From: Longimicrobiales bacterium
GTDB lineage: Bacteria > Gemmatimonadota > Gemmatimonadetes > Longimicrobiales > Gaopeijiaceae
Direction of reading: 5' to 3'
Assembly (NCBI GenBank): GCA_028279425.1
Contig: JANQNV010000225.1
Location: forward strand, 1-33,859
DNA length: 33,859 nt
Each line of letters begins with the position of its first letter. Positions within the stretch are counted from its first letter, which is position 1. The translations under genes were made by a program, and so were the position numbers. A model generated the notes under the pieces. The model did not search any database. It was not told the DNA's origin and was given only the letters and a program-made list of their open reading frames with translations. Below are positions 1 through 33,859 of this stretch, in pieces.

Positions 1-820
1 CGTCATCGGGGGGAGGGGGCGGCGGCGGAAGCTCGTCCGACGGTGGTTCGGCCTCGTCGGGCGCAGGCAAACGTGTCGCGCGGGGCATCAACACGAGCGC
101 AACGGCCACCGCGAGGTCGTCGTCGCTCGCGGTCGATCGCCCGTGCAACGCCGCCCGCGCGCGCGCCGCGCGCGCGACCCCGACGAGAGGCCTCAGCGTC
201 TCGATCCCCAGCTGGGCCGCCGTGGCCGCCAGCGCCAACTCGGCGTCGTCGGGGAGGGCGACCGTCCCCACTCGATCACGCGCGCGGCCCACGGCATCGA
301 GGTCGAGAGGGGCCACGTCGAACCCCCCGGGACGCGGCTCGAGGGCCAGGTGTACGGCGAGCCGATCGGCCAGCAACCGGGGCGCCCCCGCCTCGTCGGG
401 TCGACTCTCGTCGAGCAGGACGGCGGCCAACCGAGAGGGCATGGCCTCGAGTCCGTGCTCGCGGGGCGCGATCGACGCGGTATCGAGCACTTCCGCGAGC
501 AGAGCCGCGATGCTCGGCTCGATCCGCTCGGCCATCGGGACGACCACCAGTCCTCCGTCGCATTCGGCGAGGAGACCGCGGCGGGCCGTGCGACGACCGG
601 TCGCGAGGGTCGACACCACATCGACTTCTCCGGCCAGGCGGCCGACGTCCACGTGACCGGGGATTCGGCGCACGGGAACTCCGCTCCACGCGGCCTTGAG
701 AGCGGTGAGCCAGGCGTCGAGGTGCGGACCCGGCCGCACCCGAAGCAGCGCCCCGCCGAGCCCGTGGGCGTCGACGGCGAGAACGCCGAGCGCCTCGTAG
801 CCGAGGTCGACGTCGGTCAC
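1..820 (-). CDS. bchD: Magnesium chelatase subunit D, N-terminal part (cut by window edge)
   Basis: BchD forms the ATPase platform with BchI that drives Mg insertion into protoporphyrin IX by BchH. I translated this frame by hand; it begins with a GTG at 820-818, two bases after the bchI stop, so it has no ATG start. The visible 273 residues are an Ala/Leu-rich AAA-like domain without a recognisable Walker A motif, as is usual for BchD. They end in an acidic proline-rich linker (PSDELPPPPPPPDD) at the window edge, the hinge that in this family separates the AAA-like part from the C-terminal von Willebrand A domain, which lies outside. Position directly behind bchI on the same strand is the classical bchI-bchD order and strongly supports the call, since the N-terminal sequence alone is poorly conserved. 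The exact start is inferred from the spacing. Confidence 0.82.
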   Translation of the reverse strand, partial: MTDVDLGYEALGVLAVDAHGLGGALLRVRPGPHLDAWLTALKAAWSGVPVRRIPGHVDVGRLAGEVDVVSTLATGRRTARRGLLAECDGGLVVVPMAERIEPSIAALLAEVLDTASIAPREHGLEAMPSRLAAVLLDESRPDEAGAPRLLADRLAVHLALEPRPGGFDVAPLDLDAVGRARDRVGTVALPDDAELALAATAAQLGIETLRPLVGVARAARARAALHGRSTASDDDLAVAVALVLMPRATRLPAPDEAEPPSDELPPPPPPPDD

Positions 821-822
821 GC

Positions 823-1836
823 CTATCCGAGCACTTCGGCCACGGCCCGTTCGACCCGGGTCGTCGATCCGGTGTCGTCGAGCGGATCCCGCCTCAAGCG
901 GTGGCGTAGTGCGGAGGGAGCGACCGCCCGAAGGTGGTGGATGCCCACCTCACCGTCCTGCTGGAGCGCCGCCAACGCCCGGGCCGAACGCAGGAGCGTG
1001 AGCTCGCCTCGCAGCCCGTCCGTGCCCAGCGCCAGGCAAAGCGCCGATGCCGTCTCGAGCACCTGGTCCGGTACGACGACATCGTCGAGGGCGGCCCGTG
1101 CTCGAAGCAGGCGACTCCGCGCCCGGCCGTCCTGGCTGCGCCACCGCTTCGAGAATCCCGCAGGGTCGCGATCGTACGCATCGCGTCGTCTCAACACCTC
1201 CACGCGCTCACCGAGATCGGTGGGTGTCACGACCTCGACCGAAAGGCCGAAGCGATCGAGGAGCTGCGGTCGCAATTCGCCCTCTTCCGGGTTGCCGCTG
1301 CCCACGAGAACGAAGCGGGCGGGATGTCGGATACTGATCCCCTCCCGCTCGACCACGTTTTCGCCCGACGCCGCCACGTCGAGGAGGAGGTCGACCAGGT
1401 GATCCTCGAGGAGATTGACTTCGTCGACGTACAGGAACCCGCGATGCGCCCGCGCCAGCAGGCCGGGCTCGAACGCCCGAACTCCGTCGGTCAGCGCACG
1501 TTCGAGATCGAGTGTACCGACCACCCGGTCCTCGGTCGCCCCGAGCGGGAGATCGACGACGGGCACGGGAGCGGTCGTCGCCGGCCAATCAGGGTTCTCC
1601 TCGCACTCGGTGCAGGTGCCTCCGAAGCCCGATGGATCGCACCCGTACGGGCATCCCCTCACGACCGGCATCCTGGGCAGGAGAGCGGGAAGCCCACGCA
1701 CGGCGGTCGACTTCCCCGTCCCGCGATGACCCAGGATCAGCACGCCCCCCACGCCGGGGTCGACGGCGACGATCTGGAGGGCCAGTTTCATTTCGTCCTG
1801 GCCGACGAGGGCAGAGAACGGGAAGGGCAAACCCAC
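823..1836 (-). CDS. bchI: Magnesium chelatase ATPase subunit I
   Basis: AAA+ ATPase subunit of Mg-chelatase, the first committed step of (bacterio)chlorophyll synthesis; it works as a ring with BchD and BchH. The 337-residue protein has Walker A GHRGTGKS at 36-43, Walker B FLYVDE near 134-139, and the family signature GSGNPEEGELRPQLLDRFG around 179-197 containing the arginine finger. The C-terminal block HRLRRDPLDD is typical of BchI from phototrophs. Four cysteines in GCPYGCDP and CTEC (62-78) resemble a subset of BchI proteins and could bind metal or sense redox. The GTG start at 1836 is the only sensible one because an in-frame stop lies three codons upstream; AAGGA sits 9 nt before it. 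It is divergent from hemC and two bases upstream of bchD. The close match to phototroph BchI, rather than to generic MoxR ATPases, argues for real pigment synthesis. Confidence 0.95.
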   Translation of the reverse strand: MGLPFPFSALVGQDEMKLALQIVAVDPGVGGVLILGHRGTGKSTAVRGLPALLPRMPVVRGCPYGCDPSGFGGTCTECEENPDWPATTAPVPVVDLPLGATEDRVVGTLDLERALTDGVRAFEPGLLARAHRGFLYVDEVNLLEDHLVDLLLDVAASGENVVEREGISIRHPARFVLVGSGNPEEGELRPQLLDRFGLSVEVVTPTDLGERVEVLRRRDAYDRDPAGFSKRWRSQDGRARSRLLRARAALDDVVVPDQVLETASALCLALGTDGLRGELTLLRSARALAALQQDGEVGIHHLRAVAPSALRHRLRRDPLDDTGSTTRVERAVAEVLG

Positions 1837-1980
1837 TGTAAATCATCCTTGACGACAGGCGTGCTTGACAGTAGTTCAAAGGGTAATTCCGGGCCGCGCC
1901 CTTCGCAACGCGACGCGGCTTCGACGTCTACTCCCACTCCTCCCGCTCATGCCGCATCCTCCGGCGCACGGTCCGACGCG
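1837..1980. promoter_or_regulatory. Divergent promoter region between bchI and hemC, with TTGA-N7-TCAA inverted repeat
   Basis: These 144 bases must hold the promoters of both bchI-bchD and the hem operon. The AT-richest part, 1837-1890, contains two direct copies of TTGAC (1849-1853 and 1865-1869) and the inverted repeat TTGACAGTAGTTCAA (1865-1879, arms TTGA/TCAA with 7 nt between). TTGACA at 1865 could serve as a plus-strand -35, but no convincing -10 lies 16-18 nt downstream. TGT-N12-ACG at 1837-1854 is one base short of the PpsR/CrtJ consensus TGT-N12-ACA. The shared operator is an inference. Confidence 0.45.
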
Positions 1981-2925
1981 ATGAAGACGCATCTTCGACT
2001 GGGTACGCGCGGCTCCCGCCTGGCGCTCTGGCAGGCACACTGGGTCCGAGATCGACTCCGGGCGATCCCCGGGGGGCCGTCGGTCGAGATCGTCGAGATC
2101 CAGACCGCCGGCGATCGCATTCAACACATCGCGCTCTCCGAAGTGGGTGGTCGGGACTTCTTCACCAAGGATATCGAGATGGCGCTGCTCGACGATCGGG
2201 TCGATCTCGCCGTCCACTCGCTGAAGGACCTCGCCACCCAACAGCCCGATGGCCTGGGGCTCAGCGCCGTCATGGAGCGAGCGGACGCGCGCGACGCCCT
2301 GCTCACCCGCGACGGACGAGGGCTGGCGGAGCTGCCCGCGGGGTCGCGGGTGGGGACGAGTTCCCTCCGCCGACGAGCCTTCCTCGCGGCACTGCGACCG
2401 GATCTCGAAGCCGCCGACCTGCGCGGGAACGTCCCGACCCGGGTCGGGCGTCTCGACGACGGCGACTACGATGCCCTACTGCTTGCGAGCGCAGGGCTCG
2501 ACCGACTCGGGTTGGGGCACCGCATCTCGGAGCGCCTCGCGACCGACGGCTTCACGCCGGCGCCCGCCCAGGGAGCGGTCGGCATCCAGATCCGCGACAA
2601 CGACACCGGCACGCACCACTGGGTCTCGCAGTTGGAGCATCGCGCGACCCGGATCGCCACTGACGCCGAGCGCGTGTTCCTGCGCGTGCTCGAAGGGGGG
2701 TGCCAGGTTCCGGTGGGCGCCCTGGCGCGGATCGGCGGCAACCGCCTGTCGCTCACTGGCCGGGTGGCATCGCTGGACGGGGCGACGAGCCTGTTCGCCA
2801 CGGTGGAGGGGTCACCCGACGACCCCGAGGCGCTGGGCGAGGGCCTCGCTCGACGGATGATCGACGACGGGGCCGCTGAGATTCTCGACGCCATCCGAGC
2901 TGCAGGGAAAGGCCCCACGCCGTGA
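1981..2925 (+). CDS. hemC: Porphobilinogen deaminase (hydroxymethylbilane synthase)
   Basis: Polymerises four porphobilinogens into hydroxymethylbilane in the cytoplasm, using a covalently bound dipyrromethane cofactor. The 314-residue protein has the expected N-terminus RLGTRGSRLALWQ, the VHSLKDL active-site block, the GTSSLRRRA substrate-binding arginines, and the cofactor cysteine C241 in LEGGCQVPVGA, matching the family's usual position near residue 242. The open frame runs back to about 934, antisense to bchI, but the conserved N-terminus fixes the start at the ATG at 1981. No strong Shine-Dalgarno precedes it. It is the first gene of hemCDLEF, divergent from bchI, and ends in a 4-nt GTGA overlap with hemD. 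Confidence 0.96.
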   Translation: MKTHLRLGTRGSRLALWQAHWVRDRLRAIPGGPSVEIVEIQTAGDRIQHIALSEVGGRDFFTKDIEMALLDDRVDLAVHSLKDLATQQPDGLGLSAVMERADARDALLTRDGRGLAELPAGSRVGTSSLRRRAFLAALRPDLEAADLRGNVPTRVGRLDDGDYDALLLASAGLDRLGLGHRISERLATDGFTPAPAQGAVGIQIRDNDTGTHHWVSQLEHRATRIATDAERVFLRVLEGGCQVPVGALARIGGNRLSLTGRVASLDGATSLFATVEGSPDDPEALGEGLARRMIDDGAAEILDAIRAAGKGPTP

Positions 2926-3719
2926 CCTCGCCGGAGGCCTCGCTCCGAGGACGCACCGTGGTGGTGACCCGTCCCGAGCCGGAAAGTGGGCCGCTCTCTG
3001 CGGCTCTGCGCGAATGGGGCGCCGAAGCCGTGCACCGACCGGTCCTGGTGTTCCACCCGACGGGTCGGGCCGCGGGACTCTCCGCGACGCTGCAGGCGGA
3101 GCGCCCACCCGACTGGCTCGTCCTCACCTCGCCACGGGCGGCCGACACATTGGCCGAAGCGGGGGTCTTCGAGGCGCCGTGCCCGAGGGGCCTTCGGATC
3201 GCCGTCGCCGGCCACCAAACCGCCCAGGCCGTACGGCGTCATGGATGGGCCGCGCACCTCGTACCCGACCCCTCCGGCGCCGCCCCACTCCTGGCCGCCA
3301 TGGAGGCGAGCGGAGTGGGAGGCGGCGACCGCGTGTTGTTCGCCGCCTCGTCTCTGGCGCGACCCCTGCTTGCCGACGGCCTCCGAGCGCTCGGCGCCGT
3401 CGTCGAGACCGTCGCGATCTACGGACCCGTCGCTCGCCCACTCCACGCTGCGGAGTGGGAGGGTGAAGCACGTCTGGCACCGTGGGATGCGCTCACCTTC
3501 ACGAGCCCCTCGGCGGTATCGGCGGTCGAAAGCGGCCTCTCCGATACGACCCTGAGCGCACTGCGACGTCTCCCCGCGGGCGTTCAGGGACCCACGACCG
3601 GCGCGGCGGCCCGCGACGCCGGTTGGCAGCGGGTGGTCGAGGCTCGACCGCACACGTTTCGGGGGCTCGCACGCGCCCTCGCCGACTATCTGGGCCCGAA
3701 GGAACCACCGTCCTCCTGA
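2922..3719 (+). CDS. hemD: Uroporphyrinogen-III synthase
   Basis: Closes hydroxymethylbilane to uroporphyrinogen III with inversion of ring D. The family is poorly conserved. The 265 residues show its usual two-lobe pattern: an opening RTVVVTRPEPES strand, the VLTSPRAA motif near 66-73, and a second-lobe LTFTSPSAVSAV block. The GTG start at 2922 overlaps the hemC stop by 4 nt, so it is probably translated by coupling. Its place between hemC and hemL in a haem operon makes the assignment secure despite low conservation. It is a stand-alone enzyme, not fused to a methyltransferase. Confidence 0.92.
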   Translation: MTSPEASLRGRTVVVTRPEPESGPLSAALREWGAEAVHRPVLVFHPTGRAAGLSATLQAERPPDWLVLTSPRAADTLAEAGVFEAPCPRGLRIAVAGHQTAQAVRRHGWAAHLVPDPSGAAPLLAAMEASGVGGGDRVLFAASSLARPLLADGLRALGAVVETVAIYGPVARPLHAAEWEGEARLAPWDALTFTSPSAVSAVESGLSDTTLSALRRLPAGVQGPTTGAAARDAGWQRVVEARPHTFRGLARALADYLGPKEPPSS

Positions 3720-3765
3720 GCCGGGCGATCACGTCGTCGTCGCCCTTCACTCCAGCCACAACCGT

Positions 3766-5064
3766 ATGGACACGCCTCGCAGTCACGAACTCTTCGAAGC
3801 CGCCAACCGATCCATCCCCGGCGGGGTGAACAGCCCCGTACGGGCCTTCGGACGGGTCGGCGGTGTGCCGCTATTCATTGCGCGCGCGGCCGGCACCACC
3901 CTCTGGGACGCCGACGGAAACGCCTATCTCGACTACGTCGGTTCGTGGGGCCCCATGCTCCTCGGCCACGCCCACCACGCCGTCGAAGCCGCCGTCGTGG
4001 CCGCCGCGTCGAAGGGCACGAGCTTCGGGGCTCCGACCTCGGGCGAGATCGAACTCGCCGAAAAGGTGATCGACATGGTCCCTTCGGTCGAACTGGTGCG
4101 TTTCGTCAACTCCGGCACCGAGGCCACGATGAGCGCGCTGCGCGTGGCTCGGGCCGCGACGGGGCGGGACGGGATGCTCAAGTTCCGCGGAGGCTACCAC
4201 GGTCACGGCGACGCCTTTCTGGTGGAGGCCGGGTCCGGCGCCGCCACACTCGGCGTGCCCGACAGCCCGGGGGTGACCGCGGGCACCGCGCGCGACACGC
4301 GGGTGGCGGAGTACAACGACCTCGACGACGTGGCGGGCCATCTCCGGGGCGGCGACATCGCCTGTGTCTTCGTCGAACCGATCGCTGGAAACATGGGATG
4401 CGTCCCGCCCGCGCCCGGCTTCCTCGAGGGCCTGCGCGCGCTCTGCGACGAGACGGGGACGATCCTGATCTTCGATGAGGTGATGACCGGCTTCCGGGTG
4501 GCGATGGGCGGAGCCCAGGAGCGCTACGGCGTGATGCCCGACCTCACGACCCTCGGAAAGATCATCGGCGGAGGACTCCCCGTCGGCGCCTTCGGCGGCC
4601 GCGCCGATCTGATGCGACATGTCGCGCCCGCGGGCCCGGTGTACCAGGCCGGCACACTGTCGGGCAACCCGCTGGCGACCGCGGCCGGCATCGCGGCGCT
4701 CGGCTGGATCCAGGACCACCCCCAGATCTACGACCACCTCGAGATGCTCGGCCAGCGTCTGGACCGAGGGGTCGAGCGCATCATGGCCGGCAGCGATCAA
4801 CCCCTGACCTGGAACCGAGTGGGTGCGATGGCGTCCCTCTACTTCCACCCGGGACCGGTCACGGACTGGCCGTCGGCTTCGAGTGGAGACAACGAGCGCT
4901 TCGCCCGCTTCTTCCACGGTATGCTCGACGAGGGCATCTACCTCGCGCCGAGCCCCTATGAGGCCCTCTTCTTCTCGGCCGCCCACACGGAACACGACAT
5001 CGATCGAACGCTCGAGTCGATGGAACGGGTGCTGGGCCAGGTCGTGGCGGAGGCAGGCGCATGA
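3766..5064 (+). CDS. hemL: Glutamate-1-semialdehyde 2,1-aminomutase
   Basis: PLP enzyme that converts glutamate-1-semialdehyde to 5-aminolevulinate, the last step of the C5 route. The 432 residues cover the whole class-III aminotransferase fold: the N-terminal SIPGGVNSPVRAF signature, NSGTEATMSALR, GGYHGHGDAFLVEAGSG, IFDEVMTGFR, and the PLP lysine K265 in TLGKIIGGGLPVGAFGG. It follows hemD by 46 nt without a clear Shine-Dalgarno and overlaps hemE by 4 nt (ATGA). Its presence shows that this organism makes ALA from glutamyl-tRNA, not from glycine and succinyl-CoA as alphaproteobacterial phototrophs do. The partner hemA is not in the window. Confidence 0.97.
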   Translation: MDTPRSHELFEAANRSIPGGVNSPVRAFGRVGGVPLFIARAAGTTLWDADGNAYLDYVGSWGPMLLGHAHHAVEAAVVAAASKGTSFGAPTSGEIELAEKVIDMVPSVELVRFVNSGTEATMSALRVARAATGRDGMLKFRGGYHGHGDAFLVEAGSGAATLGVPDSPGVTAGTARDTRVAEYNDLDDVAGHLRGGDIACVFVEPIAGNMGCVPPAPGFLEGLRALCDETGTILIFDEVMTGFRVAMGGAQERYGVMPDLTTLGKIIGGGLPVGAFGGRADLMRHVAPAGPVYQAGTLSGNPLATAAGIAALGWIQDHPQIYDHLEMLGQRLDRGVERIMAGSDQPLTWNRVGAMASLYFHPGPVTDWPSASSGDNERFARFFHGMLDEGIYLAPSPYEALFFSAAHTEHDIDRTLESMERVLGQVVAEAGA

Positions 5065-6107
5065 CCCCCACCTTCCTCGCCGCGGCCCGCGGCGAACCGG
5101 TGTCGCACACCCCGGTGTGGATCATGCGACAGGCAGGCCGCTACCTGCCCGAGTACCGCGCGATACGAGAGAACATCGACTTCCTCGGCCTGACGCGTAG
5201 CCCGGAGCACGCAGCCGAAGTGACCCTCCAGCCGATCCGACGCTTCGGGATGGATGGGGCCATCCTGTTTGCCGACATCATGACCCCGCTGGAGGGGATG
5301 GGTATCCCCGTGGAGTTCCAGGGGGGGCCCGTGCTGCCCGATCCGATTCGCACCGCCGCCGACGTGGACCGCGTGACCCCACTCGAGCCCGAGGAGGGAG
5401 TCCCCTTCGTGCTCGAAACCGTGCGGAGGGTGGTCGACGAACTGCCCTCCGAGGTTCCCTTGATCGGCTTCTGCGGGGCGCCCTTCACTCTGATGTGTTA
5501 CCTCGTCGAGGGGCGGGGTTCGAAGGATTTCATTCGCGCGCGTTCGTTTCTGCGCCGCGAGCCGAAGGCGGCGACCGATCTCCTGACCCGCCTCGCCGAC
5601 GGGATGGTGCGCTACCTGGAGGCCCAGGCTGCGGCGGGCGCCCGGGCGCTGATGGTCTTCGACTCATGGGTGGGTCTTCTCGACCGCCCCACCTTCGAGG
5701 CCTTCGAACGCCCGGCCGTGGAGCGAATCTTCAACGGGCTGGAACACCTCGACGTGCCGCGCATCTACTTCCCGAACCAGGGGCGCCATCTTCTGGGGGC
5801 GCTCCCCGGCCTGCCCGTCGACGTGATGGGCGTCGACTGGCGCAACCCGTTGAGTCAGGCCGACGCGCTGCTGGGTGAGGGAGACTTCACCCTCCAGGGC
5901 AACCTCGACCCCTCCAACCTCTTCGCGCCCGCCGACGTGCTCGACTCCGCCGTCGACGACGTCCTGCGGGAGGCGCGTGGGCTTCGCGGACACATCTTCA
6001 ATCTGGGCCACGGGATCGACCGTCACACGGATCCCGACGTCCTCGCGCGGGTGGTCGACCGGGTCCATGCCGCTCCTGTACCCGAACATCGGAGGGTGAG
6101 TACATGA
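5061..6107 (+). CDS. hemE: Uroporphyrinogen decarboxylase
   Basis: Removes four acetate carboxyls from uroporphyrinogen III to give coproporphyrinogen III; cytoplasmic and cofactor-free. The 348-residue protein has the signature WIMRQAGRYLPEYR at 20-33, with its substrate-binding arginines, the catalytic aspartate D72 in FADIMTP, GFCGAPFTLMCYLVEG, and the C-terminal FNLGHGI block. Length is normal for the family. A GGAGG lies before the ATG, which overlaps the hemL stop, and the gene overlaps hemF by 4 nt. Confidence 0.97.
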   Translation: MTPTFLAAARGEPVSHTPVWIMRQAGRYLPEYRAIRENIDFLGLTRSPEHAAEVTLQPIRRFGMDGAILFADIMTPLEGMGIPVEFQGGPVLPDPIRTAADVDRVTPLEPEEGVPFVLETVRRVVDELPSEVPLIGFCGAPFTLMCYLVEGRGSKDFIRARSFLRREPKAATDLLTRLADGMVRYLEAQAAAGARALMVFDSWVGLLDRPTFEAFERPAVERIFNGLEHLDVPRIYFPNQGRHLLGALPGLPVDVMGVDWRNPLSQADALLGEGDFTLQGNLDPSNLFAPADVLDSAVDDVLREARGLRGHIFNLGHGIDRHTDPDVLARVVDRVHAAPVPEHRRVST

Positions 6108-7036
6108 GCGCACCGACTGCCGGACCGATCCCATTGGCGAACGCCCGCGAACGGGTCGCGGAGCGCATGTGGGCCGGCCAGAAACGGCTCGTCGACGCGT
6201 TCGAGGAGATCGACGCCCACGGCCGGTTCAAGGCGTCGTCGTGGGAGCGCCCCGGGGGCGGGGGCGGTACGGCCCGCGTCCTGGAGGGCGGCGCGGTGTT
6301 CGAACGGGCCGGTGTCAACGTATCCGAGGTGTACGGGGACCGGGTACCCGACTCGATCGTCGAACATCGGCCGTCGGCGGGCGGGCTCCCCTTCTACGCC
6401 ACCGGCATCAGCATGGTCATCCACCCGCTGAACCCGGCGGTGCCGGCCTTCCACGCCAACTTTCGGTACTTCGAGGTCGGTGACGGGGCGGACTGGTGGT
6501 TCGGCGGAGGCGCCGACCTCACACCGATCTACGGTCGGCCCGAAGACGCCGCTCACTTTCACGGTGCGTTGAAGACGTGGCTCGACCGGCACGACGCCGC
6601 CCACTACCCGCGGTTCAAGGACTGGTGCGACCGCTACTTCTATCTGCCGCACCGCGGGGAGATGCGGGGGATCGGCGGCGTCTTCTTCGACGACTTCACC
6701 CCCTCGGGCGACGACGGCTGGACCGCGGCCTTCGCCCTCGTCGACGAAGGCATCCGCGCACTGGAGGAGGCCTACCTCCCCCTCGTGCGACGCCACAAGA
6801 ACACACCCTGGACGGACGAACATCGCGCTTGGCAGCTGCTGCGACGCGGACGGTACGCCGAGTTCAACTTGCTCTACGACCGCGGCACGCGATTCGGCCT
6901 CCAGACCAACGGCCATGTGGAGGCCATCCTGATGTCGATGCCTCCCCACGCCCGCTGGCAGTTCCAGCACACGCCCGAGCCCGGCTCTCCGGAGGCCCGG
7001 ACGCTCGCGCTGCTCCAGCCACGCGACTGGGCCTGA
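6104..7036 (+). CDS. hemF: Coproporphyrinogen III oxidase, oxygen-dependent
   Basis: Oxidative decarboxylation of coproporphyrinogen III to protoporphyrinogen IX using O2. The 310 residues carry the HemF hallmarks SSWERPGGGGGTARVLEGG, FHANFRYFEV, WWFGGGADLTPIYG, GIGGVFFDDF and GRYAEFNLLYDRGTRFGLQT. A good GGAGG precedes the ATG that overlaps the hemE stop. Choice of the oxygen-dependent form rather than radical-SAM HemN indicates that this operon serves aerobic tetrapyrrole synthesis. It is the last gene of the operon, convergent with the M16 protease gene. Confidence 0.97.
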   Translation: MSAPTAGPIPLANARERVAERMWAGQKRLVDAFEEIDAHGRFKASSWERPGGGGGTARVLEGGAVFERAGVNVSEVYGDRVPDSIVEHRPSAGGLPFYATGISMVIHPLNPAVPAFHANFRYFEVGDGADWWFGGGADLTPIYGRPEDAAHFHGALKTWLDRHDAAHYPRFKDWCDRYFYLPHRGEMRGIGGVFFDDFTPSGDDGWTAAFALVDEGIRALEEAYLPLVRRHKNTPWTDEHRAWQLLRRGRYAEFNLLYDRGTRFGLQTNGHVEAILMSMPPHARWQFQHTPEPGSPEARTLALLQPRDWA

Positions 7037-7039
7037 TTC

Positions 7040-7053
7040 CGCGACCGGTCGCG
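7040..7053. terminator. Palindromic hairpin between convergent hemF and M16 protease genes
   Basis: CGCGACCGGTCGCG is a perfect 14-bp palindrome lying in the 18-nt gap between the two stop codons, foldable as CGCGA-CCGG-TCGCG on either strand. It has no U-tract, so it is at best a weak bidirectional terminator. Confidence 0.4.
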
Positions 7054-7054
7054 A

Positions 7055-9904
7055 TCACCCCACCCCGGCCGGGAGCAGAACGACCGACACGAACTGATCG
7101 GCGGGAAGATAGCGCGCCGCATCGTCCTGGACGGTAGCGACGTCGATCCCTTCGTAGCGGGACGGATCGACCAGGTACCCGGGATCGGCTTCGCTCGACA
7201 GGGCCGACGTCAGGTTGCTCGCCCACCAGCCGTTCGACTCGAGACTGGTCTCGAGACCGCGGCGCTCCGCCTCCAGCGCGCTCGCCACGTCTTCCGGGGT
7301 GGGCCCCTCGGCCTTCAGTCGTTCGATCTCCTCGAACACCGCCTGCTTCAGCTCCTCGGCCCGCTCGGGATCCGATCCGAAGACGACCTGCATGGTGAAG
7401 CGGGGGTCGGGCAGGCGTTCGTACCCCGCACTGGCCGACACCGAATACGTCCCGCCCAAACTCTCCCGCAGCCGCTCGCGCAGGCGCGTCTGGAGAATGG
7501 TGGCGAGGACGCGAATGCGCGCGCGATTCGGCGGCGTGTACTCGAAGGCGCCGTTGAAGACGAGCAGCGTCTGACTCTGCGGCTCGATCCCCGCGCGCAC
7601 CTGCTTCTCGACCACACCCGTCGGCGGGTCGATGTCGAGGTCCACCCAGCCGTCTTCCCGGTCGGGCGCAGGGAGGGCGGCGAGGTACTGCTCTACGAGA
7701 GGCCGCATGTCGTCGAGTTCGAAGGCACCGACCAACACGAAGTCGAAGTCGGCGGCGCTGGCGAAGCGGTCTTCGTAGAAGTCGACGGCACGGCCGAGAT
7801 CGATCTGCTCGATCGACGCGGTCGTGAGCGGCTGTGCTCTCGGATGCGACTGCGACAGCACGGCCGAGACCGTGTCGGAGAAGGCGGCGAGCGGACTGGC
7901 GTTCCGGTTGGCGAGGATGGCCGACATCTGCGACTTGAAGGCCTGGAACGCCACCGAGTCCTCACGGGGTGCGGTCGTGTACAGCCACAAGAGCTGGAAG
8001 AGCGTCTCCACATCGGCCGGTGACGCCTGACCGGAAAATCCCTCCGTCAGCTGCCCGATCGACGGAGCGAGGCCCACGGCCTTGCCGGCCAGCGCCTTCT
8101 GGAGGTCGATCTGCGAGAACTCCCCCACCCCGCCCTGCTGCACCAGGGTGGAGGCCATCGTGGCCGAGAGGTGATCCTCCAGCGACGATCGCGACCATCC
8201 ACCCGGGCTCGTGGCGCGGAGCAGGATTTCGTCGTCCTTGAAGTCCGTCGGCTTCAGCCAGACGGTGACACCGTTCGAGAGCTCCCAGGTCGTGACGTCC
8301 ACGGCCTCGATGCGCCCCTCACCGACGATCGCGCCCGGTCGGGGCAGCTCGGCCACCAGTGGCTGATCGAGCGCCGAATCGACCCAGGGCTCGATATCGA
8401 GGGCGGCCACCGAGGCGAACACCTCCTGAAACGACGCCTCCGAAGGCACGGCGAGGGACGGCTTCTCGATGGCGTCGGCGATGACGATGCGATTGTCGAC
8501 ATCCAGGTTGGCCCGTGCGACCGCGTTCACCTCGTCGAGCGTGATCGTCGGAGCGAGAGCCTGCGACACGAAGTATTCGAACTCGATCCCCGGCATCGGC
8601 TCGTCGGTCAGGAAATGCTGCACGTACTCACTCGCGAAGCGGGCCGAGGGCTGGTTCTCGCGGTCCGTGTAGGTGCGCTCGTATCCGCGCAGGAGATCGA
8701 GACGGGCCCGATCGAGTTCCGACGAGGTGAAGCCGTGACGAGCCGCCCGCTCGGCTTCAGTCAGCAGGGCCGCCAGACCGCGCTCGTGCCCGTCTTCGGG
8801 CACCACCGCGACCAGCTGGTACGCGCTCGTCGGCCGAACGAATTGACCTCGCCCCGTGCCCGCGAAGGCGAACGGCGGATCGGCCGTCTGGGCGAGTTCC
8901 GAGAAGCGCGAGTTGAGCATCGAGTTGGCGAGGCGCTCGACGAGCCGCGCCCGATAGTCTCCGATCGTCGTCACGCTCGGGGCGTCCTGCAGTGTGAGAA
9001 GGGCCACGCGCGACGTCGTCGCCTCCGCGTCGGAGGCGATCGCGAACCGCATTCCCTCTCGAAGGGGAACCTCGTAGGTCACGCGGTCGGGACCGTCGGA
9101 CCGGGGGGCGATCCCGGCGAAGTGCGCCCGGATGGTCGCCTCCACCTCGTCGACGTCGAAGTCGCCGACCGCGATCACAGCCATGAGTTCGGGACGATAC
9201 CAGTCGGCGTAGAAGCGCTCGATCTCCTCCTGCGGGAAGGTCCGCAGCACATCGGGGTCACCGATCGGCAACCGCTGCGCGTACCGGGAGCCCTCGAACA
9301 TCACGGGAAGCTGCTGATCCGAGATGCGCGCCGCCGCCCCCCGACCCAGGCGCCACTCCTCGATGACCACGTCGCGCTCCTGATCGACCTCGACGGGATC
9401 TAGGGTCAGCCCGTGTGCCCAATCCTCCAGGATCTGAAACGCCGTGGCCATCACCTCGGCGCTGTCGGTGGGCACCTGAAGCATGTAGACGGTCTCGTCG
9501 AAGCTCGTGTAGGCGTTGACCGACGGCCCGAACGCCATCCCGATCGACTCCAGGTAGTCGACCAGTTCCTGCTTCTCGAAGTTGTCGGTTCCGTTGAACG
9601 CCATGTGCTCCAGAAGGTGCGCCAGCCCACGCTGACCATCGTCTTCGAGGATCGACCCCGCATCGACCACGAGGCGAAGCTCGGCCCGTGCCGCCGGACG
9701 CCCGTTCGCGCGCACGTAGTAGCGGAGTCCGTTGTCGAGCTGGCCTACCCGGACCGCCTCGTCGGCGGGGAGCGGAGCCTCCAGGGGAATCTCCTGGGCC
9801 GCGGCCGCTTGCGGAGCCGCGCTCGCGGCGAGGATGAGACCGAGGGCGGCGAGCCACGATCCGGAGGGACGGCGACGGGGCATGGGAAACGCACGGCGTG
9901 TCAC
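7055..9904 (-). CDS. Secreted M16 family zinc protease (PqqL-like, full-length double unit)
   Basis: Periplasmic metallopeptidase of the M16 (insulinase/pitrilysin) family. About 949 residues, matching PqqL-type proteins of some 930 residues. A signal peptide (LAALGLILAASAAPQAAAAQ) leads to the first M16 domain, with the inverted zinc motif HLLEH near 96-100 and the downstream acidic ligand block ERDVVIEEW. An M16_C domain follows, then a second inactive M16 and M16_C pair. The open frame extends to 9949, but a clean AGGAG at 9912-9916, 7 nt before the GTG at 9904, decides the start and places the signal peptide correctly. It stands alone between convergent hemF and a divergent NRPS-like gene. 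Substrate unknown; oligopeptides are usual for the family. Confidence 0.92.
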   Translation of the reverse strand: MTRRAFPMPRRRPSGSWLAALGLILAASAAPQAAAAQEIPLEAPLPADEAVRVGQLDNGLRYYVRANGRPAARAELRLVVDAGSILEDDGQRGLAHLLEHMAFNGTDNFEKQELVDYLESIGMAFGPSVNAYTSFDETVYMLQVPTDSAEVMATAFQILEDWAHGLTLDPVEVDQERDVVIEEWRLGRGAAARISDQQLPVMFEGSRYAQRLPIGDPDVLRTFPQEEIERFYADWYRPELMAVIAVGDFDVDEVEATIRAHFAGIAPRSDGPDRVTYEVPLREGMRFAIASDAEATTSRVALLTLQDAPSVTTIGDYRARLVERLANSMLNSRFSELAQTADPPFAFAGTGRGQFVRPTSAYQLVAVVPEDGHERGLAALLTEAERAARHGFTSSELDRARLDLLRGYERTYTDRENQPSARFASEYVQHFLTDEPMPGIEFEYFVSQALAPTITLDEVNAVARANLDVDNRIVIADAIEKPSLAVPSEASFQEVFASVAALDIEPWVDSALDQPLVAELPRPGAIVGEGRIEAVDVTTWELSNGVTVWLKPTDFKDDEILLRATSPGGWSRSSLEDHLSATMASTLVQQGGVGEFSQIDLQKALAGKAVGLAPSIGQLTEGFSGQASPADVETLFQLLWLYTTAPREDSVAFQAFKSQMSAILANRNASPLAAFSDTVSAVLSQSHPRAQPLTTASIEQIDLGRAVDFYEDRFASAADFDFVLVGAFELDDMRPLVEQYLAALPAPDREDGWVDLDIDPPTGVVEKQVRAGIEPQSQTLLVFNGAFEYTPPNRARIRVLATILQTRLRERLRESLGGTYSVSASAGYERLPDPRFTMQVVFGSDPERAEELKQAVFEEIERLKAEGPTPEDVASALEAERRGLETSLESNGWWASNLTSALSSEADPGYLVDPSRYEGIDVATVQDDAARYLPADQFVSVVLLPAGVG

Positions 9905-10102
9905 GAAGACGCTCCTGGTTCTTCGAAGTGAGGCCCGGCACCGGGGCAACGATCTTGAAACCGACGGCCCAACGGCCGACGCTCGACGGAGGGGACTACC
10001 CCGTCGAGAGGTGTGTCGATCCGAGGACGGATCCGCCCTACCTTACGACGGGGTGACCCTGCGTCTTCACCTCGTACGACCACGTCCCACCGGGCCCCCA
10101 GC
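9905..10102. other. Divergent intergenic region between M16 protease and NRPS-like gene
   Basis: About 200 bases that must contain two divergent promoters. The protease Shine-Dalgarno AGGAG is at 9912-9916 on the minus strand. A TACCTT at 10039-10044 could be a plus-strand -10 for the NRPS-like gene, but no good -35 accompanies it. I see no gene, repeat or operator here. Confidence 0.4.
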
Positions 10103-13100
10103 ATGTCACCCACGTCGTTCCGCTGCTTCGTGATCGGATCGGACACCCTGCTCCTGGAGTGCACCGATCACCTGCTCGCGGCCGGGCACACCGTTCTCGG
10201 TGTCGTCACCGACACCCCACGCATCGCCGAGTGGGCCCGACAGCGCGGGATCCCCGCGATCGAGCCGTCCGGGATGGACGAGGCGATGGCCTCCGAGCCC
10301 TTCGACCATCTCTTCTCGATCACCTGGCTCCGAATCCTCCCGGACGAGGTCCTGGATCGCCCCGGCGGATACGCCATCAACTTCCACGACGGGCCCCTTC
10401 CCGCGTACGCCGGTCTCAACGGCCCGGCCTGGGCCCTCATGGACGGGGCGCGCGACTTCGGGGTGACGTGGCACCTGATGACGTCGGGCGTCGACCAGGG
10501 CGACCTCGTTCTGCAGACCCCGGTCGCGATCTCGGACGAAGACACATCCCTGTCGCTCAACATGAAGTGCTTCGCGGCGGCTCGAGAGGGCTTCCCCGCG
10601 CTGGTGGACCAGCTGGCGCGAGGTGCGGTGCAGCCGGTGGCTCAACCCACCGAGGGCCGCAGCTGGTTCGGCCGCCACGACCGCCCCGACGCTCTCGGTC
10701 TCCTCGACTGGCGACGCCCGGCCGCCGAACTCGCGGCCCGTGTGCGCGCCCTCGACTTCGGGCCGTATCCCAACCCCCTGGGTCGAGCCAAGATGATCAC
10801 GGCCGATGGACGGGCCTGGCTCGTTACGCGTGCGATCGCGTCGGAGGGCGATCCCGATCCGTCGGGTCGCGCCCCCCTGCCGGGCACGGTCCTGGCCGTG
10901 CGATCCGACAGCATCGAGATCGCCACCGGCTCGGGCCGTCTTCAGATCGGCGAGCGCCGACCGCTCACGGGTGGTCCCCCACTCGATGCCGCTTCCGAGG
11001 CGGCGCGACTCCACGTGGGCGACGTGCTCCCCGTGCCCTCGGAACACGATCGGGACCGCCTCGCGGCACTGTCGGACATCTTGTCGCGTAGCGAGGCCTT
11101 CTGGGGACGCCGACTTCTTGAGATGACGCCCGCGGAGTTGCCCGACCGCACCCCCTTCGACCCCGACGTCCGCCGCGCGACCCCTCGGGAACGCATTCCC
11201 CTTCGCCTCGCGTCCGAAACCGACGAGGGCGCGCTGGTCGCGGCCTGGGCCGTGGTCGTGGCTCGCCTCAGCGGCCGCACGCGGTTCGACTTCGGGTGGC
11301 TCGAGTCCGCCGATGAGGTGTCTGCCCGACCGATGGTCTCGTCCTGGCGCCCCCTCCAGATCGATCTTCCCGACGGTGCGGGATTCGATCCGGTGGTCGA
11401 TGCGGTCATCACGCAGTTGGCCGAGCTTCGACGTCGCGGCTCGTTCCTCATCGACCTCCTGTCGCGCTCGCCCGATCTCGACGGCACCGTCCCCGACGGT
11501 CACTGCCCGCTCCCCCTCTGTGTGGGTCGAGGGTCGACGCACGACGCCGGCGTCGAGATGCTCCTCGAACTCGGCGAAGGATCCGGACCACCCCACCTGT
11601 CGTTCGATCCCGATCTCGTTTCGGAGACACGCGCCGCGACCATCGCTCGAGCCGTGGAGTGCGTGGTGCGCGCCGCGGCGGCAGACCCCCGGCAGCCGTG
11701 GTCTACCCTCCCCCTCATCGACGACGAGACGCATCGGCTGCTGATGGAGGGGTGGAACGACACCGCGCGGCCCGTGACCGAGCACTTCCTGCACGAGGGC
11801 TTCGAGCGCCAGGCGCGTCGCGACCCCGAACGGATCGCCCTACGCGACGCAGACCAGACCATCACCTACGGAGAACTCGACCGACGCGCCAACGGTGTGG
11901 CCGCCCATCTGCGCGACCTCGGCGTGGGCCCCGATTCCGTCGTCGGCCTTCAGATCGGTCGCTCCATCGAGATGGTGGTCGCGGCCCTGGGTATCGCGAA
12001 GGCGGGAGGCGCCTACCTGCCGCTGGACCCCGAATTCCCGGATGACCGGCGCCGATTCATGCTGGAGGACGTCGGCGCCGAGCGGGTGATGACGATCGGT
12101 CAGGAGCCCCTCGGTCCGGGCATCACGTCGATCGACGTGCGAGAGCCCGCACCCATCGACACCCCGCCCGAGACCGCGGTCGGTCCCGAGCACCTCGCCT
12201 ACGTCATCTACACCTCCGGAAGTACCGGCCGGCCGAAGGGCGTTCTCGTCGAACACCGCAACGCCGCCAACTTCTTCGCGGGGATGGACGCACTCATCCC
12301 GCACGATCCACCGGGCGTCTGGCTCGCGGTCACGAGCCTCTCGTTCGATATCTCCGTGCTCGAGCTGTTCTGGACACTGGCCCGCGGCTTCGAAGTCGTA
12401 CTGCACCGGGAGCCTTCGGCCGACGATCCCGCCGAAACCTCGGCCGCAGCGCATGCGACGTTGGCGGAGCGGGGGATGCAATTCGGACTCTTCATGTGGG
12501 GGAACGACGACGGCCCGGGGCGCGACAAGTACCGCCTGATGCTGGAGGCCGGCCGCTACTTCGACGACAACGGCTTCGACTCGGCGTGGACGCCGGAACG
12601 ACACTTCCACGCCTTCGGAGGCCCATTCCCCAATCCGGCCGTGACGGGGGCCGCCCTCGCGGCCATCACGCGTCGGCTCTCGATCCGTTCGGGGAGTTGC
12701 GTCTCGCCCCTCCACCATCCGATCCGCATCGCCGAAGAGTGGGCCGTCGTCGACAACCTCTCCGACGGCCGGGTCGGGCTGGCGTTCGCGGCAGGCTGGC
12801 AACCCAACGACTTCGTGTTGCGACCGGAGAGCTATCCGAACCAGAAGCAGGTGATGATGGAGCAGATCGACGCCGTGCGGCGCCTCTGGCGCGGCGAGGC
12901 CGTCGAGTTCGAGAACCCGCTCGGGAAGATGGTGGCGCTGACGACGCTGCCCCGGCCGGTTCAGCCGGAGCTGCCGTTCTGGATCACGACCGCCGGAAAC
13001 CCGGACACCTACCGCGCTGCGGGGGCGATGGGCGCGAACGTCCTCACACACCTGCTGGGACAGAGCTTCGACGAAGTGGCCCAGAAGATCGCGGTCTATC

Positions 13101-14758
13101 GCGAAGCCAGGGCCGAAGCCGGCCTCGACCCCGACGAGGGGACGATCACCCTGATGCTGCACACCTTCGTCGGGACCGACGACGACGAGGTGCGCGAGCT
13201 CGTGCGCGAACCGATGAAGGACTATCTGCGCGCCTCCATGAAGCTCGTGCTCGGCTTCGCATGGACCTTCCCCGCGTTCAAGCGGCCGGGTGGGCCGGAC
13301 TCGACGCCCGACGACATCGACCTGGCCAGCCTTTCAGACGAAGAGACGGAGGCGATCCTGGACTTCGCCTTCGACCGCTACTACGAAACGAGCGGCCTCT
13401 TCGGAACTCCGGAAACCTGCCTCGACATCGTGGCTCGCTGCGCCTCGATCGGCGTCGACGAGATTGCGTGCCTTCTCGACTTCGGGGTCGACACCACCGC
13501 GGTTCTCGACGGGCTCCCTCACCTCAAGATCGTCCGCGATGCGGCCAACGCACAGCGGGAGGCGGCACCCGACACCCGCCCGGTCGTCGAATCGACCGGT
13601 GCCGCGAGCCCTCCCCCACCAGAGCCCGCGCGGCCCGTCACCCACCTGCAGTGCACCCCTTCGATGGCGCGCCTGTTCACGCAGCGGAGTTCGATGGGAC
13701 CGCTGCTCCACGGACTCGACCACATGTACGTCGGGGGCGAAGCCTTCCCCACGGCTCTGTCGACGGCCCTCCGCGCCACGGTGCGGGGATCGGTCACGAA
13801 CATGTACGGGCCCACCGAAACCACCATCTGGTCGACGACCCACACCCTCGACCGCGATGGACCCGTACCCATCGGTCGCCCGATCGCCAACACGTGTATC
13901 TACGTGCTCGATGCCTGGGGCCAGCCGGTCCCGCCCGGAATGCCGGGAGACCTGTGGATCGGCGGCGACGGCGTCGTGCGGGGGTACCACGCCCGACCGG
14001 AACTCACGGCCGAACGCTTTCGTCCGAACCCCTTCCACCCGGGCCGGATGTACAACACGGGCGACCGTGCACGGTGGAGCCGAGACGGGGTCCTCGAATT
14101 CCTGGGTCGCGTCGACGACCAGGTGAAGATCCGGGGGTATCGGATCGAACTCGGCGAGATCGAGGCCGTCTTGGAGAGGCGCACCGACGTACGCGAAGCG
14201 GCCGTCATCGTGCGTGAGGATACACCGGGTGACCAGCGCTTGTGCGGCTACGTCGTGCCCGCCGGCGAATGGAACCCCGAGGCACTGCGCGACGCGATGC
14301 TCGAGGCCCTACCGGCCTACATGGTCCCCGCTTCGCTGATTCGCCTCGAAGCCCTTCCGCTCACCCCCAATCGCAAGACCGACCGGAAGGCCCTGCACGC
14401 CATCTCGGCCGCCCCGTCACGCACCGCCCCGCTCGTCGCTCCCGAAAACGACCTGGAGGAGACGCTGGTGGCCGCGTGGAAGGAGGTCCTCGGCCTCGAG
14501 GAAGTCGGTACCGAAGACAACTTCTTCGATGCCGGCGGCCACTCCCTCCTGGTCGTTCAGCTGCACCGGCTCCTGGGGGAGCGGATCGATCACCGGCTTT
14601 CGCTGGTCGATCTCTATCGATGGCCGACGATCCGGGCGCTTTCGGATCAGCTGCAGTCGAGACGCGACGCCTCGAACGGGCCGGATGCGGCACTCGACGC
14701 GAGCGCGGCGCGCGGCGCCCGGCGGCGGGAACTGATGCGACGCAGACGCGGGGGTTGA
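10103..14758 (+). CDS. NRPS-like enzyme: formyltransferase / half condensation / adenylation interrupted by luciferase-like monooxygenase / carrier
   Basis: A 1551-residue single-gene assembly line. Residues 1-310 form a methionyl-tRNA-formyltransferase-like domain with its N93, H95 (INFHDGPLP) and D131 (SGVDQGD) triad intact. Residues about 320-540 resemble only the C-terminal lobe of a condensation domain; no HHxxxDG is present. An adenylation domain begins near 560, with A3 YTSGSTGRPKG (703-713) and A4 FDIS (748-751). It is interrupted at about 775-1150 by a complete FMN/F420-type luciferase-like monooxygenase of the MupA/Atu3671 type. It resumes with A5 NMYGPTET (1233-1240), A7, A8 and A10 (NRKTDRKAL), then a carrier domain with phosphopantetheine serine S1481 (DAGGHSLL). 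No thioesterase. My reading of the specificity pocket is DILQYGMIWK, close to the glycine code. I prefer the ATG at 10103 over the GTG at 10013 because conserved sequence starts there. Product unknown. Confidence 0.9.
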   Translation: MSPTSFRCFVIGSDTLLLECTDHLLAAGHTVLGVVTDTPRIAEWARQRGIPAIEPSGMDEAMASEPFDHLFSITWLRILPDEVLDRPGGYAINFHDGPLPAYAGLNGPAWALMDGARDFGVTWHLMTSGVDQGDLVLQTPVAISDEDTSLSLNMKCFAAAREGFPALVDQLARGAVQPVAQPTEGRSWFGRHDRPDALGLLDWRRPAAELAARVRALDFGPYPNPLGRAKMITADGRAWLVTRAIASEGDPDPSGRAPLPGTVLAVRSDSIEIATGSGRLQIGERRPLTGGPPLDAASEAARLHVGDVLPVPSEHDRDRLAALSDILSRSEAFWGRRLLEMTPAELPDRTPFDPDVRRATPRERIPLRLASETDEGALVAAWAVVVARLSGRTRFDFGWLESADEVSARPMVSSWRPLQIDLPDGAGFDPVVDAVITQLAELRRRGSFLIDLLSRSPDLDGTVPDGHCPLPLCVGRGSTHDAGVEMLLELGEGSGPPHLSFDPDLVSETRAATIARAVECVVRAAAADPRQPWSTLPLIDDETHRLLMEGWNDTARPVTEHFLHEGFERQARRDPERIALRDADQTITYGELDRRANGVAAHLRDLGVGPDSVVGLQIGRSIEMVVAALGIAKAGGAYLPLDPEFPDDRRRFMLEDVGAERVMTIGQEPLGPGITSIDVREPAPIDTPPETAVGPEHLAYVIYTSGSTGRPKGVLVEHRNAANFFAGMDALIPHDPPGVWLAVTSLSFDISVLELFWTLARGFEVVLHREPSADDPAETSAAAHATLAERGMQFGLFMWGNDDGPGRDKYRLMLEAGRYFDDNGFDSAWTPERHFHAFGGPFPNPAVTGAALAAITRRLSIRSGSCVSPLHHPIRIAEEWAVVDNLSDGRVGLAFAAGWQPNDFVLRPESYPNQKQVMMEQIDAVRRLWRGEAVEFENPLGKMVALTTLPRPVQPELPFWITTAGNPDTYRAAGAMGANVLTHLLGQSFDEVAQKIAVYREARAEAGLDPDEGTITLMLHTFVGTDDDEVRELVREPMKDYLRASMKLVLGFAWTFPAFKRPGGPDSTPDDIDLASLSDEETEAILDFAFDRYYETSGLFGTPETCLDIVARCASIGVDEIACLLDFGVDTTAVLDGLPHLKIVRDAANAQREAAPDTRPVVESTGAASPPPPEPARPVTHLQCTPSMARLFTQRSSMGPLLHGLDHMYVGGEAFPTALSTALRATVRGSVTNMYGPTETTIWSTTHTLDRDGPVPIGRPIANTCIYVLDAWGQPVPPGMPGDLWIGGDGVVRGYHARPELTAERFRPNPFHPGRMYNTGDRARWSRDGVLEFLGRVDDQVKIRGYRIELGEIEAVLERRTDVREAAVIVREDTPGDQRLCGYVVPAGEWNPEALRDAMLEALPAYMVPASLIRLEALPLTPNRKTDRKALHAISAAPSRTAPLVAPENDLEETLVAAWKEVLGLEEVGTEDNFFDAGGHSLLVVQLHRLLGERIDHRLSLVDLYRWPTIRALSDQLQSRRDASNGPDAALDASAARGARRRELMRRRRGG

Positions 14759-14769
14759 GGCGCCCGGCC

Positions 14770-14788
14770 GGGTCGGCCCAGCCGACCC
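14770..14788. terminator. Hairpin between convergent NRPS-like and cyclophilin genes
   Basis: GGGTCGGC-CCA-GCCGACCC is a perfect 8-bp stem with a 3-nt loop in the 31-nt gap between the two stop codons. It lacks a U-tract but its position fits a bidirectional terminator. Confidence 0.55.
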
Positions 14789-14789
14789 G

Positions 14790-15518
14790 TCAGTCGACGA
14801 TGCGGGCCGTCAAGACGCGGTCGAGTTCCGGGAACTCGGCGAAGTACTCGTCGCCTTTCGCGATCGCCATGGCCTGGTACACCCCCTCCCCGCGGGGCGG
14901 ACCGTCGCCGTACTCGGCATACAGCGCGTCGACGGTCTCCATCCCCTCGACCACCTCGCCGAAGGGGGCGAAGTCCTCTCCGTCGAGCTCCGCATTGTCG
15001 CGCAGGTTCACGAACACCTGGACCGTGCGTCGGTGAGGTCCGCTCTTCGAAAACGACATCCGCCCTCGAAGGTTGGCCTGCGTAGCCGGGTCGTCGCGCA
15101 GGAGAGCCTGCCGCCATGCCGCGTTCACCCACGGGTCCGGATGGATGCCGAAGTCGGCCACGAAGCCGTCGAGCACCCTGTGGAAGGGCACCGAATCGTA
15201 GAACCCCGCCTCGACGAGATTGTAGAACCGGTCGGCACCGATGGGCGCCCAGTCGCGATGGACCTCGACGACGAACGATCCCGCCGTGGTCTCGAACGCC
15301 ACACGAAACCGATCGGGTGCCCGTTCGGTGAAGTCGGCGGGCTGCAGCAGGGGATTGTCGGCGGCCGACGGCGCGCCGCTCGCTGCGACCTCACCCGCGG
15401 CCTCCGATTCGGGCGCGGAGTCGGCGCAGGCAGCCAGCGCGCCACCCACCAGTGCGCACACCGTCAGGCTCACGAGGGGGGCGATTCGGCCGCCGAGCGG
15501 CGGAGTGAAGACAGCCAT
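14790..15518 (-). CDS. Cyclophilin-type peptidyl-prolyl isomerase lipoprotein
   Basis: Predicted periplasmic, membrane-anchored proline isomerase. About 242 residues: signal peptide with a lipobox LAAC near residue 31, a short Ala/Ser/Glu linker, then a cyclophilin domain with FETTAGSFVVEV, the FHRVLDGFVADFG substrate-groove block, VQVFVNLRDNAELDGEDFAPFGEVVEGM and a C-terminal strand. The open frame extends to 15674, but the ATG at 15518 follows a GGAG and begins exactly at a signal sequence. It lies 85 nt downstream of the RuBisCO-like gene on the same strand, so cotranscription is possible but not shown. Fold assignment is secure; catalytic activity is presumed. Confidence 0.88.
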   Translation of the reverse strand: MAVFTPPLGGRIAPLVSLTVCALVGGALAACADSAPESEAAGEVAASGAPSAADNPLLQPADFTERAPDRFRVAFETTAGSFVVEVHRDWAPIGADRFYNLVEAGFYDSVPFHRVLDGFVADFGIHPDPWVNAAWRQALLRDDPATQANLRGRMSFSKSGPHRRTVQVFVNLRDNAELDGEDFAPFGEVVEGMETVDALYAEYGDGPPRGEGVYQAMAIAKGDEYFAEFPELDRVLTARIVD

Positions 15519-15603
15519 GGTTCTCCGGAATCGTGGGTACGCGGAAGGGCGACCTCGCCCATCGTCACCCGGCGGCGCCACTGCGGCAACCCCGCGGGGC
15601 CCC

Positions 15604-16752
15604 TCACGACGGCGCCGGCGTACTCCCCGCAGCGTGGGCCTGCTCGACGAGGCGCCGAGCGGCGCCCTCCACATCGTCCTGCGCCAGAAGGCTGCCGCCG
15701 ATGAGCAGCAGCGTGTCGGTCCCGTAGCGTTCGAACCACGAAGGCGCGTCGGAGGCGCTGACGCCTCCCGCAGGCACGGGGAAGCTGGCTCGCAAACGCC
15801 CGAGGGGAGCCCGCAGACGCCGATTCAGCCCCTGACAGGTGTCGATCGACCAGGCGAACCGGCCGCCCGCGTTCACGTACACCACGGCGTCGGCCCCCGC
15901 AAGGCGATACAGCAACCCATACCACACCTCCGGGCTCACGCCCGAGTCGCGGCCGGGCCCCACGTCGCCGCGCGAAGGGTGCGCCATGACCGGAAGGGCG
16001 GGCTCGGCATCGGCGAGCGCCCGCATGGTGTCGAGTCCGACCAGGCCCGGTGCGACGAGCACACCTCCGCACCCCACCTCGGCGGCCTGCTCCACGCGCT
16101 CTCCCATCGTGTCCACAGGGCCCGTCACATTGACGTAGTAGGCCGTGCGCCCTCCGGTGGCGGCATTCGCCTCGGCCACGGCCTTCGCCACTGCGCCGAC
16201 GCGATCCGAGAATCGCGACGGCGCCTGGTCGGTCACCCCGTGATCGTCCTTGATGACGTCGACGCCCGCTCGGGCAAACGCGGCAGCGAGCTCAGCGAGC
16301 TCCGACGTCTGCAGCCCGACGGGCTTCAGGGCCACCGCCACGAGCGGCCGATCGTGGGCATCGAGTCGGTCCCGGATCCCGCCGATCCCGAAGCGAGGCC
16401 CGGCGAAGGCCTCCAGGACGGACTCGGGGAGGGTGGCATCGACGAGCCGCACTCCGGGGAGCAACGACACGTTGCCGTGCAAGACGTTCAACAGCTGCGG
16501 CAGGCTGCCATCGAGCACCGCCGCCGGGTAGTCGATGCGGGCCGTCGCCGCCCCGTCGGCATCGGGCTCGACCCCGATCACCCGCCCGAGCAGCCCCCCC
16601 TCGATCGAGGCCGATGCGACCCCCACCGGTACCTCGAGCGTCGACTCGCGCGCCAACGCCAGGGCGCGCGCCGTGAACGATGCGACATCGTCGCCACCGA
16701 GGGGAGCGAGTCGGTAGACGGCGCGCACGACGTCCTCGCCCTGCTGACTCAC
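15604..16752 (-). CDS. RuBisCO-like protein (form IV large-subunit homologue)
   Basis: A 382-residue homologue of the RuBisCO large subunit that cannot be a carboxylase. The lysine of the carbamate site is kept (K168 in GVDVIKDDH) with D170, but the third metal ligand, Glu in true RuBisCO, is His171. K143 in ALKPVG matches RuBisCO Lys175, while the second lysine of KPK is Val. VMAHPSRGD (H258) and the phosphate-binding glycines PAGGVSASD and LIGGSLL are present; the loop-6 lysine is not evident. This is the pattern of RuBisCO-like enolases and isomerases, several of which act in methionine salvage or other sulphur metabolism. The GTG at 16752 overlaps the stop of the OsmC gene by 4 nt and has GAGG upstream. 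A nominal frame extension to 17793 runs through OsmC and is not real. Substrate unknown. Confidence 0.88.
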   Translation of the reverse strand: MSQQGEDVVRAVYRLAPLGGDDVASFTARALALARESTLEVPVGVASASIEGGLLGRVIGVEPDADGAATARIDYPAAVLDGSLPQLLNVLHGNVSLLPGVRLVDATLPESVLEAFAGPRFGIGGIRDRLDAHDRPLVAVALKPVGLQTSELAELAAAFARAGVDVIKDDHGVTDQAPSRFSDRVGAVAKAVAEANAATGGRTAYYVNVTGPVDTMGERVEQAAEVGCGGVLVAPGLVGLDTMRALADAEPALPVMAHPSRGDVGPGRDSGVSPEVWYGLLYRLAGADAVVYVNAGGRFAWSIDTCQGLNRRLRAPLGRLRASFPVPAGGVSASDAPSWFERYGTDTLLLIGGSLLAQDDVEGAARRLVEQAHAAGSTPAPS

Positions 16753-17216
16753 CCGGGCGCCTCGGTGATATCGGCCGTCCAGGCGACCTCGACGGCGCCC
16801 TCGAGCGACCGTGCCGTGGGGCACTTCGACACGTGGCGCGACAGCGCGCGATCCACCGTCTCTCGCGATCCCGCGGGGATGCGGAGGGTGTAGTGGACGT
16901 CGATGCGAGTCAGCACGGGAATCCGGTCCCGCAACGTATGGTGTCCGGCTGCGTCGGCGACGATGTCGGCCGGACCAAGCGAAATCCCGCGCACCTCCAG
17001 TGCGCCGTTGAGAGTCCCGAGTAGTCAGGCACACGCCGCCGCGACGATGAAATCGACCGGCAGCGGATGATCCGGCTCGGCGTCGAGACCGTAGGCCGCC
17101 TTGATCGGACCGTGCACGCCGAAGGTGACCTCGGTCCCGTCTTCGAGAATCCCCCGGCGGGTCACGCCTTCGACTTTGTGGACTCGGCTCGTCGCAGTAT
17201 ATACGCTGTCGCTCAT
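16749..17216 (-). CDS. OsmC-family peroxidase, predicted selenoprotein (in-frame TGA = Sec64)
   Basis: OsmC/Ohr-family proteins are thiol peroxidases that reduce organic hydroperoxides with a reactive and a resolving cysteine. From the ATG at 17216 (GAGGAG just upstream) the frame reads MSDSVYTATS to AAACA, then TGA at 17027-17025, then continues LLGTLNGALEVRGI to a stop at 16749. The full protein is 155 residues, normal for the family. The TGA falls at residue 64, exactly where OsmC proteins have the peroxidatic cysteine (pattern A-C-x3-T). The second conserved cysteine is present as C132 in SKCPTARSL; the 64-132 spacing of 68 is close to 66 in E. coli OsmC. A hairpin 25 nt after the TGA fits a bacterial SECIS. 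Automatic gene callers would split it or call it a pseudogene. The alternative is a TGC-to-TGA mutation or base-call error. It overlaps the RuBisCO-like gene by 4 nt. Confidence 0.82.
16989..17005 (-). promoter_or_regulatory. SECIS-like hairpin downstream of the OsmC TGA codon
   Basis: Read on the minus strand, GCGCAC-TGGAG-GTGCGC gives a perfect 6-bp stem with a 5-nt loop. The loop begins 26 nt after the TGA (25 nt between), and G is the second loop base. Bacterial SECIS elements usually have a short stem with a loop starting some 16-37 nt after the UGA and a G among its first two bases, so this hairpin meets the general rule. In such GC-rich DNA a 6-bp stem can arise by chance. Confidence 0.5.
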
Positions 17217-17369
17217 GGGCTCCTCGGGAAGGGGCGTCGTCGGGTGGTCCGAGCGCGGGTCGGCGCGGCACTCGGCGCGGTGCGCGCTGAGTGTACGGGC
17301 AGACACTCGCCGACACCACTCCCGGGCGCCCCGGACGTTTCAATCGCCGTTCCATCGACACCGTCGACA

Positions 17370-17383
17370 CGTTTCGTGAAACG
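17370..17383. promoter_or_regulatory. Palindrome CGTTTC-GT-GAAACG, possible operator
   Basis: A perfect 6-bp inverted repeat with a 2-nt centre, CGTTTCGTGAAACG, in an AT-richer part of the OsmC/spondin intergenic region. The size and symmetry suit a dimeric regulator. No regulator family can be assigned. Confidence 0.35.
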
Positions 17384-17471
17384 GTACCGAACCTCGGCCC
17401 GCTTTCCGCCGACGCGACGGATTGTCTCATGGATATTGGGCATCCGAGGCCCGACGGCAGCCGCGCCCGGA

Positions 17472-17487
17472 TGGCACGGAGGTTGAG
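17472..17487 (+). promoter_or_regulatory. Sigma-54-like -24/-12 promoter upstream of the spondin gene
   Basis: TGGCACGGAGGTTGAG matches the sigma-54 consensus TGGCAC-N5-TTGCA perfectly at -24 and in spacing, but has A in place of the -12 C. Transcription would start near 17498, giving a leader of about 60 nt before the ATG at 17557. A sigma-54-type response regulator is encoded two genes downstream. Confidence 0.45.
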
Positions 17488-17556
17488 ATGGGGAGGGTCG
17501 TCGAAACACCCCGTCCGGCGTGGCGCCGGAACTCCATCGAAACGCAGAGGAATCCC

Positions 17557-18909
17557 ATGAACCACTCCCTCACCGGACTCTGGGCGATGGCCCTCGCCGG
17601 TACGACCGCCCTGGCCGCCTGCAGCGACGACGACGACATGGTCGTGCCGCCGCAGATGCAGACCTTCGAAGTGTCGATCGAAAATGTCGCCGTCGCCTAC
17701 GACTTCGCGAGCAGTGGCGTCTTCGACACCCCGGCGGGTCAGGGGTCGCCCGGCCCCCTCTTCCCCGGTGGTGTGTACGAGTTCTCGTTCCACGCCGGTC
17801 CGGGCGCCTACCTCTCGTTCGCCACCATGATGGTGCAGTCCAACGACTTCTTCTTCGCACCCGACGGAGACGGAATCGCGCTGTGGAATCCCGACGGCTC
17901 ACAAGTCACCGGCGACGTGACCGACCAGATCCTCCTCTGGGACGCGGGCACCGAGGCGGACGGCGAGCCCGGGCTCGGACCCGACCAGGCGCCACGTCAG
18001 ACGGGAGCCGACACGGGAGCGCCGGATCCGAACGCCACGGTGCGTCTCGCCGCGGACGCCTTCGCCAACCTCCCCGCGATCGCCGAGATGGTGCGGGTGA
18101 CGCTCATGAGCACCGGCCCGACGTCATGGACGGCCCGGATCGAAAACGTCAGCACTGCCACGACGCTGGCCACCTCCGACGGCGCCATGCACCCCGTGCC
18201 GCTCGCGCCCGGCGTGTTCGTCGTCCACTCCGACCCGAACCCCCTCTTCACCGTCGGGTCGGCCGACCGGGGCGAAGGGCTCGAAGGTGTGGCAGAAGAC
18301 GGAACCACCGGCGACCTGCGGGCGGCGCTCGGCTCGCGTACCGGGGCGACGGGCGTCCTCGCTCCCGGCGTCTACGCCGTCCATCGCACCCCCTCCATTC
18401 TCTTCGAAGGCGGAGCCCCCGACCGAGGCCTGGGTCTTGAAGCCATCGCGGAGGACGGCGCCCCCGGCGCCCTGGCGGGCGCGCTGGCCGGCGACCCCGA
18501 GGTGAGCGCTTCCGACCTGTTCAACACGCCCGCTGGGGCCGCGGCGCCTGGCCCCGCGACTCCAGGCGGCCGCTACACCTTCACCGTGACGGCCGAAGAA
18601 GGCGACCGCCTGTCGTTCGCCACCATGTACGTGCAGTCCAACGACCTGTTCTTCGCCCCCGCCGAGACGGGCATCGACCTCTTCCCGGGAGGTGTCCCGC
18701 TCAGCGGCGATGTGACCGGGATGGTCCTGCTCTGGGACGCCGGCACCGAGGTGAACGAACGCCCCGGCGTGGGGCTCTTCCAGGCGCCGCGCCAGCCGGG
18801 TCCCGACACCGGCGCCGATGAGAATGGTTCGGTGCGGCAGGTCAACGACGGCTACGACTACGGCGACGTCGAAGGGCTGATCCGGGTGACGGTGACGCCG
18901 ATCGGCTGA
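17557..18909 (+). CDS. Spondin-domain lipoprotein with two spondin-type modules
   Basis: A 450-residue predicted surface or periplasmic lipoprotein. The signal peptide ends in a lipobox LAAC (Cys22), followed by an acidic DDDD stretch. Residues about 53-163 and 321-427 are two copies of a spondin-N-like module sharing FATM-VQSND-FFAP, SGDVT/TGDVT, LLWDAGTE and the QAPRQ-G-DTGA block. Between them lie two tandem copies of a second unit (about 214-258 and 266-310: LAPGV, ADRG/PDRG, AEDG). The whole is thus A-B-B'-A'. Spondin-type domains in bacteria occur in secreted, possibly adhesive, proteins; no enzyme function is known to me. The ATG at 17557 has AGAGGA five bases upstream, and it starts the signal peptide, so the longer frame from 17422 is rejected. 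A strong terminator follows. Confidence 0.85.
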   Translation: MNHSLTGLWAMALAGTTALAACSDDDDMVVPPQMQTFEVSIENVAVAYDFASSGVFDTPAGQGSPGPLFPGGVYEFSFHAGPGAYLSFATMMVQSNDFFFAPDGDGIALWNPDGSQVTGDVTDQILLWDAGTEADGEPGLGPDQAPRQTGADTGAPDPNATVRLAADAFANLPAIAEMVRVTLMSTGPTSWTARIENVSTATTLATSDGAMHPVPLAPGVFVVHSDPNPLFTVGSADRGEGLEGVAEDGTTGDLRAALGSRTGATGVLAPGVYAVHRTPSILFEGGAPDRGLGLEAIAEDGAPGALAGALAGDPEVSASDLFNTPAGAAAPGPATPGGRYTFTVTAEEGDRLSFATMYVQSNDLFFAPAETGIDLFPGGVPLSGDVTGMVLLWDAGTEVNERPGVGLFQAPRQPGPDTGADENGSVRQVNDGYDYGDVEGLIRVTVTPIG

Positions 18910-18928
18910 CGCCCCCCTCTTCGCACCA

Positions 18929-18966
18929 CGGGCGGGGGTCGGGCGCAACATCCCGGCCCCCGCCCG
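18929..18966 (+). terminator. Strong hairpin terminator after the spondin gene
   Basis: Two 15-nt arms (18929-18943 and 18952-18966) pair along their full length with a single G-U wobble around an 8-nt loop. The gene 3' end is 20 nt upstream and the next gene's promoter follows at once. No long U-tract, but the stem is exceptionally stable and separates the spondin transcript from the kinase operon. Confidence 0.75.
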
Positions 18967-18974
18967 ACTTCACA

Positions 18975-18990
18975 TGCTATCTTGTCCGTC
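18975..18990 (+). promoter_or_regulatory. Extended -10 promoter for the sensor kinase, possibly leaderless
   Basis: TGCTATCTT (hexamer TATCTT at 18977-18982) resembles an extended -10. A start site about 7 nt further on would coincide with the ATG at 18991, giving a leaderless mRNA. This would explain why no Shine-Dalgarno is visible. No -35 is recognisable because the preceding terminator stem occupies that region. Confidence 0.4.
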
Positions 18991-20763
18991 ATGCCCTCCT
19001 CGTCGGGACGAGTTCCCCTCATCGCCGCCCTCCTCCTGGCCCTGGCCGCCGCCCTCACGGTTGCGCTGGTCCCCGCCGGACTGGCCCTCGACCGACGGGT
19101 CGACGACGTGTTGCGTCGCACCGCGATCGAGGACCTCGGTCGCGCGCCGATGATTCTCGACGATCGCAACGCGGCGCGAGCCGAGGCGCTGTCGATGCAC
19201 GCGCAGTCCGTCGCCGGTGCCGACGGGCTCGCCGAAGCGATCGTGGCGGGGCGCACCGAGGAGGCCATCGCGACGGCGACCGCAACCGCCGCGATGTACG
19301 ACGAAGAGCCCGTCCTCGTCGGGCCCGACGGTTCCCGCATCGTCGGCCCCGAGGTCCCCGCCGGAGCGCTCGACGAGGTGCGACGGGGAGGCACCCCCGT
19401 GTTGTACGTGTTCGACGACGGCATGCCGCGGACCCTTGCCCTGGCGCCGCTCGACGCCGAGAGCGGTTGGATGGGGGCCGCGGGCACGTCGAGTCCGATG
19501 GATGCGACGCTCGCGACCACGTTGGCCGCACTCGCCCGCGCGGACGTCACCATGATCGGGGCCGATGGCTCCCTCATCGCCTCGACGCTCGACCCCGACT
19601 CGGTATCGGCCCCCGAACTCGTCACGGCGGTCGTGGAGGGGCGCTCGAACCCCGTTTCGGAGCAGGTCTCGGAGGTCGTGACCGACCGGGGTCCCACCTG
19701 GGTGGCCGTCTCGCCGGTGGCCGGAGCGGGCACCGTCGTGTTTTCGCGGTCCGTCGACGAAGAGCTGGCCGCTCTGCCGGGCGTACGCCGCAGCGCCCTG
19801 ATCGCAGGGCTCCTGACTCTCGTCCTCGCGCTGGGGGTGGGTCTCGTGGTCGCGGGGTCCCTGGCCCGGCCCGTGCGCGGCCTGGCGGCGGCCTCCGCCC
19901 GGCTCGCCGAAGGCGATTTCGCGGCCCCCGTACCCGTGTCCACGATCGACGAGGTCGACCGCCTCGGCCGATCCTTCGAGAGCATGCGCACCAGCCTCCA
20001 GGCTCGGATCGCCGAACTGGCCGACGCAAACGAGGCGCTGGAGGATCGCCAGGAGCGGCTCCACTCCCTGCAAGCCGAGTTGATTCGGCAAGATCGCTTG
20101 GCCTCCAGCGCTCGGATGGCGGCCGAACTCGCCCACGAGATCCGCAACCCCGTCGCCAACGTACGAAACTGCCTCGAGGTCGTGCGGCGCGGCCTGCCCG
20201 CCGACAGCGAGGGCCTCTCGTTTGCCGACATGGCGATCGACGAACTCCTGCGCATGCACGAACTGGCCGAGCAGCTCCTCGACCTGAATCGTCCGGTGAG
20301 CGCCGAGATCGGCGATTGTGATCCCGCGGATGTGGCCCGCAACGTCGCGACGCTGGCGGCGATGGGCGACGAAACCGTGGCCGTCGACGTGCATGCGCCG
20401 ACCGACTCGCTACGCGTACCGATGCCGCCTGACGCGCTGAAGCAGATTCTCTTCAATCTGGTCGACAACGCCCGCGAGGCCGCGGGCGACGAGGAGCCGG
20501 TGGAGATCCGGATCGAAGGCGGTGACCAGACGGTCACCCTCGACGTGGCGGACCGCGGCCCCGGTATCGATCCCGCCATCGCCGCAAGGCTGTTCGATCC
20601 GTTCTTCACCACCAAGGACGCGGTGACCGGCGTTGGGCTGGGCCTGTTCGTCGCCGAGGGTCTCGCGCGCCGCTATGGGGGCCACATGAGCGCGGCGTCG
20701 AGGCCGGACCCGCCGGGCGCGGTCTTCCGGGTCGTCCTCCCGCTGGCGAGGACGTCGACGTGA
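18991..20763 (+). CDS. Membrane sensor histidine kinase (NtrB/AtoS type)
   Basis: Inner-membrane sensor of a two-component system, about 590 residues. TM1 lies near 9-31, an extracytoplasmic sensor region of about 235 residues follows, TM2 near 269-292 (LIAGLLTLVLALGVGLVVAG), then a HAMP linker (RPVRGLAAASARLAEGDF), a coiled coil, HisKA with phospho-acceptor His382 in LAHEIRNPVANVRN, and the ATPase domain with the N box NLVDNAREA, DRGPGID and GVGLGLF. This arrangement is typical of kinases paired with sigma-54 activators. Its stop overlaps the regulator's GTG by 4 nt. The ATG at 18991 is chosen; an in-frame TTG at 18982 is possible. The signal sensed is unknown. Confidence 0.93.
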   Translation: MPSSSGRVPLIAALLLALAAALTVALVPAGLALDRRVDDVLRRTAIEDLGRAPMILDDRNAARAEALSMHAQSVAGADGLAEAIVAGRTEEAIATATATAAMYDEEPVLVGPDGSRIVGPEVPAGALDEVRRGGTPVLYVFDDGMPRTLALAPLDAESGWMGAAGTSSPMDATLATTLAALARADVTMIGADGSLIASTLDPDSVSAPELVTAVVEGRSNPVSEQVSEVVTDRGPTWVAVSPVAGAGTVVFSRSVDEELAALPGVRRSALIAGLLTLVLALGVGLVVAGSLARPVRGLAAASARLAEGDFAAPVPVSTIDEVDRLGRSFESMRTSLQARIAELADANEALEDRQERLHSLQAELIRQDRLASSARMAAELAHEIRNPVANVRNCLEVVRRGLPADSEGLSFADMAIDELLRMHELAEQLLDLNRPVSAEIGDCDPADVARNVATLAAMGDETVAVDVHAPTDSLRVPMPPDALKQILFNLVDNAREAAGDEEPVEIRIEGGDQTVTLDVADRGPGIDPAIAARLFDPFFTTKDAVTGVGLGLFVAEGLARRYGGHMSAASRPDPPGAVFRVVLPLARTST

Positions 20764-22115
20764 GTGCGCTTCAGGCGGCGCCCCAGCGGATTCTGGTCAT
20801 CGACGACGATCGCACCTTCCGGCTGTCGACCGCGGAGCTGCTGCGTCAGGACGGCTACGACGTGGACGTCGCGGCCGAGGCGGGAGAGGCCGTCGCAGCG
20901 CTCGACCGGGCGGCCTACGACCTTCTCCTTCTCGACATGCGGATGCCAGGGATGGACGGGCTGACCACCGTGGAGGTGCTGCGTACACGCGGCCTGAAAG
21001 CCCCGATTCTCATGATCAGTGGCTTCGGGACGATCGACACGGCGGTCGAGTCGCTCCATCGCGGGGCGGACCACTTTCTCTCGAAGCCGGTGGACCCCGA
21101 TCTGCTGTCGGCCAAGGTGGCCGAATTGCTCGAGCTGCACCCCTCGGCGGCCCGGGTACGCGAGGGCGCACTCGGCTCGATGGTGGGGCACAGCGACGCG
21201 ATGCGCTCGGTGTTCACCGCGGTGCGCCAGGTCGCGCCCACCGACACCACGGTCCTCATTCAGGGCGAAACCGGTACGGGCAAGGAGTTGCTCGCCCGTG
21301 CCGTGCACGATCTTTCCCCCCGGGCGGGAAGACCCTTCGTGCCGGTCAACTGCGCCGGCCTCGCCGAGGGAGTCCTCGAGAGCGAGTTGTTCGGACACGT
21401 TCGCGGATCCTTCACCGGCGCGGTCGCCGATCGGGAAGGGTTGTTCGCCGCCGCCGAGGGAGGCACGCTCTTCCTCGACGAGGTCGGCGACGTCAGCCTC
21501 GCCCTCCAGCAGCGGCTGCTGCGTGTGCTCCAGGAGCGCGAAGTCACCCCGGTCGGCTCGACCCGCCCCCGCGCCGTCGACGTCCGGGTCGTCGCCGCGA
21601 CGCACCGCGACCTCGAGGCCGAGGTCCGAACAGGACGATTCCGCGACGACCTGTTCTATCGACTCGACGTCTTTCGCATTCAGGCGCCACCGCTCCGGTC
21701 GCGCCGGGCCGACATCCCGCTTCTGATCGAGGCCGCACTCGCGCGTCTTCGTGCCCGATCATCGGGCACGGAGGGAGCCTCGTTCTCGCCACTCGCCATG
21801 CGCCTGATGCGCGCGCACGACTGGCCCGGAAACGTGCGCGAGCTCTTCGCGGTGGTCGAGAGCGCAACGATCCGAGCGGGTGGACCCCGGATCGAGGCTC
21901 AACACCTCCCGTCCGCGATCCGAGACCCGGACGGTGCGGCACCCAGCCACCCGCGGGAGACCCGCTACCAGGGGTCGACGGTCGACGACGAGCGGGCGGC
22001 GATCGAAGCCGCTCTCGTCGAAGCCGACGGTTCCCGGGCGCGGGCGGCGGAGATTCTGGGCATGAGCCGCACCACGTTGTGGCGTCGCATGCGGGATTTC
22101 GGGCTGGGCGAATAG
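20760..22115 (+). CDS. Sigma-54-dependent response regulator (NtrC family)
   Basis: Transcriptional activator of 451 residues that remodels sigma-54 RNA polymerase when phosphorylated. Receiver domain 9-125 with D59 in LLLDMRMPG. AAA+ domain with Walker A GETGTGKE at 169-176, the sigma-54 contact loop as GSFTGA (216-221) rather than the usual GAFTGA, Walker B TLFLDE (236-241) and the NVRELF region. C-terminal Fis-type helix-turn-helix ends in SRARAAEILGMSRTTLWRRM. The GTG start overlaps the kinase stop, so the pair is coupled. Neighbouring spondin and fasciclin genes are natural candidates for its regulon; the sigma-54-like site at 17472 supports this for spondin. Confidence 0.95.
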   Translation: MSALQAAPQRILVIDDDRTFRLSTAELLRQDGYDVDVAAEAGEAVAALDRAAYDLLLLDMRMPGMDGLTTVEVLRTRGLKAPILMISGFGTIDTAVESLHRGADHFLSKPVDPDLLSAKVAELLELHPSAARVREGALGSMVGHSDAMRSVFTAVRQVAPTDTTVLIQGETGTGKELLARAVHDLSPRAGRPFVPVNCAGLAEGVLESELFGHVRGSFTGAVADREGLFAAAEGGTLFLDEVGDVSLALQQRLLRVLQEREVTPVGSTRPRAVDVRVVAATHRDLEAEVRTGRFRDDLFYRLDVFRIQAPPLRSRRADIPLLIEAALARLRARSSGTEGASFSPLAMRLMRAHDWPGNVRELFAVVESATIRAGGPRIEAQHLPSAIRDPDGAAPSHPRETRYQGSTVDDERAAIEAALVEADGSRARAAEILGMSRTTLWRRMRDFGLGE

Positions 22116-22187
22116 GCGCCTGCATCCATTTGGGCGGATCCGACGAACCCTCTGTCGAATGCACTTCACTCAACAGGGAGTTCTTCC

Positions 22188-23036
22188 ATGTATCATAGAT
22201 CTCGGGTCTCGGCCGTTGCTCTTGGTGTAGCGCTGATCGGGGCGCTTCCCGCCGACGCTGCCGCGGCTCCCCAGGACCATCCCGGCGACATCGTCGAAAC
22301 CGCGGTCGCCGCGGGTAGCTTCACGACGTTGGCCACCGCCCTCGACGCCGCCGGGCTCGTCGAGACGCTGAAGGGCGAGGGGCCGTTCACCGTCTTCGCG
22401 CCGACCGACGACGCCTTCGCCGCCCTCCCCGAGGGTACGGTGGAGTCGCTGCTTCAGCCGGAAAACCGCGACGCGCTGGTGTCGATCCTCACCTACCATG
22501 TGGTGGCGGGTCGGGTCACCTCCGACCAGGTCGTCCAGCTCGATGAGGCTACGACGGTCAACGGCGCCCAGGTCGGTATCGAGGTCGACGGCGGCACCGT
22601 GATGATCAACCAGGCGGCCGTCACCGCCGTCGACGTGCCGGCCTCCAACGGGGTGATCCACGTGATCGACCAGGTCCTGCTCCCGCCGGAGATGATGTCG
22701 AACGCGTCATCGGCTCGACGCGATCGGGACTCCCGCATGGAGTTGCGCCGGAACCGTGACGCCGCCGACCTGCTCGGTCTGGCCATCGAGCGGGGCGTCC
22801 CCCTCTTCAACGACGGTCAGATCGCCGGCACGGTCGGAGTGTACGAGATCGCGGCACGTTCGGTGCTCGCCGGGGGGTTCGAGCTCCCGCGCCGGGCCGA
22901 GCGGGCGCTCGAGGAGGGGCTGGCCGAGGGGCGGCGCACGCACGACCTTCGCGACCGTGCCTGGGTGTACCGCGGGGCGCTCGACCGCGCCCTCGACGAA
23001 CTCGAAGGACGTATGGCTCTCCGCGACCGGCACTGA
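22188..23036 (+). CDS. Secreted fasciclin (FAS1) domain protein
   Basis: Exported protein of 282 residues. Signal peptide ([21 protein letters not shown]), then one FAS1 domain at about 33-165 with the diagnostic [17 protein letters not shown] and YHVVAGRV motifs and the closing [16 protein letters not shown]1 domains mediate adhesion in many bacteria. The C-terminal 110 residues are charged (many Arg/Glu), predicted helical, and not recognised. GGGAG lies 7 nt before the ATG. It directly precedes the ECF sigma factor and anti-sigma genes, and such a trio recalls mycobacterial SigK/RskA, whose regulon includes the FAS1 proteins MPT70 and MPT83. Confidence 0.92.
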
Positions 23037-23137
23037 GAGTCGTGAACGACATCGGGACAGCACTCCCTCGGTCGCCCTCCCCTGCGAGGGCGGCCGAGGA
23101 GCGCGGTTCGACGAAGTGCCTTCACGGGAGGTGGGAG

Positions 23138-23695
23138 TTGGCCCCAAACGACGAGTCTCCGCTCCGACGCCTCGCCCGTGAGGAGCCCGGGGCCGCCCGG
23201 GCGTGTATCGACGCGTACGCCCCCCTCGTGCGCGCCCTGGCACGACGGCTCCTCCCCCGAGGGCTCGAGGTGGACGACGTCGTGCAGGAGGTCTTCATCG
23301 ATCTCTGGAAGGCGGCGGGGCGGTTCGACCCCTCGAAGGCGTCGGATCGCGGTTTCGTCGCCATGATCGCCCGCCGTCGCGTCATCGATCGGCGACGAAA
23401 GCAGGATCGACGTGTCGAAACGGTCGCGATGAGTCCGAGCATCGAACGGGCGAGCGAAGAGCACGGGCGCACCGTACGACGCGTCGAGGCGAGCGGGAGC
23501 CTCGCGGCTCTGGAGGTCGTACCCGAGGACCGGCGGCGATGGATCGTGATGTCGGTCGTGGAGGGCTACTCGCACTCCGACATCGCCCGGGCCACAGGCG
23601 CCCCCCTGGGGACGGTGAAGTCGGGGATACGCCGAGGTTTGATCGAGATGCGTCGTTGGTTCGAACGACAGGGCAGTCAGGAGGTGGAAACATGA
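23138..23695 (+). CDS. ECF-type RNA polymerase sigma factor
   Basis: Extracytoplasmic-function sigma-70 factor. Region 2 is ALARRLLPRGLEVDDVVQEVFIDLWKAA and the following helix ending AMIARRRVIDRRRK; region 4 is a helix-turn-helix (GYSHSDIARATGAPLGTVKSGIRRGL). The frame is open from a GTG at 23042 (217 residues), but the first 32 residues look unlike any sigma factor. A strong GGGAGG at 23126-23131, six bases before a TTG at 23138, suggests the true start and gives 185 residues, typical for ECF factors. The anti-sigma gene overlaps its stop by 4 nt (ATGA), the usual coupling of such pairs. Confidence 0.88.
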   Translation: MAPNDESPLRRLAREEPGAARACIDAYAPLVRALARRLLPRGLEVDDVVQEVFIDLWKAAGRFDPSKASDRGFVAMIARRRVIDRRRKQDRRVETVAMSPSIERASEEHGRTVRRVEASGSLAALEVVPEDRRRWIVMSVVEGYSHSDIARATGAPLGTVKSGIRRGLIEMRRWFERQGSQEVET

Positions 23696-24480
23696 ACGAC
23701 GAACGCGCCGAACTCGACGCGCTCCTCGTACGCCGGGCGGTGGAAGGTCTGCGACCGGATGAAGAGACCCGACTGGCGAGGCTGCTCGCCGATCACCCCG
23801 AGGTGGATGCCGAGTGGGCGGATCGGGTGGTGGGCGAACTCGACGCCGAGTGGGACGGCGCGGCACCGACCGTCGACGACGTCCTGCGGGCTCGACTGGT
23901 CGCGACGATCCCGGGGGAGGAGGCATCACGAGCGCGGCTTCCCGCCCCGCGGGAGTCTCGCGCGGCCGACTGGACGCGTTGGACCGGCTGGGCCATGGCC
24001 GCGAGCCTCGCCGCCTTGCTCCTGGCGACGAGCGGAACGGAGCCGCGATCTCCGGTGGTAGGTGGCGACGTCCCGGCGGGGGGGCCGGCCTCCGCCACCA
24101 CGATGGATCCGAACCAGCCGGGAACGATCGTGGCGAGCTGGGCGCCGGGCAACGATGCGACCGGGGCCCAGGTGACGGGTCAGGTGGTGTGGGACACCTC
24201 GCGCCAGACGGGGCGGATGCGCTTCCGCGGTCTGGCCGTCAACGCGCCCGACGAGTTTCAGTACCAGCTCTGGATTTTCGATCGCGAACGCGACGAGCGG
24301 TATCCGGTCGACGGCGGCGTCTTCGACATGCCCGCCGGCGTCGACGAGGCCGAGGTCGCGATCGAGGCGAAGCTACCGGTCGGGCGACCGACGCTCTTCG
24401 CCGTGACAGTCGAGCGTCCAGGCGGCGTAGTGGTCAGCGATCGCAGCCGTATCGCATCGGTCGCGGAGGTGCTGGAGTAG
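23692..24480 (+). CDS. Membrane anti-sigma factor, RskA-like
   Basis: Predicted single-pass inner-membrane anti-sigma factor of 262 residues. The cytoplasmic N-terminal part (1-95) is helical and acidic, without the HxxxCxxC zinc motif of ZAS-type factors. One membrane helix is near 100-117 (WAMAASLAALLLATSG). The periplasmic part is an RskA C-terminal domain with the family's YQLWIFD, PVDGGVFDMP and FAVTVERPGG blocks. AGGAGG precedes the ATG, which overlaps the sigma stop. It should hold the upstream ECF factor inactive until released by regulated proteolysis, as known for RskA. Its stop lies 2 nt from the stop of the convergent oxidoreductase gene. Confidence 0.9.
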   Translation: MNDERAELDALLVRRAVEGLRPDEETRLARLLADHPEVDAEWADRVVGELDAEWDGAAPTVDDVLRARLVATIPGEEASRARLPAPRESRAADWTRWTGWAMAASLAALLLATSGTEPRSPVVGGDVPAGGPASATTMDPNQPGTIVASWAPGNDATGAQVTGQVVWDTSRQTGRMRFRGLAVNAPDEFQYQLWIFDRERDERYPVDGGVFDMPAGVDEAEVAIEAKLPVGRPTLFAVTVERPGGVVVSDRSRIASVAEVLE

Positions 24481-24482
24481 GC

Positions 24483-25871
24483 TCAGAGCTCTACGACCTC
24501 GACCGAATTCGCTCGGCGGCTGCGCTCGGCTGCGAAACCCATGAGGTGGCTCTCGATCGACACGTCGATGCTGGAGGTCAGCACCGAGGGGTCCTGCGTC
24601 GCCACCGCCTCCACGAAGTTCGCCATCAGCCGCCAGTCCCCACCCCCGTGCCCGCTCTGGGCGAAGCGATCGTTGGCCAGGGCGCGGCTCTCGTACTCGG
24701 TCGGATCATCGGGGGCCATGAAGTCCCACACCCGCATCCGGCTCATGTCTCCCTCGATGTATCCGGCACTGCCCATGACACGGGTGCGACGGCCGCCGAA
24801 GGGGGTGAGCGCCTCCATGCTGAAGCTCGCGGTAACCTCGCCTTCGAACAGGAGATTCGTGACGTAGTGATCGGGTTGGTCGTTTTCCATGCGATACACG
24901 CAGCGACCGTAGTTCGTGGTCCGTAGCCTCTCGAGGATGGCTTCGTCCCACTCCGCCCGATCGTCGGGAAGATCGAAGACGCCCAACATCCGACGCTGCC
25001 GTTGGTAGATGCGGAGCGCCGAGAAGGGACAGGTCGCTTCGACCGCGCAGCCGTCGGTGCACCGCTCGGTGCTCCCCGTCGGTGCATTGGACCCCACGAA
25101 CCAACTGAGCTCTCCGAACGCCTGCACCCGTTGCACGGGGCGGTCGACCATCCATCGCAGGATGTCGAGGTCGTGGCATGACTTCGCGAGGATGATCGGC
25201 GTGGTCTTCGAACTGTCGTGCCAGTTGCCTCGCACGTACGAGTGCGCCATGTGCCGGGCCTCGATCGGCTCCATGTGCTGCACGCTGACCACGTCTCCGA
25301 TCGCGCCGGACTGGATGATCTCCCGCATCTTCACGAAGTACGGGGCGTAGCGAAGCACGTGGCAGACCGCGACGGTACGGCCGGTGCGCTGGGCGAGTTC
25401 GAGGATGTCGCGGCACTCCTGCTCGGAGGGCGAGATCGGCTTCTCGAGCAGGACGTCGTACCCGAGCTCCAGTGCGCGCATGCACGGCCCGTAGTGGAGG
25501 TCGTCGGGCGTGCTGACGATCACGGCGTCGGCGAATCGCGGCTGGTCGAAGACGTGCTCCCAGGTGACGAACTGGTGCTCGGGCGCGATCGACATCGCCT
25601 CCGCGTAGCGCTCCCGGCGGATCGGAATCGGCTCGGCCACCCCGACGATGTCGAGGTGGTCGGGATACTCGCGGGCGAACCCTCCGTAGACCCGACCCCG
25701 GTTCCCCGCCCCCAGTGTGATCGCGGTGACGGGCTCGGGAGGCGTGAACCCGTCCGAGGCCGGGAGGATCAGGGGCTCGTCGTCTTCGGTCCGAGCGCAC
25801 CCCGACCAGGCGAAGAACGATCCCCCCACGACGATGCCGCCCAGCGCCTTCAGCGATCCTCTCCGGTCCAT
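24483..25871 (-). CDS. Gfo/Idh/MocA family NAD(P)-dependent oxidoreductase, exported
   Basis: A 462-residue dehydrogenase of the glucose-fructose oxidoreductase / inositol dehydrogenase family, usually acting on sugars or cyclitols. The N-terminus MDRRGSLKAL followed by a hydrophobic stretch and FAWSGC looks like a twin-arginine signal with a lipobox, so the enzyme may be a folded, cofactor-loaded periplasmic lipoprotein. The Rossmann motif is GAGNRGRVYGG; the family signature is LLEKPIS. A cysteine cluster ERCTDGCAVEATCPFS in the C-terminal domain may bind metal and is typical of one subfamily. AGGAG lies 5 nt before the ATG. Substrate unknown; no sugar genes are nearby. Confidence 0.88.
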   Translation of the reverse strand: MDRRGSLKALGGIVVGGSFFAWSGCARTEDDEPLILPASDGFTPPEPVTAITLGAGNRGRVYGGFAREYPDHLDIVGVAEPIPIRRERYAEAMSIAPEHQFVTWEHVFDQPRFADAVIVSTPDDLHYGPCMRALELGYDVLLEKPISPSEQECRDILELAQRTGRTVAVCHVLRYAPYFVKMREIIQSGAIGDVVSVQHMEPIEARHMAHSYVRGNWHDSSKTTPIILAKSCHDLDILRWMVDRPVQRVQAFGELSWFVGSNAPTGSTERCTDGCAVEATCPFSALRIYQRQRRMLGVFDLPDDRAEWDEAILERLRTTNYGRCVYRMENDQPDHYVTNLLFEGEVTASFSMEALTPFGGRRTRVMGSAGYIEGDMSRMRVWDFMAPDDPTEYESRALANDRFAQSGHGGGDWRLMANFVEAVATQDPSVLTSSIDVSIESHLMGFAAERSRRANSVEVVEL

Positions 25872-26028
25872 CGTATCTCCTGGTCGCGCCGCCCCGGCCC
25901 TTCCGGGCCGCGGCCATGAATCACGGAACGCCGTTTCGCCGCCCGACCATGGGACCGCGGCCCCACGGGGGCAAGACAGCGGAGGCGGTGGAGGCCGTGC
26001 CTCAACCCATCATCCTCGAGCCGATGGA

Positions 26029-26049
26029 GGGCGCGGTCGTACCGCGCCC
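26029..26049 (-). terminator. Hairpin downstream of the ADOP permease gene
   Basis: GGGCGCGGT-CGT-ACCGCGCCC forms a perfect 9-bp stem with a 3-nt loop, 22 nt beyond the ADOP stop on the minus strand, in the 200-nt gap before the oxidoreductase gene. No U-tract. The remainder of 25872-26071 shows only the oxidoreductase Shine-Dalgarno. Confidence 0.6.
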
Positions 26050-26071
26050 CGGAGTCGCGGGAGGCGGGCGG

Positions 26072-28789
26072 CTACTCGCTCCGGAGCGACTCCACCGGGT
26101 CGACCCGCGCGGCGCGCCGCGCCGGTAGCCAGGTCGCGAGCAGCACGACGCCGAGCAGCATCGCCGACACGGCGCCCAGCGCCACCGGGTCGTAGGGGGT
26201 GAGGTCCAGGAGAAGCGACCGGAGGGCTCCCCCCACCACGAGTGCAAGGCCCGCGCCGAGTACCAGTCCGGGAATCGCGACCTTCAGCCCCCCGGCGAGC
26301 ACCCGCATCACGACGGCACGACGGTCCGCCCCCAGGGCCATCCGGATCCCGATTTCGCGCCGCTGTCGCGCCACCGCGAACGACACCACGCCGTAGATTC
26401 CCAGCCCCGACAGGAGCAAGGCGACGAACCCCAGCAGCGAGGTCAGCGCCGCAGCGATGCGCTGGGGCAGAATCCCGACGGCGGTATACTGTTCCAACGA
26501 AGACAGCCCCCCCAACGACAGACTCGGATCGGCGGCGAGGAGCGCCGTCCGGATCCTCGAGACGGCGGCGGCCCGGTCCAGCGGGGAGCGAACGACCAGC
26601 TGGGTCGACGGGCTGTAGCGCTGTTGGAGCGCGAAGTACACGAAGGGGGCCGGCACCTCGGTGACGACCTGATTCTTCACGTCGGGCACGACCCCCACCA
26701 CTTCGTACCGCTCCGCGTCGTCCGAGGGTGACACGCCCATCGTGATCCGCTTGCCGAGCGGGGCTTCGCCCGGCCACGCCGCACGCGCGAAGCCCTCGCT
26801 CACGACGACCACGCCGGGGGCCTCGGGGCCGTCGGAGTCGAGGATGGCGCGCCCGGCGAGAACCGGAATCCCGAGCGCCTCGAAATAGCCGGACGAGACG
26901 CGGTTGAACTCGATGCCGAGGCCGCGTCCGTCTTCGGCCGTCCATCCCTCGGGCGTGATCAAGGTGCCCGACGACGCCAGGTCGAGGGGCAGGTCGCTCG
27001 AGAGGCTCGCCGAAGTGACCCACCCGTGCCCGCCTAGCGAGCGGAGGAGCTCGCGTTGGAACTCCCGGCCGGAGGCGACGTCGTAGCCCTCGATCTCGAG
27101 GTCGATCAGGGTGACCCAGGCCCCGCGCGGATCGAACCCCGTCTCGATCGCCGCTGCCCGCTGGAGCGAGCGCACGAAGAGGGCGGCCGTCACCAACAAC
27201 ACGAGGGAGAGCCCGACCTGGGCGCCCGCGAACACCAGCCGCAGCTTCGACGATCGGCGTCCGCCGCCCCGCCCCTCGTCGCGCAATGAACGCGCCAACT
27301 CCACGCGTGTTGCGCGAGCCGCGGGAAGGAGTCCGAAGACGACGCCGGTCACCAGGGTGAGCAGCACCGCCAGACCCAACACGCGCAGGTCGGGCGCGAG
27401 CGACAGCTGGACGGGAAACGGCGTGGGCAGAGCCTCGGGTCGAATCCGGGACACGGCCCACACGCCCAGGGCCACGCCCGCTCCCCCACCGAGTACGAAC
27501 ACCAGCAGCGTCTCGACGGTCAGCAGACGGACCAGCGCAGCTCGGCTCGAGCCCAGGGCGAGGCGAACGGCGACCTCGCGCTCACGGGAGATCGCCCGGG
27601 CCAGGAACATCCCGGCCACGTTGGTGCAGGTGACCAGCAGGATCAGGGCGACCATGCCGAGCAACGCGAGCGCGAACAGCCGTACGCCGTCGCGACCTCC
27701 CCCCGGGACGGGCCCGAGAGCCATCGCCCGGAAACTCCGATGCTCGTTGGTGGCGGGGTGGGCCTGGGCCAACCGATCCCCCAGGAGGGCCAACTGCCCA
27801 TTCAGCTCGTCGAGCGTCGCGGCCCCGCCGAGGCGCCCGACGGCCATCAGCCAGGAAGAGCCGCGATTGTCGAAGTCCTCTCGGCTCCCACCGAACGACG
27901 GTACCTGCGTGAGGGGCACGTAGACGTCGGGCGTGATGCCGATCACGTGGCCGCGGAAGTCGGGTCGCGTGACCCCGACGATCGTATACGGCTGGCGATT
28001 GAGCCTCATGATCGAGCCCACGACGCCGGGATCGGCACCGAGTTTCTGCTGCCAGAAGGCGTGGGATACGACGACGACGTCGTGGGCGCCGAACCCCTCC
28101 CTCTCGGAGTCGACGAGGAGACGGCCGTGCGCAGGCGTCGTGCCCATCACATCGAAGTATGACGGCGTGACGTGGAACCCCACCGCCCGCACCCCCTCTC
28201 CTTCGTCGGACACGCTGAAGAAGGCGAAGGAGTAGGCCGCCACATGATCGAGGGCGGGCACCTCGTGCTCGATGTCGACGAGATCGGGCCAGGCGAAGGT
28301 GTCGAAGCCGTCGCCCCGCCGGGTACGCCCCATCTCGACCACTCGCTCGTGCTCCACGATGCCGGGCAGCGGCCGAACGAGCGCGGCGTTGGCCACGCTG
28401 AACACCGCCGTATTCGCCCCGATCCCGATGGCGAGCGACCCCGCCGCCACCAGCACGAAGAGGGGCTGGGCCAGCATCTGCCGGAGGGCGTATCGCCCAT
28501 CGTCGATCCAACGTCCCATCGTCTGCATCCTCCCCACGGTTCGTCGTCGTGCCGAGTGTCCCGCTCCCTCGCCCATCGGGAACCGGTGCGCTCGACGCCT
28601 CTCCCTCCACGCCCCCCTCAGCGCATCCGCGAGCCCGGCGAGGATCCGCGCCGCCCGCCCCCATGGACGCCCCGACGCCTCGACGAGCCCCAGCCAGCTC
28701 CGCTCCATCTCCGCACCCCAGCGGTCGCGGAAGCGCCTCGGATACAGCCGCAAGATGAATCGGTACAGCGCGAGGCCGAGCCGCGTCAC
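26072..28789 (-). CDS. ADOP-type ABC permease (FtsX/MacB-like)
   Basis: Member of the acidobacterial duplicated orphan permease family: 905 residues with an N-terminal extension (LALYRFILRLYPRRFRDRWGAEME), then two FtsX-type repeats. Each repeat has a MacB-like periplasmic domain and membrane helices, eight in all, including PLFVLVAAGSLAIGIGANTAVFSV, LALLGMVALILLVTCTNVAGM and the C-terminal LLGVVLLATWLPARRAARVDPVESLRSE. The GTG at 28789 overlaps the PadR stop by 4 nt; the longer frame to 29011 is antisense overhang within padR. PadR-ADOP pairs are a known arrangement in Acidobacteria and Gemmatimonadota. No ATPase gene is adjacent, as usual for this orphan family. Cargo unknown; macrolide efflux or lipoprotein-type transport are possibilities. 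Confidence 0.92.
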   Translation of the reverse strand: MTRLGLALYRFILRLYPRRFRDRWGAEMERSWLGLVEASGRPWGRAARILAGLADALRGAWRERRRAHRFPMGEGAGHSARRRTVGRMQTMGRWIDDGRYALRQMLAQPLFVLVAAGSLAIGIGANTAVFSVANAALVRPLPGIVEHERVVEMGRTRRGDGFDTFAWPDLVDIEHEVPALDHVAAYSFAFFSVSDEGEGVRAVGFHVTPSYFDVMGTTPAHGRLLVDSEREGFGAHDVVVVSHAFWQQKLGADPGVVGSIMRLNRQPYTIVGVTRPDFRGHVIGITPDVYVPLTQVPSFGGSREDFDNRGSSWLMAVGRLGGAATLDELNGQLALLGDRLAQAHPATNEHRSFRAMALGPVPGGGRDGVRLFALALLGMVALILLVTCTNVAGMFLARAISREREVAVRLALGSSRAALVRLLTVETLLVFVLGGGAGVALGVWAVSRIRPEALPTPFPVQLSLAPDLRVLGLAVLLTLVTGVVFGLLPAARATRVELARSLRDEGRGGGRRSSKLRLVFAGAQVGLSLVLLVTAALFVRSLQRAAAIETGFDPRGAWVTLIDLEIEGYDVASGREFQRELLRSLGGHGWVTSASLSSDLPLDLASSGTLITPEGWTAEDGRGLGIEFNRVSSGYFEALGIPVLAGRAILDSDGPEAPGVVVVSEGFARAAWPGEAPLGKRITMGVSPSDDAERYEVVGVVPDVKNQVVTEVPAPFVYFALQQRYSPSTQLVVRSPLDRAAAVSRIRTALLAADPSLSLGGLSSLEQYTAVGILPQRIAAALTSLLGFVALLLSGLGIYGVVSFAVARQRREIGIRMALGADRRAVVMRVLAGGLKVAIPGLVLGAGLALVVGGALRSLLLDLTPYDPVALGAVSAMLLGVVLLATWLPARRAARVDPVESLRSE

Positions 28790-29169
28790 TGCGCCGACCC
28801 CGGCTCCGCGAGCAGATCGCGACCGCGAGCCACGTCGAGCATCCGGCGCATGCGGACCAGCTCGGCCCTCAACGCCTCCCGCCCCCGCAAGGTGAGCGCG
28901 TGGACGCGCCGCCGGCCCGGTTCGGGCGGATCGTCGGGTCCCGGCGGCACCTCGCGAATCCACCCGCGTTCCTCGAGGTCGCGGAGGGACCCGTAGAGTG
29001 TGGCGGGCCACAACCCCATCGCCCCATCGGTCTGCTCGAGCACCTCCTCCATGATCGCCGAGCCGTGCATGTCCGCACCCGACAGGGCGAGGAGAATCTG
29101 GAACCAGTGGGCCTTCAGCATCTCCGACATGAAGCGACCTGGGGTGGTGAGTGGGGCGAACAACGCCAT
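28786..29169 (-). CDS. PadR-family transcriptional regulator
   Basis: Small winged-helix repressor that controls the ADOP gene it overlaps. Core at about 18-90: HWFQILLALSGADMHGSAIMEEV, LWPATLYGSLRDLEERGWI and the winged-helix RRRVHALTLRGREALRAEL, with a C-terminal dimer helix. The frame is open to 29406, but family homology starts around MALFAP (ATG 29169, 127 residues) or MSEMLKAHWF (ATG 29130). I give 29169 with AGG upstream; 29130 is equally possible. A large nested palindrome starts 9 nt upstream of 29169 and is the probable operator, shared with the divergent giant gene. Confidence 0.88.
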   Translation of the reverse strand: MALFAPLTTPGRFMSEMLKAHWFQILLALSGADMHGSAIMEEVLEQTDGAMGLWPATLYGSLRDLEERGWIREVPPGPDDPPEPGRRRVHALTLRGREALRAELVRMRRMLDVARGRDLLAEPGSAQ

Positions 29170-29177
29170 ACCTGCCG

Positions 29178-29215
29178 CGAAACTATCGTACGGTATATAC
29201 GGACCGATAGTTTCG
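29178..29215. promoter_or_regulatory. Nested palindrome between padR and the amidohydrolase gene, likely PadR operator
   Basis: Perfect 11-bp arms CGAAACTATCG (29178-29188) and CGATAGTTTCG (29205-29215) enclose 16 nt whose middle is another palindrome, GTATATAC (29193-29200). Both have the same centre, between 29196 and 29197. The only asymmetric parts are TACG and GGAC. It is the AT-richest spot in the neighbourhood and probably also holds the -10 elements. The position suits autoregulation of padR-ADOP and control of the divergent gene. Confidence 0.7.
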
Positions 29216-29290
29216 GATCGACGCGGAAACGGCGCGACCCCCGTAGGTTCCGGGTCGTCTCCCGAGCCGAGTCCCCCGACGCCCCTCGCG

Positions 29291-32200
29291 ATGCCTCGCC
29301 ACACACTCCTCCTGGTCGGCAGCCTCATGGCCCTGGCCACCATGGCCAGCGCCCAGACTCCACCGCTCCCGGTCGACACCGTCGACTTCACGACCCGCGA
29401 GGGCACATGGATCTCGCTCGACGTCCATCCCGGCGGTGAACGTCTCGTCTTCGAACTACTCGGCGACGTCTATGAACTCCCGATCGCGGGCGGGCATGCG
29501 ACCCCGATTCTGACGGGGCGTGCATTCCAGTCGCAGCCGCGGTATTCACCCGATGGATCGCAACTGGTCTTCATCAGCGACGCGTCCGGCTCCGACAACG
29601 TCTGGGTCTCGGGGGCCGACGGCCGCGGGGCACGGCCGGTCACCACCCTTCCGCGCTCGGGGATGCTGTCCCCCGCCTGGTCGGCCGACGGTCGATCGGT
29701 CTTCGTCACCGTGGTCGATTCCTACGGGGCGAGAGCCGCGGAAATCTGGCGGTACGATGTCGCCACGGGCGAAGGCGCCCGCGTCGTGGAAAACATGAAC
29801 GGTCGGGCCGCCCCCCTCGTGTCGTCGCCGGCCTCGGGGCCCTACGGCGCCTGGCCGACAGGGGATGGCTCGGCTCTCTGGTTCACATCGGTGACGCCGC
29901 GCCCCTACGGAAGCCGAAACGGGGCCACCAGTCGACTCATGCGGGTGGGCGTCGAGGGTGGAACGCCGTCCCCGGTCCGCGTCGACGGGACGCCGGCCAT
30001 GAAGCCGACGCTGTCGCCCGACGGCGACCACCTCGTGTACGCCACCGTCCGCGAGGGGCGCACCGGACTGAAGGTGCGCGACCTGAGCAGCGGTACCGAA
30101 CGCTGGTTGGCGCTGGGGATCGATCGCCACCAGCTCGAAGGCCGGGCCACCCGCGACGTGCTGCCCAACATCGCCTTCGCGCCCGATGGGCGCTCGCTCT
30201 ACGCCGCGCATGGGGGCAAGATCCGGCGGATCTCCCTCGCGGACGGCTCGTCGGTCGACGTGCCCTTCGAGGCGGACGTATCGCTGGAGGTGACCCCGAC
30301 GCTCCGGTTCCCGCGCCGCCTCGGCACCGGACCGGTCGAGGGACGCCGGATGACCCAGGTCGCGGCGGGCCCGGGCGGGCGGAACGCATTCTCGTCGCTG
30401 GGGCGCATCTGGATCACCGGCGACGACCCATTCGAACCTCGGCGGCTCACCCGCAGCGTGCGCCCGCGCGAGTTCATGCCGGCGTGGTCGCCCGATGGGC
30501 GATGGGTGGCCTACGTCACCCTCGACGAAGAGGGTGGGGCTCTCTGGAAGGCCCCCACCGTCGGCGACGCCCCCGCGGTACGGCTGTCGAGCGACCCGGG
30601 CTTCTGGGCGGACCCCGCGTGGACGCCGGACGGTGCGACCGTGGTCGCGCTGAAGGCGCCCCTGAGCTCGACGCTCGCAGGGCCACCGGGTTCGATCCCA
30701 CCCGACGCCCAGGTGGTCGCCGTGCCGGCGTCCGGCGGTCCCTATCGTGCCCTCGCTCCGGCCGGCCGGGCCCGTAGGCCGCACTTCGTCGCCGCGGGGA
30801 GCGACGATGAGGACGACCGCGTCTGGCTCAGCGGCCCCGACGGTCTGGTGTCCGTGGGCATGGCGTCGGGCGACCTGCGCGTGGAGGCCCGACTCTCGGA
30901 CGGCGCACCCCGGGGTTCGGAACTGCGGATGGTGCCTTCGGGTGAGGCCGTCGCGGCCCGCCTCGGTGCGCGGCTCGTCCGTATCCCCTTCACACCCGAT
31001 TCGGTCGGCCCTCGGGAGCTCGACCCCTCCGCCGGCTCGCTGGTCGCGGAGCCCGTGAGCGCCGACTGGAGTTGGGCAAGCGACGGTCGTTCGGTGGCGT
31101 GGTTGAGCGCGGGCACGTTGCTCCGAGCCGAGGTGGGCACCGACACCCCCCTCGAACCGGTGGCCTCGCGGCTGGAGGTCGCCCTCCCCCGCTCCGTGGC
31201 GTCCGGGAGTGTCGTCTTGCAGGGCGCGACGGTGATCACGATGGCGGGCGACGAGGTGATCGAGGGCGCCGATGTGGTCGTGACCGACGGTCGCATCGCT
31301 GCCGTGGGGCCGAGCGGCACGCTCGCACGGCCGAGCGGGGCGGAGACCATCGATCTGCAAGGGAGGTACATCGTACCCGGATTCATCGACCTGCATGCGC
31401 ACTGGGGCCCCTCGGGCGACATGCCTCAGGCCGAATCGACCAACGGTCTCGCCAATCTGGCGTTCGGTATCACCACCATCCGCGACCCGCAGAACAACGC
31501 CGACATCTTCGGCCTCGCCGACATCGTCGAGGTGGACGGTGCTCCGTCTCCGAGGGTGCTATCGACGGGCCCCGGGGTGTTCGGTGGAACGAACTTCCAG
31601 TCCCTCGACGAGGTCCGCTCGGCCCTCGCACGCTACCGCGACGAGTACGGGACGGCCTACTTGAAGTCGTACCTCGTCGGAAATCGCCAACAGCGGCGGT
31701 GGGTGGTCCAGGCCTCGCACGAACTCGGGCTCATGCCCACGACCGAGGGGGGCGCCGACACCAAGGAGAACCTCACCCACGTGGTCGATGGATTCTCGGG
31801 ACTCGAACACGCCGTTCCGGTCGCCCCCGTCCACGACGACGTGGTACAGCTGCTGGCCCGAACGGGGATCACCAACACGCCCACCATCGTCGTCGCCTTC
31901 GGCGCCGCACTCCCCATCTACCGTCTTCTCGCGCAGGAACGGCCGCACGAGAATCCCCGCATCGATCGATGGTTTCCCGAGGGAGCTCTGTACCAGCGCA
32001 CGTCGTCGCGCCTGCTCTGGTTCCCACCCGAGGATTATCACGATCGTGAGATCGCCGCCGGCGCCAACGAGGTCCTCCGCGCGGGTGGACACATCGGCCT
32101 GGGCGGGCACGGCGAGGTCCAGGGGCTCTCCAACCACTGGGAGATGGCGCTCCTGGCCGGCGGGGGCATGCGCCCGCACGACATCCTGCGCGTGGCCACG

Positions 32201-33766
32201 GTGGAGGGCGCCCGCGCGCTGGGACTGAGTAGAGACCTCGGCAGCATCGAGGCAGGCAAGGTCGCCGACCTCGTGGTCCTCGACTCCGATCCCCTTCAGG
32301 ACATCGGCGCGGCAGCGGATATCGCGTACGTGATGAAGGCCGGCGCCCTCTATCGCGGCCCCACCCTGGATCGCGTCTGGCCCGACCCCACACCCCTCGT
32401 CCTCCCGTGGTCGCTTCGCCGCGAATCTCTGCCCACCTCTGCCGAGGTGGACCATGTGGTCGCCGAAACCATGGCGGAGTCGAGGATCCCGGGACTCGCC
32501 CTCGCGGTGATCCGACAGGGTGAGGTGGTGGTCGCCCGAGGGTACGGCACCGCCGAGCTGGAGCACCGTACCCCGGTGAGCGAGACGACCATGTTTCAGT
32601 CGGGCTCCCTCGGGAAGCAGTTCACCGCTGCGGGCATCATGGCGCTGGTGGAAGACGGCCGACTCGACCTCGAAACCTCGGTTCGGCGCTACCTGCCCGA
32701 GGCCCCGGACGCCTGGGAGGCCATTCGAATTCGGCACCTCCTGAACCACAGTTCGGGGATCCCCGATTACACCGGCGACGACTTCGACTACCGCCGGGAC
32801 TACAGCGACGTCGACCTCGTGCGGATGGCGGGTGACCTACCGCTCGAGTTTCCAGCAGGCACCCGTTGGAACTACTCCAACACGGGGTACGTCATGCTCG
32901 GGATCGTGATGACCCGCGTCGCCGGGCAGCCGTACTACGAGTACCTGCGCGAACGCATCTTCACGCCGGCCGGGATGCCGACCATTCGGGTGATCACCGA
33001 GTCGGATGTGGTGCCCGACCGGGCCCGCGGATATCTGCCCGTGCCGGGCGGCTGGGAGCATGCCGCCTGGGTCGCGCCGAGGCTGAACACGACGGCCGAC
33101 GGGTCGATGCTGCTGTCCTTGCGCGACATGATCGCGTGGCACGAAGCCGTACGCAGCCGCTCGGTTCTTCGGGAGGAGAGCTGGGCCCGGATCCTCGCTC
33201 CGATGACCCTCAACAGCGGGCGGAGCTATCCGTACGGCTTCGGGTGGTTCCTCGGCGAAGCAGGCGGACGGGCGATGCAGGAGCACGGCGGTGCCTGGCA
33301 GGGCTTCGTGACCCAGTTCACCCGATTCAGCGACGACGATCTCGCCGTGGTCGTGCTGTCGAACGCCCGGACTCTGACGCCGGGGCCACTCGCCCGCGCC
33401 ATCGGTGCCCTCTACGACCCCTCCCTCGCCCCACCGCGGCCTCCGGACACCCCGATCGAGGACTCCGATCCGGAGGCCACGGCCTACGTCCGGGAGATGC
33501 TCGTCAAGGCCGCCGGAGAGGGGCTCGAACGGTCGGACTTCGACTTCGTGCGACAGACGATCTTCCCGCGGATCCGCGCCGCGCTGTCCAGCTCGCTGGC
33601 CGGCAGGAATGCCCCGAGTCGGCTGGAACTCCTGGCCCGGCGCGAGGTCGGTGACGACGTCGAGCTGCAGTACTTCGCCTGGTACGGAGCCGATCGCCTG
33701 CGGGTGATCGCCACGCTCGGCCCCGACGGTGGACTGACCGGGCTGAGAGTCGTCCCCGCACCCTAG
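29291..33766 (+). CDS. Secreted TolB-like propeller / amidohydrolase / beta-lactamase-type serine hydrolase fusion
   Basis: A 1491-residue exported protein. Signal peptide (LLLVGSLMALATMASA); residues about 30-630 form PD40/WD40-like propeller repeats (SPDGSQLVF, SADGRSVF, SPDGRWVAY); 640-1045 is an amidohydrolase with the metal motif HAH (H702, H704), lysine K792 in YLKSY and H840 in LEHA. Glu819 (TTEGG) stands where many relatives have His. Residues 1065-1400 are a class-C beta-lactamase/PBP4*-like domain with S1106-K1109 (SLGK), Y1195-N1197 (YSN) and H1332-G-G as the third motif. The propeller-amidohydrolase pair is a known architecture; the added serine hydrolase is unusual. The frame is open from 29000, but the ATG at 29291 begins the signal peptide. 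Periplasmic peptide or imide hydrolysis is plausible; the substrate is unknown. Confidence 0.9.
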   Translation: MPRHTLLLVGSLMALATMASAQTPPLPVDTVDFTTREGTWISLDVHPGGERLVFELLGDVYELPIAGGHATPILTGRAFQSQPRYSPDGSQLVFISDASGSDNVWVSGADGRGARPVTTLPRSGMLSPAWSADGRSVFVTVVDSYGARAAEIWRYDVATGEGARVVENMNGRAAPLVSSPASGPYGAWPTGDGSALWFTSVTPRPYGSRNGATSRLMRVGVEGGTPSPVRVDGTPAMKPTLSPDGDHLVYATVREGRTGLKVRDLSSGTERWLALGIDRHQLEGRATRDVLPNIAFAPDGRSLYAAHGGKIRRISLADGSSVDVPFEADVSLEVTPTLRFPRRLGTGPVEGRRMTQVAAGPGGRNAFSSLGRIWITGDDPFEPRRLTRSVRPREFMPAWSPDGRWVAYVTLDEEGGALWKAPTVGDAPAVRLSSDPGFWADPAWTPDGATVVALKAPLSSTLAGPPGSIPPDAQVVAVPASGGPYRALAPAGRARRPHFVAAGSDDEDDRVWLSGPDGLVSVGMASGDLRVEARLSDGAPRGSELRMVPSGEAVAARLGARLVRIPFTPDSVGPRELDPSAGSLVAEPVSADWSWASDGRSVAWLSAGTLLRAEVGTDTPLEPVASRLEVALPRSVASGSVVLQGATVITMAGDEVIEGADVVVTDGRIAAVGPSGTLARPSGAETIDLQGRYIVPGFIDLHAHWGPSGDMPQAESTNGLANLAFGITTIRDPQNNADIFGLADIVEVDGAPSPRVLSTGPGVFGGTNFQSLDEVRSALARYRDEYGTAYLKSYLVGNRQQRRWVVQASHELGLMPTTEGGADTKENLTHVVDGFSGLEHAVPVAPVHDDVVQLLARTGITNTPTIVVAFGAALPIYRLLAQERPHENPRIDRWFPEGALYQRTSSRLLWFPPEDYHDREIAAGANEVLRAGGHIGLGGHGEVQGLSNHWEMALLAGGGMRPHDILRVATVEGARALGLSRDLGSIEAGKVADLVVLDSDPLQDIGAAADIAYVMKAGALYRGPTLDRVWPDPTPLVLPWSLRRESLPTSAEVDHVVAETMAESRIPGLALAVIRQGEVVVARGYGTAELEHRTPVSETTMFQSGSLGKQFTAAGIMALVEDGRLDLETSVRRYLPEAPDAWEAIRIRHLLNHSSGIPDYTGDDFDYRRDYSDVDLVRMAGDLPLEFPAGTRWNYSNTGYVMLGIVMTRVAGQPYYEYLRERIFTPAGMPTIRVITESDVVPDRARGYLPVPGGWEHAAWVAPRLNTTADGSMLLSLRDMIAWHEAVRSRSVLREESWARILAPMTLNSGRSYPYGFGWFLGEAGGRAMQEHGGAWQGFVTQFTRFSDDDLAVVVLSNARTLTPGPLARAIGALYDPSLAPPRPPDTPIEDSDPEATAYVREMLVKAAGEGLERSDFDFVRQTIFPRIRAALSSSLAGRNAPSRLELLARREVGDDVELQYFAWYGADRLRVIATLGPDGGLTGLRVVPAP

Positions 33767-33806
33767 TGTAGTGTCGCCAAAGTCCTGATGCCGTTCGTGC
33801 GCGGGG

Positions 33807-33821
33807 GCATCCACGGGATGC
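33807..33821 (+). terminator. Hairpin downstream of the fusion gene
   Basis: GCATCC-ACG-GGATGC, a perfect 6-bp stem with 3-nt loop, starts 41 nt after the stop codon. A second small hairpin, GTAGC-TATC-GCTAC, follows at 33841-33854. They may be a terminator or parts of a repeat reaching the window end. No gene is visible in 33767-33859. Confidence 0.35.
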
Positions 33822-33859
33822 GTCGTTGGAACTCCTTGCCGTAGCTATCGCTACGCCGC

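What the first reader, a model, noticed from the sequence alone, without database searches (positions are those of the whole stretch)
16749..17216. OsmC-family gene with TGA at the peroxidatic cysteine: predicted selenoprotein
The frame is interrupted by a single TGA at 17025-17027, and both halves together give one full-length OsmC protein of 155 residues. The TGA coincides with the family's reactive cysteine. The resolving cysteine C132 is intact, 68 residues later. The frame then ends in a 4-nt overlap with the next gene, which a decaying pseudogene would not be expected to preserve. Cys-to-Sec replacement at a peroxidase active site is the classic selenoprotein pattern, and Sec-containing OsmC-like proteins have, as I recall, been reported in metagenome surveys. 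Standard annotation would miss this gene.
Basis: partly seen in the sequence, partly recalled or inferred. Interest (0 to 1): 0.88.

Follow-up and report, generated by a model that had tools for sequence, protein, structure and literature searches.

The report
Selenium-containing OsmC peroxidase-like protein gene
A gene that ordinary annotation would read as broken is very probably a working one in which a stop codon codes for the selenium amino acid selenocysteine, in a small antioxidant-type protein shared by many Gemmatimonadota bacteria; this kind of protein was first predicted in 2005.

Summary
The finding holds. On the minus strand, codons 1-155 (17216 to 16752) form one OsmC-domain protein interrupted only by TGA at codon 64 (17025-17027). 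The genome (a Gemmatimonadota draft, judged by same-genus records) carries tRNA-Sec, SelA, SelB and SelD; SelD has an in-frame UGA of its own. All 42 matched genes spanning codon 64 in 58 genomes, the window's included (one remote Cys OsmC aside), and all 80 loci kept from a scan of 84,980 species genomes have TGA there, never TGT/TGC. C132 is kept wherever readable, and downstream codons are under purifying selection.

A hairpin, its loop 25-26 nt after the UGA, meets all four published bacterial SECIS criteria. Six pairs hold in 85 of 85 distinct sequences, with compensatory changes that also swap amino acids (A72/V75 to V72/A75); 7% of synonymous recodings keep all six.

OsmC-like selenoproteins have been in print since 2005 from a few marine sequences, so the kind is known. 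Not found in my paper searches: this Sec-only clade in Gemmatimonadota and a few Eisenbacteria, with two paralogues and motif U-x-x-G-T, not the printed UxxT. Sec insertion and hydroperoxide reduction remain inferred. The 4-nt overlap with the next gene is real but not conserved.

The parts
16749..17216 (-). OsmC-domain selenoprotein gene, 155 codons plus TGA stop (ATG 17214-17216; stop 16749-16751)
17025..17027 (-). in-frame TGA, codon 64, predicted selenocysteine at the family's reactive cysteine position
   Evidence: aligned with Cys of T. thermophilus OsmC 1ukk; TGA in 80 of 80 loci
16989..17005 (-). SECIS hairpin: seven-pair stem 16999-17005 with 16989-16995, loop GGA 16996-16998 (UGGAG if the closing U-G pair is open); the loop starts 25-26 nt after the UGA
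16821..16823 (-). Cys132, predicted resolving cysteine (KCPTA motif)
15604..16752 (-). downstream RuBisCO-like protein gene (GTG start, 4-nt GTGA overlap); neighbour only, not a conserved partner

Best explanation
This is a working selenoprotein gene. SelB and Sec-tRNA, guided by the SECIS hairpin after the UGA, decode codon 64 as selenocysteine and give a 155-residue OsmC-fold protein. By analogy with OsmC and Ohr proteins, the selenolate of Sec64 would attack a hydroperoxide (or another small electrophile), and Cys132 would resolve it as a selenenylsulfide that a dithiol then reduces. Shown by computation: the frame, the genome's Sec machinery, conservation of the UGA, the hairpin and its covariation, purifying selection after the UGA, and a predicted OsmC fold. 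Inferred: actual insertion of Sec, the peroxidase chemistry, the substrate and the reductant.
For: Machinery in the same genome: tRNA-Sec 72.5 and 72.1 bits against a cut-off of 47, anticodon TCA; SelB 334 bits against 242; SelA 469 bits plus its C-terminal part on another contig; SelD 356 bits against 125, with UGA at GAGUACK. In the one-contig genomes G002 and G003 (same genus), G026 and G029 (same family), the gene, tRNA-Sec and SelB lie on that one contig. Co-occurrence over 58 genomes: tRNA-Sec of 62 bits or more in 29 of 31 genomes with the gene and 7 of 27 without, Fisher p 8e-8; SelB over cut-off 28 of 31 against 8 of 27, p 2e-6 (no correction for kinship). UGA conserved: 42 of the 43 rows that span codon 64, the other being the remote G041 OsmC; 80 of 80; 150 of the 150 rows printed of the 395-genome phylum search (further rows cut); and 12 of 13 rows of eight genomes re-searched, the 13th ending before codon 64. 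SECIS: six of seven pairs standard in 85 of 85 distinct sequences and the seventh in 83, 30 cells changed on both sides; 0 of 500 shuffles reach the observed value in four of five measures. Codons 72/75 are GCA-GTG 60, GCG-GCG 19, GTG-GCA 5, GCG-GTG 1, while GCA is 8.5% of Ala codons elsewhere in these genes; random synonymous recoding keeps all six pairs in 1184 of 17000. dN/dS 0.10-0.32 after the SECIS region and 0.07-0.29 before the UGA in five pairs. AlphaFold model pLDDT 95.9; the 50 Foldseek matches shown include many named OsmC or Ohr.
Against: No direct proof of Sec: no proteomics, no 75Se, no reporter. Two genomes with the gene (G011, G014) lack a tRNA-Sec hit and three (G007, G011, G014) lack SelB over its cut-off; all are fragmented drafts of 81-88% completeness, G014 has a SelB fragment of 148.6 bits and G007 has tRNA-Sec, but G011 has neither. 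In the window genome SelB is matched only over positions 1-345 of 581, near a contig end. No Cys form was found inside the subfamily, so the usual Cys/Sec pair argument rests on remote OsmC proteins. The window genome is a draft with 5.8% estimated contamination. In 50-60 nt of context the hairpin is only modestly more stable than shuffles (z -1.4 and -1.1; -3.2 for 29 nt). Of the five covariation measures one (further pair types) is reached by 137 of 500 shuffles, and slid partners still pair in up to 70.6% of cells. Independent switches on starred branches number only 3 (sign test p 0.25). Some dS values are saturated (up to 1.9).
Confidence: 0.96

Rival explanations
1. A pseudogene or sequencing error: the TGA is an ordinary nonsense mutation or a misread codon.
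For: Draft metagenome assembly; only one in-frame stop; the NCBIfam search of the read-through protein gives no family.
Against: The same TGA at the same codon in 42 of 42 subfamily rows, 80 of 80 loci and 150 of 150 printed rows from many assemblies; purifying selection after the TGA; a covarying hairpin beyond protein constraint.
Confidence: 0.01
2. UGA is read as another amino acid (reassigned code or a suppressor tRNA), not as Sec.
For: UGA-to-Trp or Gly codes exist in some bacteria (recalled).
Against: The gene's own stop is TGA; tRNA-Sec, SelA, SelB and SelD are present, and tRNA-Sec and SelB co-occur with the gene; the position is the OsmC cysteine; a hairpin under selection would not be needed.
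Confidence: 0.01
3. Programmed termination: the 63-residue N-terminal product is the functional one and full-length protein is rare or regulated by selenium supply.
For: SelB-dependent read-through competes with release factor 2 in known systems (recalled).
Against: The reactive position, C132 and most of the OsmC domain (Pfam match 48-146) lie at or after codon 64; codons after it are under purifying selection.
Confidence: 0.02

Closest known systems
OsmC-like selenoprotein (Sargasso Sea 2005 and GOS 2008 metagenome surveys; listed in the 2022 and 2026 reviews)
   Same: OsmC family (COG1765, PF02566) with Sec from in-frame UGA; for the Sargasso family a bacterial SECIS just downstream is shown (PMC1088965, PMC2398784, PMC9312934, PMC13188914: passages, tables and legends seen).
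   Different: The papers print the redox motif UxxT, from 3 (Sargasso) and, as I read the table, 5 (GOS) sequences, beside Cys homologues; here the motif is U-x-x-G-T (Thr at +4), no Cys form was found in the subfamily, and the hosts are mostly Gemmatimonadota with a few Eisenbacteria. Whether the published sequences fall in this clade could not be tested.
OsmC / Ohr hydroperoxide reductases (1ukk, 1nye, 1n2f, 6ebg) and 1ml8 (YhfA by recall)
   Same: Same fold (the 50 Foldseek matches shown: E 3e-9 to 6e-7, probability 1.00), reactive residue on the central helix, resolving Cys in a CP motif aligned to 1ukk.
   Different: Sec instead of Cys; low identity (8-23%); where 1ukk has Glu-Glu ten and nine residues before the Cys, U-10 is Val or Leu and U-9 is Asp in 111 of 111.
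Bacterial SECIS (consensus model, PMC13188914 Fig. 2 legend)
   Same: All four printed constraints are met: loop and stem size, G in the first two loop positions, 16-37 nt spacing, MFE.
   Different: Nothing essential; the stem sequence is near-invariant with compensatory swaps at codons 72/75 and once at 71/76.

Membership tests
Selenoprotein gene (bacterial) | In-frame UGA conserved at a redox-active Cys position of homologues | tested here: met
   UGA in 80 of 80 loci; aligned with the OsmC Cys of 1ukk; the homologues with Cys are remote OsmC proteins, none in the subfamily
Selenoprotein gene (bacterial) | selA, selB, selC (tRNA-Sec), selD in the genome | tested here: met
   selA is in two contig-end pieces and selB is matched only in part, near a contig end
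Selenoprotein gene (bacterial) | Sec physically present in the product | not testable with these tools
   needs mass spectrometry or 75Se labelling
Bacterial SECIS (model in PMC13188914 Fig. 2 legend) | 3-9 nt apical loop and 4-16 bp upper stem | tested here: met
   seven-pair stem with 3-nt loop, or six pairs with 5-nt loop if the U-G pair is open
Bacterial SECIS (model in PMC13188914 Fig. 2 legend) | G in the first two loop positions, mostly N1-G-[G/U]-N-N2 with N1 and N2 paired | tested here: met
   UGGAG in 77 of 85 distinct sequences; GG in 85 of 85
Bacterial SECIS (model in PMC13188914 Fig. 2 legend) | 16-37 nt between UGA and apical loop | tested here: met
   25-26 nt, counted on the sequence
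Bacterial SECIS (model in PMC13188914 Fig. 2 legend) | MFE at or below -7.5 kcal/mol | tested here: met
   -11.6 for the window hairpin (22 nt); 85 of 85 sequences at or below -7.5
OsmC superfamily (PF02566) | Profile match over the curated cut-off and OsmC fold | tested here: met
   44.8 bits against 27.5; predicted model and Foldseek
OsmC superfamily (PF02566) | Second (resolving) Cys in the CP motif | tested here: met
   C132 in 110 of 111 distinct sequences: 109, plus the short L144, whose Cys 68 residues after the U is; L126 has an ambiguous base there
Ohr/OsmC hydroperoxidase with Arg-Glu-Cys active site | Catalytic Glu at C-10 and Arg on the N-terminal strand (recalled from Ohr literature) | tested here: inconclusive
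   Arg20 is invariant in A1 and A3; U-10 is Val (98) or Leu (13) and U-9 is Asp in 111 of 111; geometry not measured
Published OsmC-like selenoprotein | Motif UxxT as printed | tested here: not met
   U-x-x-G-T, Thr at +4, in the 42 UGA rows and the 80 loci; the published sequences themselves were not available for comparison

The most novel reading that the evidence does not exclude
This is a Sec-only OsmC subfamily, distinct from the published UxxT one, with two paralogues, in which Sec has no Cys substitute: genomes without the Sec trait lack the gene instead of carrying a Cys version. Its active site (Sec, an Asp in place of the usual Glu, invariant Cys132) may do chemistry that Cys cannot, and it may be one of the genes that keep the Sec trait alive in Gemmatimonadota.
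Probability: 0.35. Interest if true: 0.6.

Novelty: new member of a known kind. Interest (0 to 1): 0.42.

Why it matters
A standard gene caller would be expected to end this protein at codon 64 or miss it (not checked: no annotated record of a relative was held), so a protein family found, as one or both paralogues, in 115 of 395 sampled genomes of the phylum may be truncated or absent in databases. [quoted passage not shown] a clade in which I found only Sec is a place to ask why Sec is kept. The hairpin is also a clear case where RNA structure inside a coding region limits which amino acids co-occur (A72/V75, A72/A75, V72/A75), so conservation of that stretch should not be read as catalytic constraint alone.

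Tried and rejected
Operon partner: the RuBisCO-like neighbour was tested as a functional link; only 1 of 80 related loci has it within the fetched flank, and no gene cluster accompanies the OsmC gene in more than 21 of 81 neighbourhoods, by a crude ORF caller and with flanks that are short in some loci. Rejected.

C62, two residues before Sec, was considered as a redox partner (C-x-U); it is Cys in only 4 of 111 distinct sequences. Rejected.

Rfam: no family hits the window at gathering score, and the SECIS stretch gives only one chance-level match on the other strand; Rfam's models do not recognise this element.

A scan of the window for other long frames split by one TGA gave five further splits, on either strand; I looked only at the 15 residues printed on each side and did not follow them up, so they neither support nor exclude further selenoprotein genes.

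The fold of L018 was taken at a wrong offset and says nothing about SelD's SECIS; it is not used. One search translated the minus-strand loci on the wrong strand; one search replaced it. The independent-pair test of compensatory changes had too few supported branches to reach significance.

Full report
OBSERVATION. The finding's coordinates are right but the gene is on the minus strand. Read there, 17216 to 16749 gives MSDSVYT...VAAACA-TGA-LLGTLNGALEVRG...KCPTARSL...EAPG-stop, one internal TGA at 17025-17027, codon 64 of 155. Pfam OsmC matches over its cut-off across the TGA. C132 follows 68 residues later. The stop and the GTG start of the next gene overlap by GTGA; the next gene is a RuBisCO-like protein.

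THE GENOME. The window is contig 61 of a 339-contig draft, 89.8% complete and 5.8% contaminated by estimate. The genome has two tRNA-Sec genes with anticodon TCA, SelB over its cut-off but matched only over positions 1-345 of 581 near a contig end, SelA in two contig-end pieces and SelD. SelD has its own UGA in GAGUACK, the place of its catalytic Cys (recalled), so this genome very probably uses Sec in at least one other gene.

CO-OCCURRENCE. In 58 genomes, the window's included, 31 carry the UGA gene. tRNA-Sec of 62 bits or more is in 29 of these 31 and in 7 of the other 27 (Fisher p 8e-8); SelB over cut-off in 28 of 31 against 8 of 27 (p 2e-6). Kinship is not corrected for. Three genomes without the gene and with weaker tRNA-Sec hits of 49-52 bits (G013, G047, G048) were counted as lacking it. 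Exceptions are G011 and G014 for tRNA-Sec and G007, G011, G014 for SelB; G014 holds a SelB fragment of 148.6 bits, and only G011 (82% complete, 640 contigs) has neither. In the 27 genomes without the UGA gene the search (E up to 0.001) found no Cys counterpart except one remote OsmC (G041, 26 bits). In the one-contig genomes G002, G003, G026 and G029 the gene, tRNA-Sec and SelB lie on the same contig.

CONSERVATION OF THE UGA. In the same 58 genomes the search listed 44 rows: 29 orthologues (the window's included) and 13 paralogues (33-38% identical to the window protein), all 42 with exactly one TGA, plus a 34-residue C-terminal fragment and the remote Cys protein. A scan of one genome for each of 84,980 species matched 103 stretches, of which 83 encode relatives and 80 were kept; all 80 have TGA at this codon and no other stop, although one of the two search patterns asked for Cys at that place and so could have found Cys forms. 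A Cys form that lacks both patterns would be missed. Titles name Gemmatimonad- or Longimicrobiales organisms in 66 of 80; the others are five Eisenbacteria, three Acidobacteria(ota), two contigs of one bin labelled Deltaproteobacteria, two uncultured bacteria, HRbin33 and Benthicola. An even draw of 395 genomes of the phylum gave matches in 115 (E up to 1e-8, either paralogue); the 150 rows printed all carry one TGA, further rows were cut. Re-searching eight of these genomes, six of them with weak matches, gave 13 rows, 12 with one TGA and one partial row that ends before codon 64.

SELECTION. Against five relatives, aligned without gaps from the UGA outwards, dN/dS was 0.07-0.29 before the UGA and 0.10-0.32 after the SECIS region, some dS values being saturated; the 13 codons right after the UGA had no amino-acid change and a lower synonymous difference in all five, as an overlapping RNA element would cause.

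THE SECIS. 122 genes (80 + 29 + 13) gave 111 distinct sequences and 85 distinct 45-nt stretches from the TGA, 72 of the main clade and 13 paralogues; three Cys OsmC rows (L001, L002, L063) were left out. The window hairpin is GCGCACU-GGA-GGUGCGC, stem 16999-17005 with 16989-16995. Six pairs are standard in 85 of 85 sequences and the seventh in 83; three pairs show changes on both sides, 30 cells; no shuffle of 500 reaches the observed value in four of five measures, while the fifth (further pair types) is reached by 137; sliding the partner lowers pairing from 99.7% to between 15.5% and 70.6%. These shuffles do not allow for relatedness. Codons 72 and 75 occur only as GCA-GTG (60), GCG-GCG (19), GTG-GCA (5) and GCG-GTG (1): where residue 75 is Ala and residue 72 is Ala too, codon 72 is GCG, not GCA; where residue 72 is Val, codon 75 is GCA. 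GCA makes up 8.5% of Ala codons elsewhere in the same genes. In L142 codons 71/76 are GCC-CGG instead of GGC-CGC, again keeping the pairs. Recoding the stretch with synonymous codons at the genes' own usage keeps all six pairs in 1184 of 17000 trials. On a tree made without these codons the codon-pair state changes at least 12 times on the best tree, but the tree has few columns and only three independent contrasts sit on starred branches (on average 3.0 of 3 in the expected direction, p 0.25). The 2026 review's SECIS model asks for a 3-9 nt loop, 4-16 bp stem, G in the first two loop positions, 16-37 nt spacing and MFE at or below -7.5 kcal/mol (passages); all are met, and UGGAG fits the commonest pattern printed.

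FOLD AND ACTIVE SITE. AlphaFold, on 46 sequences (the window's and 45 of the 80 loci), gives pLDDT 95.9; among the 50 Foldseek matches shown the best solved ones are 1ml8 (YhfA by recall) and OsmC/Ohr structures, E 3e-9 to 6e-7. By sequence the profile hits only one solved chain at E up to 0.01, T. thermophilus OsmC 1ukk (E 1.7e-5), with Sec64 on its Cys and C132 on its second Cys. U-9 is Asp in 111 of 111 distinct sequences and U-10 is Val or Leu, where 1ukk has Glu-Glu; I recall the Ohr catalytic Glu as C-10, so the acid may have moved. This is a lead, not a test.

MECHANISM. Shown by computation: a conserved UGA at the reactive position, the decoding machinery, a hairpin under selection that fits the SECIS model, a predicted OsmC fold. 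Inferred: Sec insertion, attack of Sec64 on a peroxide, and resolution by C132 followed by reduction by a dithiol. No conserved neighbour names a partner.

WHAT IS KNOWN. OsmC-like selenoproteins were predicted from 3 Sargasso Sea sequences, with 10 Cys homologues there (tables and legends, PMC1088965), and, as I read the table, 5 in GOS (PMC2398784), motif UxxT in both; reviews of 2022 and 2026 list one accession each (table passages, PMC9312934 and PMC13188914). The main text of the deep-Sep paper does not contain OsmC or Gemmatimon- (find, PMC12013277). Searches for selenoprotein or selenocysteine with Gemmatimonad- found 18 and 19 papers, of which I saw 15 listings each; no listed title is about a selenoproteome of that phylum. 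Searches for OsmC with selenoprotein or selenocysteine found 7 and 10 papers, all listed; I looked into four of them. A groundwater MAG study cited in the 2026 review as Deng et al. was not among the listings (10 of 16 shown in the latter) and I did not read it; it may overlap with this clade. So the kind is known; the clade, its hosts, the Sec-only pattern and the codon covariation were not in what I could search.

Noticed in passing
window 10013-14758 (+): One 1581-aa protein with formyltransferase N and C domains, an adenylation domain (AMP-binding, two stretches) with a luciferase-like monooxygenase domain embedded in it, and a carrier domain: an NRPS-like module of unusual layout.
   Followed up: partly
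window 15604-16752 (-): RuBisCO-like protein (PF00016, below every NCBIfam cut-off it matches, best to 2,3-diketo-5-methylthiopentyl-1-phosphate enolase) overlapping the OsmC gene by 4 nt; of 80 related loci it was found in L066 only.
   Followed up: partly
window 29000-33766 (+): 1588-aa protein with a PD40 propeller repeat match, an amidohydrolase domain and a beta-lactamase-type (PF00144) domain in one chain.
   Followed up: no
L004 and L005 (G000 contigs 71 and 127): Two tRNA-Sec genes over the cut-off in one draft genome; G016 also has two of equal score. May be duplication or contamination.
   Followed up: no
L050-L062: A second Sec-OsmC paralogue clade (U-x-x-G-T-[FL]-G-G, CPVY motif) with the same SECIS, in 13 of 58 genomes but not in the window genome.
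   Followed up: partly
L018 (G000 contig 324): SelD of the window genome is itself a UGA-containing gene (GAGUACK).
   Followed up: partly
L064 (G028 contig 40, 39984-40085): A 34-residue fragment matching the C-terminus of the OsmC gene (65% identical), about 2.3 kb downstream of the intact copy; possibly a decayed duplicate.
   Followed up: no
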